A DNA stretch of 64,000 bases from Candidatus Saccharimonadales bacterium (GTDB lineage Bacteria > Patescibacteriota > Saccharimonadia > Saccharimonadales > Saccharimonadaceae), in contig JBDSSF010000003.1 of the NCBI GenBank assembly GCA_039928925.1, positions 1-64,000 on the forward strand, read 5' to 3'. The notes under the pieces were generated by a model that was not told the origin of the DNA, did not search any database, and worked only from the letters and a program-made list of their open reading frames with translations. Numbering within the stretch: position 1 is the first letter of the stretch; each line of letters starts with the position of its first letter. Both the position numbers and the translations under genes were made by a program. Of this stretch, positions 1 through 64,000 are shown in pieces.

Positions 1-28
1 GAAGGTTTGAGTCCTTTCACCCCGACCA
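1..28 (+). tRNA. 3' end of a tRNA, possibly tRNA-Pro (partial)
   Basis: The first 28 bases fold as the end of a tRNA: T-stem 1-5 with 13-17, a 7-base T-loop 6-12, the 3' acceptor strand 18-24, discriminator A25 and an encoded CCA at 26-28. The acceptor strand implies a 5' end CGGGGTG; a leading C with A73 is usual for tRNA-Pro, but the anticodon lies outside the window, so the identity is a guess. The T-loop reads TTTGAGT, with T where C56 is nearly universal. Confidence 0.75.
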
Positions 29-66
29 TAGAAAAACGACCGTCTTCGGATGGTCGTTTTTCTATG
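27..66 (+). terminator. Strong intrinsic terminator after the tRNA
   Basis: A near-perfect hairpin closed by a C(TTCG)G tetraloop, with a long A-rich 5' arm and T-rich 3' arm, follows the tRNA directly. Its symmetry would let it work on both strands. Confidence 0.75.
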
Positions 67-131
67 TTGTTTTAATTAAATTAGTAATCCATCATGAAAA
101 GGCTACTATTCTTAGTGCTGCTGCATAATAC

Positions 132-164
132 AAATATATCCCAGTACTAAACTGGGATATATTT
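132..164 (-). terminator. Terminator of the MFS exporter gene
   Basis: A 13-bp stem (132-144 with 152-164) around a 7-nt loop, with a GC-rich tip and A/T flanks, lies just past the stop codon of the minus-strand exporter. Confidence 0.65.
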
Positions 165-191
165 TAAATAATAGTGAACTTTGTCTAGTAT

Positions 192-1670
192 TTATGCTCC
201 TGGAAGTGCTGCAAAAGCTTCACTTTCATGTAATACTTCGCTATCCATATCGGTCTTATTCTGCTTAGTAGCTTTAAGAACTAGTAGAGCGACAATACTT
301 GCGATAAGCGCAAAGATTGCAGCGGTGAGGAACCCACGTTGGAAACCATCAACGAGCGCCTGTGGAAGTGCTATTGGATTACCCTGTGCAGCGATAAGAC
401 TATCCTTTGTCACGTTGGTAGAAATAACGCTAAGTACAGCGAGGCCAATTGCTCCGCCGATCTGCTGTGCGGTATTAAGTAAGCCAGACACCGTTCCAGA
501 CTGCTGCGCTGAAATACCATTTGTCGCAACGACCGTTACAGTCACGAAAGTTACAGCCATACCCGCACCCATAAGTAAGATCCCAGGAAGAATGTTCGTA
601 ACGTAATCAGCATGAAGCGGCACGTTAGCGAAGAATAGTAATCCGCTTGCTACGATGAGCGGTGCTACTACCAACAGTATTTTGACATTTAGCTTACCGA
701 TATGCCTCGATAGTGTACCTGCAACTGCTATCAATACCAGCGTAAATGGAAGATTCGCAGCACCTGTTTGTGTAGGTGAATACCCTTGAATTTGTTGGAG
801 ATAAATTGACAAGAAGAAGAACATACCAAATAGGGCGGCTGGCATCAGAGTTTGAATAATCGTGCCACCAGTCACATTACGTTTTTTGAAGATTGAAAGT
901 GTAATCAGTGGGTTTTTAACACGAAGCTCATTAATGATAAACACAACCATAAGTACAGCAGATAGTGCAAATGTCCCAAGTACGATACTGCTTCCCCAAC
1001 CATCTGACGGAACTTTAGCAAGAGCGAATACGATGCTTGCAAGGCTCGCTGTAATTGTTACTGCACCAGTAACATCAACTCGTTCCCGAGTCGTCGGTAG
1101 ACTCTTAGGTACATAGCGCATAGCCATAAATATGACAAATGCAGCAACTGGAACATTGATGAAGAAGATCCAGCGCCAATCTACGTATTGTGTCAGAACA
1201 CCACCAAGTAGGAGCCCGACCGCACCACCGCCAGCGGCAACCATACTCCATACACCAAGTGCGCGGTTACGCTCTGGTCCTTCTTTAAAAATTGTCAGTA
1301 CAAGTGACAGAGCTGCTGGTGATAATAGTGCTCCACCAAGTCCTTGCAGTGCTCGGAATGCAATTATCATTTCCGGACTCTGAGCTAATCCTGCCAGCAA
1401 TGATGCAACAGCAAAGACAGTGACACCTATCATGAAAATTCGACGACGTCCAAAAAGATCTGCAAGACGACCTCCTAGGAGCAAGAATCCACCAAACGCA
1501 AGTGCGTATGCAGTAATAATCCACTGTAATTGCGCCTGGCCCGTAAAGCCAAGTGCTTTTTCTACAGCAGGTAATGCCACGTTTACGATCGTAGCATCGA
1601 GCACAACCATAAACTGAGCCGCTGCAAGAATCGCGAGTGCTAAACCTTTATGCTTAATTTTTTCTATCAT
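192..1670 (-). CDS. MFS multidrug exporter, DHA2 (EmrB/QacA) family
   Basis: A 492-residue polytopic membrane protein with the usual DHA2 length and about 14 predicted membrane segments. Visible signatures are the LDATIVNVALP motif in the first helix (about residues 24-34) and the loop 2-3 motif GGRLADLFGRRR (about 66-77). Such proteins expel lipophilic cations and drugs using the proton gradient; the substrate cannot be read from sequence. The ATG is preceded by AAAGGA at good spacing. It is transcribed away from a MarR gene, and inverted repeats lie over its promoter, so MarR repression relieved by a toxic ligand is likely. Confidence 0.93.
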   Translation of the reverse strand: MIEKIKHKGLALAILAAAQFMVVLDATIVNVALPAVEKALGFTGQAQLQWIITAYALAFGGFLLLGGRLADLFGRRRIFMIGVTVFAVASLLAGLAQSPEMIIAFRALQGLGGALLSPAALSLVLTIFKEGPERNRALGVWSMVAAGGGAVGLLLGGVLTQYVDWRWIFFINVPVAAFVIFMAMRYVPKSLPTTRERVDVTGAVTITASLASIVFALAKVPSDGWGSSIVLGTFALSAVLMVVFIINELRVKNPLITLSIFKKRNVTGGTIIQTLMPAALFGMFFFLSIYLQQIQGYSPTQTGAANLPFTLVLIAVAGTLSRHIGKLNVKILLVVAPLIVASGLLFFANVPLHADYVTNILPGILLMGAGMAVTFVTVTVVATNGISAQQSGTVSGLLNTAQQIGGAIGLAVLSVISTNVTKDSLIAAQGNPIALPQALVDGFQRGFLTAAIFALIASIVALLVLKATKQNKTDMDSEVLHESEAFAALPGA

Positions 1671-1696
1671 GTGTTCCTTTCATTATTTGTATTTAC

Positions 1697-1742
1697 TTGA
1701 ATACTTCAACTATTAGTATACCAATATGTTTGAAGTAGTCAA
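1697..1742. promoter_or_regulatory. Paired inverted repeats, candidate MarR operators
   Basis: A perfect inverted repeat TTGAA-N3-TTCAA (1697-1709, read on +) and a near copy TTGAA-N3-GTCAA (1730-1742) sit 33 bp apart, about three helical turns. The first covers the probable start of exporter transcription and the second covers its -35 box. Repression by the adjacent MarR protein is inference. Confidence 0.6.
1715..1742 (-). promoter_or_regulatory. Promoter of the exporter
   Basis: On the minus strand TTGACT (1737-1742) and TATACT (1715-1720) are separated by 16 bp. Transcription would start near 1708, inside the first inverted repeat. Confidence 0.6.
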
Positions 1743-1761
1743 CTAATTTTAAATTTCATGC

Positions 1762-1767
1762 TATAAT
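1762..1767 (+). promoter_or_regulatory. -10 box of marR, leaderless start
   Basis: A consensus TATAAT ends 6 nt before the ATG at 1774, so transcription should begin at or next to the start codon. No Shine-Dalgarno sequence fits. Confidence 0.6.
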
Positions 1768-1773
1768 AAGCCT

Positions 1774-2202
1774 ATGAATGATTTATCTCAAACTGTTTGT
1801 GAAGAGTTATTAGCACTGACAATGGACCTAAAGCATGATCTTATGGAACTCGCAGATGACCATAACCTTACTCTTGCTCAGCTTTTTGCACTAATGACCA
1901 TTAATCGCCACGGCTCAATGCCTATGCGTAAAATGGCAGATCTTCTTCACTGTGACGCTTCAAATGTGACTGGTATTGTTGAGCGTTTAGTAGGTAGTCA
2001 GTTAATAATTAGGTCAGAAAGTGAACATGACCGCCGCGAAAAAGTGCTTACACTCACTCCTAATGGAAGTACTGTCGTAAACAAATTCCTATCGCAGTTG
2101 CCTCATCGCCTTGGTGATGGAAAATTAACCACTAATGAACTTACAAGTTTAGCGAGTGTATTTAAGAAACTACATACACCACACGAAAAAGTTTCTGCTT
2201 AA
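1774..2202 (+). CDS. MarR family transcriptional regulator
   Basis: A 142-residue winged-helix repressor of normal MarR length. The recognition region (MRKMADLLHCDASNVTGIVE, about residues 51-70) is followed by the wing with the conserved D-R-R (SEHDRREKVLTLTPNG). It faces the DHA2 exporter, the standard arrangement for a ligand-released repressor controlling itself and an efflux pump. The mRNA is probably leaderless. It converges on the exonuclease gene with an 17-bp gap and no clear terminator between. Confidence 0.92.
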   Translation: MNDLSQTVCEELLALTMDLKHDLMELADDHNLTLAQLFALMTINRHGSMPMRKMADLLHCDASNVTGIVERLVGSQLIIRSESEHDRREKVLTLTPNGSTVVNKFLSQLPHRLGDGKLTTNELTSLASVFKKLHTPHEKVSA

Positions 2203-2219
2203 GAGTACTCTTGTTAATT

Positions 2220-3590
2220 CTAGACTAGGATGTAATGCTGGATTAATTGACTGTTTTCTCGCACAAATCGACGTAATATTTTGTATTCATCAACATCAAA
2301 GTTTGATTCAACTCCGTCGATTATTGCCATACCGTCGCTACTAAGATAGCCCTCAATCATCCAATTACGTATGATGATGCTTTCGCCATCTGTATTAATT
2401 GGAATTACAATTGCTGAATCGTATGGCCACTGAGCTATACGATGATGCTCAAGTGCTACTTCAAATCTTCGATTATATAATTCTTTATTCTCGCTGCCAA
2501 TACAAGCGCCCTTACACTTTCCAAGTGAGTAGGAAAAGCATGCTCCGTTAGTTTTTTCGATCCCCATCAACTTTGGACATAGTTGAAATGTTCGCGTTAA
2601 TTCTTCAATTCTTTTTTTTGCTTTTGTTCGAGATTCATACAAGCCATAAACACGCGAAAGGTCTGTCGTAGCGTCAACATTACCAGATTTTACGCGTAAA
2701 TTTGCATAGCCATTATCTTCGTCTTTTATAAGCATTGCATACTGTGAGATACGACGTAGCCTTCGATTAAAGAGTGGCTTCAATTCTTTTATCAGCTTCG
2801 ACTCTAATACAAGAGCCGCAAGCTCACTTCCAGTCGGTATCGTTTCAACATGATGAACATTTTGGCTGATCTTAAGTTCCTTTGGGCTTGTATCCTGGAA
2901 ATGCGATAGTACTCTCTTTTTGAGTGTAATACTTTTACCTACATATATCGGCTGATTAGCCTCATCTCTGAAAATGTATACACCAGGAATATTCTCTATA
3001 GTGTCCATCTCTTCTATACGTAAGTTTGGTGGAAGATATTGTGTTTTTAGTTGTTTTGCGACTGCTTGATTAAATAGTTCGTAGCCATGCTTATCGAATG
3101 CCATCTGACTGAAATAAAGGATTGCGTGCGCATCAGCAAGAGCTCTGTGTCTATCAAGAACTGGAATTTCGTGACGCTCAATAAGTGCAGCGAGACTATG
3201 ACCTTTTTGTGATGGATATAAAGCCCTAGATAATCGTACTGTGCAAAGTAGTTTAGGCAAAAAGGTACTACCTACAAGAGAAAATTCGTGTTTTAAAAAT
3301 GAATAATCAAATCTTACATTATGAGCAATGAATATAGCACCACTCAGTATGTCAGATAGCTCATCGGCGATATCCGCAAATACAGGAGCATCTACTATAT
3401 CAACTTCGTGAATCCCCGTTAAGTGAGTAATGGCTGCAGGAATATAAGATTCAGGATTTATAAGTGTTGAGTACTCTTTAGTGATCTTGCCATTTTCAAA
3501 ACGTATCGCAGCTACCTCTAAGACACGACTATTTCGGTAACTTCCTCCAGTCGTTTCAATATCTACAAAGACTACTGGATACTCAAACAT
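2220..3590 (-). CDS. DnaQ-like DEDDh exonuclease fused to UvrC-type GIY-YIG nuclease
   Basis: The N-terminal half is a DEDDh 3'-5' exonuclease: VDIETTG near residue 10 supplies the first D and E, HNVRFDYSFL near 92 the third acidic residue, and HRALADA near 150 the H and last D. The second half has a GIY-YIG nuclease fold starting at PGVYIFRDEANQPIYVGKS (about 204-222) and the UvrC/Cho-like cysteine region CFSYSLGKCKGACIG. The same fusion is known from actinobacteria and others; a repair nuclease role is inferred. A GTG just before the chosen ATG is also possible, but the -10 box spacing favours the ATG. Confidence 0.88.
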   Translation of the reverse strand: MFEYPVVFVDIETTGGSYRNSRVLEVAAIRFENGKITKEYSTLINPESYIPAAITHLTGIHEVDIVDAPVFADIADELSDILSGAIFIAHNVRFDYSFLKHEFSLVGSTFLPKLLCTVRLSRALYPSQKGHSLAALIERHEIPVLDRHRALADAHAILYFSQMAFDKHGYELFNQAVAKQLKTQYLPPNLRIEEMDTIENIPGVYIFRDEANQPIYVGKSITLKKRVLSHFQDTSPKELKISQNVHHVETIPTGSELAALVLESKLIKELKPLFNRRLRRISQYAMLIKDEDNGYANLRVKSGNVDATTDLSRVYGLYESRTKAKKRIEELTRTFQLCPKLMGIEKTNGACFSYSLGKCKGACIGSENKELYNRRFEVALEHHRIAQWPYDSAIVIPINTDGESIIIRNWMIEGYLSSDGMAIIDGVESNFDVDEYKILRRFVRENSQLIQHYILV

Positions 3591-3598
3591 CACTATTT

Positions 3599-3604
3599 AT
3601 TATA
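3599..3604 (-). promoter_or_regulatory. -10 box of the exonuclease fusion, leaderless
   Basis: TATAAT on the minus strand ends 8 nt before the ATG at 3590, leaving no room for a ribosome binding site. Confidence 0.55.
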
Positions 3605-3650
3605 CGCCAGTACTTGTGCATAGTGACTGGGATAATACTTATGTATTTGT

Positions 3651-3675
3651 TATAATAAGATTACTTAGTAAAGGA
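3651..3675 (+). promoter_or_regulatory. Promoter and Shine-Dalgarno of the tail-fibre-like gene
   Basis: TATAAT at 3651-3656 is followed about 15 nt later by AGGA (3672-3675), which lies 8 nt before the ATA at 3684. The well-placed ribosome site supports initiation at that ATA. Confidence 0.5.
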
Positions 3676-3683
3676 AAAAGCAT

Positions 3684-5135
3684 ATAGCACGATTACCACA
3701 ACCTGGAGCTGATGAAGGTCAATGGGGGGCAATTCTCAATGATTTCCTTTCACAGTCGCTTAAACCAGATGGGACGCTTCATGATAATTCCATTCCTACA
3801 ACTGCAATAACAGATAATTCCATTGATGAATCAAAATTATCCCCAACGGTACAATCAAAAATAAATGCTGTTGGTTCAGGCGGTGTTACAAGCGTTAACG
3901 GCCAATCGGGTATTGTCACGTTCACTAAGTCTGATATTGCTCTTGGCAATGTTGATGATACCTCTGACTTAAATAAACCAATCTCTACGGCTACGCAATC
4001 AGGTTTAAATACTAAAGAACCGGTTATTAGCGGAGGAGTAACTACTCAATATTACCGTGGTGATAAGTCATGGCAAACACTTGATAAAACGGCTATCGGA
4101 CTAAATAATGTTGATAATACGAGTGATCTAAGTAAGCCCATCGCCACAAGCACTCAGGCTGCTTTAGATAATAAAGCTGCTCTCATACACACACATACCT
4201 CCAGCCAAGTAAGTGATGCAAGTGCTATTGGAAAAGTTGTTCTTACTGCAACAGATGCTGCAGCCATAAGGTTAGCCATTGGTTCAGGGACATCGAGTTT
4301 AGTACTTGGAACAACATCGTCTACAGCTAGAGCTGGTGACTATGTACCGACCAAGTCCGATGTTGGCCTAGGAAATGTCGACAATACATCAGATCTTAGT
4401 AAGCCTGTGTCAACGGCACAGCAATCTGGTCTGGATAGTAAGGCTGCTCTTGTTCATACACATACAACGAGTCAGATAAGCGATGCAACTAGTATTGGTA
4501 AGTCAGTTCTCACAGCGACTGATGCAGCAGCTATACGTACAGCTATAGGTGCTGGAACTGGATCATCGAGTTTAGTACTAGGAACAACAGCAGGAACAGC
4601 TAAAGCTGGGGACTACGTCCCCAGCAAAACTGATGTTGGTCTTGGGAGTGTTGATAATACGAGTGATCTAAATAAACCTGTGTCGACAGCGGTGCAAACG
4701 GTGCTGAGTGGGAAAGAATCTAGCATAGCGAGCGGAACAACTGCTCAATACTATCGCGGGGATAAGACATGGCAAACACTTGATAAGACAAGTGCTGGTC
4801 TTGCTAACGTCGACAATACGAGTGATATTAACAAACCTATTTCGACAGCTACTCAGAATGGATTAAACACTAAGGAACCTAGCGTAACAAGTGGAACTGT
4901 TGGTCAATATTATCGGGGTGATAAATCCTGGCAAACACTTGATAAGACTGCAGTTGGACTCTCGAACGTTGATAATACTTCAGACTTAAATAAACCTATT
5001 TCGACAGCTACTCAAACAGCGCTTAGCTCAAAAGCTGATGCTGCATCAATCGGTGCAAAGATATTATTAATTGATAACGCAGCATCGCTGCCAGCTGGAA
5101 CACCCGCTGGTGTTATCGTAGTCGTCAAGGCGTAA
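3684..5135 (+). CDS. Tail-fibre-like repeat protein with apparent ATA start
   Basis: The frame is open from a stop at 3669 to 5135, and its first residues (M)ARLPQPGADEGQWGAILNDF match the N-terminus typical of tail-fibre-like or secreted repeat proteins in CPR and actinobacterial genomes. The codon at that place is ATA; no ATG, GTG or TTG occurs in frame until a GTG at 4407, which would remove half the protein. It would have 483 residues. The body is six copies of a unit around LGNVDNTSDLNKPVSTATQ, interleaved with QYYRGDKTWQTLDK units (3) and longer AALVHTHT units (2). No signal peptide, membrane segment or LPXTG is visible. A surface fibre or phage-tail-derived adhesin is the best guess. 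The next gene starts 6 nt downstream. Confidence 0.75.
   Translation: MARLPQPGADEGQWGAILNDFLSQSLKPDGTLHDNSIPTTAITDNSIDESKLSPTVQSKINAVGSGGVTSVNGQSGIVTFTKSDIALGNVDDTSDLNKPISTATQSGLNTKEPVISGGVTTQYYRGDKSWQTLDKTAIGLNNVDNTSDLSKPIATSTQAALDNKAALIHTHTSSQVSDASAIGKVVLTATDAAAIRLAIGSGTSSLVLGTTSSTARAGDYVPTKSDVGLGNVDNTSDLSKPVSTAQQSGLDSKAALVHTHTTSQISDATSIGKSVLTATDAAAIRTAIGAGTGSSSLVLGTTAGTAKAGDYVPSKTDVGLGSVDNTSDLNKPVSTAVQTVLSGKESSIASGTTAQYYRGDKTWQTLDKTSAGLANVDNTSDINKPISTATQNGLNTKEPSVTSGTVGQYYRGDKSWQTLDKTAVGLSNVDNTSDLNKPISTATQTALSSKADAASIGAKILLIDNAASLPAGTPAGVIVVVKA
3927..5033 (+). repeat. Six-fold coding repeat (GNVDNTSD units)
   Basis: Six imperfect repeats of about 30 codons, each containing a version of NVDNTSDLNKP, are spread through this interval with two other repeated modules between them. 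They are diverged at the DNA level and remain in frame, so they look selected as protein rather than as DNA. Confidence 0.85.
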
Positions 5136-5141
5136 CGAATC

Positions 5142-7424
5142 GTGGCGCAACTACATTTTGGTGCTGGGGACAGCTCGACCTTCGGCACAACAACTGGTGG
5201 CTCAGGTACGGCAACACTCGTTAAGTCAAACCTTTCAAACATGCAAATTGGTGACTTACTTGTCGCGTGGATTCACAACCAATCATCAGGTGTCGGTGAT
5301 ACGATCACCGCTCCAACTGGATGGGTACATTACGGTGCGGCAATCGGAAATCCAAATATGAGTGTGTCCCGCCTGTCTGGTTTTTATTATTACCCATTAA
5401 AAACACAAGCAGACATAGATGCTATCTCTACTTCCTCAGTATGGATATTTAGTCAAAGCGCTACTCGAGTTGGCTGCGTAGTAGCCCGTGCTACAGGTAT
5501 TGATCTAGATAACATCGAAGATAGTGCCGCCACATCTTTTACATCTGCGGGTGGTACTACATCAAGTGCCATTATTGGCATTAACACAGTCAAGGCGACA
5601 ACGCTACTTGTCGGTGGAATACATCATCAGAATTCAGCCAGTACCACGTCTCCGACAACAACTAATTTTATGACTGCATTCCAGGAATATAAGACTGCAC
5701 CTACAGGTAGTGCACTTGCCAACACTGGAAGCGTCATGGGATATACAAATCTCACAGCAGCCGGCCCAACCGGCAATATTACTGCAACATATGACACAGC
5801 AACAACTGCCGCAGGGGGTGAACTTGTGGCATTTAAAGTCGGCACTTGGACCCCCGCTGCGCCCATTTCTAGTAATCCTACTGTTGTTGGTGCATCTACA
5901 ACTTTTGTAAGCCCAAACACTCAAACTTCATTTACAATTAATAAACCGACAGGCTACCAAAATGGTGATGTTCTTATCATGGCGCTAGCGGCGCAAACTC
6001 CAACAGCAACGAGTGACTTTGCTTGTTCTGGGTGGAGCCGTATAAGTCAGCCATTCATCAGCAGTTCCGCTGGTACGCGAATCATTGCATTTTATGCACT
6101 TCCTGTTCCGACAGCATCGCTATTAACGCAAACAACTTTCACTTTTACCTCAACTGACTCTGCTACGGCAGGGCGTATATGTGCTGAGATATTTATTGTG
6201 CGCGGAGCTGACCTTAGCAATTTAGTTAGCTCAATATCACCCTACGGTACAGCATCGGGACAAGTAGTGACAGTCCAACCGGCTTCACCATCAGTCAACA
6301 ATAATCTGCTCCTTGTTGGATATAATGCGAACTTTACCTCAGCAATCGACTATACTATAGCGTCTGGCCCAAGTGGCATGACACAACAAGCATCACTTAT
6401 TTCATCGACAGCTGCTCAGTCAAAGACTGCACTTGCAGTATATTATCAAAACATTGACTCCGGTGCAGTTGCGGGAAAGACATTAACATGGGCCGGCGTA
6501 CAGTCCCAATCCGCAGGTGTCTCTGTGGCAATTCGTGCGCTTGGACAGGCAGCACCTAATGCCGGGATTGCACTAAAATATACAAGTGCACCCGATACGC
6601 TCAGCACTGCTCACTTATATTACACATCTGCAACAGATACCATCAGCACACCAAAGGAAGTGCGCCCTGTACCAACAGGTTACAGCTCAGTTACTTCAAT
6701 GCTAGCAACAACGCCATTTTACGTCGCTCACCGTGGAGGTTCTGCAGACTGGCCTGAAATGAGCCTGCACGCATATACTCAATCTGCTTTTTGGGGGGTC
6801 GGTGCGCTGGAATTGTCTCTTGCGCGCACATCAGATGGAGTATGGTTTGGTCTTCATGATGCAACACTTGACCGTACGTCAGGTACTACAAATTTTACAG
6901 CTTCGGCACACACATGGGCGGAAGTACAGGCATACCTTATTACAGCAGCCGGTACAACTAGCACCCCTCAAGTGGATAAGCCATACATGCGATGGGAAGA
7001 GATTATGGCTGCATACTATAACACACACATTATATTTATTGATCCAAAAGTTGCTTCAGGATATATTAATGAATTACTTGCCATGATGGACGCGCAATCT
7101 GGTACGCCTACAAATCGATTCGTAGCCAAATATTACGGTATTGCGTCGGCGTGGCCGAATGCTGCCCATGCGCATGGATATAAAACATGGGGCTACTTCT
7201 ACCAAGCTGATGTACCAAACTTAGCTGCTTACCAGGGATATTGGGATATTCTTGGTATGGACGTAGGCGCAGATCAGCCATCATGGGATGCCATTAAATC
7301 TTACGGGAAAAAAGTAATTGGACATATCCCAGCAACATTAAGCTCATCTAATTCAGGTTTTAGCAAAGGTGCAGATGCTATGATGTGTGCTGGTGTAACA
7401 GAGATTATCCCACGTACACTGTGA
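5142..7424 (+). CDS. Tail-fibre-like protein with C-terminal GDPD domain
   Basis: A 760-residue protein starting at GTG 6 nt after the previous gene. Residues about 1-235 and 240-465 are two related Ser/Thr/Gly-rich beta-sandwich-like segments (both carry a GDxL...A motif). Residues about 525-760 form a glycerophosphodiester phosphodiesterase-like domain: AHRGGSADWPE and GLHDATLDRTSGT are the family's His motifs. The usual metal-binding E-x-D is ELS here, so activity may be altered. GDPD domains joined to such repeats occur in actinophage tail proteins and predicted surface proteins. No signal peptide is seen. Binding or cleaving host teichoic acid or phospholipid head groups would suit an epibiont, but that is a guess. 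Confidence 0.82.
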   Translation: MAQLHFGAGDSSTFGTTTGGSGTATLVKSNLSNMQIGDLLVAWIHNQSSGVGDTITAPTGWVHYGAAIGNPNMSVSRLSGFYYYPLKTQADIDAISTSSVWIFSQSATRVGCVVARATGIDLDNIEDSAATSFTSAGGTTSSAIIGINTVKATTLLVGGIHHQNSASTTSPTTTNFMTAFQEYKTAPTGSALANTGSVMGYTNLTAAGPTGNITATYDTATTAAGGELVAFKVGTWTPAAPISSNPTVVGASTTFVSPNTQTSFTINKPTGYQNGDVLIMALAAQTPTATSDFACSGWSRISQPFISSSAGTRIIAFYALPVPTASLLTQTTFTFTSTDSATAGRICAEIFIVRGADLSNLVSSISPYGTASGQVVTVQPASPSVNNNLLLVGYNANFTSAIDYTIASGPSGMTQQASLISSTAAQSKTALAVYYQNIDSGAVAGKTLTWAGVQSQSAGVSVAIRALGQAAPNAGIALKYTSAPDTLSTAHLYYTSATDTISTPKEVRPVPTGYSSVTSMLATTPFYVAHRGGSADWPEMSLHAYTQSAFWGVGALELSLARTSDGVWFGLHDATLDRTSGTTNFTASAHTWAEVQAYLITAAGTTSTPQVDKPYMRWEEIMAAYYNTHIIFIDPKVASGYINELLAMMDAQSGTPTNRFVAKYYGIASAWPNAAHAHGYKTWGYFYQADVPNLAAYQGYWDILGMDVGADQPSWDAIKSYGKKVIGHIPATLSSSNSGFSKGADAMMCAGVTEIIPRTL

Positions 7425-7442
7425 TAGTTGCTACAAAAGTCA

Positions 7443-8042
7443 TTATATCTGTTTACTACTCACCTCGCCTAGTTTTACTGCTTCAATAACATCACGACCA
7501 TCGGCGCTTCCGCCAAGTGTACATGAATAGAGTGTCATTTTTGCATCTTGAGACGGGTTCTCAATTTCAACTGCATTTGGCTTCACTGCATACTTTCGCT
7601 TAATCTCATATGCATATCGCTTCATTTGAAAATCTACGAATATTTTATCACCAACATTCAGTTTATCAATATTATAAAAAGGTGATTTTTCGGCAACACC
7701 TTGTGGAGTAAAAGCCATAACAAAACGATGAGCACTTAGTACGAAATTACCCCCTTTTACTGGGTCTCCATTTTCAGGATGGCGATGCCATGCACCTTTT
7801 TCGAGTGCAGCTTCTGTTGTACCGGTCACTATCGCTACATCAACATTAATTTGTGGAATGTATAACCTATCGCCAGTCACAGGCGATGGTGCCTGTTCAA
7901 GTTTTTTCTGAGTCGCATCTGGGGCTCTCCCAGTTATCTGTTGAGACGTGAGAGATGGTGCAAACGAGAGCAGAAGAATATAGATACCACTCAAGAGGAG
8001 TACTAGAATGATAACTGAGGTGACAATACCTTTTATATGCAT
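7443..8042 (-). CDS. Sortase, class D/E-like
   Basis: A membrane-anchored transpeptidase of about 199 residues: one N-terminal membrane segment, then a sortase beta-barrel with the catalytic His in LSAHRF and Cys plus Arg in YSCTLGGSADGRDVIEA. Sortases join LPXTG-type proteins to cell wall or to pilin subunits on the outer face of the membrane. No substrate with a clear sorting signal is in the window. An in-frame GTG at 8069 would add nine residues; the ATG gives a better signal anchor. The Nudix gene lies just upstream on the same strand. Confidence 0.85.
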   Translation of the reverse strand: MHIKGIVTSVIILVLLLSGIYILLLSFAPSLTSQQITGRAPDATQKKLEQAPSPVTGDRLYIPQINVDVAIVTGTTEAALEKGAWHRHPENGDPVKGGNFVLSAHRFVMAFTPQGVAEKSPFYNIDKLNVGDKIFVDFQMKRYAYEIKRKYAVKPNAVEIENPSQDAKMTLYSCTLGGSADGRDVIEAVKLGEVSSKQI

Positions 8043-8072
8043 ATTTTTGCTTCGTTCAATATAAAGCACTCG

Positions 8073-8558
8073 CTAGTCCTCCCGTCCAAATGACTGCTCA
8101 ATATACCCTGTTCTCTTTTCTGCCCAGTGCATGACTGCCTGAGAGTAAATCCGATCACCCACATCAGCTACTTGTTCTTTTGTTACAACGTCCCACGCTT
8201 CTATTTCTGAATCCTGCAATACAACCTGCGCCAATACCGATGATTGAACGATAGTATGAAAAATAAACTGATATGTCTCGGCAATTTCACTTACGCGCGT
8301 AGCTACGGCTACAAACGAAACAAGTTCCGGGTCAATTGTTAGTCCTATCTCTTCACGAGTTTCACGAACTGCAGCTTGCTTTGGCGTTTCACCTGGATCA
8401 ATGATTCCACCGGGAAATGTCCAATAGCGTTTGTAATGAGCTTTTTCGACAATCACTTGACCGTTTTCATTTTCAATAATAAGAGTCGCGCTTGAAACAC
8501 GTTTCGGAAGCGTTTGAAGCCATTTCTGACGTTCCTGATCTGTGTAGGTGTGTTCCAT
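8073..8558 (-). CDS. Nudix hydrolase
   Basis: A 161-residue MutT-like pyrophosphohydrolase. The full Nudix box GGIIDPGETPKQAAVRETRE followed by EIGL is present (about residues 50-73) with all the metal-binding Glu residues. The substrate (oxidised nucleotide, NDP-sugar, capped RNA) cannot be told. It starts 4 nt after the end of the RNase Y gene and is probably co-transcribed with it, which makes an RNA or nucleotide clean-up role plausible. Confidence 0.88.
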   Translation of the reverse strand: MEHTYTDQERQKWLQTLPKRVSSATLIIENENGQVIVEKAHYKRYWTFPGGIIDPGETPKQAAVRETREEIGLTIDPELVSFVAVATRVSEIAETYQFIFHTIVQSSVLAQVVLQDSEIEAWDVVTKEQVADVGDRIYSQAVMHWAEKRTGYIEQSFGRED

Positions 8559-8562
8559 AAAT

Positions 8563-10074
8563 TTATTTTGCGAATTCGATTGCGCGGGTTTCTCTAATCA
8601 CATTTACTTTTATGGTTCCAGGATATTGCATGGTTGATTCAATTTTTGTTGCGATATCACGCGCTAGTTTTATAGCAGATAAATCATCGATTGATTTTGG
8701 ACTTACGATAACACGAACTTCACGTCCAGCACTAATAGCGTATGCCTTATCGATACCCTTAAAGCTTGTTGCAACGTTTTCAAGATCACGCATGCGCTCA
8801 ACAAAATTCTCAGCACTAATATTACGAGCACCTGGGCGAGCAGCTGATAGCGCGTCGCAGACACGAACAACAAGTGCTTCAGGTGTTGTCGCCTCAATAT
8901 CATCATGATGGGCTTCGATTGCGTGAACTATATCTTCACTCATACCATACTTACGAGCTAGTTCAGCACCAATATGATGATGCTTGCCTTCGACTTTATG
9001 AGTAACCGCTTTCCCGACATCATGAAGTAACGTTGCAATTTTCGTCACACGGACGTTTGCGCCAATTTCTTCAGCAATAAGACCAGCCATGTGTGCCATT
9101 TCAGTACTATGCATTAGAACATTCTGACCGTAACTCGTGCGATACTTTAATTCACCAAGAAGGTGCAGCATTTCTTTTGGAATACCTGTTACGCCAACTT
9201 CCCGGGCTGCATCTTCACCTGTGCGCATAATATCCTTATCGAGTTGCTTTTCAGCCTTATCAACTACTTCTTCGATTCGGCCAGGGTGAATACGTCCATC
9301 TTTCATGAGGTTCTCAAGACTAATACGTGCGATTTGACGACGAATTGGATCAAAGCTTGAGAGGATAATCATACCGGGTGTGTCATCAACAAGAATATCA
9401 ACTCCTGTAGCCCGTTGCAGTGCCTGAATGTTACGACCTTCCTTACCGATAATTCGGCCTTTCATCTCTTCATCAAGTAACTTAACAGCGGTCACAGTTC
9501 TTTCAGCTGTCACCTCTGAACTCATACGTTCCATTGCGGTAACAAGTATAGTCTGCGCATTCTCCTCAGCATCTTGCATTGCATCGTGCTGAAGCTTTGA
9601 GACAAGTCCAACGAGATCGTCTTTTATATCACGTTCAGTCATCTGCATCAGCTTTTCAGCAGCATCAGATTTTTTAAGGCCAGCAATTTTTTCTAGCTTC
9701 TCTTGCTGCTTGACTCGTATATCTCTTATTTCGTTTTTAAGGTCTTCAACTTCGTCTTCTTGCTTACGTAGTTTTTCAGCACGTCGGTCAAGTTCATCAA
9801 GTTTTTTATCAAGACTAATTTCACGATCACCGAGTCGATTTTCCGTCTTTTTCCATTCACGGCGACGTTCGGTTTCATCTTCTTTTGCGCTACTGACTAA
9901 TGCAACTGCTTCATCCTTTGCCTGTAGGACAATATCTCCTGCCTTACTCTTTGCATCTGAAACTATTTGATCAGCTCTGTGTTTATTACCCTGGCTTCTC
10001 CGCTTATCATAAGCATATGTTCCACTTACGCCAAAAATCACCCCTATTACAGCGGCTATAATACCTTCAATCAT
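8563..10074 (-). CDS. rny: Ribonuclease Y
   Basis: A 503-residue membrane-bound endoribonuclease that starts mRNA decay. In order: an N-terminal membrane helix (1-20), a long charged coiled coil (about 30-150), a KH RNA-binding domain with GRIIGKEGRNIQALQ near residue 205, and an HD phosphohydrolase domain with LLHDVGKA near 347 and HHHIGAELA after it. Length and order match the family closely. The ATG has an AAAGGA-type Shine-Dalgarno. The Nudix and sortase genes follow on the same strand. Confidence 0.95.
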   Translation of the reverse strand: MIEGIIAAVIGVIFGVSGTYAYDKRRSQGNKHRADQIVSDAKSKAGDIVLQAKDEAVALVSSAKEDETERRREWKKTENRLGDREISLDKKLDELDRRAEKLRKQEDEVEDLKNEIRDIRVKQQEKLEKIAGLKKSDAAEKLMQMTERDIKDDLVGLVSKLQHDAMQDAEENAQTILVTAMERMSSEVTAERTVTAVKLLDEEMKGRIIGKEGRNIQALQRATGVDILVDDTPGMIILSSFDPIRRQIARISLENLMKDGRIHPGRIEEVVDKAEKQLDKDIMRTGEDAAREVGVTGIPKEMLHLLGELKYRTSYGQNVLMHSTEMAHMAGLIAEEIGANVRVTKIATLLHDVGKAVTHKVEGKHHHIGAELARKYGMSEDIVHAIEAHHDDIEATTPEALVVRVCDALSAARPGARNISAENFVERMRDLENVATSFKGIDKAYAISAGREVRVIVSPKSIDDLSAIKLARDIATKIESTMQYPGTIKVNVIRETRAIEFAK

Positions 10075-10181
10075 ATCTGTTCCTTTCTTAGGCGAACTGC
10101 GTTTCAGTGCATCATCAAGAAAAAGTCGTTTATCGCAGTCGCACAGGTTGTTTCAAAAAGTTTCATAAGGCTCTTTTGTGT

Positions 10182-10210
10182 AAAAAGCTACCTATATAAT
10201 AGCGCTTTTT
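10182..10210 (-). terminator. Terminator after tsaB
   Basis: AAAAAGC pairs with GCTTTTT around an AT-rich loop, giving a short hairpin with a T-tract on the minus strand, downstream of tsaE-tsaB. Confidence 0.5.
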
Positions 10211-10236
10211 GGACACACTCCGCAAGGCCCATCTAC

Positions 10237-10623
10237 CTACTTACGAGGTGTCGTGATATGCGCTTCACTACCATAAAGAGGCGTGACGAGGACGTCATTT
10301 TCATTTTTTGAAAGCCGCATACATGCGAGGTCTTGCCATTCATCACCAGTAACTCCAACAATCGGAATAGATTCACTGTCGGCAATCGTATTAAGCACCG
10401 TGAGTCCAATACGTAAACCTGTAAAGCTACCGGGGCCTTTGAAAACTCCTATAGCCTTAATATCTTGGAATGTTTTTTTATTTTTTTGAAGCTGATCATT
10501 CAGATATCTAAGAAGATTATCCGCAAGAGTCCGATCAGCCTGCCACTCATCGTCGTATTGCCAATCCCCGTCGATGAGAGATAGTTTGCATAGCGGTGTT
10601 GATGTATCGAGTAATAAAATCAT
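10237..10623 (-). CDS. tsaB: tRNA threonylcarbamoyladenosine protein TsaB (short form)
   Basis: The N-terminal ASKHA half of TsaB: MILLLDTSTPLCKLSL and the signature FKGPGSFTGLRIG (about residues 60-72). TsaB scaffolds the TsaD-TsaB-TsaE complex that makes t6A37 on ANN-decoding tRNAs. At 128 residues it is little more than half the usual 220-240; the missing part is the C-terminal half. Such shortening is seen in CPR genomes, so it is treated as functional. It overlaps tsaE by 4 bp (ATGA). Confidence 0.85.
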   Translation of the reverse strand: MILLLDTSTPLCKLSLIDGDWQYDDEWQADRTLADNLLRYLNDQLQKNKKTFQDIKAIGVFKGPGSFTGLRIGLTVLNTIADSESIPIVGVTGDEWQDLACMRLSKNENDVLVTPLYGSEAHITTPRK

Positions 10624-11075
10624 ACTAATTTTTCAACCAGCATCTGACTTAATTCACCATGAGCGGTAATATTTAAATGTCGAACATGCTCCTCGGGTGA
10701 AGTTATATGTATACTTATGTGATCACTAGGTAGCACGCTCTTAACGACATCTGACCATTCAATAATAGTGACTGTTTTATTATCCATAACTGTTTCGGCT
10801 AGCTCATCGTGCATAATGCCAGCATTATGTAGTCGATAAAAATCATAATGGGCTAGACGTAGACCATTACGCGCATCGTAGACTCGACTAATCGTAAAAC
10901 TTGGACTCTGAACGTCTTCTTCAATACCGAGGCCTGCTGCAATACCTTTCGTCAGAGTTGTCTTGCCAGCTCCAACATCACCAGTAAGATCGATGATTTC
11001 ACCACCACTTAAGTGCCCGCCAATTACGGCACCAAAAGCTTTCATTGCTTCTTCATTATTAACTGCTGTTTGCAT
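10620..11075 (-). CDS. tsaE: tRNA threonylcarbamoyladenosine ATPase TsaE
   Basis: A P-loop ATPase of 151 residues with GDVGAGKTTLTKG near residues 32-44 and the family motif SPSFTISRVYDA, followed by HYDFYRL and IIEWSD. TsaE supports turnover of the t6A synthesis complex. A TATAAT (11087-11092, minus) lies 11 nt before the chosen ATG. A TTG four codons upstream would start inside the expected promoter discriminator and is less likely. Paired with tsaB through an ATGA overlap. Confidence 0.93.
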   Translation of the reverse strand: MQTAVNNEEAMKAFGAVIGGHLSGGEIIDLTGDVGAGKTTLTKGIAAGLGIEEDVQSPSFTISRVYDARNGLRLAHYDFYRLHNAGIMHDELAETVMDNKTVTIIEWSDVVKSVLPSDHISIHITSPEEHVRHLNITAHGELSQMLVEKLV

Positions 11076-11154
11076 ATCTTTGATCAATTATACCACTTCC
11101 CTGACAGAGGTGCTGCCAATCTCCAATCAGCTGGTACTTTTCTTATCAGTCGAG

Positions 11155-11160
11155 TACAAT
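11155..11160 (+). promoter_or_regulatory. -10 box of the pilB operon
   Basis: TACAAT lies 13 nt before the ATG of pilB; transcription would start about 7 nt before the start codon, leaving a very short leader. The -35 is poor. Confidence 0.45.
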
Positions 11161-11173
11161 AGGCACAAGCAGT

Positions 11174-12955
11174 ATGCGTATTTCAGATGTAACTATCGAA
11201 GAATTGTTGAAACGCAGTGGTGCAGCTACTGCAGAGCAACTAACAGGCCTCAAGCAAGAGGCCTCTCGTTCAAGACGCCCTATGCAAGATCTTGTCATTC
11301 AAGATCAACTGATGAAAGAAATTGACCTCGTCAAAGCATTTAGCGGGTATGCCGGCATACCTTTTGTAGAGATAGTCCCGAGTGATATTCCACAAGAAGT
11401 TCTTAACAAAATTCCTGAACGCATTGCAAGACAATATAACGCTATCCTCTTTAAGATCGACGACGACGGTAAGATGTATCTCGCCATGGATGACCCTGAC
11501 GACATTCAGGCCGTCGACTTTATTGAAAAACAAATTGGTGAAAATACCGAGATATATATCGCAACTCACGATAACATTCTTTCATGCCTTGAAAACTATA
11601 GAGGTGATGTTAATGAAGAGTTAAAAGAGGTGATCGATGTACAGCGTGAGAATAGCGCTGAAAATCAAAAAGTTAGTGATGCTGAAATTGCCGAAGATTC
11701 ACCAATCGCCCAGACTGTTAACTTACTCCTTGAATACGCTATTCGTTCAAGTGCAAGTGATATTCATATTGAACCCCGTGAGGAATATGTCCAAATTCGC
11801 TACCGTATTGATGGTGTTTTAAAAGAGGTTAACCGCCTACCGCGTAACGTTATTGGAGCACTTACTAGCCGCATAAAAATTCTTTCAAATCTTAAGATCG
11901 ATGAAAGACGAGTCCCGCAAGATGGCCGTTTTAAAATAAAAGTCGGCGGCAAGCAATACGCACTCCGTGTTTCAACCCTTCCTATCGCTGATGGCGAGAA
12001 GGTAGTTATGCGTATTCTTGATGAAAGCAACCAAGCTGTTACACTTCGTGACCTAGGCTACTGGGGCAGATCACTCGATACGATTAGTGAAGCCATCACA
12101 GAACCAAATGGCATGGTGCTCGTAACTGGACCGACAGGTTCAGGTAAGTCAACGAGTCTTTTTAGTGTCCTGACTATGCTCAATACTCCAGATGTCAATA
12201 TATCCACTATCGAAGACCCTGTTGAGTATAGGATTCCTGGAGTGAACCAAACCCAAACAAACGCTAAGGCAGGTATGACTTTTGCACTTGGGCTGCGAGC
12301 CCTACTCCGTCAAGACCCAAACATTATCATGGTCGGTGAGATCCGTGACGCAGAGACAGCTGACTTAGGTGTGCAAGCAGCACTTACGGGGCACTTGGTC
12401 TTTAGTACTCTTCACACAAACAATGCAGCGACATGTCTGCCGCGACTTCTTGATATGGGTATCGAACCATTCCTGATTGCGAGTACAGTAAAAGCTATCG
12501 TCGGCCAACGACTCGTCCGTCGACTCGGTCATGATACTAGAGTTAGCTACACTCCAAACGAAGAGGAAAAGACTGCGATTATTCGTTTATTTAACCTTAA
12601 AGATAATCAGGACTTCAAGTTCATTCACGAACTTGAGAAGCAAGCTGCTAGCCAAGGCATCGGAGGTGATGCGCCACTTAGTACCGATGAAAAAGGTATT
12701 AATACACTTTGGAAAGTAAAACCAAATGAAGATGATGATACAGGAGGAAATGGTTACAAAGGTCGAATGGGCATCTATGAGGTACTTGGTAACTCTATAC
12801 CTATACAAAAGCTCATTGTTAGCAATGCGACAAGCAATCAAATTCAAGATCAAGCTATACTTGAGGGAATGATTACCATGCAAACAGATGGCCTTATTAA
12901 AGCTCTTCGCGGTGAGACGACCATCGAAGAGATTCTTAGGGTGACGAGAGAATAA
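11174..12955 (+). CDS. pilB: Type IV pilus assembly ATPase PilB (GspE family)
   Basis: A 593-residue hexameric ATPase that drives pilus extension at the inner face of the membrane. It has the N-terminal MshEN/T2SSE-N region (about 1-160), Walker A GPTGSGKST (319-327), Walker B IIMVGEIRD (384-392) and the His box STLHTNNA. After RLVRRL the family usually has a four-cysteine zinc site; here that segment (about 450-525) has no cysteines and is replaced by an acidic, glycine-containing insertion before GRMGIYEVL. It leads an operon with pilC 2 nt downstream. Confidence 0.95.
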   Translation: MRISDVTIEELLKRSGAATAEQLTGLKQEASRSRRPMQDLVIQDQLMKEIDLVKAFSGYAGIPFVEIVPSDIPQEVLNKIPERIARQYNAILFKIDDDGKMYLAMDDPDDIQAVDFIEKQIGENTEIYIATHDNILSCLENYRGDVNEELKEVIDVQRENSAENQKVSDAEIAEDSPIAQTVNLLLEYAIRSSASDIHIEPREEYVQIRYRIDGVLKEVNRLPRNVIGALTSRIKILSNLKIDERRVPQDGRFKIKVGGKQYALRVSTLPIADGEKVVMRILDESNQAVTLRDLGYWGRSLDTISEAITEPNGMVLVTGPTGSGKSTSLFSVLTMLNTPDVNISTIEDPVEYRIPGVNQTQTNAKAGMTFALGLRALLRQDPNIIMVGEIRDAETADLGVQAALTGHLVFSTLHTNNAATCLPRLLDMGIEPFLIASTVKAIVGQRLVRRLGHDTRVSYTPNEEEKTAIIRLFNLKDNQDFKFIHELEKQAASQGIGGDAPLSTDEKGINTLWKVKPNEDDDTGGNGYKGRMGIYEVLGNSIPIQKLIVSNATSNQIQDQAILEGMITMQTDGLIKALRGETTIEEILRVTRE

Positions 12956-12957
12956 CC

Positions 12958-14187
12958 ATGCCAACTTTCGCTTACGTAGCATATAATACTCAGAACAAAT
13001 CAGTCTCAGGATCCGTTGAGGCTGCCGACCGAGCAAGCGTTCTCGCTGCACTCTCGAAGCAAGGTTTGCGACCAATAAGTGTTATTGAAGGCAGTAGTGC
13101 AAAAGCTAAATTTGCGATTGGCTCGTTACTTGGCGGCAACAAAGTCAAAAGTAATGATATTGTCATGTTTACGCGTCAGCTCAGTGCCATGGTTAGCGCA
13201 GGCGTACCACTGCTTCGATCACTATCATCACTTGCGGGTCACACAGAAAGTGCTCCACTTAAAAAACTACTTATGAGTGTCATTAAAGATGTTGAAGGTG
13301 GGGCAGCACTTGGTGACTCACTGGCAAAATTCCCAAATACCTTTTCAGACGTATACGTAAATATGGTACGTGCCGGCGAGGCAGCAGGTATTTTAGATGA
13401 AATTCTAAAACGCCTTGCGATTCAACAAGAGAAGAGTGCCACAATTCGAAAAAAAGTGAAAAGTGCTATGACTTATCCAACTGTATTGATAGTAATAACA
13501 GTTGTCGCCTTCTTCGGTCTTATGCTTTTTGTCATTCCTCAAATTGGTAAAATCCTTCTTGACCTAGGAGGTGCTGACGCGAAACTTCCAGGTCTTACTG
13601 TTGGTATGCTTGCGATCAGTAGTTTCATGACAAATTACTGGTTTATTGTGTTCCCAGTTATATTCGGTATCATTTATGCTCTTCTTCGGTATATCAAAAC
13701 ACCAAAGGGTAAGGGGCAATTCCACGCGCTTATTCTAAAAATACCTGGTATTAAAACAATTATAGTAAAGCTCGCTGTCGCACGATTTGCGCGAACATTT
13801 TCAGCGCTTATGGGCGCAGGAGTGCCAGTTCTCGAGGCACTTCGCGTTACCTCGCGCGCTGTTGGTAATATGGTCTACGAAAAGTCACTTATGGATGCGG
13901 CGGAGCAAGTTAAAAACGGAGTCCAATTATCAACGATTATTGAAAAAAACAAACTATTCCCAGCAATTGTTGCTCAGATGCTTTCTGTTGGTGAAGAGAC
14001 GGGTCAGACTGACGTCGTTCTCCTTAAAGTTGCCGATTTCTATGAAGAAGAAGTTGATGTAGCGATTGATGGTATCAGTTCTATTATCGAACCTGTCATG
14101 ATTGTCATCATGGGCTCAATGGTTGGGTTGATTGCCGCCAGTGTTATGGGCCCAATTGCTGGGCTTGCTCAGAACATCAAAGGTTAG
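12958..14187 (+). CDS. pilC: Type IV pilus inner-membrane platform protein PilC
   Basis: A 409-residue GspF-family platform protein that couples the ATPase to pilin assembly. Two related cytoplasmic domains are visible (FTRQLSAMVSAGVPLLRSL near residue 63 and FARTFSALMGAGVPVLEAL near 277), each leading to membrane helices, with a third hydrophobic segment at the C-terminus (PVMIVIMGSMVGLIAASVMGP). Length and layout are normal. It follows pilB after 2 nt. Confidence 0.95.
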   Translation: MPTFAYVAYNTQNKSVSGSVEAADRASVLAALSKQGLRPISVIEGSSAKAKFAIGSLLGGNKVKSNDIVMFTRQLSAMVSAGVPLLRSLSSLAGHTESAPLKKLLMSVIKDVEGGAALGDSLAKFPNTFSDVYVNMVRAGEAAGILDEILKRLAIQQEKSATIRKKVKSAMTYPTVLIVITVVAFFGLMLFVIPQIGKILLDLGGADAKLPGLTVGMLAISSFMTNYWFIVFPVIFGIIYALLRYIKTPKGKGQFHALILKIPGIKTIIVKLAVARFARTFSALMGAGVPVLEALRVTSRAVGNMVYEKSLMDAAEQVKNGVQLSTIIEKNKLFPAIVAQMLSVGEETGQTDVVLLKVADFYEEEVDVAIDGISSIIEPVMIVIMGSMVGLIAASVMGPIAGLAQNIKG

Positions 14188-14208
14188 TGTTTTTTAAAAT
14201 GCTCATGG

Positions 14209-14214
14209 TATACT
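14209..14214 (+). promoter_or_regulatory. -10 box before pilM
   Basis: TATACT in the 53-bp gap between pilC and pilM suggests a second promoter for pilMNO, with a leader of about 20 nt. Confidence 0.4.
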
Positions 14215-14240
14215 ATTAATAGATACACGAGTGGGCATCA

Positions 14241-15296
14241 ATGGCAAAATTATTTTATCACGACAAACCAATCATAGGGCTTGATATCAGTCAAACTGGT
14301 ATTAAAGTCATGTCTGTTGATCCAAAAAAATGGTTAGTGCTCGGCTACGGATCAGTAGATCTTGATCCAGCTAAAATGCAAAAGTCTCTTGAAACGAATG
14401 ATGGATATTTATCAGAGAATATTACCTCTCTTCTTCACGATAAACTTGTCGGTGAGCTAGGCAGCACCCATGTTACTATCGGTATCCCAACGAGCCGTAC
14501 ATTCTCTAGGACATTCATGTTACCGGCAAAATCAGAAAATACTCTATCTGATGCGATTCAGGTAGAAGTTGACCAGTACATCCCAATCCCCTTTTCTTCA
14601 CTTTACGTTGACTACGAAATTATTGAACGTGATAAAGAAAACCTGACTGTTGTCATGTGTGCAGTTCCAAAAGTTCTGGTTGATAGCTGCGTTTCCGCAG
14701 TTGAATCTGTTGGTCTACGACCGACAATGATTGAGCCAGGTATCAATGCTATCGCAAGGGTTCTTGAAACAACCGAAGACGGTCACCTTACGACACTCAT
14801 AGTAGACATTGGCTCTGCTGGTACGGATATTGCAGTACTAGATAAAGGTGCAATCCGAGTTACAGGTGGTATCGGCGTTGGGGGAAATACATTCACACTT
14901 GATATAGCAAAAAAACTTAGCATTACGCTCGAAAATGCTCATCAGCTTAAAGTACTCAATGGCTTAAGTGCTGGCCCACGTCAAGCGAAAATCACAGCAG
15001 CCTTGCAGCCAAACCTACAGCGTATCATTACTGAAACCCGTAAGGTTATGCGCTACTACGATGAGCGTCTCAATAATGATCGGAAAATTGAGCAGGTTCT
15101 CGTTGTTGGCGGCGGCAGTAACGTCCCCGGTATCGGAGATTACTTTACGAACGAACTTGTTATGGCAGCTCGCATAGCAAGTCCGTGGCAAAAGCTTGAT
15201 TTCGGAAAATTGCCTCAACCCAATAAGCAATTTCGCCCACGCTATATTAGCGTAGCGGGACTAGCCATTATTGATCAAAAAGAGATTTGGAAATGA
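14241..15296 (+). CDS. pilM: Type IV pilus assembly protein PilM
   Basis: A 351-residue actin-like (ASKHA fold) protein that sits under the membrane and binds the tail of PilN. The phosphate-binding motifs GLDISQTGIKVM (about 12-23) and DIGSAGTDIAVLDKG (about 191-205) are present, as is VVGGGSNVPGIGDYF near the end. The ATG is preceded by a weak GTGGG. It overlaps pilN by 4 bp (ATGA), the usual order of the alignment complex genes. Confidence 0.93.
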   Translation: MAKLFYHDKPIIGLDISQTGIKVMSVDPKKWLVLGYGSVDLDPAKMQKSLETNDGYLSENITSLLHDKLVGELGSTHVTIGIPTSRTFSRTFMLPAKSENTLSDAIQVEVDQYIPIPFSSLYVDYEIIERDKENLTVVMCAVPKVLVDSCVSAVESVGLRPTMIEPGINAIARVLETTEDGHLTTLIVDIGSAGTDIAVLDKGAIRVTGGIGVGGNTFTLDIAKKLSITLENAHQLKVLNGLSAGPRQAKITAALQPNLQRIITETRKVMRYYDERLNNDRKIEQVLVVGGGSNVPGIGDYFTNELVMAARIASPWQKLDFGKLPQPNKQFRPRYISVAGLAIIDQKEIWK

Positions 15297-15850
15297 TTAA
15301 CCTTTTACCATTACAAAATAAAAAAGATATCCAGGCAGGCCGAACAAACTTACTGCTTGTTCGATATAACATACTTCTTGTTGGTGCGCTGCTCTTCGCA
15401 CTCGCAGCTGTTGGCGTGCTCTATTTCTACCTTTCAAGTGCAAAAGCAAGTGCAGAGCAGACGATATCTGATAATAAATCAAAGGTTGGTGAATATGCGG
15501 TCATTGAAACACAAGCAAGTGCGTTTCGGTCTCACCTCGTAACAGCCAAGCAAATTCTCGATCAGGAAGTTGTCTATACAAAAATAATTCTTCAAATTTC
15601 TCGCCTTGTACCTCCAGGAGTTGTCATTGATAACCTTTCTCTGGATCCAAAGACATTTGGTACTGCCAGTGTTATAACAGCTCATTGTAAAACAGCGAGT
15701 GACGCGACTGCACTAAAAGAGTCGTTCCAAAATACAACTCTATTTTCTAATGTCCACTTCGAGAACCTTTCATCAACAATAGGAGATACAACGGGCTATC
15801 CATTTACTGTTAGCCTTAACGTTACACTGAATAAGGCAGGTATCCAATAA
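15293..15850 (+). CDS. pilN: Type IV pilus alignment protein PilN
   Basis: A 185-residue membrane protein with the diagnostic N-terminal MINLLP that docks to PilM, one membrane helix (about residues 24-47), then a coiled coil and a small ferredoxin-like periplasmic-type domain. The ATG overlapping the pilM stop is chosen over a TTG two codons upstream because MINLLP is the conserved start. It overlaps pilO by one base (TAATG). Confidence 0.9.
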   Translation: MINLLPLQNKKDIQAGRTNLLLVRYNILLVGALLFALAAVGVLYFYLSSAKASAEQTISDNKSKVGEYAVIETQASAFRSHLVTAKQILDQEVVYTKIILQISRLVPPGVVIDNLSLDPKTFGTASVITAHCKTASDATALKESFQNTTLFSNVHFENLSSTIGDTTGYPFTVSLNVTLNKAGIQ

Positions 15851-16434
15851 TGAAAAATAAACTTACCGCAGTTTCATTCCGCCTTTTACTCTCAATTCTA
15901 ATGTTTGTTACTATGAGCATTATTATTGCTGTTGTCTTTTTTGGCAACTCACAGTTAAAAGAATACGCCGCCCAGGTTAGCCAGGTAACAAGTGATGCAG
16001 ATGCGAGTCGAAATAGCCTACAAACTTTACAAAAAGTTAAGCAGGAACTTGATAGTCAGAAAGACATCGTTGACCGAGCAGCAAGTATTGTGGCTGACTC
16101 TAAGGGGTATCAATACCAAGACCAAATCATTAAAGATCTCAATGGTTATGCGGCGGCCTCTGGAATCACTATTACAGACTTCTCATTTACTACTGCGGCA
16201 ACAACTCCTAGCGCTGCAACACCCGCCGGTGCACCCGCGCCTGCAGGTGTAAAGTCTACCTCTGCGTCAATTACACTAAAGACACCAATCAACTACGTTA
16301 GTCTATTGCAGTTTATCCATTCAATTGAGCAAAACCTGACTAAAATGCAAATATCCCGTATCAGTTTATCAAAAGGTGAAAAAAATGATGAAATCAGAAC
16401 AGACGGTCTTGAAATACAGGTATATATAAATTAA
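15850..16434 (+). CDS. pilO: Type IV pilus alignment protein PilO-like
   Basis: A 194-residue protein with one N-terminal membrane helix (about 10-32), a coiled coil, an Ala/Pro/Thr-rich linker near residues 118-136 and a C-terminal alpha/beta domain. Sequence alone is weak; the call rests on topology and position straight after pilM and pilN. PilO pairs with PilN to align the machine across the envelope. Confidence 0.8.
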   Translation: MKNKLTAVSFRLLLSILMFVTMSIIIAVVFFGNSQLKEYAAQVSQVTSDADASRNSLQTLQKVKQELDSQKDIVDRAASIVADSKGYQYQDQIIKDLNGYAAASGITITDFSFTTAATTPSAATPAGAPAPAGVKSTSASITLKTPINYVSLLQFIHSIEQNLTKMQISRISLSKGEKNDEIRTDGLEIQVYIN

Positions 16435-16440
16435 ATTATT

Positions 16441-16725
16441 ATGAATATATCACTCGCATCAATCAAGCTCATAATTGTACGCATCCTTAGACGATTCCAC
16501 GCAATTATTTTTGTGCTCGTCGTACTGGGTGGGCTCATATATATCGTGTTTAATCTTAATGATATCTTGAGTAGCTCAACCCAGGCTGTCGCCCCAGCAG
16601 GCAACACACTTAATGCGACATTCGATCAAAAGACGATTGATCGAATTGAAAAGCTACGAACAAGTACCGACAAAGCTTCAGAACTTGACCTCTCAACTGG
16701 CCGTACTAATCCGTTTGTTGAGTAG
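16441..16725 (+). CDS. Small single-pass membrane protein of the pilus operon
   Basis: A 94-residue protein with one membrane helix (about 20-42) and a soluble tail ending GRTNPFVE. It follows pilO after 6 nt and so belongs to the operon. Its size and position recall PilP, whose C-terminal domain contacts the secretin in diderms, but no PilP fold can be seen and this lineage should lack an outer membrane. Function unknown; a partner of PilN/PilO is likely. Confidence 0.7.
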   Translation: MNISLASIKLIIVRILRRFHAIIFVLVVLGGLIYIVFNLNDILSSSTQAVAPAGNTLNATFDQKTIDRIEKLRTSTDKASELDLSTGRTNPFVE

Positions 16726-16740
16726 CAATGAAAAAACGGT

Positions 16741-16746
16741 TATACT
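16741..16746 (+). promoter_or_regulatory. -10 box of the PRC-barrel gene, leaderless
   Basis: TATACT ends 6 nt before the ATG at 16753, just after the stop of the preceding gene. Confidence 0.55.
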
Positions 16747-16752
16747 AATACT

Positions 16753-17331
16753 ATGCTACTACAGGGATCACGACTTAATGATGTGTCTGTCATGGGTCTC
16801 CAGACCGGAACAGAACTTGCCCGAACAACACGTCCCATCATCAATCCTGACACTTTAGAGATTCTTGCTTACGAAGTCCGCGGACCGCTTCTTGACATGC
16901 ACCCATCACTACTAAGAGTTATCGATGTTCGTGAGTTTAGTGATATTGGGCTCATAGTTGATTCGAGTGATGAATTTATTGCGACGACTGATGTTATTAA
17001 ACTTGAAAAAGTGTACGAGCTAAATTTCATCCTTGTAGGAATGAGCGTAGTTGACCAGCATAAACGAAAACTAGGTAAAGTAACAGATTTCACACTTGAA
17101 AGTGGCTCTTTCGTTATTCAGCAACTAAATGTAAAACGTCCTCTCCTAAAAAGTCTTGGCGACACAGAACTACTCATTAATCGAACTCAAATTATCGAGA
17201 TTACTAATCGTGCTATCGTCGTAAGATCAGGTGAAAAAAAGCTTGAGCCAATCATTGAGGCGGTTCGAACGAACTATGTTAATCCTTTTAGAAGTCAATC
17301 GCCCACTCCAGAGCATATTGATAAAAATTAG
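16753..17331 (+). CDS. PRC-barrel domain protein (two repeats)
   Basis: A 192-residue soluble protein with two PRC-barrel-like segments, the first at about 5-75 (ARTTRPIINPDTLEILAYEV) and the second at about 90-150, where GMSVVDQHKRKLGKVTDFTL is the clearest match. PRC barrels bind RNA, proteins or quinone-linked partners in many contexts (RimM, photosynthetic reaction centre), so the role is open. Though next to the pilus genes it has its own promoter. Its 3' end overlaps the convergent recX stop by 4 bp. Confidence 0.75.
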   Translation: MLLQGSRLNDVSVMGLQTGTELARTTRPIINPDTLEILAYEVRGPLLDMHPSLLRVIDVREFSDIGLIVDSSDEFIATTDVIKLEKVYELNFILVGMSVVDQHKRKLGKVTDFTLESGSFVIQQLNVKRPLLKSLGDTELLINRTQIIEITNRAIVVRSGEKKLEPIIEAVRTNYVNPFRSQSPTPEHIDKN

Positions 17332-17963
17332 TCATCTGTCTCTAGCGCATGCTTAATATCATCATAGCTAAATCCTTGACGAGCTAAATACTGCATTAGC
17401 TTTTGATCATCAGGATAGCGTTTTCGTTTTTTAGCAATTATTTTTAAAATTTCAGTATCATCAGATCGATCACTTTCGCTTAGTAGTCTTTCGATAATAC
17501 TGCGGTCAACGCCTTTAGCCCCCAGCTCTGCTTGAAGCTTCCTCTGGCTTGATCCCTTAGTAAGACTACGGTTCTCAACCCAGTAGCGAGCAAACCTTTC
17601 ATCATCTATATAGCCTTTATCGGCTAGTCTAGTAAATACCCGATCTGTAACTTCAGTCGTAATACCCTTTTTTATCTCACCTGTTTTCGTACGACTATCA
17701 CGAGTTTTGCGGTACAAATAGTCACGAACTTCGCGTGCACTGTGAAGCCTCATTAAACTATAGTCTAGAGCCCTCGCGTAGACTTTGCCGAAGACACTTT
17801 CCTGCTCTAGAGTAGTCAACTCTTCATCACTATATTCTTTTCCGACTTTTATTCCTAAATCGGCATATTGAAAGATGTCGAGTGAAAAACGATACACTCC
17901 ATCAACCATAATATTAATACGGTATTTATCTTTTTTTTGCGGTGTAATTGCAGTAATTTTCAT
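17328..17963 (-). CDS. recX: Recombination regulator RecX
   Basis: A 211-residue protein made of the three-helix repeats of RecX (ALDYSLMRLHSAREVRDYL near 75, LADKGYIDDERFARYWVENR near 125, IIAKKRKRYPDDQKLMQYL near 182). RecX limits RecA filament growth. It follows recA by 33 nt on the same strand, the most common arrangement. An upstream in-frame TTG would add six residues; the ATG is preferred. Confidence 0.92.
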   Translation of the reverse strand: MKITAITPQKKDKYRINIMVDGVYRFSLDIFQYADLGIKVGKEYSDEELTTLEQESVFGKVYARALDYSLMRLHSAREVRDYLYRKTRDSRTKTGEIKKGITTEVTDRVFTRLADKGYIDDERFARYWVENRSLTKGSSQRKLQAELGAKGVDRSIIERLLSESDRSDDTEILKIIAKKRKRYPDDQKLMQYLARQGFSYDDIKHALETDD

Positions 17964-17996
17964 ATTAAAACTTACCCGCAACGAATTTCGATTATC

Positions 17997-19037
17997 TTAA
18001 GCTGCTTCGACTTCAGCAACTTTGGCACGTACTTTTTTATCAATTTCACTTAGTACTTCTGGATTTTCTTTGAGGTACTTTTTAGTTGCTTCGCGGCCTT
18101 GACCAATTTTAGCGTCGTTATAATCGAACCATGCTCCAGACTTACCAACAATGCCATGAATAACAGCAAGATCTAGAACATCGCCTGTCTTTGAGATTCC
18201 CTCATTATACATGATGTCAAACTCGGCAACGCGAAAAGGAGGAGCAATCTTGTTTTTAACAATCTTCACTTTCGTGCGGTTACCAACTATCTCTTCACCT
18301 TCTTTGATTTGGCCAGTACGACGAATGTCTAAGCGCACAGATGCGTAAAACTTAAGTGCATTTCCACCCGTTGTTGTTTCTGGATTTCCAAACATAACAC
18401 CAATTTTCATACGGATTTGGTTGATGAAAATGACAGTTGTTTTACTTTTACTTATAATACCTGTAAGTTTACGAAGTGCCTGACTCATAAGACGAGCTTG
18501 AAGACCCATGTGGCTATCACCCATGTCACCATCAATTTCGGCCTGAGGCACAAGTGCTGCGACTGAGTCGACGACGACAAGATCAACAGCATTTGAGCGT
18601 ACAAGTGTTTCTGCTATCTCAAGAGCTTGCTCGCCGTTATCTGGCTGAGATACGAGTAGATTGTCTGTATCAACGCCTAAGCGACGTGCATATGCTGGAT
18701 CAAGTGCATGTTCTGCATCGATAAATGCAGCCGTACCGCCCAATTTTTGAACTTCTGCGATGGCATGAAGAGTCAGCGTTGTCTTACCTGATGATTCTGG
18801 GCCATAGATCTCCAAAATACGACCCTTAGGATAACCTCCACCGAGCGCTAAGTCGAGACTAAGTGCTCCAGAAGAAATCAATTCAACATCTACTTTATGT
18901 GCATCCCCGAGCTTCATAATAGAACCAGCGCCAAATTGGCTGGTGATTTGATCCATTGCAAGTCCGAGTGCTTTTAGCTTACCTTCATTCGTGGTGGATT
19001 TTTCTGCCATCTCCGGTTTTTCGGATTTCTTCGCCAT
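17997..19037 (-). CDS. recA: Recombinase RecA
   Basis: A 346-residue RecA: Walker [10 protein letters not shown] (79-87), Walker [13 protein letters not shown], the L1 loop region [20 protein letters not shown] and the L2 loop region with [20 protein letters not shown]. It binds single-stranded DNA and carries out strand exchange, needed for natural transformation and repair. The ATG at 19037 has GGGGAG 8 nt upstream, so this gene, unlike many neighbours, has a proper Shine-Dalgarno. No LexA-type box was seen upstream. Confidence 0.97.
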
Positions 19038-19068
19038 AAGTATATCTCCCCTCACTTATTCTCTCTAT

Positions 19069-19074
19069 ATTATA
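19069..19074 (-). promoter_or_regulatory. -10 box of recA-recX
   Basis: TATAAT on the minus strand gives a leader of about 25 nt holding GGGGAG. The divergent pilin -10 box begins 21 bp away, so the two promoters must interfere or share control. Confidence 0.55.
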
Positions 19075-19095
19075 CTGGTGATACTAAAAATTTGC

Positions 19096-19101
19096 TATAA
19101 T
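19096..19101 (+). promoter_or_regulatory. -10 box of the pilin gene, leaderless
   Basis: TATAAT ends 8 nt before the ATG at 19110. Confidence 0.5.
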
Positions 19102-19109
19102 AATAGACA

Positions 19110-19502
19110 ATGAGAAAACAACAAGGCTTTACTGTTATCGAAATTATCATCGTTATTGTCTTCTTAGGGGCCGCAACAGTTGTACTCTTAATGCAACGTG
19201 CTAACCTTGCCTCTTCCCAACGCGATGACCAGCGAAAAATTGCTATTAATGCAATGTATTACAGTCTCGAAGAGGTTTTCTACACGAAGAATGGTTATTA
19301 TCCAACAAAAATAGATAGTGCAACGCTTCGTTCAGTTGATCCAGATCTTTTCACAGATCCAAATGGCGTCAAAATCGGCGATCCAAAATCAAATTATCGT
19401 TACGATGGTGAAAACTGTGATGGCGATAAGTGTAAAGCCTACACGCTACGTGCTGATCTTGAGCATGAAGATGACTACGTTAAAACAAATCGTACAAGAT
19501 AA
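19110..19502 (+). CDS. Type IV pilin-like protein
   Basis: A 130-residue prepilin: short basic leader MRKQQG, cleavage site G-FTVIE with the conserved Glu at +5, and a hydrophobic helix of about 20 residues. The small globular part has a C-terminal cysteine pair (ENCDGDKC) as expected of a D-loop. It is away from pilBCMNO, divergent from recA. Major or minor pilin cannot be decided, and no prepilin peptidase is in the window. Confidence 0.88.
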   Translation: MRKQQGFTVIEIIIVIVFLGAATVVLLMQRANLASSQRDDQRKIAINAMYYSLEEVFYTKNGYYPTKIDSATLRSVDPDLFTDPNGVKIGDPKSNYRYDGENCDGDKCKAYTLRADLEHEDDYVKTNRTR

Positions 19503-19511
19503 AGCTTAGCG

Positions 19512-20264
19512 TTAGCGCTCGATCGGGCGACCGTTTTTAAAAGCTTCAACGGCATTATTCAAAAGCGCAATCTGATTCTTAGGACTCGAAACGTAGCTAA
19601 ATCGATAAGTTGTTTCATCACCTTGTGTTGAGAGACGAATGGAACCATAATCAAACATTGTCTGAATTATACCTAGTTGCTTATAACTGGCATCTTCAAT
19701 ATTTTCTAGACTAACCGTTTGCTCATTATGAGAAAATAACGTGAGCTGTATCTCCTGTATTACACTTTCGTTTGTAAGAAAGAACTTATTATTTCGATAG
19801 ACCCATACGGCTATGTATCCACCTATACAAAGTAGCGCAAGAACAAGAAGACCAATGAGCATGACGATATCATAACTTGGAAGTGCTGTAGGACCGCCGA
19901 CCGAATTAATGATCATTGGATATGAGATTAAGACAGCAATGATAACAACTACTAGAAAAATAACGACAGCTACAGGAATCAGTAGGCCAATTGGATGACG
20001 ACGGACTGCACTAATAACATATTCTGATTCACTCAGATTAAGAAATGGATATAGCTTAACAGATTCATCGTGTTTTGCCTTTAACGATGCGCTGATCTCG
20101 GGCATAACAGGATCGACAGCACGAGACATATGAACCGTCTGTGGATCTGCTGCAGCCTGAACAGGCGGATGGGCGTAGAGAGGACGTCCCTGAGCATCAT
20201 ATGCAACAGGTTGCTCAGGATCTACTGGATCAGTTGGTGCTGGAGGAGTTTGATCGGGATTCAT
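19512..20264 (-). CDS. Membrane protein with bacterial PH domain
   Basis: A 250-residue protein: a Pro-rich N-terminus (PPAPTDPVDPEQP), two membrane helices (about 92-115 and 132-153) and a C-terminal bacterial PH (YdbS/YdbT-like) domain around IQEIQLTLFSHNEQTVSLEN. Such proteins are widespread and poorly understood. It begins 18 nt after the end of ruvB but has its own -10 box. Confidence 0.8.
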   Translation of the reverse strand: MNPDQTPPAPTDPVDPEQPVAYDAQGRPLYAHPPVQAAADPQTVHMSRAVDPVMPEISASLKAKHDESVKLYPFLNLSESEYVISAVRRHPIGLLIPVAVVIFLVVVIIAVLISYPMIINSVGGPTALPSYDIVMLIGLLVLALLCIGGYIAVWVYRNNKFFLTNESVIQEIQLTLFSHNEQTVSLENIEDASYKQLGIIQTMFDYGSIRLSTQGDETTYRFSYVSSPKNQIALLNNAVEAFKNGRPIER

Positions 20265-20270
20265 AGTGTT

Positions 20271-20276
20271 ATTATA
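20271..20276 (-). promoter_or_regulatory. -10 box of the PH-domain gene, leaderless
   Basis: TATAAT on the minus strand ends 6 nt before the ATG at 20264. Confidence 0.6.
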
Positions 20277-20282
20277 GCAACT

Positions 20283-21299
20283 TTACTCAGTTTCAGGTGT
20301 TATTTTGCCTAAGTGCCTATACGCCTTAGGCGTGACACGTCTACCGCGTGGTGTACGCTCAATAAAACCAATCTGTAAAAGATATGGCTCATAAAAGTCC
20401 TCGATGGTTGTGGCTTCATCACCAGTAAGAGCAGACATTGTGTTAAGACCGACTGGATTTGTACCGTAATTATCAATCACACTCGTAAGCAGTCGACGGT
20501 CGGCAGGATCGAGGCCTAGCTCATCAATCTCAAGCATATCCAGAGCTTTTGTAGTAGTTACAGTATCAATTATGCCGTCACCATTTACATCAGCATAGTC
20601 ACGTACTCGCTTTAATAAGCGGTTTGCAATACGTGGCGTTAAGCGTGCTCTTGTTGAAAGAATCGCAGCCGACTCGGGTTCAATTGGACTCTCTAAGATT
20701 TTACTTGCTCTGGTAATAATTTGACCGATTTCATCTGGTGTGTAGAATTCTAAACGATAAATGTGGCCAAAACGATCACGTAAAGGCGCTGCGAGTGCAC
20801 CAGTTCTCGTTGTAGCGCCAATGACCGTGAACTTTGGTAGATCAAGTCGCACGCTACGCGCTGCTGGACCTTTCCCGATAACAATATCCAATTTATAATC
20901 TTCCATCGCACTATAGAGTACTTCTTCAACAGCTCGACTCAGTCGATGAATCTCATCAATGAATAGGATGTCACCGTCTGTAAGATTTGTCAGAATACTT
21001 GCAAGATCACCTGCTCGTTCAATTGCAGGACCGGCAGTCACGCGAATATTTGAGCCCATTTCGTTGGCAATCACTGTTGCCATTGTTGTTTTTCCAAGTC
21101 CCGGAGGACCATAAAGCAGGACGTGATCCATTGGTTCTTCACGCATTTTGGCTGCATCAATCGCTAGCTTTAAATTCATTTTTAGTCGCTCTTGACCGGT
21201 GTATTCAGCAAAACTCTGCGGACGCAAAGTCACTTCAATTTGCGCTTCATCGGCATCATCATCCGGTGCGCTAGTATTTATGATTCGTTCAATTGCCAT
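20283..21299 (-). CDS. ruvB: Holliday junction branch migration helicase RuvB
   Basis: A 338-residue AAA+ ATPase: Walker [10 protein letters not shown] (64-72), Walker [11 protein letters not shown] (about 110-119), sensor 1 GATTRTGAL, the Arg-finger region APLRDRFGH, and the C-terminal winged helix ending in [17 protein letters not shown]. With RuvA it drives branch migration. It lies 29 nt after ruvA. A TATACT about 10 nt before the ATG could give it its own start. Confidence 0.97.
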
Positions 21300-21328
21300 A
21301 TATCTATTTTTAGTATAACAGATGTTAT

Positions 21329-21904
21329 CTATGCTTTGAGCGCCTCAGTTACACGCTGAGCTGTCGACAACTCAGTTGAGACACCTTCAAGTGATTTACT
21401 TGCATCAGCCAAGTTATAACCTAGCGCCATTAGTGCTTCAAGTGCCTCATCACTATGAGAAATTTGCTGTGAGAGACCAAACTCACTCACATTTGTTCTA
21501 ATCGCAAGACCGACCTTATCGGATAAATCGACGACAACGCGTTCGGCTGTTTTTTTACCAACGCCACTTGCTTTTGTAATAAACACGCTGTCACCATTTG
21601 CGATGGTATTACGTACAACCTCAGCATCACCGAGAGATAAAATAGCTAGTGCTGCTTTAGGTCCAACACCCTGAACTGTAATAAGTAATTCAAATAATTT
21701 CTTCGCCGCAAGACTAGTAAAGCCAAATAGCTCTTGCGACTGTTCGCGAATGTGGTGATGGGTATAGAATTTAACGGATTCATTTAATAGCGTATGCTCA
21801 TAGTCACCCAGGGCAACAGATATCTCATAGCCAACACCATGGACATCAACAATAATAGATGAGTTAAACTTTTCAGCGACAGTACCTTGAACGTGTGCAA
21901 TCAT
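21329..21904 (-). CDS. ruvA: Holliday junction protein RuvA
   Basis: A 191-residue protein with an N-terminal OB fold ([13 protein letters not shown]), central helix-hairpin-helix motifs ([16 protein letters not shown] and [17 protein letters not shown]) and a C-terminal UBA-like domain ([20 protein letters not shown]) that binds RuvB. Full length. It is separated from ruvC by an acyltransferase gene rather than adjacent to it. Confidence 0.96.
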
Positions 21905-21910
21905 TGTACT

Positions 21911-21916
21911 AGTATA
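21911..21916 (-). promoter_or_regulatory. -10 box of ruvA, leaderless
   Basis: TATACT on the minus strand ends 6 nt before the ruvA ATG. It overlaps the stop region of the upstream acyltransferase gene. Confidence 0.6.
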
Positions 21917-22678
21917 TCAGCTCTCTCGTCGACCGGTGGTAACACTGGCTTGATCCAAAGCTTTTTGCATCCCCTCCCTGGTCGCTTCAACAACTTCACC
22001 CGGTTTTACAAATTGATCAGTGATTGGCATACCGACAACTACTTCAGCTTTTTTTGCACTGTCGCCATAATAACTAATTCCGATTGGTAAAATAGCAGTT
22101 TCACGATTCCGTTTGCGTGCACGCGTAACAATATGCCCTATACCAGGCTTGAAATCCATAAGTAAGGTTGGATCTTGAGTGTGATTTGTTCTTTCGGGGA
22201 AAATCGCCATGTGCCTTCCCTGTTCGATGCGCTTTACGCTAGCCTCTACAACAGCTGCTGCTGTTCTTGCATTCCCACCCTCTTTTTCACGGAATGTCGG
22301 TATTCCGCCAAAACCATCAATGATCTGTCGTATGCCAACAATTTTAAAGAGAGAAGCTTTCGCCAAGATATCCGTGTGTCCGACTAATGGATTAAGTGCT
22401 GGACTCTCTGATGCAGCACCTGAAAGCTGATAATGATCGTTGTTTGTTACATGATTAGCTGCTAGTACGAGGCTTAGTTCATCTTCTTCAAGTAATCTTC
22501 GTATTTCTTTCTCGGCTCCAGTTTCAAATGAGACATGAGGTTTGAAAATTTTATTGATAAGAGCGTAGCCAAACTTTGCAAAGCGAACACTTTGCTCATG
22601 TTGGACATAATAATCATATAATTCATTTATTTTTTCAGTAGATGTAGGAACTTCGGAATTTACTTTAGGTCGTCTCAT
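21917..22678 (-). CDS. PlsC-like acyltransferase
   Basis: A 253-residue protein of the glycerol-3-phosphate acyltransferase superfamily: the HX4D motif is in NHVTNNDHYQ (around residue 79), and FPERTNH matches the FPEGTRS block. It may acylate lysophosphatidic acid or salvage host lipids; lack of a full lipid pathway in this lineage makes the substrate open. The ATG at 22678 is chosen over an ATG five codons upstream because a TATACT box lies between them. Confidence 0.8.
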   Translation of the reverse strand: MRRPKVNSEVPTSTEKINELYDYYVQHEQSVRFAKFGYALINKIFKPHVSFETGAEKEIRRLLEEDELSLVLAANHVTNNDHYQLSGAASESPALNPLVGHTDILAKASLFKIVGIRQIIDGFGGIPTFREKEGGNARTAAAVVEASVKRIEQGRHMAIFPERTNHTQDPTLLMDFKPGIGHIVTRARKRNRETAILPIGISYYGDSAKKAEVVVGMPITDQFVKPGEVVEATREGMQKALDQASVTTGRRES

Positions 22679-22684
22679 GGTATA

Positions 22685-22690
22685 AGTATA
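22685..22690 (-). promoter_or_regulatory. -10 box of the acyltransferase gene, leaderless
   Basis: TATACT on the minus strand ends 6 nt before the ATG at 22678. It falls within the longer open frame, which is why the upstream ATG is rejected. Confidence 0.6.
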
Positions 22691-22698
22691 CACCCTAA

Positions 22699-23181
22699 CT
22701 ATTTAGTAGGGACTCGCGTCATAAAAGCACACATTATTGCAGCTGCAAGTGCATCGGCGCAGTCGTCAGGTTTTGGCACTTCGCTTAGGCCAAGTTGTAT
22801 GCGTACCATTTCCTGCATCTGTTTTTTTGTCGCACGCCCATAGCCTGTCATTGTCTGCTTAATTTGTAGTGGCGTGTACTCTTCTATTGTTAAGTTTGCC
22901 TGTTTTCCAGTTAACATTGCAACGCCACGTGCATGAGAGACGCTCATCGCAGTTGTAACATTCTGAGCAAAAAATAGCTGCTCTATTGCCATCATTTGTG
23001 GCTTTGTCTCATTGATAATCTCAGTGAGACCGTTGTAAATTTCTTCGAGGCGATCGGGTAGGGGAGTGTGAGCTGGAGTCGTGATTACACCAGCCGTTAC
23101 AAGAGTAGTTTTACCTTTTATAATATCTATGACACCAAAGCCTAAAATACCCGTTCCTGGATCGATACCTATAATTCTCAT
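22699..23181 (-). CDS. ruvC: Holliday junction resolvase RuvC
   Basis: A 160-residue RNase H-fold nuclease with the catalytic acidic residues in IGIDPGTGILGFGV (Asp7), MAIEQLFF (Glu) and DDCADALAAAI (two Asp), plus VSHARGVAML. It cuts Holliday junctions as a dimer. A GAGG lies 7 nt before the ATG, with TAGAAT just upstream. Confidence 0.96.
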   Translation of the reverse strand: MRIIGIDPGTGILGFGVIDIIKGKTTLVTAGVITTPAHTPLPDRLEEIYNGLTEIINETKPQMMAIEQLFFAQNVTTAMSVSHARGVAMLTGKQANLTIEEYTPLQIKQTMTGYGRATKKQMQEMVRIQLGLSEVPKPDDCADALAAAIMCAFMTRVPTK

Positions 23182-23207
23182 ACTGACCTCATTCTAACAT
23201 GTAGGTA

Positions 23208-24713
23208 TTAATAGCCTGTGAAGTAGTCCGTTTTTACAGAACGTGCACCCAGACTTTTTGCGATTGTTTTTGTATGATTTACCATAATTGGCGGACCCGA
23301 GATATAGACTTGCCTTTCTTTAATATCAGGAATAGATGTATCCATTATTTCATGAGTAATGTAAGGAGACTTTATGTAGGCTATATCACTATACGTCTGA
23401 ACTTCGTCTGGTGTTACGATAATTATCTTAACACCACTACCTCTCAGTAGGTCTAGATATGCAATTTCCTGTATAGATGATGCACTGTAGAGCAGCGTAA
23501 TATCCCGAGACTGCTTGTCATGAATGAGCTGTCTAACATAACTAACAAAAGGCGTGATGCCAATTCCTCCAGCTATCCATAGTAGTGGTACCTTTAAGTC
23601 ACCTGGAAGTATGAAATCACCACTAATCTTTGTTGCAGAGACGTAGGCATTAGCAGGTAAGTTAAATAGTGTCTTTTTAAAGCTACTATGACGCTCGGGA
23701 ATTTTAATACCAAACCTTATATCATCATCGGATGGGCTTGATGTAATTGTAAACATACGACGCTGGCCACGACTATCCGGTTTTTCATGCGGTAATGTTA
23801 ACTCCATATACTGTCCTGCTATGTGTATGGGCATTGGTCCAATACTCTTAAGAACGAATTCATATGATGTTGGGGTAAGTTGTAGCTTCTCAGCAAAGCT
23901 CATCTTAACTGCCCTACGTGTTCCCCATGCAAATGCAACTATATTACCAATGATCAGGGCCAGTTGCGGTGTCATGGATACACTACCAATAGTTATTGAT
24001 GTACTAAATAAAATGGCGACAATACTAACAACGGTTAACTGCTGCCAGCGTCGCGGTGGTAATGTTAGAGGTTCACTTAACATAACACCGGCGAAGTAAA
24101 TGACTGGCCACGATGTAAAGACTGTAACGATCGCAGTTCCAATAGAATCACCTGCCATAATATTGTGAATCGTAATTAATCCTACGGCTATTAATAGGAA
24201 CAGGCCACCTAACTTCAGATGTCGTGTTTTATAAAGTATGAGTAGGCTAACAACTACCGTTACTGGTAGTAGTGCGGGACTTGCTACCCACCATATAACA
24301 TATCCAACACCAGATAGAGTCGCAAAAAGCGCGCCAACACCTGCTGGATTAAATATATGTCTTCCACGGAATGTTAGAATATATTTTGAAGCAGTTGCCA
24401 CAACTGCAATCAAGATGAGTGGGGCTACATCAGCGATGCTAGATAACGGTGCAAGGATAAGTGCCAGTATAAGGCCTGTAATAATTGCCGACTCACCCTG
24501 CGGACGAATACCAAATATCAAGCCAAATAGCTTATTTGAACCATAGGATGAACCAACGAGCAAGAGGGAAGTCAGTAGCAAAGAAATGGGGGAGTAGGGT
24601 AGGTAGCCAATAAGTCCAAGCAAAAGTGATGTCGCTAAAAGTACCAAAAGTGATAATGTTAGCAACCTGTACATAGTTACTTTGCCCAATAAATTATCGA
24701 GCCAATCTTTCAT
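23208..24713 (-). CDS. NqrB/RnfD-like membrane domain fused to ferredoxin-NAD(P) reductase
   Basis: A 501-residue fusion. Residues about 12-270 hold some ten membrane helices of the NqrB/RnfD type, with HIFNPAGVGAL matching the conserved HxFNPA block. Residues about 275-501 are an FNR module: RMFTITSSP for FAD binding, IAGGIGITPFVSYVRQL for NAD(P) binding and YISGPPIMV near the end. It should pass electrons from NAD(P)H in the cytosol through the membrane. It overlaps apbE by 4 bp and is last in a three-gene operon. Confidence 0.87.
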   Translation of the reverse strand: MKDWLDNLLGKVTMYRLLTLSLLVLLATSLLLGLIGYLPYSPISLLLTSLLLVGSSYGSNKLFGLIFGIRPQGESAIITGLILALILAPLSSIADVAPLILIAVVATASKYILTFRGRHIFNPAGVGALFATLSGVGYVIWWVASPALLPVTVVVSLLILYKTRHLKLGGLFLLIAVGLITIHNIMAGDSIGTAIVTVFTSWPVIYFAGVMLSEPLTLPPRRWQQLTVVSIVAILFSTSITIGSVSMTPQLALIIGNIVAFAWGTRRAVKMSFAEKLQLTPTSYEFVLKSIGPMPIHIAGQYMELTLPHEKPDSRGQRRMFTITSSPSDDDIRFGIKIPERHSSFKKTLFNLPANAYVSATKISGDFILPGDLKVPLLWIAGGIGITPFVSYVRQLIHDKQSRDITLLYSASSIQEIAYLDLLRGSGVKIIIVTPDEVQTYSDIAYIKSPYITHEIMDTSIPDIKERQVYISGPPIMVNHTKTIAKSLGARSVKTDYFTGY

Positions 24714-25567
24714 GTAAATAATTCCCCTTTTAAATCTTGTGAGTACTCTACTGTACCATTAGCATACATCTGAACGTACTGAAATTGCCAATTAGAGAGT
24801 AATTCCTTGGCTGGTACAAAAAATAGTGCAGTTGCTAAGCCGTCGGCAATCATTGTTGTTTCAGCAATCACCCATGTCGCAACAATTTCTCGAACCGGCT
24901 GGTTACGCGTTGGATCAATAATATGATGCCAATCCCCCCATTGACGACGATTACTAGCAGAAGCACAGAGACTAGCATTTTGTAACACTACCTTACCGAT
25001 TACTTCCGTGCTATTATTTGGATTTTCAAATCCAACTTGCTGCTCATCATCACCCCGATGACGTATGTCACCGCTAGCATCAATGACATAATTTTTTATA
25101 TTATTGTTTTCTAGTACTTTCCCAATCATATCTACCGCATAGCCTTTGCCTGCTGCCCCGATATCGAGGACTATAGGCCTGCTGGTAGTAACAGTTGTTC
25201 CCTGCCACTTCATAACATCATCCCAGTCTGGGGTTACCTCAAGTGATTGGGGCTTTAGAGAATATTCCTTATCATACCCAGCTTGCTCCAGTACTCGTCC
25301 AATAAGCGGCGTTACCCTACCGCCTGAAATCTCATATAGCTTTTTATAAAACGGGATAATATCGATCGCTGAATCCGGAAACTCAAATACACCAACCTCT
25401 CTTGCCAGCTGCCGAACCAAAGATTCGTCACGAAACCGCGAATAGATACTATCAAAATCATCCAGTGACGTACAAATCACTTGTTTTAACTTTTGAGTTA
25501 ATTCTATGTCTGTTTCAATTAACCAGTTAGTCCCAAGCGCAGTGAGCGTATAGCTAGGCCTTAGCAT
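24710..25567 (-). CDS. apbE: FAD:protein FMN transferase ApbE
   Basis: A 285-residue ApbE: FDSIYSRFRDESLV near residue 38, GAAGKGYAVDMIG near 139 (the nucleotide/metal-binding block), DASGDIRHRG and HHIIDPTRNQPV. It attaches FMN to a Thr/Ser of target proteins. It lacks a signal peptide or lipobox, so it would act in the cytosol, unlike most ApbE proteins. Its ATG lies inside the end of the FMN-binding gene (14-bp overlap), indicating coupled translation. Confidence 0.92.
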   Translation of the reverse strand: MLRPSYTLTALGTNWLIETDIELTQKLKQVICTSLDDFDSIYSRFRDESLVRQLAREVGVFEFPDSAIDIIPFYKKLYEISGGRVTPLIGRVLEQAGYDKEYSLKPQSLEVTPDWDDVMKWQGTTVTTSRPIVLDIGAAGKGYAVDMIGKVLENNNIKNYVIDASGDIRHRGDDEQQVGFENPNNSTEVIGKVVLQNASLCASASNRRQWGDWHHIIDPTRNQPVREIVATWVIAETTMIADGLATALFFVPAKELLSNWQFQYVQMYANGTVEYSQDLKGELFT

Positions 25568-26045
25568 CTTGCTTAATCATATCAAGTGCATCATTAAAAC
25601 CATTTGATGTTAGCGATGATCCAGCAACTCGGGAGAGGCTTATCGAATTAACGCTTTTGCCGACGACTGCTGACTTAAATTCAGAAGCAAATTGGGACTG
25701 ATAATACTCGGAATCCCTATTGTTTGCATTTTGACTCACCGTTACATCTGTAACAACATTGCCTGAAATAGTGGCACTCACACTGATAGATTCTGTGCCA
25801 CCAGGAGTTTCATAGCTACCAGTCACTTGATAGGAACCATCTTTATATGAAGATGTGCTTGTCGTAGAACTCGGTGTTGTATTTGATTGACTGGCGCTCG
25901 CTGTAGTTGAGCTATTGTTTATAGCTACGCTGTCACTGTTTGCGCCACTTTTACCGAAATATACAATTCCTGCCGTTACTCCAGCGAGCACGACGACGAC
26001 GATAATCGTTATTAATGTTTGATTTACCTGCCTAGGCTGATCCAA
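25554..26045 (-). CDS. Membrane-anchored FMN-binding domain protein
   Basis: A 163-residue protein with one N-terminal membrane helix (about 10-30), a Ser/Thr-rich linker (about 38-64) and an FMN-binding domain of the RnfG/NqrC type. GSSLTSNGFNDAL near residue 143 is the likely flavinylation site, matching the S-x-x-T attachment pattern. It starts with TTG, supported by GGAG 7 nt upstream. First gene of the operon with apbE and the NqrB-FNR fusion. Confidence 0.85.
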   Translation of the reverse strand: MDQPRQVNQTLITIIVVVVLAGVTAGIVYFGKSGANSDSVAINNSSTTASASQSNTTPSSTTSTSSYKDGSYQVTGSYETPGGTESISVSATISGNVVTDVTVSQNANNRDSEYYQSQFASEFKSAVVGKSVNSISLSRVAGSSLTSNGFNDALDMIKQDAKA

Positions 26046-26148
26046 TTATTTTCTCCTACATAAATGTCAATTACTATTCATTGTATACTAAATGAATCAG
26101 TTGAGAATAAACTGATAAAGTAGGCTATTCTGACAAAATACTTAAATT

Positions 26149-26874
26149 TTATTCAGGTAAATCAGCAGTAATGTCGGCATTTGTATGCACATTCATGACA
26201 TCATCGAGATCATCAAGCGCATCAAGAAGCTTAAGTAGTTTTTGAGCTGTCTCTGTATCACTAATCTCAATTGTAGTATTTGGAATGTATTGGAGTTCTG
26301 CATCCTTAACCGTTAATCCACTTTCAATCAGTGCCGTACGAACTTTAGCAAGATCTTTTTGCTCAGTGTAAACAGTGATCTCACCATCTTCTTCAATAGC
26401 ATCTTCAGCACCAGCGTCAAGAATTGTAAGTAAAGCTTCCTCGCCTGTTGCTTCAACTTGAATGACGCCTTTTCGTGTAAACTGAAACATGACACTTCCA
26501 GCATCTGCCATTCGACCACCATTTTTCGTGATTGCACTTTTTACTTCAGGTAATGTTCTGTTGCGATTATCCGTTGCCGTCTCGACAATAATACCGACAC
26601 CGCCATGGCCATAGCCTTCATAGGTCAATTCTTCCATAACTGCAGCATTTTTATCACTGACACGGTCAATGGCACGCTGAATATTATTATTAGGCATATT
26701 TGCCTGTTTTGCTTTTTCAATTGCAAGAGCAAGTGATGAGTTCATTGTTGGATCTGCGCCACCGCGCGCTGCAATAGCAATAAGATTACCTAGTTTTGTG
26801 AATATTGCTCCGCGCTTAGCATCTTTTGCACCTTTTTCACGTTTAATTGTTGACCATTTACTGTGTCCAGACAT
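26149..26874 (-). CDS. yebC: YebC/PmpR family protein (TACO1-like)
   Basis: A 241-residue protein with the diagnostic start MSGHSKWSTIKREKGAKDAK and the motifs IAARGGADPTMN, NMPNNNIQRAI and YEGYGHGGVGI. Long annotated as a transcription regulator; recent work on the family points to relief of ribosome stalling at polyproline. GGAG sits before the ATG, and the gene stands alone. Confidence 0.95.
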   Translation of the reverse strand: MSGHSKWSTIKREKGAKDAKRGAIFTKLGNLIAIAARGGADPTMNSSLALAIEKAKQANMPNNNIQRAIDRVSDKNAAVMEELTYEGYGHGGVGIIVETATDNRNRTLPEVKSAITKNGGRMADAGSVMFQFTRKGVIQVEATGEEALLTILDAGAEDAIEEDGEITVYTEQKDLAKVRTALIESGLTVKDAELQYIPNTTIEISDTETAQKLLKLLDALDDLDDVMNVHTNADITADLPE

Positions 26875-26964
26875 AAAGAATCTCCGTGTTACGTCGGTAT
26901 GTTTTCTCTATTATAACAGATATAGGGCGTTACTCCATAGCTCCAGATCTATACGTATACTTAA

Positions 26965-27237
26965 CTATACAAAGAAGCTTAATGAGGATACTATTAGAAA
27001 TATGGCACCAAGTGACTTCCTGAAGTTGCTAGCTCCCCTCGTAAGCTCAAGGTATGCCCATGCAAATAAAGACGCACTTTGTAATGAAGCAACGCGATGA
27101 TCATGTGTGAAATAGTTGATAACACATAACGTTATAAAAAGTGATAACAAGAAATTTGGTAACTGAATAATTGCCCATTTCCCATTTTTATCTTTAAAAA
27201 ATAGTTTGAATTTATTTACCAATCTCGATTGATTCAT
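26965..27237 (-). CDS. Small membrane protein, unknown function
   Basis: A 90-residue protein starting MNQSRLVNKF with two likely membrane helices (about 26-45 and 68-88). It resembles no family I can name. Its own -10 box and a codon usage like the neighbours support it as a gene. An ATG six codons upstream is rejected because it overlaps the -10 box. Confidence 0.65.
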   Translation of the reverse strand: MNQSRLVNKFKLFFKDKNGKWAIIQLPNFLLSLFITLCVINYFTHDHRVASLQSASLFAWAYLELTRGASNFRKSLGAIFLIVSSLSFFV

Positions 27238-27243
27238 AATCCA

Positions 27244-27249
27244 AGTATA
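27244..27249 (-). promoter_or_regulatory. -10 box of the small membrane protein, leaderless
   Basis: TATACT on the minus strand ends 6 nt before the ATG at 27237. Confidence 0.55.
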
Positions 27250-27305
27250 ATGCAAACTGTCTACAACTTAGCTTTATTTGAAAAGCTGGTGATTTAAACT
27301 ATTAT

Positions 27306-27446
27306 CTACTTTTCTTCTTCATCTTCAGCGGTGGAAAATGCAAGAGTTGAACTTGATACCGCGCTTAGCCCACGTACCGTACGTAGTAAAATACGCATAA
27401 AACTTACGTCGTCATGATTAGTATCTAAATCTGTATTGTCATCCAT
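27306..27446 (-). CDS. Possible 46-residue acidic small protein
   Basis: An open frame starting MDDNTDLDTNHDD and ending AEDEEEK, acidic at both ends around a short Arg/Leu/Val segment. AAAGG lies 9 nt before the ATG. Nothing identifies it; size makes it uncertain. It sits alone between the small membrane protein and tRNA-Lys. Confidence 0.35.
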   Translation of the reverse strand: MDDNTDLDTNHDDVSFMRILLRTVRGLSAVSSSTLAFSTAEDEEEK

Positions 27447-27577
27447 ATTTTTATATACCTTTTTTGTTTTATTGGTTATATAAATGTATTTTAGCATAAC
27501 CGGTATAATTTGTCAATGTAAAGCCTTCATCCTGTTCGCAATTTTATACGTGTGTTAGGGTTCATATCTATTAATAC

Positions 27578-27611
27578 AAAAAGACACCCATCTTTCGATG
27601 AGTGACTTTTC
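27578..27611 (-). terminator. Terminator of tRNA-Lys
   Basis: AAAAG pairs with CTTTT, followed by CAC/GTG and CATC/GATG around TTTC, directly after the tRNA on the minus strand, with a T-tract at the end. Confidence 0.65.
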
Positions 27612-27613
27612 TT

Positions 27614-27689
27614 GGTGAAGCTGCTGAGACTTGAACTCAGGACACCCTGCTTAAAAGGCAGGTGCTCTAACCAGCTGAGCTACAGCTCC
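27614..27689 (-). tRNA. tRNA-Lys (UUU)
   Basis: A complete 76-nt cloverleaf with encoded CCA. The anticodon stem CCTGC/GCAGG holds the loop CTTTTAA, anticodon TTT. The acceptor has one G-T wobble (position 2 with 71). Confidence 0.97.
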
Positions 27690-27773
27690 ACATTGTTCGT
27701 TATAAAACATAACTAACCATACAAAGATATCATTTCAAGGGGTAGTTTGTCAATCTTTATAGACATGAATAAT

Positions 27774-27801
27774 TGACATATTTATTATAATATGCTAATA
27801 T
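27774..27801 (+). promoter_or_regulatory. Promoter of the GC-rich gene
   Basis: TTGACA (27774-27779) and TAATAT (27796-27801) are 16 bp apart. The leader that follows holds a hairpin (TCACGG/CCGTGA, 27834-27853) and a strong AGGAGG 8 nt before the ATG. Confidence 0.55.
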
Positions 27802-27878
27802 TATTTTACTACTACCTCTCTGGAAGTGGGCTGTCACGGCAGTACAACCGTGAATGTTCTTGAGTAGGAGGAAGGCAG

Positions 27879-28265
27879 ATGCCTTTCATTGAAGTTAGCT
27901 TCGACGAGCGCATGTTCGAAGAGGAGAAGTTCATCGAGCAGTATCAGATACCACGAATCGCGTTGATCGATGAGATAATCTTCGCTGTCGCTGAGAACCT
28001 GAGCTTCGCCATGGAAGATGGAACCCGCAACCATGTCGTACCAGAAGATTTCAGCGTCCGGGTCTATGAGATCGACTCAGATGCAGGAGAACGTCAAGCA
28101 AAGGACGTGGAAATCAAGATCGAGGCGATCGGATTTCCCGACCGCATGGCAAATCGCCAAGGTAAGTCACACAGCATACGTGAGTACTTGGAAGGAAACT
28201 TCCCCGGTATCACGTTCGGTGTCTGGCTCGATCTCAAGCCGGATGCAGTTTGGTCCTCGGACTGA
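27879..28265 (+). CDS. GC-rich orphan protein, possibly tautomerase-like
   Basis: A 128-residue protein whose codons are clearly richer in G/C than those of every neighbour. It begins MPFIEVSF: a Pro right after the Met followed by a beta strand is the start of 4-oxalocrotonate tautomerase superfamily proteins, where Pro1 is the catalytic base. The C-terminal part FGVWLDLKPDAVW could fit a second such half. This is a weak resemblance. Strong AGGAGG, its own promoter and a flanking GC-rich hairpin make a self-contained unit, probably horizontally acquired. Confidence 0.7.
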   Translation: MPFIEVSFDERMFEEEKFIEQYQIPRIALIDEIIFAVAENLSFAMEDGTRNHVVPEDFSVRVYEIDSDAGERQAKDVEIKIEAIGFPDRMANRQGKSHSIREYLEGNFPGITFGVWLDLKPDAVWSSD

Positions 28266-28281
28266 TATCCCTTCAAGAACC

Positions 28282-28325
28282 GAGCCGCCCGGTAGTAGAC
28301 AGGAGTCTGCTCATCGGAGCGGCTC
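28282..28325 (+). terminator. GC-rich hairpin after the orphan gene
   Basis: GAGCCGC (28282-28288) pairs with GCGGCTC (28319-28325), and an inner AGAC-AGGA-GTCT hairpin can form. Only a weak T-tract follows, so termination is inferred. Confidence 0.5.
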
Positions 28326-28343
28326 TTGTCACATCTATATATT

Positions 28344-28826
28344 TTAGTGTTTCGAGTGATCCGTATGCTTGGGTGTTTTAGTAGCAAGTACGTCGAAGAT
28401 AGCCAGAATCAATGCTGCTGTAATAATTATTATTTTATACTCTACAAAAAACGTATATACTTGCTGCCCTACGCCATCAATAACTAATGCCGATCCAAGT
28501 GGCTCAAGCAAAAGAGCAGTTGCAAGCATTGCAAACGCAGCTGCACCAATAATCCTCTGAAGTGGTTGCCTGTATGTAGGACCACTAAATAGTAAAATAA
28601 CTGCCGGCAGAAGAATGAGCGAAGCCGCAACAACACTTTTTAGTGGTGGTGCAATTAATATAACTCCTGCTCGTTCAATAATTGGCGTTAGGTCCCCTAC
28701 CCATAACGTACTGAGCATGCCACCCGCTGCAAGTGCTAGGCCAAGAACACCAAATCGACGTTTCGTAAAATAGGCTGTCGCGAATAGTACGGCAATAATT
28801 ATGATAAATATAATAACAAAACTCAT
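28344..28826 (-). CDS. Polytopic membrane protein, unknown function
   Basis: A 160-residue protein with about five hydrophobic segments and a His/Lys-rich tail (KTPKHTDHSKH). The number and spacing of helices are CvpA-like (CvpA is a colicin V production/envelope protein), but no motif confirms this. It overlaps the DUF192 gene by 4 bp (ATGA) and is translated with it. Confidence 0.7.
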   Translation of the reverse strand: MSFVIIFIIIIAVLFATAYFTKRRFGVLGLALAAGGMLSTLWVGDLTPIIERAGVILIAPPLKSVVAASLILLPAVILLFSGPTYRQPLQRIIGAAAFAMLATALLLEPLGSALVIDGVGQQVYTFFVEYKIIIITAALILAIFDVLATKTPKHTDHSKH

Positions 28827-29308
28827 AGACCAAAACCTTCCTTTTTTGTTTCATCAAACGTAGCGACACCATCTACCTTAATAGCTTTTTGCATAGCAGT
28901 CCCTGCTGGTAATTCTACCACGTAGCGCGCTTCCTTATTAGGTGTAAATATTGTATAGGGATAGCTATCGGGTGGCGCATTTGTAACGATATAAACTACT
29001 TTTTTATCCTTATCAAGCCAAACAATATCTATCGGATAATTCATATCCTTCATCCATATTGGCCACTTTCTATCACTATCGAATACGAAAAGCAGTGCTT
29101 GGTTGGAGCGGAGATCTGTCGTACCCGAGAGCCCCTTCTCACGCAATGCTTCAGTGTTTGCAATCTGAGACGTGTATATACCATCCCCAATACGTATTGT
29201 TGTGTGGGGTTGTAGTTGAGGCCACACGATATATAGAGCCGCAAGACCGACAAGCAACAAGATAAATATAATCATTACCCACGATAGTGATTTCTTTTCC
29301 GTGTTCAT
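28823..29308 (-). CDS. DUF192 family protein, membrane-anchored
   Basis: A 161-residue protein: N-terminal membrane helix (about 8-29), then a DUF192 domain with EKGLSGTTDL, the WMKDMNYPIDIVWLD block and VVELPAGTA. The domain sits outside the membrane; its function is unknown, although it is very widespread. Its start overlaps the stop of a five-codon reading frame that begins right after the promoter. Confidence 0.87.
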   Translation of the reverse strand: MNTEKKSLSWVMIIFILLLVGLAALYIVWPQLQPHTTIRIGDGIYTSQIANTEALREKGLSGTTDLRSNQALLFVFDSDRKWPIWMKDMNYPIDIVWLDKDKKVVYIVTNAPPDSYPYTIFTPNKEARYVVELPAGTAMQKAIKVDGVATFDETKKEGFGL

Positions 29309-29322
29309 TCGTGACCTACCAT
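29305..29322 (-). other. Five-codon upstream reading frame before DUF192 gene
   Basis: ATG-GTA-GGT-CAC-GAA-TGA starts 7 nt after a TATAAT box and its stop overlaps the DUF192 start codon (ATGA). It could load ribosomes on a leaderless message and pass them to the downstream gene, which has no good Shine-Dalgarno. Confidence 0.35.
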
Positions 29323-29329
29323 AAACACT

Positions 29330-29335
29330 ATTATA
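29330..29335 (-). promoter_or_regulatory. -10 box of the DUF192 operon
   Basis: TATAAT on the minus strand, 7 nt before the ATG of the five-codon frame and 21 nt before the DUF192 ATG. Confidence 0.5.
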
Positions 29336-29357
29336 GCAGGTAGATTACTCTTACTTT

Positions 29358-30263
29358 TTATGCGCCAACTTTGTCTTTTTTGTTGCGACGCTTAGCATTA
29401 ATTTCGATGTACTCGATAATTTTTGTTGCGATATCACGTCCTGTGACAAGTTCTGGTGTTTTAATACTTGCTGACGAGTTAACCTCTAAAACGAGTGGTC
29501 CTCGCTCACTGCGCATCATATCGACGCCACACATTTGAAGACCCATAGCACGTGCAGCTTTAATAGCAGTCTTTGTCTCTTCTTCAGTTAGCTTAACAGT
29601 TGATCCGATACCTCCCTGGTGAGTATTGCTGCGGAAATCATCGTCAAGACTTTGTCGCTTCACACTAGCAACGACACGACTACCGACAACAAGTGCACGT
29701 ATGTCAGTACCGGCAGATTCTTTAATAAATTCCTGAACCATAAAGTTTACACCTTCAACATAAAAAGCCTGCATAACTGCTTTTGCAGCTTTTGGAGTCT
29801 CAGCAAGTACGACTCCATTGCCGTGCGTACCACGAGCCACTTTAATAATAAGTGGCGTTCCACCTGCAAGTTCTACGACATCTTCAAAGTTTGCTGTTTC
29901 ACGCGCAATAACTGTTTTTGGGATTCCTACACCAGAACGTGCAAGAATTTGATAAGCACGCAACTTATCTCGTGAACGATTAATAGCAAGAGAGGTTGCG
30001 ACAGTAAATGCACCTTGAGCCTCGAATTGACGAACAACAGCCGTACCATACTTTGTATACGACTGAGCAATTCGTGGAATAATTGCATCGAAGTTATCAA
30101 GTGATCGGCCCTTATAACGAATGACTGGTTTATCTTTCTCGATAGAAACATAGCAGAGCGCATAATTAATCACTTGAACCTCATGCCCGCGTGCTCGTGC
30201 TACCTCTTTAAGACGTTTTGTCGTGTAATTTGCGCTGCCCTTGGAAAGAATTGCTATTTTCAT
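29358..30263 (-). CDS. rimK: RimK-type ATP-grasp ligase
   Basis: A 301-residue protein like ribosomal protein S6 glutamate ligase: MKIAILSKGSANYTTKRL, the ATP-binding ARGTHGNGVVLAE loop, QEFIKESAGTDIRALVVG and VDMMRSERGPLVLEVNSS with the metal-binding Glu/Asn. RimK adds glutamates to the C-terminus of S6 and can make poly-glutamate. It overlaps the retropepsin-like gene by 4 bp, the known RimK/RimB pairing. A Lys/Arg-rich tail follows the core. Confidence 0.9.
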   Translation of the reverse strand: MKIAILSKGSANYTTKRLKEVARARGHEVQVINYALCYVSIEKDKPVIRYKGRSLDNFDAIIPRIAQSYTKYGTAVVRQFEAQGAFTVATSLAINRSRDKLRAYQILARSGVGIPKTVIARETANFEDVVELAGGTPLIIKVARGTHGNGVVLAETPKAAKAVMQAFYVEGVNFMVQEFIKESAGTDIRALVVGSRVVASVKRQSLDDDFRSNTHQGGIGSTVKLTEEETKTAIKAARAMGLQMCGVDMMRSERGPLVLEVNSSASIKTPELVTGRDIATKIIEYIEINAKRRNKKDKVGA

Positions 30264-30754
30264 GCATCTCTCCCTTCTTCCTCGTCCTGAGGAAAATCAA
30301 TGTTATATTGTCTTTTAAGCGTAAGACGATCAAGGCTCGTTTCAGAAGAATCCACCAGGAAACGGTGATTAAGTAATTTGCGACCAATTAATATCGGATA
30401 AATTTTCTTTGAGCGATCAGCAAGAGTAAATCGCGCTTGAAAAACTTTTGGCCCCAACTTAACCTTAAGTCGTACTTCGAATCGTTCTTCTTCATGGCCA
30501 AAAGAATTTGAAACAGTCACTTTCGTAAAATCTGTTGTCGTAAGATGTTTCGACATATTCCCACAAACAGGATGCCCGCCCAAAAGATCAAAGTGAAGCT
30601 CGCCGTCAGTAACGGTAATGTTTGATGCGTGTACCGCAGAACGATATGCACCGGTATCTGTTTTGGCTGGAACATTCGATGCATCGGTATCAAGAAAACT
30701 AAGCACTTCAGAGCGCCCAATAATTACTTTGTGGAAATCGTATTTTGAAGCCAT
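30260..30754 (-). CDS. RimB-like retropepsin-type protease (ATP-dependent zinc protease family)
   Basis: A 164-residue protein with a single aspartic protease half: AKTDTGAYRSAVHA supplies the DTG (33-35), and ILIGRKLLNHRFLVD the C-terminal strand. Such proteins pair with RimK; in Pseudomonas RimB trims glutamates added to S6. A single DTG means it must act as a dimer. CATAAT 6 nt before the ATG suggests a leaderless message. Confidence 0.87.
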   Translation of the reverse strand: MASKYDFHKVIIGRSEVLSFLDTDASNVPAKTDTGAYRSAVHASNITVTDGELHFDLLGGHPVCGNMSKHLTTTDFTKVTVSNSFGHEEERFEVRLKVKLGPKVFQARFTLADRSKKIYPILIGRKLLNHRFLVDSSETSLDRLTLKRQYNIDFPQDEEEGRDA

Positions 30755-30792
30755 GGTTTTATTATGAATGAGTTTGTAATTTAATAAAAGAC

Positions 30793-30821
30793 TTGATTAT
30801 ACTACCATAATTTTATATAAT
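30793..30821 (+). promoter_or_regulatory. Promoter of the BacD-like ligase gene, leaderless
   Basis: TTGATT (30793-30798) and TATAAT (30816-30821) are exactly 17 bp apart, and the ATG is 7 nt after the -10 box. This is the clearest complete leaderless promoter in the window. Confidence 0.7.
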
Positions 30822-30828
30822 TTGCAAT

Positions 30829-32064
30829 ATGTCTCACATAGTTATCGTTGGAAGAAAATTCTCAGAGTTAGCTGACAGGCTTACTCAGAGTGGCGATACT
30901 TATACACTACTTCAAGATGTTAAAAAGACGAAATTTCCTGATAAAAAATTCCGTCGTCGAATAGTTGCAGACTTTTCTTCGAATGAGTCCTTACTTGCAA
31001 CAGTTAAGACACTTCATGATAATGATCCTATTGACGCCGTTATTTCCCTTTACGAAAATTATATACTTCCTACTGCTATTATTGGTGAGTTTCTCGGTGT
31101 ACCGCATCTACCTGTTGCGAGTGCTGAAGCATGTACGGACAAGTTTTTAATGCGCACGTTATTTAATGGCGCTTCAGAAAAAATAAGTCCAGACTTTGCT
31201 ATTGTTCAGTCAATAGATGATGTACTTGCATTTGCTCATAGTCATTCATTTCCTCTCATCTTAAAGCCTGCAAATCTTGCAAAAAGCTTACTCGTAACTA
31301 AGAGCAGCGATATTACAGAGCTAAGAAATAACTATGAAAAAACTATGACGATGATCGATAAGATTTACGAAACATATGCACCAAATCGTACGCCAAAACT
31401 TATCGTTGAAGAATTTTTAGAAGGCTCGATTCATTCAGTAGACGCTTACATTGGCGAGGATGGAATACCCCTCGTTCTTGATAATGTCGTTGATTATCAA
31501 ACAGGATACGATATTGGCTATGATGATAATTTTCATTATAGCCGCATTCTCCCATCAAAACTAAGCGCTAATGACCAAATTGCACTTCGGCACTGTGCAG
31601 AGATCGGTATCAAAGCACTTGGCATGAAGAACTCACCTGCTCACGTGGAAGTTATCATGACAGTTGATGGTCCAAGAATTGTTGAGATTGGCGCACGTAA
31701 TGGCGGTTACCGTGGCCGCATGCATCGACTTGCAAATGGTATTGATATTTTAGGTGCCGCAATTGAGGTAGCACTCGGCAAGAAACCCTCCATCATCGCA
31801 TTAAAAAACGAACCTTGTGCAGTTCTTGAACTTTTTCCAAAACATCCTGGAATCTACATGGGCATACATAACGAATCTACCCTACGCTCACTTTCCTCGC
31901 TTGAATATCTCTCAATCAAGGCCACACCTGGTAGATTCGTTGGCAAAGCAGGAGATGGATACAAGATGTGCACTGTTGTCATCTTACATAATACTGACCA
32001 AGCTAAGTTTGATAAAGATATTCTCACTATGCAAAATGATATCTTTATAGATACAACTTCATAA
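30829..32064 (+). CDS. ATP-grasp ligase of the BacD/carnosine-synthase type
   Basis: A 411-residue ATP-grasp enzyme: N-terminal Rossmann-like domain, PLILKPANLAKSLLV (nucleotide loop), VEEFLEGSIHSVDAYI, and the signature AHVEVIMTVDGPRIVEIGARNGG with the metal-binding Glu residues. Relatives join amino acids to amino acids or to other acids. It is divergent from the rimK pair and convergent (no gap) with two further ATP-grasp genes. Substrate unknown. Confidence 0.87.
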   Translation: MSHIVIVGRKFSELADRLTQSGDTYTLLQDVKKTKFPDKKFRRRIVADFSSNESLLATVKTLHDNDPIDAVISLYENYILPTAIIGEFLGVPHLPVASAEACTDKFLMRTLFNGASEKISPDFAIVQSIDDVLAFAHSHSFPLILKPANLAKSLLVTKSSDITELRNNYEKTMTMIDKIYETYAPNRTPKLIVEEFLEGSIHSVDAYIGEDGIPLVLDNVVDYQTGYDIGYDDNFHYSRILPSKLSANDQIALRHCAEIGIKALGMKNSPAHVEVIMTVDGPRIVEIGARNGGYRGRMHRLANGIDILGAAIEVALGKKPSIIALKNEPCAVLELFPKHPGIYMGIHNESTLRSLSSLEYLSIKATPGRFVGKAGDGYKMCTVVILHNTDQAKFDKDILTMQNDIFIDTTS

Positions 32065-32883
32065 TTATTTCTTAGATAATGTCTCAATAAAATCAATCAT
32101 TGCATCTTCAATATTAATACCAGTTACGTCACTTATTATGATACCTGGTGATGGGTTACATTCAAGTACCTGAGGGCCTGCAGATGACATGATAATATCG
32201 ACACCTGCTATATCAAGCTCCAGAGCTGTCGCTGCACTGACCGCGAGAACTTCTGTGGCGCGATCTATCTTAACGGGCCTACCAATTGCTCCTAAGTGAA
32301 GGTTTGCCCTGAAGTCACCTTCAGCTGCTTGACGCTCCATAGCAGCAATAACAATACCGTTAACGACAACCACACGCAGGTCCCTACCTAATGATTCGGC
32401 TATATACACTTGTGCAAGAAGACCTAGATCAGGTGTGAAATCTTCTTGTTTATGAACAAGAACTATACCTTCACCATGCGTCCCCGCTGCTGGCTTTATG
32501 ATAAACGGTAAACCTAGCGTATCTGCGCAGTCCTGAAAATGAGATCCTAGTGATAGCTTTACTGTTAAAGGTGTCTCAACTGAATGACGCAAGAAAGCGT
32601 CATAGGATAATGACTTATCACGAGATGTACGCCATGAGTTCACCGTGTTGATAACTGTAGCCCCACCAAGTGATGCTCGTTCAAGGGCAATAATTCCTTT
32701 TGCGTTTTGCTCTGGAGCAATTCGAGGGAGGATAATTGTATGATCAAAAAATGCATAGGGCACCGACAATGCGTCGTCGAGTGATAGCACAGCATATTCC
32801 ATGAAACGCTTTTCCATTAATAATCTTAGCTGATTCACGACCCGACCATCAGGCGATGATGACAATAATACAATCTTATTCAT
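32065..32883 (-). CDS. RimK-like ATP-grasp ligase, second gene of pair
   Basis: A 272-residue ATP-grasp protein: the KPAAGTHGEGIVLVHK nucleotide loop, AESLGRDLRVVVVNG, FRANLHLGAIG and GVDIIMSSAGPQVLECNPSPG with the catalytic Glu and Asn. The ATG at 32883 lies inside the end of the upstream ATP-grasp gene (8-bp overlap), so translation is coupled. It abuts the convergent BacD-like gene stop to stop. Shares the RimK fold but is clearly diverged from the 29.4 kb copy. Confidence 0.88.
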   Translation of the reverse strand: MNKIVLLSSSPDGRVVNQLRLLMEKRFMEYAVLSLDDALSVPYAFFDHTIILPRIAPEQNAKGIIALERASLGGATVINTVNSWRTSRDKSLSYDAFLRHSVETPLTVKLSLGSHFQDCADTLGLPFIIKPAAGTHGEGIVLVHKQEDFTPDLGLLAQVYIAESLGRDLRVVVVNGIVIAAMERQAAEGDFRANLHLGAIGRPVKIDRATEVLAVSAATALELDIAGVDIIMSSAGPQVLECNPSPGIIISDVTGINIEDAMIDFIETLSKK

Positions 32884-33772
32884 GTTTTGCTGTAGCAGTC
32901 TCATGTAAATAGCTGGCGAGACCAATTAATTCATCAGATAGTACTCCTGGAACTGCCCTGATACCGAAATTGAAATTTGCTTCTAGAATGATCGCCTTAT
33001 TAGTTTGCTTATTTACCATAACATCCACTCCGCATATTTCACGCCCGAGAGCAAGCGCGGCCCTAACTGCAAGATCCTTGTGTTCAGTAGAGACAGAATT
33101 CATATCTAGATATTCCTTATCACCACCCTGTGAAATGTTATTTCGATGATCACTGGCTTTACCAATACGACTATAGATACATTCTACCTTGCCTCCGAGC
33201 ACAATCACCCGAAGGTCTCCGTCATTTGGTATAAATTCTTGAGCGATAAATTTTGTTTGATTATGATCATTAATTACTTTGTCTAGTTCATCATGATTTT
33301 TTACAAGAAAGTTATCATTACCACTATTTCCTGTGATCGATTTTACGATAGCTGGATAACCAAACTTATTTTCAATAGCATCAATGAGATATTGTCCTTG
33401 ACCAAAGATAGATGATGGAATTGAAACATCTGAGAATACAAACTGCATATACTGAGTCAGTTTACTTATATGTTGAAACTTTGCTGTATCGGTATTTAGA
33501 AAACGAACACCGTGATGTTTTAAATACAGTGCAACTGCGTTACGTTCATATTCGTATCCCTGAAAATCACGAATATACACAAGATCAAAAGATGATAAGT
33601 CTTTGTTCCCGACTCGCACACAGCTATACCCATCGCGAAGTTCAAAGATAAGTTCAGCGTAAGTAATAAGAATGTATGTATCCTTACCAATGGATGCTAA
33701 GCCATTATATGTTTGAAAAGCCTCGCTCTTATCATCCCGCTTGTCACCTTTTAAAATTGCGATCGTCGCCAT
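32876..33772 (-). CDS. RimK-like ATP-grasp ligase, first gene of pair
   Basis: A 298-residue ATP-grasp protein with KSITGNSGNDNFLVKN as the nucleotide loop (with extra Asn/Ser instead of the usual G-rich form), QEFIPNDGDLRVIVLGG and GVDVMVNKQTNKAIILEANFN. The end of the final motif (EANFNFGIR) keeps the Glu and Asn. It starts one base after the stop of the large membrane protein gene (TAA-T-ATG), so the three genes form one operon. Confidence 0.88.
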   Translation of the reverse strand: MATIAILKGDKRDDKSEAFQTYNGLASIGKDTYILITYAELIFELRDGYSCVRVGNKDLSSFDLVYIRDFQGYEYERNAVALYLKHHGVRFLNTDTAKFQHISKLTQYMQFVFSDVSIPSSIFGQGQYLIDAIENKFGYPAIVKSITGNSGNDNFLVKNHDELDKVINDHNQTKFIAQEFIPNDGDLRVIVLGGKVECIYSRIGKASDHRNNISQGGDKEYLDMNSVSTEHKDLAVRAALALGREICGVDVMVNKQTNKAIILEANFNFGIRAVPGVLSDELIGLASYLHETATAKHE

Positions 33773-33773
33773 A

Positions 33774-36125
33774 TTACGTTTCCTTACGAGTTAATTTATA
33801 AACAACCGAACCAATGAGTAACAGTGCAATGAGCGTCAACAAGGCAAAACTATAACCTGATAGCATCCAGAAAACTGCTAAAATTACACCAACCGTTCCC
33901 CATATACTTAATAGGCGGCGAGATGTTACGAGCCCTAAGACTAGGAGGCCGGTATGCTCTAGTAGGAATACGAGTCTATATGGAAGTGCACCTGCCACAA
34001 AACCTTCGCCAATTGCCATAATTGCACCAAACATGCTCAGAATTGATAGCCCAATAATAAGTCGTATTTTAGCATCTTGTCTGCGCCCACGAATATAGTA
34101 CATATACGCTAAGCCAGCGAATGCAAGTCCCCACCACTGGGAATAAATAAGAGAATCAATGTCTGGCACCGCCACAGCGACTAAGCGTTGTAGTGCCAAA
34201 GTACCAATAATAATTGAGGCGTCTATGAAAGCATACTTTTTTAACATGAAACCTTCGCTAAGAAGGAGAAGGCTAATTAAAATAAGAACACTTGTTGCAA
34301 CAAAAACATGACCTAAATCTTGTCCCAAAACTTCTCCAATGGCAATGACGCCGGAGAAAGTGACCGCAGACCAGAACATATAACTTGCATGTATTTTCTT
34401 GCCAATAGAAAGTAATAACCAATTTCCAGCATAAAATAAAACAAACACTACCCAGGCGAGTACGATTATTAACCAGTCCGATGGTATTCCGATAAAATCT
34501 AGGACTTTGCTTATTGTTAATATACCAAGCAAATTTGCAATGATAAGAAACTGTGACGTTTTTTCAATATAAACGATCGCATACATGATAACTGCTACGA
34601 TGATAAGAAGTGCAGTTATCCATCCCTGTGATGTACTCGAGGCAGTAAATATCAATCCCTCAACAAGAAACAGTCCGTATGCTAGAACTGGTAATCCATT
34701 TTTAAATCTATCGGTCAGTAATTTAATTCTTAGACGCTGGTAAAGTACGACAGCGGACATGACAAGATATATAAGTGCGACCCAGTGTGTAGCAAGTCCT
34801 GGCTGAAGAACTTCCGTCGTTATGAGTGCTGGCAAAATAAGCAGTGAGTAAAGCCCAAAAAAGAGGATTCCGGAACGGTGCGTACTTACGGCTACCACAA
34901 TACTCGTGACTAGTAACACGGTCAACTGATAACTCATGATAAGTGCTGTGTTGTAAAGACCCGATGCAAAGAGTGGTGCAACTACTAATAACGATAGTCC
35001 TAGCCAGAGCCATGTTTCGTCACTACTATCAGCTTTATTATTATTAACACTCATGACTGAAATAAATATCTGCGCAACACTTACAGCTGTCAGTGCTAGT
35101 CCCACCATCCACCACTCGTGGGATAGATCATACGTAATCAAAAGTACGAATAGCGTTAATAAGCCCCGCATAATGAGTAATGCGCTAGACTTCACTATTT
35201 TTGATAATGCAGATAATGCAACAGCGGCATAATATAAAGTGCTAAGTCCAACGATAATTTCATAGTCAGTAATTGTTAAATCGATACCGGCAAAAATACT
35301 TGCGAGTAATGTTATTGCGACAATCCAGTCACTACTGACTTGAATTGGCTTTGTAAATACAGCCGGTAACCATTTGGTGCGAGCTATGGATACAATTGTC
35401 ATGAGAGAACCGAAGCCTATAAGCACTACAAAGTACCATAGTAGACCTGAACGCATTGCAGCAACTCCAGAAGTACTGAGTGAAATCATAAACACGACTG
35501 CAAAATAAGCAACAATCTGGCTCTGGAGACGGACTGTTGCAATGACAAATGCTACCACTCCGATGAGCGATGTAAAGAGCCAGCAAAATGATGCGTTATC
35601 AGGAAGAATGTAGTTATACATGACAAGCCCTGTAAAAGGTAAAAGAGCAAGACCAGTCCCGGTAAATGCCACTGCAGCCGGACGTAGTTTTGGTGATTTT
35701 TCATAAAGAATTAGCCCTGTAACATAAAAAATGAGTGTGATTAACCACGTGCCAATAAACTTCACATCACCCGGAAGTGAAGTGCCTATAAAAAGTGCGG
35801 CGGCGGCGACAAGCAGAAAGCTCGCAACATATAGCACAATATTAATATTCTGCAGTTCCTGTTTCTTTTTATTAACGACTTGATCAACTGGGCTCACTAG
35901 TGCCGGCGATACCATACCTTCGTATTGAAGATCATCAATTAGAGCGGCAATCGCTGGCTCGCTTGGTTGCCCTGTATTACCCTCGCGAGCTCGCCAGCCA
36001 TCCCAATAACCTTGCGCATAACTTTTGCCTGTGTAGTCGATTGGTGTCTTTTTATTACCTTTGATAATAAGCAGGACTACCAAAAAGATGATGCCTCCCC
36101 AGAATAGTAGTCCTAATAATGCCAT
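33774..36125 (-). CDS. Very large polytopic membrane protein, unknown function
   Basis: A 783-residue protein with one N-terminal helix, a soluble stretch (about 25-92, with YAQGYWDGWRAREG) and then some twenty hydrophobic segments to the end. The pattern resembles DUF2157/DUF2339-type membrane proteins, which have no assigned role. AAGGAG lies 11 nt before the ATG. The tight operon with two ATP-grasp ligases suggests it acts on, moves or receives their product; that is inference. Confidence 0.8.
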   Translation of the reverse strand: MALLGLLFWGGIIFLVVLLIIKGNKKTPIDYTGKSYAQGYWDGWRAREGNTGQPSEPAIAALIDDLQYEGMVSPALVSPVDQVVNKKKQELQNINIVLYVASFLLVAAAALFIGTSLPGDVKFIGTWLITLIFYVTGLILYEKSPKLRPAAVAFTGTGLALLPFTGLVMYNYILPDNASFCWLFTSLIGVVAFVIATVRLQSQIVAYFAVVFMISLSTSGVAAMRSGLLWYFVVLIGFGSLMTIVSIARTKWLPAVFTKPIQVSSDWIVAITLLASIFAGIDLTITDYEIIVGLSTLYYAAVALSALSKIVKSSALLIMRGLLTLFVLLITYDLSHEWWMVGLALTAVSVAQIFISVMSVNNNKADSSDETWLWLGLSLLVVAPLFASGLYNTALIMSYQLTVLLVTSIVVAVSTHRSGILFFGLYSLLILPALITTEVLQPGLATHWVALIYLVMSAVVLYQRLRIKLLTDRFKNGLPVLAYGLFLVEGLIFTASSTSQGWITALLIIVAVIMYAIVYIEKTSQFLIIANLLGILTISKVLDFIGIPSDWLIIVLAWVVFVLFYAGNWLLLSIGKKIHASYMFWSAVTFSGVIAIGEVLGQDLGHVFVATSVLILISLLLLSEGFMLKKYAFIDASIIIGTLALQRLVAVAVPDIDSLIYSQWWGLAFAGLAYMYYIRGRRQDAKIRLIIGLSILSMFGAIMAIGEGFVAGALPYRLVFLLEHTGLLVLGLVTSRRLLSIWGTVGVILAVFWMLSGYSFALLTLIALLLIGSVVYKLTRKET

Positions 36126-36155
36126 ATTCTCAAAGCTCCTTATGTAGTGCTTTTC

Positions 36156-36161
36156 AGTATA
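36156..36161 (-). promoter_or_regulatory. -10 box of the membrane-protein/ATP-grasp operon
   Basis: TATACT on the minus strand, giving a leader of about 25 nt that contains AAGGAG. Confidence 0.45.
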
Positions 36162-36170
36162 GCGTAAACT

Positions 36171-37277
36171 CTAAAAAATACCGCGCTTTTTTGCACCATC
36201 AAACTGCTCAAGTAGGTCGCGTTGTTTTTTACTCAACTTGACTGGTGTATCAACAACCATGCTCACTATGTGCGGCCCACGAGATGAACTTCGCATATGC
36301 GGAACACCATGACTAGACAACTTAAAGTCAGTACCGCTCTGTGTACCTGCTGGAATTTTCATACGGACCTCACCATCAACAGTATCGATATCTATTTCAG
36401 TACCAAGCGCTGCATCAATCATACTGATATGTTCTTCTGACAGGATTATGTCACCTTCACGTGTAAACTTTTTATGTGCCTTTACTCGTATATGAACATA
36501 CAGATCACCACGTGCACCACCACCAATCGCTTCACCGTGTTCTTTTAGACGAATAGTAGCTCCGTCATCAATACCTGCAGGCACTTTTAATTTCATAGCC
36601 TGTTTTCGACGCTCAGTCCCCTTACCCTTACAAATAGTACAGACTTTTTCTGGGATTTTACCTGCACCTTTACATGTTTCACAAGTGACAGCCTGTTGTA
36701 TTTGTCCAAAGATCGTATTCATCACACGAGTTTGCTGACCTGCGCCTTTACATGTTGGGCAGGTTTTCATACTGTAGCCAGGCTCAACAGTCGTTCCTTT
36801 ACAATGTGAGCACTCGTCGTCCATATCGAGGCTTATATCCTCTTCAACTCCAAACACAGCTTCCTCGAATGTTAGCTGGACCGTCGTCTCAACATCACGA
36901 CCACGACGAGGACCTCGATCACGCTGACCGCCGCCGCCGAAGAATTGACCAAAGATATCACCAAGTCCTCCGTCACCAAAATCAAAATTTACATTTTGAC
37001 CGTTAAAGCCCTCAAAAGGATTACCGCCGCTATAGCTACCTCCGCCTCCGCCAGAGTTACCGCCAACACCAGCATGACCGAACTGATCATATCTCTGACG
37101 TTTTTGTTGGTCCTTGAGAACCTCGTAAGCCTCGCCAATTTCTTTAAACTTAGTCTCATCACCACCTTCTTTATCAGGGTGGTGTTTTAGTGCAGCTTTG
37201 CGATAAGCCTTCTTAATTTCATCAGCACTGGCAGTTTTTGCTACACCAAGTACTTCATAATAATCGCGTTTACTCAT
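36171..37277 (-). CDS. dnaJ: Co-chaperone DnaJ
   Basis: A 368-residue type I DnaJ: J domain with HPD ([12 protein letters not shown], about 28-39), a Gly-rich linker, four CxxCxGxG zinc repeats ([31 protein letters not shown]) and the C-terminal substrate-binding domain. The start [11 protein letters not shown] at 37277 is the conserved one; two in-frame ATGs upstream are rejected. The -10 box ends 7 nt before it and a CIRCE-type repeat overlaps the -35, so it is under HrcA and probably leaderless. Confidence 0.96.
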
Positions 37278-37284
37278 TACCTCC

Positions 37285-37322
37285 ATTATAGGCAATTAGC
37301 ACTTAGCTGTCTAGAGTGCTAA
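37285..37322 (-). promoter_or_regulatory. dnaJ promoter with CIRCE operator
   Basis: CIRCE-type repeat TTAGCACTT-N9-GAGTGCTAA occupies 37296-37322 (one mismatch to consensus). On the minus strand the -35 TAGACA (37308-37313) lies within it and TATAAT (37285-37290) follows after 17 bp. Confidence 0.88.
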
Positions 37323-37371
37323 TAAATTTTCTAATAAAACTCCATTAGCTATGCCCTCGTCAGTTGCCATG

Positions 37372-37377
37372 TATAAT
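37372..37377 (+). promoter_or_regulatory. -10 box of the FKBP gene, leaderless
   Basis: TATAAT ends 6 nt before the ATG at 37384, and overlaps the only other possible in-frame starts upstream, which are therefore rejected. Confidence 0.6.
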
Positions 37378-37383
37378 AGATAT

Positions 37384-37764
37384 ATGACAAAATACGAAGG
37401 AACACAGTTAGCAGATTTTCAAACGAGAGATAGTGTTACTAATCTTGAAATTATTGATACAAAAGTTGGTGATGGTGAAGAAGTTAATCCAAATGCAACG
37501 ATCACCGCACACTACACGGGTGCGCTATGTAAAACTGGTGTCATTTTCCAAAGTAGCCATGATTTTGGAGATGCAATCACTTTCGGGCTAAACCAAGTTA
37601 TTAAAGGATGGACCGATGGAGTACCCGGTATGAAAGTAGGTGGTGTACGCCGACTTATTATTCCTGCAGTACAGGCATATGGTTCAGCTCGTGCAAGCTC
37701 AAGTATCCCGCCAAATAGTGATCTCGTCTTTGACATAGAACTTGTTGCTATACCGCAAAATTAA
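37384..37764 (+). CDS. FKBP-type peptidyl-prolyl isomerase
   Basis: A 126-residue cytosolic FKBP: NATITAHYTGALCKTGVIFQ, then INQ-type helix (LNQVIKGWTDGVPGMKVGG) and the closing RLIIPAVQAYGS/FDIEL strands. It speeds proline isomerisation during folding. It is divergent from dnaJ, which fits a chaperone neighbourhood, but carries no CIRCE over its own -10 box. Confidence 0.93.
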   Translation: MTKYEGTQLADFQTRDSVTNLEIIDTKVGDGEEVNPNATITAHYTGALCKTGVIFQSSHDFGDAITFGLNQVIKGWTDGVPGMKVGGVRRLIIPAVQAYGSARASSSIPPNSDLVFDIELVAIPQN

Positions 37765-37765
37765 A

Positions 37766-38350
37766 CTAGCCTACGACATGCTGATGAATAATTGCGAGTA
37801 AATCGCTATACTTCACTACGCAAAGACTAGCGAAAATAATGAATAAGATTGGAACTACAGCAAAGTTCTCAACGGCCTTACCTGTTGTAATGCGTAATCT
37901 TTTGACAGGCAAAATACCAAATTTTACCGGTATTGGAAGAAGCCATGGAACTCCCTCTTTGGTAAAGGTGTCCATAATTAAATGTGACACAGCGCCAATC
38001 ATAAATGCCCACCACACAAATTCAATTTGAACATGTGGGATTATTGGCTGAATTACCGTGAGTAATAGATGTGACAAAAAACCAAGTAAAATGAGCCCTA
38101 GGATTGAGTGGGTGATAAATCGGTGGCCTCCTAACATCTTTGCAATTACACGACCAATTACTCCACCAATAGGTAGATTACGCCAAAATGGTGCCGTTGG
38201 TTGATCGATATCAGGCGCAATACCACCAAGCTGATTAGCAAACACTGCCACAATCGCAGTAGCTAGTGTAACAGTCGGTGCTGTAGGCATGATAAGAACC
38301 ACTCCCGTTAGAGCGGTTATAGCTGCAAGATCATGAGTACGAGCCTTCAC
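37766..38350 (-). CDS. YdjM-like membrane-bound metal-dependent hydrolase
   Basis: A 194-residue protein of the YdjM/DUF457 type: about four membrane helices with the conserved LGGIAPDIDQP, GGHRFITHSILG and GAVSHLIMDTFTKEGVPWLLPI blocks, whose His and Asp residues are metal ligands. Function is not established for the family. The start is GTG with a -10 box 7 nt upstream. It is convergent with the FKBP gene. Confidence 0.85.
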   Translation of the reverse strand: MKARTHDLAAITALTGVVLIMPTAPTVTLATAIVAVFANQLGGIAPDIDQPTAPFWRNLPIGGVIGRVIAKMLGGHRFITHSILGLILLGFLSHLLLTVIQPIIPHVQIEFVWWAFMIGAVSHLIMDTFTKEGVPWLLPIPVKFGILPVKRLRITTGKAVENFAVVPILFIIFASLCVVKYSDLLAIIHQHVVG

Positions 38351-38357
38351 AGTGCCT

Positions 38358-38363
38358 ACTATA
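38358..38363 (-). promoter_or_regulatory. -10 box of the YdjM-like gene, leaderless GTG start
   Basis: TATAGT on the minus strand ends 7 nt before the GTG at 38350. Confidence 0.5.
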
Positions 38364-38380
38364 ACAAATAATAATTATGT

Positions 38381-39100
38381 TTACTTAGATTCGTTTTTTC
38401 CACGATACGTATAATATGCGCGTGCACTAAGGTTATCTGCAGCATGGCAGAGTGCAGCAAGTGGCTCGTCGGCTCTCTTACCTGGAATATAGGCTGAGTC
38501 ACGAACTCCTTCCACGAATTGTAGTGCGTTGTACATTGTTGGAGTGATGACAAATCCATATGTGTCAATAATGCTTTGACGGAACGTTTTGCGTTCATCC
38601 TTACTCATGTCGGTTGTAGTCTCTATAAGACCATCATTATCAATTCGATACATGAATGGCTTCTCAATATCATGCAGGAACATAACAGTGAGTGCATCGC
38701 TCAAATCAAATTGTTCCTCATCAGGAAGGGAACTAAGAACTCCTGACTGTTGCATAAAAAGAAAGTTCTGGGCAGCAAAAAACATCGTCTGACGAACATG
38801 CTCAACGTATCCACCCTGCCAGGCATGATGTGCATCACGTGAGCCAGGTGCCGTACCAAGACGTGACCTATGATCTTGATCATCAAGTAAGATTTCAATT
38901 GCAGCACCATTCTCGCCTTCAATACACTCGACCCAGTCTTCAAATGTCAATTCCGGATATTCGTCACCTTGACGACGAATATGAATAATTTCAGTGGGCA
39001 CCACTTGCCAATCTTGACGTGGTGCCCAATCTGGAGTCTTCTTGTGGAGATCAGCATTAAAGAGTGCTCTCACTCCTGCATTTTTCTCCACGTCGCTCAT
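38381..39100 (-). CDS. HD-domain phosphohydrolase-like protein
   Basis: A 239-residue protein with an HD-type metal site: HHAWQGGYVEHV (about 99-110), LHDIEKP (about 150-156) and LCHAADNLSARAYYTY near the end. The order recalls YhaM-type exoribonuclease HD domains, though the N-terminal OB domain is missing. It starts 3 nt after the dnaK stop and is probably carried on the dnaK message, so it may be heat-induced. Substrate unknown. Confidence 0.78.
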   Translation of the reverse strand: MSDVEKNAGVRALFNADLHKKTPDWAPRQDWQVVPTEIIHIRRQGDEYPELTFEDWVECIEGENGAAIEILLDDQDHRSRLGTAPGSRDAHHAWQGGYVEHVRQTMFFAAQNFLFMQQSGVLSSLPDEEQFDLSDALTVMFLHDIEKPFMYRIDNDGLIETTTDMSKDERKTFRQSIIDTYGFVITPTMYNALQFVEGVRDSAYIPGKRADEPLAALCHAADNLSARAYYTYRGKNESK

Positions 39101-39103
39101 GAT

Positions 39104-41002
39104 CTATTTTTCTTTTTTCTCGTCAACAACTTCACCTTCTACCGGCTCATTTTTATCAGATTTTTTTTCATCTTTTTCTGATTCGGCCTCAGTTGCCTTG
39201 CTAGCAGCTTCATACATCTTTGCACCAATCGGCATGATAGCATCATTAAGTGCTTTACCGGCAGACTCTAGCTCTTCTTTGTCTTCAGAATCTTTGTGCT
39301 TTTTGGCTTCTTCGACAGCATCTTTGATAACTTTCACATCATCTTCAGAAATTTTGTCTTTATATTCATCTGGCATCTTTTCTGCTTGATAAATGGAGTT
39401 TTCAAGTGTGTTACGTGCATCTATAGCTTCACGCTTTTTCTTATCCTCATCAGCATGAGCTTCGGCTTCTTTTTGAGCCTTCTCAATATCTTCTTTACTC
39501 ATGTTGCCACTATCCTGGATAGTTACTGAGTTCTCTTTGCCGGTTCCCTTGTCTTTAGCTGTAACATTCAAAATACCGTTAGCATCAAGGTTAAAGGTAA
39601 CTTCAACCTGAGGAACTCCTCGTGGTGCAGGTGCGATACCATCGAGAATGAAACGACCGAGTGATTTGTTGTCACTTGCCATCTCACGTTCACCTTGTAG
39701 CACATGAATCTCAACTTGAGGTTGGTTGTCAGCTGCAGTAGAGAATGTCTCAGACTTGCTTGTTGGAATCGTACTATTACGGTCTATGAGCTTCGTCGTT
39801 ACACCACCCATTGTTTCAATACCGAGTGATAGAGGTGTCACATCGAGGAGAAGCACGTCTTTAACATCACCAGCAAGTACACCGCCTTGGATAGCAGCAC
39901 CAATTGCTACAACTTCGTCAGGGTTCACGCCCTTGAGCGGGTCTTTACCAAAAATAGATTTTACTTTTTCGACAACTGCTGGCATGCGTGTCATACCACC
40001 AACTAAAATTACTTCATCAATATCACTTGCCTTCAATCCAGCGTCTTTTAGCGCTTTTTCTACAGGACCAGCAACACCATCAATTAAATCTTTGACGAGG
40101 TCTTCTAATTTGCTCCGAGTTAGTTTGTACTCGAAATGCTTTGGACCATCAGCATCAGCCGTAATGAATGGAAGATTAATCTCATACTCAGGTGTGCTTG
40201 AAAGTTCTTTTTTAGCTTTTTCGGCTTCATCTTTTAGACGCTGCATAGCTGCTTTGTCTGACTTAAGATCAATACCCGATTCTTGTTTAAAGACATCAAG
40301 GAAGTGATTCACTATACGGTTATCAAAATCTTCACCACCTAGGTGCGTGTCGCCGTTAGTTGAGCGGACCTCAAATACACCATCGCCGAGCTCCAAGATA
40401 GAAACATCGAACGTACCACCACCGAGATCAAATACAGCAATTTTTTCGTCTTTTTTGCTTTCAAGGCCGTATGCAAGTGCCGCAGCGGTTGGTTCATTAA
40501 TAATACGTTTAACTTCAAGCCCAGCAATTTTACCAGCATCTTTTGTTGCTTGTCGTTGCGAGTCATCGAAGTACGCAGGAACGGTAATAACCGCTTCGGT
40601 GACTTTTTCGCCAAGAAAAGCTTCAGCATCTGCTTTAATCTTAGAAAGTATCATAGCTGATACTTCTTCTGGACTGTAGTCTTTACCGCCTAGGGTAACG
40701 GCTACACCATCGCCTTTTTTGACGATAGCAAAAGGCATAATATCATGGTCTTTCTGAACTTCTTCATCGCCAAACTTACGACCGATCAAACGCTTGACTC
40801 CATAAATAGTATCTTTAGCGTTTGTGACTCGTTGGCGCTGTGCAACCTGACCGACTAATCGATCACCTTTTTTATTGATAGCCACAACACTTGGTGTCGT
40901 ACGATTGCCTTCAGCATTAGCAATAACCTCTGGCTTACCTGCAACCATGTATGCAACTGCACTGTTTGTTGTACCGAGATCGATACCAATAATTTTTCCC
41001 AT
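39104..41002 (-). CDS. dnaK: Chaperone DnaK
   Basis: A 632-residue Hsp70: [15 protein letters not shown] at the start, the phosphate-2 motif [29 protein letters not shown] in the ATPase domain, the linker [16 protein letters not shown], the substrate domain and a charged tail. Full length. AAGGAG lies 9 nt before the ATG, and two CIRCE-type repeats lie upstream. Confidence 0.98.
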
Positions 41003-41052
41003 ATTCTAGCTCTCCTTTTGTTTCAAATATTGTTCTATGTCTATCATTCATT

Positions 41053-41125
41053 TTAGCACTCTAGCATGTAGATTGCCAATATATTTATTGTAATAGAATT
41101 GGCACTCTAATGTCAAGAGTGCCAA
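41053..41125 (-). promoter_or_regulatory. dnaK promoter with two CIRCE-type operators
   Basis: TTGGCACTC-N9-GAGTGCCAA (41099-41125) is a full inverted repeat overlapping the -35 TTGACA (41111-41116). TACAAT (41087-41092) follows after 18 bp. A second, weaker copy TTAGCACTC-N9-GATTGCCAA (41053-41079) begins at the expected transcription start, so two HrcA dimers could flank the promoter. Confidence 0.88.
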
Positions 41126-41155
41126 TTCTACAATATCTTATGATGTAAATGCTTG

Positions 41156-41620
41156 TTATTTTTTCGTTACTTTGACCATTGCATGGCGGATTGGTCGACC
41201 GCTAAGCGTATAACCAGCCTGTAGTTCTTCAGCAATAACCTCTTTATCACCCGCTGCTTCATCATCAAATTGAATAGCTTCGTGAAGATCAGGATCAAAG
41301 TCACTTCCTGGATTTGCATCAATTCGTTTCAAGTTCAGACTCTCAAGTGATTTCTCAAGATTCTTTACAAGACCGGCGATAGACTGCACCCATTTATTAT
41401 CTTTTATTTCATCTGGGGTATACGTAATCGCACGTTCAATATTATCGACAACAGGAAGTAGTTTTAAGATTGCCGATGACTGGCCAGCTTCTCTGGCGAT
41501 TGTTTTTTCAATCTCAACACGTTTTCGATAATTCTCAAAATCAGCTCGAGTCCTCTGTAAATCACCCGTTAATTCAGCAAGTTGTTGCTCAAGTTCTTCC
41601 TGCTTCTTACTTTTTGCCAT
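41156..41620 (-). CDS. grpE: Nucleotide exchange factor GrpE
   Basis: A 154-residue GrpE: N-terminal coiled coil (EELEQQLAELTGDLQRTRADFENYRKR region), then LLPVVDNIERAI and the C-terminal beta domain with GSDFDPDLHEAI and LQAGYTLSGRPIRHAMVKV. It opens DnaK for ADP release. The start overlaps the hrcA stop by one base (TAATG), and GGAGG sits 7 nt upstream inside hrcA. Confidence 0.96.
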   Translation of the reverse strand: MAKSKKQEELEQQLAELTGDLQRTRADFENYRKRVEIEKTIAREAGQSSAILKLLPVVDNIERAITYTPDEIKDNKWVQSIAGLVKNLEKSLESLNLKRIDANPGSDFDPDLHEAIQFDDEAAGDKEVIAEELQAGYTLSGRPIRHAMVKVTKK

Positions 41621-42330
41621 TATAATACCTCCTCTAGCATTGCACCTGCGTGACGGACAAGACGCATTACTTTACCATAACTTTGACGAGTTGGGCCAAG
41701 AACCCCAATGTAGCTATGGTCGCTATACGGTGAACGGAACCGACTGATTATAAGTGTGGCTCCGCTCGTTTTGCCAATTGGATTTTCAGCACCAATGTAT
41801 ACGTTTAAAGGCTCATTCGGCGCAGCCTCTCGCAACCATGGCTCGAGGTTATCGAGTAATCGCGCAACGGCCTGTGTATTTACACCATTCATAAATTCTG
41901 GCTGCGAAAAAAGATTACCCATGCCGCTCATATAGAGTTCGTCGCCAATTGTTGCAAGGCCAAGATTTTGTGTTAAATCAACTAAACTATCGACAGCACT
42001 ACGAATCGCTCTATCTGCTCTGTCGCCGTGAGTCTGTACTCTCGCCTCAATCGTTCTCGCACTACGATCGAGTTGTTTTGGTACTTCATTTGCATGAAGT
42101 TCTGTAAGTGAATTTACATACATTCGGTAGCCAGTATCTGTTGGGATTCGCCCAGCACTTGTGTGAGGTTGGGCAATAAGGCCCATATCTTCAAGTCGTG
42201 CCATCTCAGAGCGAATAGTAGCGCTAGATACACCAAACAACTTCGCTAGTATCACACTACCGACAGGGACAGCGATTTCTGCATACTGTTCTATAATTGC
42301 ACCCAGGATTTGTGCTTGTCTTTCAGTCAT
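41620..42330 (-). CDS. hrcA: Heat-shock repressor HrcA (short form)
   Basis: A 236-residue HrcA, shorter than the usual 340. The N-terminal winged helix is clear (LGAIIEQYAEIAVPVGSVIL, SSATIRSEMARLEDMGLI, HTSAGRIPTDTGYRMYV). The C-terminal GAF-like part keeps YIGAENP and YIGVLGPTRQSYGKVM but the middle domain is reduced. It represses genes with CIRCE and needs chaperones for folding. Leader of the hrcA-grpE operon, with a CIRCE over its own promoter. Confidence 0.94.
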   Translation of the reverse strand: MTERQAQILGAIIEQYAEIAVPVGSVILAKLFGVSSATIRSEMARLEDMGLIAQPHTSAGRIPTDTGYRMYVNSLTELHANEVPKQLDRSARTIEARVQTHGDRADRAIRSAVDSLVDLTQNLGLATIGDELYMSGMGNLFSQPEFMNGVNTQAVARLLDNLEPWLREAAPNEPLNVYIGAENPIGKTSGATLIISRFRSPYSDHSYIGVLGPTRQSYGKVMRLVRHAGAMLEEVL

Positions 42331-42336
42331 GTCTCC

Positions 42337-42375
42337 ATTGTAGCGATATTGGCACTTGACGTCAATGAGTGCTAA
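42337..42375 (-). promoter_or_regulatory. hrcA promoter with CIRCE operator, leaderless
   Basis: CIRCE-type repeat TTGGCACTT-N9-GAGTGCTAA occupies 42349-42375, reaching into the stop codon of the upstream gene. On the minus strand TTGACG (42360-42365) and TACAAT (42337-42342) are 17 bp apart, and the ATG is 6 nt after the -10 box. Confidence 0.88.
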
Positions 42376-43088
42376 CGACTATGTTCTAGGATCTGATCAA
42401 GCAGGTTACGAGCGACAATACGTGCTTCATCATCTTGACGTACAAACATATCTGGCCGATGCGCAATGTCGTCCACTACACCAACAGCACGTTCTAAATC
42501 ATCATTGATTATAAAGTGGTAGTACGGCACAGATAATGCATAGGCAAGTTCAGTTGACGCAGTACTCAGACGTGCAGGTAGCACTTGGTTGAGCTCTTCA
42601 GGTGATGTATAGCGTAAGCCAAAACGATGATGCCATGTCTCAAAGTCAGGTGGGACAATAAAAATCGCTCTTACTGCATCACCAACGAATTCACGAAATA
42701 CGTCGATACCATTGATGTCAATGTCACCAAGTGCAATTTTATTCATTTGACTTGCTCGGTAAAATTCATCAATGCTTGTCCCGTAATAATTTGGACCAAA
42801 CTTATTTATTTCAATCATTCGATGAGATAGGAGTAGCTCACACATTTCATCCTCGCTCACGAAATGGTATTCACGACCGCTCTTTTCAAGTACCCCATTA
42901 TTTTCTCGAGGATGTCTGGTCGTGTGTGTAATAATACGATGATAATCAGGATTATTCAGAAGTAGTGACTGAATAGTATCTTTGCCTGCACCAGAAATAC
43001 CAACAAGCAAGGAGATCTTACTCTGCTTCATAAACTCAATGGCGGATAAATCTGGTTGGTAATTGATGTGAAGTTGGTCTAAATTCAT
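42372..43088 (-). CDS. gmk: Guanylate kinase-like protein
   Basis: A 238-residue P-loop kinase: LLVGISGAGKDTI (Walker A with Asp after the Lys rather than Ser/Thr), HTTRHPRENNGVLEKSGREY matching the GMP-binding TTR-P-R...G-Y region, and a lid-like MEINKFGPNYYGTS. The N-terminal 25 residues and C-terminal 40 exceed the usual size of about 200. GMP kinase is the best call, but the altered P-loop leaves room for another nucleotide or protein-binding role. TATAAT (43094-43099) lies 5 nt before the ATG. Confidence 0.75.
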   Translation of the reverse strand: MNLDQLHINYQPDLSAIEFMKQSKISLLVGISGAGKDTIQSLLLNNPDYHRIITHTTRHPRENNGVLEKSGREYHFVSEDEMCELLLSHRMIEINKFGPNYYGTSIDEFYRASQMNKIALGDIDINGIDVFREFVGDAVRAIFIVPPDFETWHHRFGLRYTSPEELNQVLPARLSTASTELAYALSVPYYHFIINDDLERAVGVVDDIAHRPDMFVRQDDEARIVARNLLDQILEHSR

Positions 43089-43115
43089 ACTCAATTATAG
43101 CATTATCGTTGGGTG

Positions 43116-44894
43116 TTAATCTCGTTTTAGCATGACAGTAAATGCTTCCGAAGGAATATCTACTTTACCGAAGCGTTTCATGCGTTTTTTGCCTTTTGCT
43201 TGCTTTGCGAGTACTTTTTTCTTACGAGTAACATCACCACCATATAGTCCAGTCGTAACATCTTTACGATATGCCGAGAGATCAGCCCTGGCAATAAACT
43301 TACCTCCAATTGCGGCCTGAAGTGCTACCTGGAAGTTTTGACGTGGTATGACGTCTTTCAACTTATCGACAACCTCACGACCGAGTCGCTGTGATTCACT
43401 GCGATGCGCCATGACAGAGAGTGCATCGACAATGTTACCAGCAACGTAAAAATCAACCCGTACAAGGTCTTCCGTAAGATACGTATCGAGCTCATAATTA
43501 AAACTACCATACCCACTCGTAACGGATTTGAGCTGGTCATAGAAGTCTGTTAGTAAGTTTGCGAGCGGCGCTTCGAAGCTAATGAGCGCACGCTCATCTA
43601 TATAACTAAGATTTTTCTGTAGACCTCGTTTATTAATAACAAGTTGAATAACCGCACCGATATATTCCTTTGGAACAATAATTTCACCTTTAATCCATGG
43701 CTCACGAATCTCTTTGATTTTCGAAACATCGGGCAGATCACTGGCACTTTTAATATCCAGTTGTGTTCCATCGCTCATAAATACTTGGTAGTCTGTCGAC
43801 GGATTTGTGACAACAAGATCTAAATTATATTCACGCTCCAGTCTTTCACGAACGATATCCATATGAAGAAGGCCCAGGAAGCCAATTCTTACGCCAAAAC
43901 CTAGTACTGGAGAATTCTCTGGTTCAAATTGCAGAGCAGAGTCACTAAGGCTTAGTTTTTCTACTGCATCTTTTAGCTCTTGATACTCATCGTTACTAAC
44001 CGGAAAAAAACCCGCATATACAAATGGCTTAACATCTTGGTAGCCTGGCAACATATCCACGGCCTGATTACGTTTGATAGTAACGGTATCGCCTACTCGC
44101 GCGTCCCGAGTCGTTTTTAGGTTAGTGACAATATAGCCAATTTCACCAGTTCCAATATCAGGGCTTGGCTTCATTGAAGGACTAAGACTACCTACTTCGA
44201 GAGCGATACCGCCCGCAGAGGTTGCGAGCATGTGTATTGCGTCACTTTTTTTGATGCTTCCATCAACTACACGAACATACAAAATGACTCCTCGGTAATC
44301 ATCGTAGTAACTGTCGAAAATAAGCGCTCGCGTTGCCGCATCTGCAACACCGTGTGGTGGCTGAACTTTTTCAACAACCGCGTCAAGCACCTCTATGACA
44401 CCTTGTCCTGTTTTTGCACTTATCTTTAAAATGTCGTCGTCAGTACATCCTAGTAAATTAATAATTTCAGCAGAAACACGAGGCACATCGGCTGCAGGCA
44501 GATCAATTTTATTTAAGACTGGAATGATAGTTAGATCTGCAGCTAGTGCGAGATAGACATTTGCGAGCGTTTGAGCTTGAATACCTTGACTTGCGTCAAC
44601 GACCAAAACTGCTCCTTCACATGCCTCAAGGGACCGACTAACTTCGTAACTGAAATCAACATGGCCAGGTGTATCAATGAGATTAAGGTCATAGCCCTTA
44701 TGACTCATGCGCACTGGCGCTAATTTGATAGTGATACCTTTTTCTCGTTCAAGGTCCATACTATCGAGTAGCTGTGACTTCATATCACGCTTAAGAACCG
44801 TGCCTGTGAGTTCCATCATTCGATCAGCTAAAGTAGATTTTCCATGATCGATATGAGCAATAATACAAAAATTTCTAATCTGTTGTTGGTCCAT
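43116..44894 (-). CDS. lepA: Elongation factor 4 (LepA)
   Basis: A 592-residue translational GTPase: G1 AHIDHGKS (13-20), G3 DTPGHVDFSYEV, G4 NKIDLP, then EF-G-like domains and the LepA-specific C-terminal domain with KDVIPRQNFQVALQAAIGG and KRMKRFGKVDIPSEAF. It rescues or repositions stalled ribosomes. TATAAT (44908-44913) lies 13 nt before the ATG. Confidence 0.97.
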   Translation of the reverse strand: MDQQQIRNFCIIAHIDHGKSTLADRMMELTGTVLKRDMKSQLLDSMDLEREKGITIKLAPVRMSHKGYDLNLIDTPGHVDFSYEVSRSLEACEGAVLVVDASQGIQAQTLANVYLALAADLTIIPVLNKIDLPAADVPRVSAEIINLLGCTDDDILKISAKTGQGVIEVLDAVVEKVQPPHGVADAATRALIFDSYYDDYRGVILYVRVVDGSIKKSDAIHMLATSAGGIALEVGSLSPSMKPSPDIGTGEIGYIVTNLKTTRDARVGDTVTIKRNQAVDMLPGYQDVKPFVYAGFFPVSNDEYQELKDAVEKLSLSDSALQFEPENSPVLGFGVRIGFLGLLHMDIVRERLEREYNLDLVVTNPSTDYQVFMSDGTQLDIKSASDLPDVSKIKEIREPWIKGEIIVPKEYIGAVIQLVINKRGLQKNLSYIDERALISFEAPLANLLTDFYDQLKSVTSGYGSFNYELDTYLTEDLVRVDFYVAGNIVDALSVMAHRSESQRLGREVVDKLKDVIPRQNFQVALQAAIGGKFIARADLSAYRKDVTTGLYGGDVTRKKKVLAKQAKGKKRMKRFGKVDIPSEAFTVMLKRD

Positions 44895-44929
44895 AGTCTA
44901 GAGGTAGATTATAACAGGTTTGAGGGGTA

Positions 44930-46552
44930 TTAGCGAGCTCTGTTGAACAAGATAGAGCGTACGCGCGTGATAACTGGAGTTGCCTCATGAAGTTTTAATA
45001 ACCTACTAAAGAAAACGTATGCAGAAAAACTCACGACGACAATGACGGAAAATTTAGGGAATGTTGCAAGGAAACTCTGATCATCGGCACCAAGCTGAAA
45101 TAGAAGAACGGTAATATATGTAACAATTGCCATAAAGCCAGTTGCACTTGCCATACGCGCTACTGCGTGGACGAATACGATGTCAAAAAGTCCCTTAATA
45201 CGGCGTGACATAACAGAAAACAAAACCACTACCTCGAGAAACGCTACGATCGATTGAGCCCAAGCTAAACCATACGCGCCCATGTGGAGTTGCGTCGTAA
45301 ACCAAACAGCTAAAATAATGTTAAGTGAAATCGCAAAAACTGATATATAAAGTGGCGTCTTTGTATCTTGCTGTGCATAAAAGCTTCGTGCGGCAATGTG
45401 ATAAATTGAGCGAAACAAAATTGCTACAACAAGTGCCCCAAGTAGCCCTGCCATGAGTGAATCTCCACCGTTTTTGATGAAGTTAACTAAATATCCACGG
45501 GTAAAATAAGCAATGACAGCAACAGGCATTGCGAGCCAAATAATAACACGGAGAACCGTCTGTAGCTCATTTTTGAACAAATCTGGCCGGCCCTGAGAAA
45601 GTCGTTCTGTCATTTTTGGAAATGCTGCCGTACTGATTGCAACGCCGATAAGGTTGATCGGCACCATATGAAGAGTTGTCGCTTGCTGGTAAGCACGGAC
45701 CGTTCCTTCGATCATACGTGATGCTAGGTTCGTTTCAACTAAGCTATTTACATAGTCTGCACCTTGATCAAGTGAACGAGCAGGAAGCAACGTTAGAACC
45801 TTACGAAATCCTTTGTTTTTCCAGAAAATCTTAAACTGGTAGTCAAAGCCAAGCCCGAGCAGACCTATGGAACTAACGATGAGTTGCAGTATCGAACCTA
45901 AAACAACTCCAAGTGCGACGCCCATAATTCCGCCGTCAAAAACTTGCCACCCAAAAATATTGATACCTTTTGTGAAGAAAACAGTACCAATGATAATACC
46001 TATATTATAAATAGTCGGGGCCAGAGCATAAAAGGTGAACCGCCCCACAGCTTGCTGCATACTAGCTATTACCGTTGCAACGGCAAATAAGAATGGGTTT
46101 ACTGCAATAACTCGCATCATGCTAACAGCGAGTCCGCGGCTAGCCTCGTCAAGGCCCGGGCTAACAACATAGCGCACTAATGGTTCTGCAAAAATAATGA
46201 TTAAAACACTTGCAATAAGTGTTATGAGTGCCATGAAATTGATCATACTAGTTGAGAGTTCCCAGGCTGATTTTTTATTACCCGACCCAAGTCGTTGATT
46301 AAAAACTGGAATGAACGTAACACTTAGCGCACCTGAGACGAGCAGGAAGAACATGAAATCAGGGATTGAAAAAGCTACAGTATAGGCGTCAATGCCTGTC
46401 TTATATGTATCGTAGTACATACCATTAAGCATACGGTCTCGGAATAACCCGAGACCACTTGCTAGTAGTGTGGAGCTAGCAAGTAGGACTGCAGCTACCT
46501 GAACAGTAAGTTGTTTGTTTGCCTGCGCAACAGCGCTTCGTACTCGACCCAT
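44930..46552 (-). CDS. murJ: Lipid II flippase MurJ
   Basis: A 540-residue MVF/MurJ membrane protein with about 14 helices: STLLASGLGLFRDRMLNGMYY near the N-terminus, FVISGALSVTFIPVFNQRL-like block and the conserved Arg/Asp residues in LTLLPARSLDQGADYVNSL. It moves lipid II outward for peptidoglycan synthesis. It follows ftsH by 12 nt and both are read from one message. Confidence 0.94.
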   Translation of the reverse strand: MGRVRSAVAQANKQLTVQVAAVLLASSTLLASGLGLFRDRMLNGMYYDTYKTGIDAYTVAFSIPDFMFFLLVSGALSVTFIPVFNQRLGSGNKKSAWELSTSMINFMALITLIASVLIIIFAEPLVRYVVSPGLDEASRGLAVSMMRVIAVNPFLFAVATVIASMQQAVGRFTFYALAPTIYNIGIIIGTVFFTKGINIFGWQVFDGGIMGVALGVVLGSILQLIVSSIGLLGLGFDYQFKIFWKNKGFRKVLTLLPARSLDQGADYVNSLVETNLASRMIEGTVRAYQQATTLHMVPINLIGVAISTAAFPKMTERLSQGRPDLFKNELQTVLRVIIWLAMPVAVIAYFTRGYLVNFIKNGGDSLMAGLLGALVVAILFRSIYHIAARSFYAQQDTKTPLYISVFAISLNIILAVWFTTQLHMGAYGLAWAQSIVAFLEVVVLFSVMSRRIKGLFDIVFVHAVARMASATGFMAIVTYITVLLFQLGADDQSFLATFPKFSVIVVVSFSAYVFFSRLLKLHEATPVITRVRSILFNRAR

Positions 46553-46564
46553 ATGATTTATTTT

Positions 46565-48445
46565 CTACGCAGCGGCTGCGTGTAATGTGGCATCTGCAGG
46601 TAGAGTAGTATCCTCTAGAAGCTTGCTAACTGCTTTTTCTTCAAGCGTCTCCTCTTCAATAAGAGCAGCTGCAAGTTTATCAAGGCTTGCTCGGTTATGA
46701 AGAATGACAGACTCAGCTCGTTTACTTGCTTCTTTGATAAGCTGTTCAACTTCTTTGTCAATTTCTTTTGCAGTGTCGTCACTATATGGACGTTCATGAG
46801 TCATCTTATCAAAGACCATGCCGCCATTATCGTCATGGAAAACCTGATCACGCAATTTAGTACCCATACCCTGTTCAATGATCATATCGCGGGCAATTTC
46901 TGTAGCTTTACGAAGATCTGATCCAGCGCCCGTCGTTATGCCGTCTGCGCCATACATAATCTTTTCAGCGACACGACCACCCATTGCACGTGCGAGAATA
47001 TCTTTAAACTCATACACATTCGTGTAGCTCTTGTCTTCTGGCGGAAGGAACCATGTAACACCACCCGTTGCTCCACGTGGGATAATCGTTACCTTATGAA
47101 CTGGATCGCTGTCAGGTAGGACGTGGCCAACAATCGCGTGGCCTGCTTCATGATAAGCAGTCATTCTTTTCTCAGCTTCATTCATAATCTTTGTCTTACG
47201 TTCAGGGCCAATCGCAACTTTTTCAAATGCTTCAGTTAAATCAGCATTGCTAATTTTCTTAGCATTGCGACGCGCAGCGATGATTGCTGCTTCATTTGCT
47301 ATGTTTGCAAGATCAGCACCTGACGAACCGGCTGTTTTTGCAGCAAGCGCACCAATATCAACTGAGTCGTCAGCTGGTTTTTTCTTAAAATGAACTTTCA
47401 AGATTGCTTCACGATCATGTCTCTCAGGAAGCATGATGTTCGTGCGACGGTCGAAGCGGCCTGGTCGGAGAAGTGCTGGATCGAGCACATCAGCACGGTT
47501 AGTTGCGGCAAGTACAATAACGTTTGTGCCCGTTTCAAAACCATCCATTTCGACAAGAATCTGGTTAAGCGTTTGCTCACGCTCATCATGACCACCGCCC
47601 ATACCTGAACCACGCTTACGACCAACTGCATCAATTTCATCAATAAAGATAATGGCTGGAGAGTTCTTCTTAGCCTTAGCGAATAAATCTCGTACACGAG
47701 ATGCGCCAACTCCGACGAACATTTCAACAAATTCTGAACCAGAAATACTAAAGAATGGTACGTTAGCCTCACCAGCGACTGCACGTGCTAGCATCGTCTT
47801 ACCTGTACCTGGATTACCTACAAGCAGTACGCCTTTTGGAATCTTAGCACCAAGTAATTCATATTTTTTCGGGTGTTTTAGGAAATCAACAACTTCCTCT
47901 AGATCTTGTTTGGCAGAATCATTTCCAGCAATGTCTGCAAAAACAACTTTTTCTTTATCAATACCATATAGCTTTGCTTTAGACTTGCCAAAGCCCATAG
48001 CTTGGTTATTCTGTCCTTGTGCCTGACGCATCATGAACATGAAGAAACCTGCAATCAAGAGAACTGGTACAATAATGATCGCAAGATTCCAAAGTGTCTG
48101 GCCAGTCTCAGACGGAGGACTGTCAGATACAATTGATTTTGCTTCTTTCGATAGAACATTATCTTTAAGAAGTGTGCCGACACCTCCCTGAACATATGAT
48201 TTTTCAGTTGGCTTATCTTGCCCCTTAACAGTTACCTTAAGATCATTACCGTTACCTTCGATCTTGGTAATATTTCCAGAATTTGCACCAGAGATAACAT
48301 CAGAAATTGCAGTATCTTTTAAGCTATCTGTTGGTGTAGTTATTGCAATAAGCCCAAGTACTGCAAACACTAATATTGCCCAGAATAAACTGAGTCGAAC
48401 AATATTGTTCATTTTTTTTCCAGGTGGTTTTTGTTGTGTTGCCAT
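46565..48445 (-). CDS. ftsH: ATP-dependent zinc metalloprotease FtsH
   Basis: A 626-residue membrane AAA protease: two membrane helices (about 14-34 and 118-140) around an extracytoplasmic domain, Walker [13 protein letters not shown], pore motif [15 protein letters not shown], Walker [16 protein letters not shown], second region of homology [12 protein letters not shown], and HEAGH for zinc. It degrades misfolded membrane proteins. Complete, followed by murJ. Confidence 0.98.
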
Positions 48446-48513
48446 ATAAAAATTAGTATCCTTTGTTATCCGCTATCATATAAGAAAATCCCACTCCTAC
48501 TATAATATCAGTT

Positions 48514-49359
48514 TTAAAGGGTTTCAACAATAAAAGTTGAGCGTGTAAATCGTAGCCGGACGCCACCGCCAAGTTCATAAAAAGTACCCTGCTTAGCGGT
48601 TTTTATTGCCAGAAGTGCTCTCTTTACCTGTGGCCGCGTCGGACTTTGCTTCGTCCTATCTACAATAAACGCCCTCAGTAACTCTTCCGCGGCAACATTA
48701 TCCACATAAGTTAAGGTGTAGCGATCATAGGTAGCATCTGGCTGAATAAAGACTTTTAGCTCTTCACTAATTTGCTGTTTAATGAAACACTGCGTCTTCC
48801 ATAGTGCCCATAGTTGCCTTTTCGTATCTTCATCCATCGACTTTCGAATACTTCCACGAATTTTATTTCGTAGATACTTTTCATCGATATTCGTTGAATC
48901 CTCGCGCCACTTTAGGTTATTTCTTTTCGCATAAAGAATAATGTCCTGCTTTGTAACATCCAAAAGTGGCCGAGTGATAGCTGAATCCAAGATGGCAATT
49001 CCCCTCCATCCCGTACCCCGAGACACATTGATCGCCATAGTCTCGATCACATCATCACCATGATGGGCGGTAGCGATAGACGCTTTATACGTATCTGCAA
49101 GTTCATGCAAAAAATGATATCGGCGCTTACGTGCAACCTCTTCACTCACATCTGAGCCTAATTCTTCTCGCCTTGTTTCAAACTTTAGCCCATGTTGCTC
49201 TGCTAACATTCTTACAAACTCAGCATCCTCAGCTGAATCGTCACGAATGCCATGATCAAAGTGGGCCACAATAAGCGTAAGATTCGTTTTTTTTACCAAC
49301 ACATCAAGTAATACTACTGAATCAACACCACCACTCACTGCAACAATTACTGTTTTCAT
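48514..49359 (-). CDS. tilS: tRNA(Ile)-lysidine synthetase TilS
   Basis: A 281-residue N-type ATP pyrophosphatase with SGGVDS (9-14), VAHFDHGIRDDSAEDAEFV, TAHHGDDVIET and NLKWREDSTNIDEKYLRNKIR. It converts C34 of tRNA-Ile(CAU) to lysidine for AUA decoding. Only the catalytic and a short C-terminal domain are present. The start overlaps the upstream small membrane protein by 4 bp. Confidence 0.95.
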   Translation of the reverse strand: MKTVIVAVSGGVDSVVLLDVLVKKTNLTLIVAHFDHGIRDDSAEDAEFVRMLAEQHGLKFETRREELGSDVSEEVARKRRYHFLHELADTYKASIATAHHGDDVIETMAINVSRGTGWRGIAILDSAITRPLLDVTKQDIILYAKRNNLKWREDSTNIDEKYLRNKIRGSIRKSMDEDTKRQLWALWKTQCFIKQQISEELKVFIQPDATYDRYTLTYVDNVAAEELLRAFIVDRTKQSPTRPQVKRALLAIKTAKQGTFYELGGGVRLRFTRSTFIVETL

Positions 49360-49532
49360 TCACCCCATCGTTTCGAGACGATAACTCCTACCCAAATACC
49401 GAAGATACCGCCAACCGTACTCCATAAAATACTCCACCCACTTAGCATGTCGTTATCGCCAAAGAGCACAGGTAAATAAGCTCCGGCAATACCGAAGATA
49501 GTTGCAAAGAATAAAATGACTTTTTTGTTCAT
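49356..49532 (-). CDS. Small two-helix membrane protein
   Basis: A 58-residue protein starting MNKKVILFFATIF with two membrane helices (about 3-20 and 29-50) and a basic end SKRWGE. Its stop overlaps the tilS start by 4 bp, so it is coupled to tilS. An in-frame ATG 14 codons upstream is rejected because the -10 box lies between. No family recognised; a signal or phage-holin-like shape is only superficial. Confidence 0.65.
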   Translation of the reverse strand: MNKKVILFFATIFGIAGAYLPVLFGDNDMLSGWSILWSTVGGIFGIWVGVIVSKRWGE

Positions 49533-49538
49533 AGTTTT

Positions 49539-49544
49539 AGTATA
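49539..49544 (-). promoter_or_regulatory. -10 box of small membrane protein-tilS, leaderless
   Basis: TATACT on the minus strand ends 6 nt before the ATG at 49532. Confidence 0.55.
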
Positions 49545-49551
49545 TACCGAA

Positions 49552-50787
49552 CTATAGGTAGCGTGTGCTACCAAAAGGAATCTTTTGCTTTACAAAGTCT
49601 CCTGTTCCAAGCGTATCGGCTGAATGAACAACACGAGTACCATACCGTTCGTTAATCTCGTCTACTGCATTGGTGACATTACGCTCACGTGCTAGCTCAT
49701 CACCAAAAATACTTAGTTGAGAATCTGATGCTGCGTTGCTCAGTTCGTAACATGTGACTGAAATCATCTTAATACCTTCTGGCGCAGTTTCGAAAAGCCG
49801 TCTAGCATGAGTGTATATGGCTTGGTTGCTAAAAAATGGCATGCTTGACATATGCTTAGCATGCCATGACCCATGGTCATAAGTCCGAACGTAGACATCG
49901 ATACCCCTGGCCACCAGTCCTTGCGAACGGACCTTCACACCAACATCTTCACATAGATGATGTAGCCGCTTTAACACGGTGAAGTAAGGCAGGCGATAGC
50001 CTTCTAAAACATACTGTCGCCCAGCACTCTTCAGTGGAAAATCACGTTTATCAACTTCCCAGCCCCGCAAACGTTGGTGCCACTCTTCTCCACAAACACT
50101 CTTAAAAACCATCGTATGAAGTGTCTCAGCGCTTGTATCTAAAAAATCTAACGGCGTATAAATTCCGACGGCATTAAGACGGTGCTCGTTCCTATGGGCG
50201 ATTCCAGTTAGATCGGTTAGTTTTAAAGTGCCAAGTACCTGGCGTAAATTTTGAGAATCTATCACGTCCAAGCCATCGGGCTTATGAAGGCCTGCAGCGG
50301 TCTTTGCAAGAAAACGGTTTGTTGAAATCCCAACGTTACAGCGCATAGCGCACCCAACCTCATCTCGAAGTCGTTGTTTAATCTCATGACCAATATCAAC
50401 AAGATCACGACCGCATACTGCTTCAGTTGCTTCGGTAAAATCAATCACCCCCTCATCAATGCTTTTCATACGAACATGCGCTGAATAGTCTTGCATGATA
50501 GCTGTTAGCCTGTGATATACATATCGATACTTTGCAGGATCGCTTTCAAGTGCGACGACATCTGGAGCAAGCTTTCTCGCCTCTTTCACGCTCATGCCTA
50601 GCGTTATACCTAGAGCCTTTGCCTCATAGCTAGCCGTTACGATCATTGTGTGCTCCGTCCGACGATTAACAATTACAACTGGTTTGCCACGTAGCATTGG
50701 CCTGGCCTGTTGCTCAACAGTCGCAAAACAACTATTGAGGTCAATGTGCATAATTAATGGACGAGCTGAATTATAGTTATTGTTCAT
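49552..50787 (-). CDS. Y-family DNA polymerase (DinB/UmuC-like)
   Basis: A 411-residue translesion polymerase: MHIDLNSCFATVEQQARP with the first catalytic Asp, YEAKALGITLGMSVKEARKL, MKSIDEGVIDFT with the S-x-D-E motif, and GISTNRFLAKTAAGLHKPDGL. The C-terminal little-finger domain is followed by QLSIFGDE, a clamp-binding-like QLSxF motif. It overlaps the small gene upstream by 4 bp and is last of three. Confidence 0.93.
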   Translation of the reverse strand: MNNNYNSARPLIMHIDLNSCFATVEQQARPMLRGKPVVIVNRRTEHTMIVTASYEAKALGITLGMSVKEARKLAPDVVALESDPAKYRYVYHRLTAIMQDYSAHVRMKSIDEGVIDFTEATEAVCGRDLVDIGHEIKQRLRDEVGCAMRCNVGISTNRFLAKTAAGLHKPDGLDVIDSQNLRQVLGTLKLTDLTGIAHRNEHRLNAVGIYTPLDFLDTSAETLHTMVFKSVCGEEWHQRLRGWEVDKRDFPLKSAGRQYVLEGYRLPYFTVLKRLHHLCEDVGVKVRSQGLVARGIDVYVRTYDHGSWHAKHMSSMPFFSNQAIYTHARRLFETAPEGIKMISVTCYELSNAASDSQLSIFGDELARERNVTNAVDEINERYGTRVVHSADTLGTGDFVKQKIPFGSTRYL

Positions 50788-50948
50788 ACAATATCCTCCC
50801 ATGAGTACCAGCTATCATTCTTAAAAACAGGACGTTTCATGTTTATGATCGATAGGGCTGTGCGTGCAAGAAAAAGACGACGGAGTGGTTGGCGCAGCGG
50901 GCGACTTGGCAATTGAGTGACTATCGGCTTCTTATTCGTTTTATACAT
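50784..50948 (-). CDS. 54-residue basic protein between DUF and polymerase genes
   Basis: A basic protein (MYKTNKKPIVTQLPSRPLRQ, PLRRLFLARTALSI) whose start overlaps the upstream gene by 8 bp and whose stop overlaps the polymerase start by 4 bp. The double overlap strongly suggests it is translated. No family recognised; it may help or localise the polymerase. Confidence 0.65.
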   Translation of the reverse strand: MYKTNKKPIVTQLPSRPLRQPLRRLFLARTALSIINMKRPVFKNDSWYSWEDIV

Positions 50949-51207
50949 AGTGATCGGCCTCCATCGTAAGATGCCAAGTAAGACGTTCACTGTCTAGTTC
51001 TATGCGATAGTCAGCACCGCCGTCTGTGACGTCAAACATATGGACGGTACGATGCCCCTTAACGCTTGGGTGTCTAAGACCTATTTCAGTAATCTCGACT
51101 TCCCGTCCACTCGGACGCCTAAATCTTATGGGTCGACAGGGGTTTAGACCTTCGCCAAATACTGTTATTACCTCTATTCGCTCATTTAAAAAAGTTTCAT
51201 CATTCAT
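50941..51207 (-). CDS. 88-residue protein, first gene of the Y-polymerase operon
   Basis: Starts MNDETFLNERIEVIT and contains PIRFRRPSGREVEITEIGLR, VHMFDVTDGGADYRIELD and LTWHLTMEADHYV, a small all-beta pattern. Small proteins beside dinB-type genes in actinobacteria (DUF6504) have a similar length and strand pattern; kinship is a guess. Overlaps the next gene by 8 bp. No GAAC-type LexA box was found upstream. Confidence 0.7.
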   Translation of the reverse strand: MNDETFLNERIEVITVFGEGLNPCRPIRFRRPSGREVEITEIGLRHPSVKGHRTVHMFDVTDGGADYRIELDSERLTWHLTMEADHYV

Positions 51208-51222
51208 ATCAAAAATCCTCAA

Positions 51223-51376
51223 AATTAGTTATTGAGAAACGATATTGATTGTATTGCCCGTCTTTTCTGCCCGTTTCTAGCTAAAAATCCGAAGACAATT
51301 GAATGATCCGTTCGCGAGGGACGCTTTGTCTCACTGAGACCAGTGTGTGTCGCGGGGAAGTATCTTTATTATACAA
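51223..51376. other. Intergenic region upstream of the Y-polymerase operon
   Basis: 154 bp between the polymerase operon and the convergent-oriented upstream gene end. On the minus strand TACAAT near 51250 could be the -10 of the operon; GTCTC-ACT-GAGAC near 51328-51340 is a small hairpin that might end the pentapeptide-repeat gene. Nothing else is evident. Confidence 0.35.
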
Positions 51377-52018
51377 CTATCCGTTGTTAACTGTAAGCCC
51401 CAGTGCGTAAGCAAGACTTGGTGCCACCATGCTCAACTGTGCACCGTCGATTGTTGCGCCTTTTAGAGATGGCCAGCCAACAATATTGATCAACTCTGAT
51501 GTGCGTAAATCGACACTTTTACATGTAGCCTTTTCAAATACTGTCGCCTCGAGTTGACATGATTCAAACGTCACGTCGTGTAGCACGCCACTGAGGAAAT
51601 CTGCTTCTACAAGTTGGCAATCGACAAATTTTACTCGCCGAAGATCAGCAAAACGAAAATTCACCATATCAAGCTTACAACCTTTAAATACAACATCGTG
51701 TAGCTGTGCGTTACTAAAATCAAGACCACTCATCCGACAGTCGCTTAATATGACCCTGTTAAAGCTAGCCTGGGTCATTATACTACCTGAAAAATCTGAT
51801 TTACTAAGTAGGGCGTCCCTTGCGCTTAACCGTGGGAGTTGAGCTCCTCCAAGTCGACACTTCTCTATTGTTACACCGTTTAAATCTGCTGCTGCAATCG
51901 TTAACTTATCCGCCTCCTGGTCAATAACCTGAGCCGATTCAAGCGAGCCTTCACTGACAAAATCATTCAAAGAATACATGCTTAAACTGGTAGGAATCAT
52001 TGGACTTGCAACCTTCAT
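51377..52018 (-). CDS. Pentapeptide-repeat protein
   Basis: A 213-residue protein in which residues about 45-185 show the A(D/N)LXX five-residue period (SDFSG, ASFNR, CRMSG, LDFSN, AQLHD, VVFKG, CKLDM, VNFRF, ADLRR, VKFVD). It should form a right-handed beta helix. Some members protect DNA gyrase; others have no known role. The ATG at 52018 is chosen because TATACT lies 7 nt upstream; longer frames begin inside the promoter. Confidence 0.85.
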   Translation of the reverse strand: MKVASPMIPTSLSMYSLNDFVSEGSLESAQVIDQEADKLTIAAADLNGVTIEKCRLGGAQLPRLSARDALLSKSDFSGSIMTQASFNRVILSDCRMSGLDFSNAQLHDVVFKGCKLDMVNFRFADLRRVKFVDCQLVEADFLSGVLHDVTFESCQLEATVFEKATCKSVDLRTSELINIVGWPSLKGATIDGAQLSMVAPSLAYALGLTVNNG

Positions 52019-52025
52019 AGTAGTA

Positions 52026-52031
52026 AGTATA
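52026..52031 (-). promoter_or_regulatory. -10 box of the pentapeptide-repeat gene, leaderless
   Basis: TATACT on the minus strand ends 7 nt before the ATG at 52018. Confidence 0.5.
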
Positions 52032-52107
52032 CAGACAGTTTGTTTTCTGGCCATGTATTGCATACAAGGATTTAGAACATTTTACAAATAAATTTGTTTT
52101 TATTTGC

Positions 52108-52113
52108 TATGAT
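52108..52113 (+). promoter_or_regulatory. -10 box of the SIR2-like gene, leaderless
   Basis: TATGAT ends 6 nt before the ATG at 52120. Confidence 0.45.
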
Positions 52114-52119
52114 GAAAAC

Positions 52120-53334
52120 ATGAATTTACCTTTTGATATCATCACCGATCTTCCTGAGAGTTCCGAAATGAAATGGCAGCGTCAATTTATCGGTACTGAT
52201 CGCAAAAAACATGAAGGAATCTGGAGGCGAACCCAAGAGCTCGCAACGAGTAAAGATTCTCATTATGAATCAGATAGCGACGGTCGCTGGAAACTAGTCC
52301 ACTTTTTTGACGAATATGATCTTGTAAAAGTTAACGGCTCGTACACACTTGTTCTTCAAAAGCCGTACTTATGGTGGAACACTGCACTACCTGAGATAGA
52401 GCTCCAGCGATACTATCAAAAAACTATTGATGCAATGGCGGAAGGTGGATGGAAAACAAGAGAAACAGATACTGGTCTCGTGGCCACAAAAGGTGACCTT
52501 ACTGCTATCATTACATTTCTTACAAAAGAACGAGGCGAAGAACTCGCTAAACGTACATTACCAACAGGATACCGTGTGATTGATATTGAAGTTTATGGTC
52601 CGAGCATGCACCTTGCCGATGATGAGCGATTTAGGCCCTGGGTCATTTTAGAGGCAGGTATACGTAAATCCCTAAAGCGCGGCTCACCTGAAATAGCAAC
52701 ACTCGGTCTCGATTTAGCACAATATATCCCATTTCATCTTGAACTAGGATGTGGACCATCAATAGAAGCTGGTGTTCCGCCACTCGCACATCTTCATAGA
52801 ACCTATGCAATATCAAATCCAAGAACACATGAATATTTAATGGGTGACTACGATGATCTACCTGTTAGATTTTTTGCAAATACTGATCAATTCTATATGG
52901 ACGCATCACTCATTTATGCATCGTCACTAAAAGCCCACCCAGAAACTCTTTTTTACACATCCGTAAAAAGACTTTTTGAAAACGAAACGATTATTAACCC
53001 CGTTTATACAAATAACTACGATGGTCTTGTTGCGGATATTGGGATGACTGAATTTTACATGCGTAAATTTGAGGATGCACACATCTTCCCTGACGTCGAG
53101 TTTGATAAACGAGCAAAAGCACTCATTGTCGTTGGGTCTCACGCTGATCGACGAAAACTACAAGAAAAAGCAAGGGATGCAGGTCTACAGGTCATCTATG
53201 TCGATCCAGAAGTGTATACCGATGAACTGACGTGTCATCAGTACGACTACCCGATCGAAGCACCTCAAGATGACGATATCCTTATAAGGCTTAGTGCCAA
53301 GGACTTTGCCGAGCGTATACTTACGACACTATAG
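52120..53334 (+). CDS. Protein with divergent SIR2-like NAD-binding domain
   Basis: A 404-residue protein. The first 190 residues match nothing I recognise. From about 205 it follows a sirtuin-like Rossmann pattern: GCGPSIEAGVPPL (210-222) for GAGxSxxSGIP, TNNYDGL (297-303) for the TQNxDxL motif, and IVVGSHADR with VIYVDPE (336-364) for the VxGTSL and C-terminal strand. The catalytic His of deacetylases (HG motif) is not seen. Bacterial SIR2 domains of this kind often act as NAD hydrolases in anti-phage systems. No defence partner is adjacent. Confidence 0.68.
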   Translation: MNLPFDIITDLPESSEMKWQRQFIGTDRKKHEGIWRRTQELATSKDSHYESDSDGRWKLVHFFDEYDLVKVNGSYTLVLQKPYLWWNTALPEIELQRYYQKTIDAMAEGGWKTRETDTGLVATKGDLTAIITFLTKERGEELAKRTLPTGYRVIDIEVYGPSMHLADDERFRPWVILEAGIRKSLKRGSPEIATLGLDLAQYIPFHLELGCGPSIEAGVPPLAHLHRTYAISNPRTHEYLMGDYDDLPVRFFANTDQFYMDASLIYASSLKAHPETLFYTSVKRLFENETIINPVYTNNYDGLVADIGMTEFYMRKFEDAHIFPDVEFDKRAKALIVVGSHADRRKLQEKARDAGLQVIYVDPEVYTDELTCHQYDYPIEAPQDDDILIRLSAKDFAERILTTL

Positions 53335-53354
53335 GTATCTCGTGCTACTGGGCA

Positions 53355-53360
53355 TACAAT
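53355..53360 (+). promoter_or_regulatory. -10 box of the M50-like gene, leaderless
   Basis: TACAAT ends 7 nt before the ATG at 53368. Confidence 0.5.
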
Positions 53361-53367
53361 AAGCTAT

Positions 53368-54171
53368 ATGAAAAAGATATCTCGACTACCACTCATTACG
53401 TCTACCTTAGCCTTCGTTCTTGCCGGAATGTTAGTTATTACAATTCACGAATTATCACATCTTGTAATGTCACTATCCCTTGGTGTACCAGCCATACTTT
53501 TTCCTAATTTTGTCGTTCAGCCAGATCAAACTACTAGTTGGCAGATTATATTGACCGCGGGTACAGGGCCACTTTTTAGTCTTATATCTGGCCTTTTGAT
53601 CATTTGGTTAATCAAGGATTGGCTGAAAGGAAGTTCGAAAACATTCACAAAACTTCTCGTATTGTGGTTCGGATTTCTAAGTGCAGAGGTTGGTTTTGGC
53701 TACTTCTTTATTGCGCCCCTCGTTGCAGGTGGCGACACAGGCCAAGTACTTTCACTTCTAAACGCTAGTTGGTTTGTGTATGCAATCATATTTGCTGCTG
53801 GCGTAGCTGGATTTTTACTCTTACTACCACGAGTTCTTTCAGCCCGACTAAGCAGTTTTGCTCATGATAAATCAAGCTTTTTTCAGCTTAGCATGTTCCC
53901 TTGGCTTATCGGTACAGGTATACTACTGGTCATTTATACGCTTTCTATTGCCGTCACATCTATTAGCCATATAGATGCTCCTGGCCTGATTGCACTTATG
54001 GGCGTCGTGACAATCGGTGTCTTTGCACCAATGGCTGATTTTAATAAGCTACATGCAGGTCACAATAAAAACGTCGTATTCAACCTACCCGTTGCGGGCA
54101 TCGTCATGAGTAGCCTCATTGGATTATTTATAATCTTTATTTTGTCACGAGGCATACATTTCGGACTATAG
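53368..54171 (+). CDS. M50-like membrane metalloprotease
   Basis: A 267-residue protein of about seven membrane helices with HELSH in the first (VITIHELSHLV, about 25-35), the zinc and catalytic residues of site-2 proteases. The second metal motif (usually LDG/NxxPxxxLDG) is represented only by GGDTGQV. No PDZ domain. It may cleave membrane-bound substrates or be an inactive relative. Its 3' end overlaps the convergent glutaredoxin gene by 6 bp. Confidence 0.75.
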   Translation: MKKISRLPLITSTLAFVLAGMLVITIHELSHLVMSLSLGVPAILFPNFVVQPDQTTSWQIILTAGTGPLFSLISGLLIIWLIKDWLKGSSKTFTKLLVLWFGFLSAEVGFGYFFIAPLVAGGDTGQVLSLLNASWFVYAIIFAAGVAGFLLLLPRVLSARLSSFAHDKSSFFQLSMFPWLIGTGILLVIYTLSIAVTSISHIDAPGLIALMGVVTIGVFAPMADFNKLHAGHNKNVVFNLPVAGIVMSSLIGLFIIFILSRGIHFGL

Positions 54172-54417
54172 TCCGAGTATGCTCATTAATCGTTTACGAT
54201 CAAATCCCTGAACCTTTTCTTCCGTACCATCATCTTTTGTGATGACGGTGAATGGCGGTACTTGCATCATGCCACCTGTTGCGGTCATCAGTTGATTCAT
54301 CGCCTCGTCACTTTCATCGACAATAATATCATCGTAGGACATGTTATTTTTATCAAGCCACTCCATCTCTGCATGACAGATAGCGCATGTTGATGTTGAG
54401 TATATAGTAATGTTCAT
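54166..54417 (-). CDS. Glutaredoxin-like protein
   Basis: An 83-residue thioredoxin-fold protein: ITIYSTSTCAICHAEMEWL with a CAIC active site (11-14), the cis-Pro in MMQVPPFTVI and FDRKRLMSIL at the end. It should reduce disulfides in the cytosol. It follows dipZ by 17 nt, with GGAG before its ATG, so it may feed or be co-induced with the DipZ pathway. Confidence 0.88.
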   Translation of the reverse strand: MNITIYSTSTCAICHAEMEWLDKNNMSYDDIIVDESDEAMNQLMTATGGMMQVPPFTVITKDDGTEEKVQGFDRKRLMSILGL

Positions 54418-54434
54418 AGTTGTTCTCCTTTTAA

Positions 54435-56132
54435 TTAACTTCCGAATGTAAATACATTTAGCTGCACACCAGCTGGTACCTTCAGTTCGACTGCGTTGTC
54501 TTTGCCAAAGCTATTTAATTTCACCAAACGATACAGCTGTGCTTCATTGATTGTCACACTTGAATCCTTCACATCATCACCAGCAAACTTTGTCTGGCTA
54601 ATAGGCTTGCCGTTGAGTATGACTTGCATTGATGCGTTTGCCACTTTATTAGCAGTTACCACATACATTTCTTTTGCAGCAAAACGGAAGGTGAGTGTAC
54701 TATCTTTTACAGCTGTAATACCTTCTGGTGCTACCTGCCACTGACCACCAAGTGTCCACTCATTAATCCTGTCGAGACTTGCTGGCGTGAATGTGTTGGT
54801 TCCCTGAACAAGGCGTGGGCTACCTGTGAAATTGCTTGCCCGCTTTGTACCAAGATATGTTTCTGGTGTCTGTGCATCAGTCACTGGAACCTGTGCAGAT
54901 AGGGCAGAGGTAGTTTTATCTGGAACTGTACCGCCATCTTCAGCGAGTAGTGTACGGATTGCCTCTTCAGTTTCCTTGTACTCTCCCTCGCCTCCATGGT
55001 AACGACGTACGTTACCCTCTTTATCTATTAAATAACTTCCTGGCCAGTATTGGTTCTGGTATGCATTCCAGGTTGAAAAATCATTATCAAGTGCTATTGG
55101 ATATGTTAGATTAGCTTTTTTTGCTGCATCCTGGACGTTAGCTGGATTCTTTTCAAATGAGAACTCTGGCGCATGAACTCCGATAATCTCAAATCCGCTA
55201 TCTTTATAGTTGCTATACCAATCTCGAAGATACGGCTGAGTTCGGATACAGTTAATACAGCTATACGTCCAGAAGTCGATAAGCACTACTTTGCCCTTCA
55301 TACTAGCTAGCGTACGCGGATTACTATTAATCCAGTTCTGTAGGCCAACAAACTCCGGTGCTTTATAGGGCTTAACATTAAGTACGCCGGCTGCATCTTG
55401 ACGATTACTTGATGGTATCAGCTGAGCTGAGAGTTTATCAAAATTAAAAGGAGTGTGTTCTGACACGTACGTCTGTAGTTGCTTATCATAGCCTGTAATA
55501 ACAAGCAGCCCGACAACAATAAATATAATCGCAACAATGCGGCTAAATAGACCCCGTGGATTACTTGCAAACTTTAGTTTACGTACAAATTTTTGTCCTA
55601 TAAATCCGATGAGTAGAAGCATAAGGCTTAGTCCAAGTACGTATGAAACCATGTAGATCATTGCAACACCGAAGTTTACGGGTAAGACGGTCGCTAGGAT
55701 ATAGGCATAAACTGGGCTACAGCTACTAAAGACTGGGCCAAGTGCAGCACCCGTAATGATTGCACCTATGACCGCTCCTTTACCAGAGCTTTTTCCAAGT
55801 AGCTGTTGACTCTTAGACTGTAAGTTAAAAGCTAATATCAGTTTCTCGTAAAGGACAGGGAATAGGAACACGATACCAATTCCAACAATAATACCACCAC
55901 TGATATATGTGATGAGCTGTGGCGGTATATTTATGAGTAGTGTGGTCGCTTTTAATAGAACTGTGAAAACGATTAACGAGATAGCCAAGCTCGCAGCAAT
56001 AATAATTGGCCGTCGTTTATCGTGAACATCTCCACTTATCGAACCACCTATAATGATCGGTAGGAGCGGCAAGACGCATGGCGCCAGTACGGTGATAATT
56101 CCTGCAAAGAATGCTCCGAGAAGTAAAAACAT
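54435..56132 (-). CDS. dipZ: DipZ-type thiol-disulfide transporter (CcdA plus thioredoxin plus CBM-like domain)
   Basis: A 565-residue fusion. Residues about 1-225 are a CcdA/DsbD-type membrane domain with the two redox cysteines in LAPCVLPLLP and SSCSPVYAY. Residues about 265-410 are a TlpA-like thioredoxin domain with CINC (WTYSCINCIRTQPYL). The last 130 are a beta-rich domain as in mycobacterial DipZ. It carries reducing power across the membrane to exported proteins. Grouped with glutaredoxin downstream and fasciclin upstream. Confidence 0.92.
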   Translation of the reverse strand: MFLLLGAFFAGIITVLAPCVLPLLPIIIGGSISGDVHDKRRPIIIAASLAISLIVFTVLLKATTLLINIPPQLITYISGGIIVGIGIVFLFPVLYEKLILAFNLQSKSQQLLGKSSGKGAVIGAIITGAALGPVFSSCSPVYAYILATVLPVNFGVAMIYMVSYVLGLSLMLLLIGFIGQKFVRKLKFASNPRGLFSRIVAIIFIVVGLLVITGYDKQLQTYVSEHTPFNFDKLSAQLIPSSNRQDAAGVLNVKPYKAPEFVGLQNWINSNPRTLASMKGKVVLIDFWTYSCINCIRTQPYLRDWYSNYKDSGFEIIGVHAPEFSFEKNPANVQDAAKKANLTYPIALDNDFSTWNAYQNQYWPGSYLIDKEGNVRRYHGGEGEYKETEEAIRTLLAEDGGTVPDKTTSALSAQVPVTDAQTPETYLGTKRASNFTGSPRLVQGTNTFTPASLDRINEWTLGGQWQVAPEGITAVKDSTLTFRFAAKEMYVVTANKVANASMQVILNGKPISQTKFAGDDVKDSSVTINEAQLYRLVKLNSFGKDNAVELKVPAGVQLNVFTFGS

Positions 56133-56153
56133 TGTATGTCCCCTTATTTAGGT

Positions 56154-56183
56154 GAAGGTGCTTGCCAACTGACAAGCACCTTC
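56154..56183. terminator. Hairpin between fasciclin and dipZ genes
   Basis: GAAGGTGCTTG and CAAGCACCTTC form a perfect 11-bp stem around an 8-nt loop. The T-tract is on the + side; on the minus strand, which is the one transcribed here, none follows. It may therefore be a processing site or partial terminator separating the two genes. Confidence 0.5.
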
Positions 56184-56197
56184 TTTTTGTTATCTAA

Positions 56198-56821
56198 TTA
56201 GCTTTTAGGCATCAAGACTGATTTTACAACATGTGTCACACCATTGCTTGAGATCACATCTGCAGTTTCGATAGAAACTTTGTTGCCTTTGGCGTCCTGA
56301 ATTTTCAGTTCGTTATTTTCAACAATTGGCATTAGCATCTCACCTTCAACTGATGTAAGAGATTCACCTTTTTGTGCCATGACACGGAGGTCGGCACTTG
56401 TGTAAGTTCCAGCTACCACATGGTAGGTTAGGATCTTTGCAAGAGCAGCCTTGTTTTCAGGCTTCAAAAGTGTATCAACCGTGCCCGCAGGCAAGGCAGC
56501 GAATGCATCATTCGTTGGGGCGAAGACTGTAAATGGGCCTTCACTCTTTAATGTATCAACAAGGTCGGCTGCTTTTACGGCCGCAACAAGTGTTGTTACA
56601 TTTTTAGCGTTAACAGCGTTGTCAACGATATCTTTACTTTGTACCATTTTTGCTCCACCAACAGTAACGCCATCTTCTGTAGTCATACTCATTTGAGTTG
56701 AATCAGATGTTGGAGTTGTTGTTTTATTCATATTACCAACAGAGTACCCGATGCCACCACCAAGTGCGAGACCAACGATCATGCTAATAACGATTATTGC
56801 AGTTTTGCTTCCAGATTCCAT
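56198..56821 (-). CDS. Membrane-anchored fasciclin (FAS1) domain protein
   Basis: A 207-residue protein: N-terminal membrane helix (about 7-27), a Thr/Ser linker, and a FAS1 domain with LVAAVKAADLVDTLKSEGPF, TVFAPTNDAFAALPAGTVDT, LTYHVVAGTY and NGVTHVVKSVLMP. FAS1 domains mediate adhesion or interaction with surface proteins. AAAGGAGG lies before the ATG. The promoter overlaps an inverted repeat facing a MarR gene. Confidence 0.93.
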   Translation of the reverse strand: MESGSKTAIIVISMIVGLALGGGIGYSVGNMNKTTTPTSDSTQMSMTTEDGVTVGGAKMVQSKDIVDNAVNAKNVTTLVAAVKAADLVDTLKSEGPFTVFAPTNDAFAALPAGTVDTLLKPENKAALAKILTYHVVAGTYTSADLRVMAQKGESLTSVEGEMLMPIVENNELKIQDAKGNKVSIETADVISSNGVTHVVKSVLMPKS

Positions 56822-56852
56822 AAGAACCCTCCTTTAATTTATAAGTTTCGCC

Positions 56853-56881
56853 AAGTTAATTATACTTTACTTAATTAACTT
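56853..56881. promoter_or_regulatory. Large inverted repeat in the MarR/fasciclin divergent promoter
   Basis: AAGTTAATTA-N9-TAATTAACTT is a perfect 10-bp inverted repeat. The minus-strand -10 TATAAT (56859-56864) of the fasciclin gene lies within it. It is the likely operator for the neighbouring MarR protein. Confidence 0.65.
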
Positions 56882-56900
56882 AACATAGTAGTATAGTATT

Positions 56901-57383
56901 ATGAATGATATGACATTGTCAACAACAAATTCGGAATTCACATTATCGTCTCTTACGACTTATGAGGTTGGCGTCATGCAATCGACCGCTCACCGCCTAA
57001 CAAGCAAGGTTAAATCACAATTTTTATCACAATATGAACTTACTGCTATGCAGTGGTTTGCACTGGGTTATATAAATGATTCTAGCCCAGATGGAATGTC
57101 CCTCACCGCGCTTAAAGATATCCTGGATACCACGATGCCATTCATTACAAATACAATCAATCTCCTCGAGTCTAAGGGCCTTATCCGTAAAGTAACCAAA
57201 CCAGGTGACAACCGTACGAAGATTGTTTATCTTAACCCAAGCTACAAACCACTCATCAAACAAATTGAAGCTGGCCTACGTGATGAACTCCGAAAAGAGC
57301 TATACGGTAACGATGCGATTACTCGAGATGAGCTTCAAACTTATGTTGATGTACTCTATAAAATGGTTGAGCATAGGAAATAA
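56901..57383 (+). CDS. MarR family transcriptional regulator
   Basis: A 160-residue winged-helix protein: YELTAMQWFALGYI, DGMSLTALKDILDTTMPFIT as recognition helix region, LLESKGLIRKV and the wing GDNRTKIVYLN. It is divergent from the fasciclin gene and should control that gene and itself. The redox setting (DipZ, glutaredoxin) suggests it senses oxidants, but it has no cysteine, so a thiol switch within the protein is ruled out. TAGTAT ends 6 nt before the ATG. Confidence 0.9.
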   Translation: MNDMTLSTTNSEFTLSSLTTYEVGVMQSTAHRLTSKVKSQFLSQYELTAMQWFALGYINDSSPDGMSLTALKDILDTTMPFITNTINLLESKGLIRKVTKPGDNRTKIVYLNPSYKPLIKQIEAGLRDELRKELYGNDAITRDELQTYVDVLYKMVEHRK

Positions 57384-57389
57384 ACATAT

Positions 57390-57417
57390 AAAAACGCCGT
57401 AAGAATGCGGCGTTTTT
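57390..57417 (+). terminator. Terminator of the second marR gene
   Basis: AAAAACGCCG pairs with CGGCGTTTTT around a short loop, followed by an AT-rich run, 6 nt after the stop codon. It suits both strands. Confidence 0.85.
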
Positions 57418-57445
57418 ATATATAGCTTTTAAAGCATGTGGGGAT

Positions 57446-57973
57446 CTATGAGTTTTTACTCGTAGCGTCATCTAGCTTATCGGAGCCGCCAAGACCACCC
57501 CTTACGCCACCTCTAGGCCCTCCCATTACGAAGTGAAGATAATCAGTTGGGATGTTATTCGTTTTAGCCCATGCTTCGAGCGCAGTGCGCTGCCCATCCA
57601 TTTCTGTTTTCATTTCAGCACGGGTCTTTGTCGTCGTTGAACTCCTTGCAGCATCACGCTCGGCTTGAACAGAAGTACGTTTTGCCAAAATCGTATCGAC
57701 TTGAGCCTGTGTTAACTTCCCGTCAGTAACCAGTTTTGCAAGATCCGCTTTCACTTTTGTCTCCTGCTCAGCTTGCTTTGCAGTGCGTTGATCATCAAAA
57801 ACTTTTTGGACATCAGTTTTATTTAGATTAAACTTACTTGCTATGGCATCTACCAAACTAGACATTGGATTTGATTGAGTTGGGTTAGTACTTGCACTAG
57901 CAATACCTACGCCCGCTACTCCCGCAAGACCAATAGTTGTTACTATTCCCGCTGTTATAAGTTGTTTCTTCAT
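57446..57973 (-). CDS. Secreted protein with signal peptide, unknown function
   Basis: A 175-residue protein with a Sec signal peptide (MKKQLITAGIVTTIGLAGVA, cleavage likely after ASA near residue 28). The mature part is helical and charged, with a motif like SSLVDAIASKFNLNKTDVQKV and repeated DQRTAKQAEQ/LTQAQVDTILAKR segments, ending in a Gly-rich stretch (MGGPRGGVRGGLGG). AGGAG 5 nt before the ATG at 57973 sets the start. No family named. Confidence 0.82.
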   Translation of the reverse strand: MKKQLITAGIVTTIGLAGVAGVGIASASTNPTQSNPMSSLVDAIASKFNLNKTDVQKVFDDQRTAKQAEQETKVKADLAKLVTDGKLTQAQVDTILAKRTSVQAERDAARSSTTTKTRAEMKTEMDGQRTALEAWAKTNNIPTDYLHFVMGGPRGGVRGGLGGSDKLDDATSKNS

Positions 57974-58135
57974 ATATCTCCTCTCATTCATTACATGACT
58001 ACTGCCGCTATAGGACAGCAATTTTTATCATATCTAAATTTATTGAGAGATCACTGAGCTGGATTTTGCTTATGGGTCATTAGTGTATTTTCGTGTACTA
58101 AATCCATGTCAGACCTCGAAACATACTGAGCTAAC

Positions 58136-58167
58136 AAAAAAGACCGACTAAATAGTCTGTCTTTTTT
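58136..58167 (-). terminator. Terminator of tRNA-Met
   Basis: AAAAAAGAC with GTCTTTTTT, plus an inner GACT/AGTC, forms a hairpin right after the tRNA, with a T-tract on the minus strand. Confidence 0.75.
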
Positions 58168-58169
58168 CT

Positions 58170-58246
58170 TGGTAGCAGCGACAAGGATCGAACTTGTGAC
58201 CTTAGGCTTATGAGTCCTACGCTCTAACCAACTGAGCTACGCTGCC
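58170..58246 (-). tRNA. tRNA-Met (CAU), probably elongator
   Basis: A complete 77-nt cloverleaf with encoded CCA and loop CTCATAA, anticodon CAT. Acceptor position 1-72 is a G-T wobble and the top pair of the anticodon stem (next to the loop) is A-G mismatched. It lacks initiator features. A tRNA-Ile2 read by TilS cannot be fully excluded. Confidence 0.92.
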
Positions 58247-58296
58247 ATACTTGGATAATTGTAGCAAAACAGAGATGAATTTTCCAGAGGGGACTA

Positions 58297-58446
58297 TTAT
58301 TCAAGCTCGCTATCATCAGGTAGGGCAGCATGGTGAGTATCAATGAAGCTACGAAGCTCATCATCAGTGCGCTCACGATTCCATGTTGATAGTTTTAAGA
58401 TATCACTAAGGGTGACGGCTTCGATGCCGCTAGATTGCGTTTCCAT
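58297..58446 (-). CDS. 49-residue acidic small protein
   Basis: An open frame starting METQSSGIEAVTLSDILKLS and ending DDSELE. It contains a plausible amphipathic helix (RERTDDELRSFIDTH) and is free of low complexity. Codon usage fits the neighbours. It stands alone upstream of tRNA-Met. No family recognised. Confidence 0.55.
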   Translation of the reverse strand: METQSSGIEAVTLSDILKLSTWNRERTDDELRSFIDTHHAALPDDSELE

Positions 58447-58594
58447 TATTATTTGCTTTCTTTTTGTTTTTAATTTCTTATATACCTATTTAAGCATAAA
58501 CTCTTTAAAAAAGCAATGGTAATTTACAAGATTTTTGGTCTTTTGCCAATGCTTATGCTATAAATGGTACAAGGGGTAATAAAAATAAACATCC

Positions 58595-59317
58595 ATGGAC
58601 ATCCTGAGCTCATTCCTGATAGTCACAGTTAGCGCGTGTATCCACGCGAGTTTTCAGTTGAGCGTCAGTATGCTAACGCTTCTCAGCGGACATGCTATAG
58701 GTGCTAAGCATTCTCATGCGAGACTTATACGATTAACGAGTGGTTTTATATTCGGCACCTCCGTCATGACAATTTTACTTGTTTCTTTTATGTCGTATTT
58801 ATTACAACAATTATTTCATGGTACGCCTCCACTAATTGTTTGGGCTGTAAGCTGTGGATTACTATTCGGGCTTGGTGTTGCTGTGTGGGCCTTTTACTAC
58901 AGACGAAATGACGGTACGACACTTTGGCTACCGCGAAGCGCAGCAAAATACCTTACAGATCGCACGAAAGCAACAAAAAGTAGCGCTGAAGCATTCAGCC
59001 TTGGTCTAAGCAGCGTCACTGCTGAGCTTATTTTTATCATAGCGCCAATTATGATTGGGTCACTCGCTATAGTTCACTTATCGCCACAGCTACAGCTTGC
59101 AGGTGTAGGCTTATATTCAATCGTATCAATGCTATCACTACTACTTGTGTGGGCGCTTGTTGGTAGCGGTCATAGCCTTAGTAATATACAAAAATGGCGA
59201 GAGCACAACAAACGGTTCTTGCAGTTCGCTGCTGGCAGTGGTCTCATTGCACTCGGATTCTACGTTTATGTCGATCAAGTTATCTCCGTCACGGCCCTTG
59301 CCGCTGGAGGACAGTAA
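58595..59317 (+). CDS. Polytopic membrane protein, unknown function
   Basis: A 240-residue protein with about six membrane helices and a basic cytosolic loop (PRSAAKYLTDRTKATKSSAE, about 113-132). Its helix pattern is like CcdA/LysE-type transporters but no cysteine pair is present. Followed 5 nt later by the ATP-cone gene and then the flavoprotein, likely one operon. Confidence 0.7.
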   Translation: MDILSSFLIVTVSACIHASFQLSVSMLTLLSGHAIGAKHSHARLIRLTSGFIFGTSVMTILLVSFMSYLLQQLFHGTPPLIVWAVSCGLLFGLGVAVWAFYYRRNDGTTLWLPRSAAKYLTDRTKATKSSAEAFSLGLSSVTAELIFIIAPIMIGSLAIVHLSPQLQLAGVGLYSIVSMLSLLLVWALVGSGHSLSNIQKWREHNKRFLQFAAGSGLIALGFYVYVDQVISVTALAAGGQ

Positions 59318-59322
59318 TTATT

Positions 59323-59604
59323 ATGAAGGCTATTGATATCATCAAGCAGGCCGGTAGACGGCCATCAGAAAGCTTTCAACGAGAGAAGCTTCACGCTAGC
59401 ATCCGCGCAGCATGCCTTAGCGTTCGAAGTCCGGTAGGATCAGCCGAGACAACGGCTAATAATGTGTGTGATGCCGTTATTATCTGGCTAGATACGAAAC
59501 CAGAGGTAACAAGTAATGATCTCCGCCGAATTGCTAGCCAACATCTTGAAAAATTCCATCCTGACGCCGCATATCTATATAAACATCATCGCTTGATAAT
59601 CTAA
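59323..59604 (+). CDS. Stand-alone ATP-cone domain protein
   Basis: A 93-residue protein made of one ATP-cone: GRRPSESFQREKLHASIRAA at the start, then TTANNVCDAVIIWLDTKPEV and LEKFHPDAAYLYKHHR at the end. ATP-cones sense ATP/dATP in NrdR and ribonucleotide reductases; alone, it would be a nucleotide-sensing partner. Eleven nt before the flavoprotein, with AAGGAG between, so they are co-translated. Confidence 0.82.
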   Translation: MKAIDIIKQAGRRPSESFQREKLHASIRAACLSVRSPVGSAETTANNVCDAVIIWLDTKPEVTSNDLRRIASQHLEKFHPDAAYLYKHHRLII

Positions 59605-59615
59605 GGAGCAACAAT

Positions 59616-60989
59616 ATGGCAAAAAAACAAACATTTGATTATGACCTCATAGTTATCGGCAGCGGTGCTGGTGGTAGCGCAGCGGCAACAATCGCAGCTC
59701 GTGCAGGTAAAAAAGTAGCAATTATTGAAGCAGATACATTTGGGGGAGACTCGCCTAACTGGAGTGACGTTCCGACTAAAGCTCTTCTTCATGTCGCTCA
59801 CCTTTATGATGAAGCTAGGCATGGCGCACGTTTCGGACTCCGCTCTGGTACGCTTGGTTACAATTACCCATCACTCCGCACTTGGAAAGAACTTGCCGTT
59901 AAACGCACCGGTGCAGGTGGAAATCGCAAATATTATGAGAATGAGGGAATTGATACGTTCAATGGTAATGCACACTTTCTAAGTCCTAATGAAATTAGTA
60001 TTAATCGTCGTCACCTATCAGCTGCTAACTTTATCGTCGCAACAGGATCACACTGGGTTGCGCCAAACATCCAAGGTCTTGATACTACTTCATACCTTAC
60101 TCCGCGTACTATTCTTGAAGCAATGCGGCCACCAAAAAGTCTTTTTATAATCGGTGCCGGCACTATCGGTATTGAAATAGCACAGCTCATGGCTATATTT
60201 GGAACAAAAGTATATCTTGCCGAAATTGCATCGCGTATATTGCCACAAGAAGACCAAGAAGTAGGTACTCTTCTTGAACGCTTACTCAAAGAACAAAAGG
60301 GAGTTACTTCTCTGACGCAAACTCGCGTGCTAAGTGTTCAAAAAGAAAACATTCATAAACGAGTTACGTATAGTCGAGGCGGTGTTGAGAAATCCGTATT
60401 AGTTGAAGAAGTACTCATTGCAACCGGACGTGTTCCGACAGTTGATATTGGGCTTGAAAATGCATCTGTTATCTATACACCCAAGGGTGTTGAGGTAAAT
60501 GATCATCTTCAAACCAGTGCTCGTCACATTTTCGCAGCTGGTGATGTGCTCGGACATAGCTCTCATACGCATACAGCACTGCTTGAGAGCCGTGTAGCGG
60601 CTAATAACATCCTCCATAAAACTAAGGCAGTACCAGATTATACAGCAACACCTCGATTGACATTCACCTACCCAGGAATTGCATCTGTTGGATTATCCGA
60701 AGATGACTGTTTAAAACGTGATTTACCTATTAATACAGCAATAGCACCCTTAAATATTATTGCTCGTAGCAACACAAGTGATTTTCGTGATGGTTTTGCA
60801 AAAATTATTACAGATAAAAAAGGTGTTATTCTTGGAGCGACAGTCGTTGCGCCTCATGCTGCTGAAATAATTCACGAATTAACACTTGCTGTAAAATATC
60901 AATTAACAGCTAGCCAAATTGCAGACACTCCTCACGCATTTTTGAGCTGGAGTGAAGCTGTACGCGTCGCCGCCGCAAGATTAAGCTAA
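59616..60989 (+). CDS. Lpd/mercuric reductase-family flavoprotein lacking its redox disulfide
   Basis: A 457-residue two-dinucleotide-binding flavoprotein: FAD motif VIGSGAGGSAA (13-23), NAD(P) motif FIIGAGTIGIEIAQL, ATGRVP and IFAAGDVLG, and the dimerisation domain. The redox site that reads GGTCLNVGCIPSKAL in dihydrolipoamide dehydrogenase is GGDSPNWSDVPTKAL here (43-57), so both cysteines are lost (Ser46, Asp51). At the C-terminus HAFLSWSE (440-447) keeps Glu447 but has Phe442 in place of the catalytic His. It cannot reduce disulfides. A diaphorase, quinone reductase or regulatory role is possible. AAGGAG precedes the ATG. Confidence 0.87.
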   Translation: MAKKQTFDYDLIVIGSGAGGSAAATIAARAGKKVAIIEADTFGGDSPNWSDVPTKALLHVAHLYDEARHGARFGLRSGTLGYNYPSLRTWKELAVKRTGAGGNRKYYENEGIDTFNGNAHFLSPNEISINRRHLSAANFIVATGSHWVAPNIQGLDTTSYLTPRTILEAMRPPKSLFIIGAGTIGIEIAQLMAIFGTKVYLAEIASRILPQEDQEVGTLLERLLKEQKGVTSLTQTRVLSVQKENIHKRVTYSRGGVEKSVLVEEVLIATGRVPTVDIGLENASVIYTPKGVEVNDHLQTSARHIFAAGDVLGHSSHTHTALLESRVAANNILHKTKAVPDYTATPRLTFTYPGIASVGLSEDDCLKRDLPINTAIAPLNIIARSNTSDFRDGFAKIITDKKGVILGATVVAPHAAEIIHELTLAVKYQLTASQIADTPHAFLSWSEAVRVAAARLS

Positions 60990-61191
60990 TGTTGAACTAA
61001 TATTTGTTGACATGGCCTATATGTTACAAAAATAACTCATGTTGGTCATGACTACTACAAAGGTGACTCATTTCTACAATCTGATCTTAGTATTGCAAGA
61101 ATACCCCTGAGCACTCTTTTTTTAGCAAAGAGTATAGTAACAATACTAAAAGATGTGACAATCACAAAAACAATGAAGATTGATAGATCCC

Positions 61192-61213
61192 TTCACTTTG
61201 TTACAACAAAGTG
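61192..61213 (-). terminator. Possible terminator hairpin
   Basis: TCACTTTGTT pairs with AACAAAGTGA right after the stop of the preceding minus-strand gene. No T-tract follows, so this is weak. Confidence 0.35.
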
Positions 61214-61215
61214 AC

Positions 61216-61713
61216 TTAGTCAGTATTCGACTTAAATGCTTCTAGCTCAACATATTTCGTTGGAGTGGCTGTGTATTCTACAAGTGGCATTTCAAAGACC
61301 TCTTTAGTACCTGCTTTTACAAGTTTCTTTTCACTGTAAACAGTTCCCGTATAAGCACCTAAATCAATACTGCTGCTATTCTTGGCCATCTGAGTGGGGT
61401 TATTAGCTCGACCTGTTGCTTTAATTTGCAGGAAGCGATCCTCATGACTAGTATTATTATACGTAATTTTATAAACAATCTTATTTGCATTTTGGAATGG
61501 GTTATCATATCCGAGAAGCCCTATAAGCCCATCACTACCGGTAATTTCAATCGACTTATACTCTGTGGTGCTCTTATCTGAAAAAGAGCGAAGCCCTATT
61601 GTCGCTCCTACACCAAGTGCAAATGACAGTACCGCACCAAGTACGACGATAAGTATGCCGAGTCGAGTCCTATACTGTGTATATATGTTATTCTTCGTCA
61701 GTTTTTTTACCAT
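61216..61713 (-). CDS. Membrane-anchored extracytoplasmic protein, unknown function
   Basis: A 165-residue protein with one N-terminal membrane helix (about 18-40) and a beta-rich outside domain (YKSIEITGSDGL, IVYKITYNNTS, VEYTATPTKYVEL), similar in shape to DUF4352-type immunoglobulin-like domains. AAGGAA before the ATG at 61713 sets the start; earlier in-frame ATGs add a second hydrophobic stretch without a ribosome site. A small hairpin at 61192-61213 follows it. Confidence 0.72.
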   Translation of the reverse strand: MVKKLTKNNIYTQYRTRLGILIVVLGAVLSFALGVGATIGLRSFSDKSTTEYKSIEITGSDGLIGLLGYDNPFQNANKIVYKITYNNTSHEDRFLQIKATGRANNPTQMAKNSSSIDLGAYTGTVYSEKKLVKAGTKEVFEMPLVEYTATPTKYVELEAFKSNTD

Positions 61714-61894
61714 AGAATATTCCTTTTTTAATCTAAGCATAAGTATAACACTTGTTGAGATAAGGTTGGAATTTGAGCATAACAATACAAACTTCATACA
61801 CATAAACTGATTATGTACATTAATGCATCAACCGCGACTACTGGAAACTAATAAAATTATCGTCTATACTTTACCCGCGCTAAACATGTAAAGA

Positions 61895-63562
61895 CTAGAC
61901 CGTGCGACCTGCTTTATACTCATCTATTTTTTGCTTAATTAGCAACTGTTGTTCAACTGAATAAGCATCTGCAAATATAGAGCCGAACCTTAATTTGAGC
62001 GTAACACCAATATTGTCGCCAAGCTGGTCAATGATACGTTCAATTGGCCTTCGAGATAATTTATACTTTTCGACTAATCCTTGTAAGCTTAGATATCCTT
62101 CCTGTGCAAATTCAGCAAAATTTCCTCTTTCTTCTAAGTATATTCGAATTATCTCCTGTTGACTCGGAGAGAATGCATCCGCAACTCTGGCGCCAAACTT
62201 AGATCTCACAACATCTCCAAGCTGAGGACGAAGTATTTTTATAGCCTTTTCAACCGTCATCCTGTTTAAGCAAAACTTCTTACTTAGTTCATTGATCCCC
62301 TTGAAGTTATCTGGCATATCTGGAAGTATTATCTCCATACTTACAAGGTAATCCTCCAACATTGCTTGTTGGTACGTCGAATAAACGGCAGTGACATGAC
62401 CACTTAATTTTGCTTGTGCAATTTCCCCTAAAACCTCTTCTATTTTACCAAGCGCATTTACTACAGTAGTGTAATCAATTTTCCATTTCCTAGCCATAGC
62501 CGATACAGTGAGATAACCTTTTGGTGGTTTTTCGTTAAATAAGCCTCTTTGTTCAAGGTAAACTTCAATCGTCTGTTGTTGTTCATGAGAAAATACGTTT
62601 TGTGTAGCGCGCCCTTTTTTCGCAGTTATCACTACCCCAAGTTGACCTATTAAAGCATCTACAGCCTTGATGATTGTCTTCCTATCTACTGAGAATTTTT
62701 TAGCAGTTTCACCCGCAGTTAAGAAACCTTCTGGAGCAAACTCTGCAGATTGCAAATAATTATTTTTAATCTCTTCTGATTTATGCTCAGTTTCAGACAA
62801 GCCTATTTCATCAATACTACTTTTCATATCATTCATGAAGTTGCTTGAATATACTATACGTTTACCTATTCCAGGAACGTTAGTAATAAGTTCATTTAAT
62901 TCAGCCTTTGTAAGCTGAGTTAAGTCTAACTCTGAATTGTATTCAACAACTACCGAAGTGTCGAATACATACGTAACGTTCCCTTCCTCGTCGCACACCA
63001 ATATAGATCGTTCTAATTCAGTAACCTCAATAAAATTATAACTTGATTTTCTCATCATTCCATCAGTGCTAGCAGTTTTTAGGATTAAAGATTCTTTATT
63101 GTGAATATCGATACCAAAATCTTGTTCTAACAAAAATAATGTTGTTTTGAGACGGTTAATAATATTTTTTTCAATGAATGAAGTTTCGCCTACTCTAATA
63201 TCAACAAAAGTATCACGAGTAGGAACAATCGGACCTACCAAAGTCGTAGCACTCTTCATTATCGTATCTATTGACTGAATTGACTCCGACAAGTCTGCAA
63301 TATGATCGAGAGACTTTTCTAACTCACCAAGCTCAAAATAACTAAAAGAGAAATCTTCTGACTGAGCATTAGTCGAACCCGCTACTGTAGGCTGTTGGTC
63401 ATAAGAGCTTGTGACCTTAATCGTGAGCTCTATCAAGTCATCTAGCGCATCACTAGCATATGTATCAATTGTCTCAGGCGTGAGTTGTCGTGAAAGAATA
63501 TTATCAAGATTTGATTTAAAATTTTCGGGTTGAAAAGGAGCTATTTCTATTTTATTGTTCAT
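61895..63562 (-). CDS. Protein with four tandem HTH-like repeats
   Basis: A 555-residue soluble protein. Residues 1-215 are unknown. LTKAELNELITNVPGIGKRI (217-236) looks like a helix-hairpin-helix. Four repeats of about 70 residues follow (278-342, 348-412, 420-482, 488-550), each starting EGYLT-like, then an HTH (TAKKFSVDRKTIIKAVDAL in the first), then V/A-F/Y-S-x-x-Q-Q-x-x-I. They share the pattern of hydrophobic and charged positions at low identity. Tandem HTH units suggest sequence-specific binding of long DNA sites. Stands alone. Confidence 0.8.
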   Translation of the reverse strand: MNNKIEIAPFQPENFKSNLDNILSRQLTPETIDTYASDALDDLIELTIKVTSSYDQQPTVAGSTNAQSEDFSFSYFELGELEKSLDHIADLSESIQSIDTIMKSATTLVGPIVPTRDTFVDIRVGETSFIEKNIINRLKTTLFLLEQDFGIDIHNKESLILKTASTDGMMRKSSYNFIEVTELERSILVCDEEGNVTYVFDTSVVVEYNSELDLTQLTKAELNELITNVPGIGKRIVYSSNFMNDMKSSIDEIGLSETEHKSEEIKNNYLQSAEFAPEGFLTAGETAKKFSVDRKTIIKAVDALIGQLGVVITAKKGRATQNVFSHEQQQTIEVYLEQRGLFNEKPPKGYLTVSAMARKWKIDYTTVVNALGKIEEVLGEIAQAKLSGHVTAVYSTYQQAMLEDYLVSMEIILPDMPDNFKGINELSKKFCLNRMTVEKAIKILRPQLGDVVRSKFGARVADAFSPSQQEIIRIYLEERGNFAEFAQEGYLSLQGLVEKYKLSRRPIERIIDQLGDNIGVTLKLRFGSIFADAYSVEQQLLIKQKIDEYKAGRTV

Positions 63563-63651
63563 GAATTTAATTATATTGTATCAGAATAATGTATATATGT
63601 CAATATAGTAAACGTTTAGATACGATAACTTTTACAACTATTCTAATACAA

Positions 63652-63686
63652 ATAAAAAATAGAGATTAGCTTAATACTAATCTCTA
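63652..63686 (-). terminator. Terminator of tRNA-fMet
   Basis: TAGAGATTAG and CTAATCTCTA form a 10-bp stem (63660-63669 with 63677-63686) around a 7-nt loop. On the minus strand the T-rich run complementary to 63652-63659 follows. Confidence 0.8.
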
Positions 63687-63701
63687 AATAATATCTTTTC
63701 T

Positions 63702-63779
63702 TGGTTGCGGGGGTAGGATTTGAACCTACGACCTGTTGGTTATGAGCCAACCGAGCTGACCAGACTGCTCCACCCCGCG
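63702..63779 (-). tRNA. Initiator tRNA-fMet (CAU)
   Basis: A 78-nt tRNA with encoded CCA and loop CTCATAA. The C1-A72 mismatch at the acceptor end is the mark of the bacterial initiator. The anticodon stem next to the loop has two G-C pairs, then T29-A41, where the standard initiator has three G-C pairs. Confidence 0.95.
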
Positions 63780-63826
63780 GCACGTGTACTATTCTAACAG
63801 AGTGAAGAGCAGTTTACAAGTTTGGT

Positions 63827-64000
63827 CTATTGCTGTTTATTACCACCAAAAATAAAGTTCATCCACTGTTGAAACTTACTCTGTTGAGCTACGGGCTTTG
63901 CGGTAATAGTCGCTATTGATTGGATATCAGCATTTTTTGCAGCTTCACTATTTTGAGGTAGTATAAGTACACTCTCACCTGGCGTTACAAGTCCGAGACG
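63827..64000 (-). CDS. C-terminal end of an FtsB/DivIC-like protein (partial)
   Basis: The last 57 codons of a minus-strand gene that continues beyond the window. It begins RLGLVTPGESVLILP, the conserved block that follows the coiled coil in FtsB/DivIC septum-formation proteins (RLGYVKPGE in other bacteria). A flexible tail ending MNFIFGGNKQQ follows. The rest of the gene is missing here. Confidence 0.7.
   Translation of the reverse strand, partial: RLGLVTPGESVLILPQNSEAAKNADIQSIATITAKPVAQQSKFQQWMNFIFGGNKQQ

Follow-up and report, generated by a model that had tools for sequence, protein, structure and literature searches.

A Saccharibacteria island between dnaJ and rimB-rimK carries a variable set of ATP-grasp ligases and may edit peptide tails

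We analyzed positions 29358-36125 of a 64,000-nt stretch of DNA (the window) and compared the region with 101 relatives. ORF and family searches recovered the coordinates, gene overlaps, four ATP-grasp ligases, RimB-like retropepsin, and polytopic membrane protein that a first-pass annotation had described. On the minus strand, dnaJ (36171-37295) forms the conserved left border of the island and is followed by the gene for a 783-residue polytopic membrane protein, MEMB (33774-36125), by ligA, encoding a RimK-like ATP-grasp ligase (32876-33772) and starting one base past the end of MEMB, and by ligB, encoding a second RimK-family ligase. An internal ATG places ligB at 32065-32883 with the 8-bp overlap with ligA reported earlier; an alternative TTG start at 32925 extends it to 32065-32925. 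The gene for the BacD-like ligase (30829-32064) was present as annotated, with the correction that it lies on the opposite (plus) strand, tail to tail with ligB. It diverges from a rimB-like gene (30260-30754, minus strand) across a 74-bp intergenic region (30755-30828) that presumably holds both promoters. The rimB-like gene overlaps rimK (29358-30263, minus strand) by 4 bp. Further downstream on the minus strand are two genes that the loci map gives as usual neighbors of rimK, encoding a DUF192 protein (28823-29308; PF02643, 86.8 bits) and a small membrane protein of no known family (28344-28826). Three of the four RimK-domain genes of this 985-kb genome sit inside 4.3 kb, so their clustering is not due to chance.

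The RimK-RimB core of the first-pass annotation was upheld. The rimK product, predicted to be an alpha-L-glutamate ligase, has Rimk_N and RimK (PF08443) domains and the nucleotide loop KVARGTHGNG. It scored 243.5 bits against TIGR00768 (cut-off 143.4), matched the Pseudomonas aeruginosa RimK structure with E=3.3e-93, and fell slightly below the cut-off of the equivalog PRK10446 (329.4 versus 331 bits). The retropepsin scored 57 bits against PF05618 (cut-off 27), and the DTG catalytic motif was kept in all 24 free RimB proteins aligned, including that of the window. We call it RimB-like because it did not reach the cut-off of the NCBIfam RimB equivalog (44.8 versus 200); it was also below that of RloA3 (59.6 versus 210). 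No signal peptide or hydrophobic leader was apparent in the window protein, which begins MASKYDFHKV. Ribosomal protein S6 of the same genome ends in RDDKEEE. S6 ended in Glu in 43 of 57 RimK-positive and 8 of 13 RimK-less genomes, with no clear difference, and S6 C-termini were dropped as a test of the substrate because the tails look alike with and without RimK.

The accessory ligases differ from RimK and from each other. LigA matched PF08443 (83.5 bits), fell below the TIGR00768 cut-off (112.9 versus 143.4), and belongs to a separate clade (support, 100/99) whose members elsewhere are fused to RimB. Its AlphaFold model (pLDDT 89.7) has a RimK fold, with RimK and ArgX/LysX as top PDB matches, and it retains the catalytic and invariant residues K144, R188, R202, N211, D250, E264, and N266. 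LigB scored just above the TIGR00768 cut-off (146.7 versus 143.4), and its clade is sister to that of RimK. The nucleotide loops of the pair differ, as noted earlier (KSITGNSGNDN in LigA and KPAAGTHGEG in LigB), and so do their tree clades. Catalytic residues were intact in every ligase.

The BacD-like ligase resembles BacD and other L-amino acid ligases in its ATP-grasp_4 domain (PF13535, 66.1 bits; cut-off 27) with an EIGARxGG motif, and its closest solved structures are the L-amino acid ligase BL00235 and BacD. It differs from them in having rimB-rimK as its genomic partner and in scoring far below the cut-off of the BacD equivalog NF053745 (42.3 versus 850 bits); it was also below that of LAL_C2 (16.3 versus 29.4). 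Its position and orientation, facing rimB, were shared in 13 of 19 homologue-bearing genomes and at 16 of 19 GTDB loci; the survey of named genomes used the BacD-like alignment.

Comparison with relatives showed that the cluster represents one form of an island that recurs at a fixed place in the chromosome across Saccharibacteria and is composed of dnaJ, a variable cargo, and rimB-rimK. In a non-random sample of 54 rimK loci, dnaJ was present at 48 and on the same strand at 47, in the order dnaJ-[cargo]-rimB-rimK. The cargo kit is small: ligA, ligB, ligX, and the BacD-like ligase, joined in relatives by a zinc peptidase that is a homologue of MATCAP, the tubulin tyrosine carboxypeptidase. LigA was found at 23 of the 54 loci, LigX at 22, MATCAP at 24, and the BacD-like ligase at 14. 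Genomes of the same genus differ in cargo on the loci map, and the slots adjoining the BacD-like gene are filled by other pairs of ligase clades in other genomes. Up to five peptide ligases occur at a single locus, despite the very small genomes of Saccharibacteria. RimK is near-universal and mostly vertically inherited. Cargo is far more divergent, with median identities of 28% for LigA, 39% for the BacD-like ligase, and 21% for MATCAP, compared with 67% for RimK and 68% for DnaJ, which are equally well conserved; RimB stands at 33%. Glycosyltransferase-like, VirB6-like, and acetyltransferase-like proteins were seen as further cargo. One genome (G039, 99% complete) keeps dnaJ-ligB-ligX-BacD-like and has neither RimK nor RimB, indicating that the accessory ligases can act without RimK. 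In the literature searched, we found no published account of the dnaJ-cargo-rimB-rimK island and no paper combining RimK with Saccharibacteria, nor anything on the dnaJ-rimK locus in work on ATP-grasp enzymes in Saccharibacteria or Patescibacteria or on bacterial MATCAP.

Two kinds of peptidase accompany the ligases. RimB is present in 78 of the 101 relatives, and its gene adjoins rimK at 48 of 49 sampled loci. It is fused to an accessory ligase of the ligA or ligX clade at 13 sampled loci, often as the C-terminal part. MATCAP-type peptidases, most with HExxxH and EEG motifs, occur in 28 of the 101 relatives, in about 21 of these within 6.5 kb of rimK; the window genome gave no match. All four RimK-positive, RimB-less genomes encode MATCAP (p=0.012; p=0.09 when two fragmented genomes are counted), at most a hint that MATCAP stands in for RimB. 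Other classes of Patescibacteria have a protein of about 800 residues that combines a ligase with a degenerate retropepsin and MATCAP. Eight fusions outside Saccharibacteria pair a TIGR02291-type ligase with MATCAP, and six of them also have a RimB-like domain.

RimB type tracks the accessory BacD-like ligase, not RimK. Across 23 loci, BacD-like and RimB distances were correlated (r=0.84, p=0.0001), compared with r=-0.07 for BacD-like and RimK and 0.06 for RimB and RimK. Among the 18 loci with the closest BacD-like sequences, the BacD-like/RimB correlation fell to 0.61, and RimB also tracked RimK (0.42) and DnaJ (0.63). The coupling is thus partly a matter of shared ancestry and linkage, and an exclusive RimB/BacD-like coupling was not upheld.

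Several known systems resemble parts of the island. The Pseudomonas RimA/B/K system and RimBK hybrids share RimK, a DTG retropepsin, overlapping genes, and RimB-ligase fusions with it (PMC11957791, PMC10092738, PMC4741518), and RimB strips poly-Glu from S6 and stimulates RimK (PMC11957791). The Saccharibacteria island differs in having additional ligases, a BacD-like enzyme, and peptidases of the MATCAP type, in fusions that involve the ligA and ligX clades, and in a RimB type that goes, partly by ancestry, with the BacD-like gene rather than with RimK. The Pseudomonas rlo operon (RloA/B/C) likewise unites a retropepsin, an ATP-grasp ligase, and a membrane protein. However, RloA is a secreted protein and RloB an inactive transglutaminase with seven helices (PMC12239564), whereas the window RimB has no apparent leader and MEMB, with about 25 helices, gave no transglutaminase match; membership in the rlo group was ruled out. 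The ligase type TIGR02291 is that of the Patescibacteria fusion protein noted above.

RimK beside rapidly swapped ligases and matching peptidases suggests tail writing and erasing more elaborate than is known in bacteria. Iyer et al. 2009 reportedly predicted amidoligase/ATP-grasp peptide-tagging systems in which RimK-type ligases are paired with peptidases (cited in PMC4431377). We put at about even the chance that the island found across Saccharibacteria, of which this region is an example, serves in tail editing. RimK would most likely lay down a glutamate tail on S6, as free peptide, or both; LigA, LigB, and the BacD-like ligase may lengthen or cap that tail with other residues or supply it with a peptide of their making. 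RimB and, in relatives, the MATCAP-type carboxypeptidase would trim the tail, and the mark would therefore be reversible. The slots beside the BacD-like gene hold different ligase clades from species to species, and the chemistry of the tail would accordingly vary by species. The fixed locus, the RimB-ligase fusions, the MATCAP genes near rimK, the intact catalytic residues, and the Glu-ending S6 of the window genome speak for this reading. The similar S6 tails with and without RimK, the RimK-free ligase set of G039, the share of ancestry in the RimB coupling, and the absence of a MATCAP match in the window genome speak against it. Should this model hold, tagging of the ribosome by RimK would form only the foundation of a peptide code that varies and can be reversed. 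The modules are clear, making substrate and chemistry directly testable.

A tentative and less likely extension is that Saccharibacteria possess an equivalent of the tubulin tail code, with ATP-grasp writers and erasers combined differently in each species to edit the C-terminus of S6 or of some other protein. The writers would be RimK and LigA, LigB, LigX, or the BacD-like ligase, and the erasers the RimB retropepsin and the MATCAP carboxypeptidase, with cassettes swapping between lineages ahead of a largely vertically inherited rimK. In eukaryotes, TTL/TTLL ligases add and MATCAP/TMCP, CCP, and VASH enzymes remove C-terminal residues, and MATCAP/TMCP enzymes remove poly-Glu as well (PMC10499314). 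The island has no tubulin and uses RimK-type rather than TTL ligases; the likeness is one of functional analogy, not membership. If true, the tail-editing model would connect the RimK/RimB chemistry of bacteria with the MATCAP peptidases known from microtubules and offer tail editing a possible bacterial origin and a simple model.

It is somewhat unlikely that the cargo ligases instead build a free oligopeptide (a store, osmolyte, or signal) that the peptidases recycle, with RimK acting on free peptide, not S6; the route would lead from a BacD-like dipeptide to poly-Glu or cyanophycin-like chains. The BacD-like ligase most resembles enzymes that link free amino acids, locus L092 has a Mur-ligase half resembling that of cyanophycin synthetase, the ligB-ligX-BacD-like set of G039 lacks RimK, and the title of PDB 5zct calls RimK a poly-alpha-L-glutamate peptide synthetase. 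However, the folds nearest to LigA (RimK, ArgX/LysX) belong to enzymes that work on carrier proteins or peptides, homologues of RimB and MATCAP are known to cleave protein tails, and the near-universal presence and largely vertical inheritance of RimK also speak against this route.

A gene-turnover hot spot beside dnaJ, with functionally unrelated cargo, would account for the other cargo proteins and for the differing cargo within a genus. We consider this improbable, given the narrow, recurring kit, the repeated ligase-RimB fusions, and the ligase-retropepsin-MATCAP fusions elsewhere.

The first-pass proposal of peptide tagging by several ligases was supported; for the surface compound it proposed as another target, no neighboring gene or fold spoke in favor. 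A role of the ligases in tagging an exported or surface compound, with MEMB as transporter or flippase, is improbable: MEMB lies immediately upstream of ligA in the window and is part of the island in 8 of 10 genomes that could be tested, but no transporter family or fold matched it, it is missing from most islands with ligases, and one island (L118) has MEMB without any extra ligase. MEMB had no Pfam or NCBIfam match and no PDB match at E<=0.001, and its AlphaFold model (pLDDT 65.7, 9 sequences) shows about 25 long helices, not the 20 counted previously. Homologues occur in 14 of the 101 relatives, some distant from rimK and some in rimK-less genomes. MEMB adjoins a ligase in two of the eight MEMB islands (the window and L117) and dnaJ in the other six, and a special unit of ligase pair and membrane protein was not supported. 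MEMB counts as part of the island, next to dnaJ more often than to the ligases.

The gene cluster in the window is a variant of a conserved island (about 28344-37295). In relatives, we sampled 40 loci centered on rimK or on genes associated with it and then 20 more; ORFs were called and annotated by profile. The order was dnaJ, variable cargo, rimB, and rimK, usually followed by DUF192 and a small membrane protein. Among 54 sampled rimK loci, dnaJ was present in 48 and RimB in 49 (abutting rimK in 48); these loci were picked partly for having matches, and the counts are not population frequencies. Unbiased frequencies in 101 relatives were 78 for RimB, 28 for the zinc peptidase MATCAP, 19 for the BacD-like ligase, and 14 for the large membrane protein. 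Matches to the accessory RimK-type ligase ligB occurred in 87 of the 101, mostly representing the canonical RimK.

The window genome is 985 kb and 98.6% complete, with the window covering bases 1-64000 of contig C3. Every ORF and overlap described in the first-pass annotation was found, including the 4-bp overlap of rimB with rimK. Domain searches identified RimK, a RimB-like retropepsin, a BacD-like ATP-grasp_4 ligase (30829-32064, plus strand), and two RimK-type ligases, ligB (32065-32883) and ligA (32876-33772). The BacD-like gene lies on the opposite strand, divergent from rimB and end to end with ligB. Three of the genome's four RimK-domain genes fall within 4.3 kb in this cluster. The fourth (G000:C2:17588-18118, ~270 aa) is far from the island and adjoins a Clp-type ATPase gene. 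A small hydrophobic protein is encoded at 28344-28826 (minus strand); no Pfam family was found for it, and many Saccharibacteria have it 3' of rimK (median identity, 22%).

The cargo is a narrow kit. The two ligase slots next to the BacD-like gene held ligA with ligB (as in the window), two ligA genes, ligB with ligX (a further ligase), ligA with ligX, or a single ligase. Within the genus of the window, four genomes (the window, L095, L113, and L119) had four different cargo sets. In genome G039 (99% complete), neither RimK nor RimB was found, and accessory ligases persist alone in a dnaJ-ligB-ligX-BacD-like locus (L250). As far as a scan of 84,980 species shows, the BacD-like gene is confined to Saccharibacteria; record titles of the 19 loci from that scan include Saccharibacteria and Nomurabacteria, and in 16 the gene is divergent beside rimB-rimK. 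The assignment of the window to Saccharibacteria is inferred from these relatives. In another relative, a lone Mur-ligase half, like the C-terminal half of cyanophycin synthetase, lies between a ligA-RimB fusion and rimK (L092:1610-2902).

All island ligases look active. Aligned with solved structures of RimK and L-amino acid ligases, they retain the ATP- and metal-binding residues, and K144, R188, R202, N211, D250, E264, and N266 were invariant among 28 aligned ligA-clade members. As the first reading had noted, the nucleotide loops of the paired ligases differ: ligA has SGNDN, and ligB has THGEG, like the THGNG of RimK. A ligase-domain tree (n = 91) resolved four separate clades: RimK, ligB, ligX, and ligA, the last of which was large. 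The ligA AlphaFold model (pLDDT, 89.7) was closest to RimK and to ArgX/LysX, enzymes that extend a carrier protein at its C-terminal Glu by an amino acid. Nine loci had RimB fused to the C-terminal end of a ligA protein, and three had it fused to the N-terminal end.

In relatives, a zinc peptidase at the same island position matched PF08014 (MATCAP, tubulin tyrosine carboxypeptidase); most members had HExxxH and an EEG-type third ligand. It lay within 6.5 kb of rimK in about 21 of 28 MATCAP genomes, against a chance expectation of <1. A second HExxH family (L095, L090) was weakly related to it. In other Patescibacteria classes, ~800-residue proteins (L251, L252, L253, L255, L256, and L258-L260) fuse a TIGR02291-type (RimK-related) ligase to a MATCAP domain with HEIETH and QEG motifs. 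Six of the eight examined had a RimB-like middle domain, its DTG motif mostly lost, with domain calls based on family libraries for two proteins and on analysis-specific profiles for the other six. These fusions are independent support for a predicted pathway common to ligase, retropepsin, and MATCAP. In three RimK-positive genomes that lack RimB (G063, G090, and G051; loci L108, L109, and L111), MATCAP-ligA immediately precedes rimK, an arrangement that hints at MATCAP standing in for RimB.

Sequence comparisons indicate differing histories for RimK and the cargo. Median identities were 67% for RimK, 68% for DnaJ, and 63% for YebC, versus 33% for RimB, 28% for ligA, and 21% for MATCAP. The window RimK shares 86-89% identity with several other genera and 66-68% with genus mates, whereas the window DnaJ shares 76-85% with genus mates, which argues that RimK, too, was exchanged at times. 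Distances of the BacD-like ligase and RimB were correlated over 23 loci (r = 0.84), and neither tracked RimK; for the 18 closest loci, this correlation (0.61) was the strongest of three island pairs but no longer exclusive. RimB thus behaves as a partner of the accessory ligases, despite its overlap with rimK.

The 783-residue membrane protein (33774-36125, minus strand) matched no Pfam or NCBIfam family in domain searches, and its AlphaFold model, of modest quality, had no PDB match. Full-length homologs span 782 to 1114 residues (~23% identity). The protein was in the island in eight of ten genomes with both genes on one contig. The ligase linkage emphasized in the first-pass annotation was not supported: the protein adjoins a ligase in only two of these eight islands and flanks dnaJ in six. 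It may serve as a membrane platform or may be a passenger linked to dnaJ.

RimK adds Glu to ribosomal protein S6; RimB both strips this protein of poly-Glu and stimulates RimK (PMC11957791). MATCAP/TMCP enzymes trim the C-termini of tubulin as well as chains of poly-Glu (PMC10499314). Homology to these enzymes suggests that the island would add C-terminal tails and take them off again, a reading to which we give roughly an even chance. RimK would lay the tail base, to which cargo ligases would add species-specific residues. S6 of the window genome ends in RDDKEEE, and S6 tails did not separate RimK-positive from RimK-less genomes, so S6 is only a candidate acceptor. That the cargo ligases instead make a free peptide seems rather unlikely; G039, where ligB, ligX, and the BacD-like gene persist in the absence of RimK and RimB, favors a partly independent peptide product.

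None of the papers searched dealt with this island, its accessory ligase clades, or a bacterial MATCAP link. Iyer et al. in 2009 reportedly predicted ATP-grasp/peptidase tagging systems and may have anticipated these findings in part. RimK-RimB pairs, RimBK fusions, and rlo operons, which include a secreted retropepsin (PMC12239564), have all been described before.

Elsewhere in the window, a row of genes at 23208-26045 (minus strand) looks like a flavin-based electron-transfer set: it encodes a polytopic membrane protein that ends in an NAD-binding oxidoreductase domain, the FMN transferase ApbE, and a small secreted protein rich in Ser/Thr.
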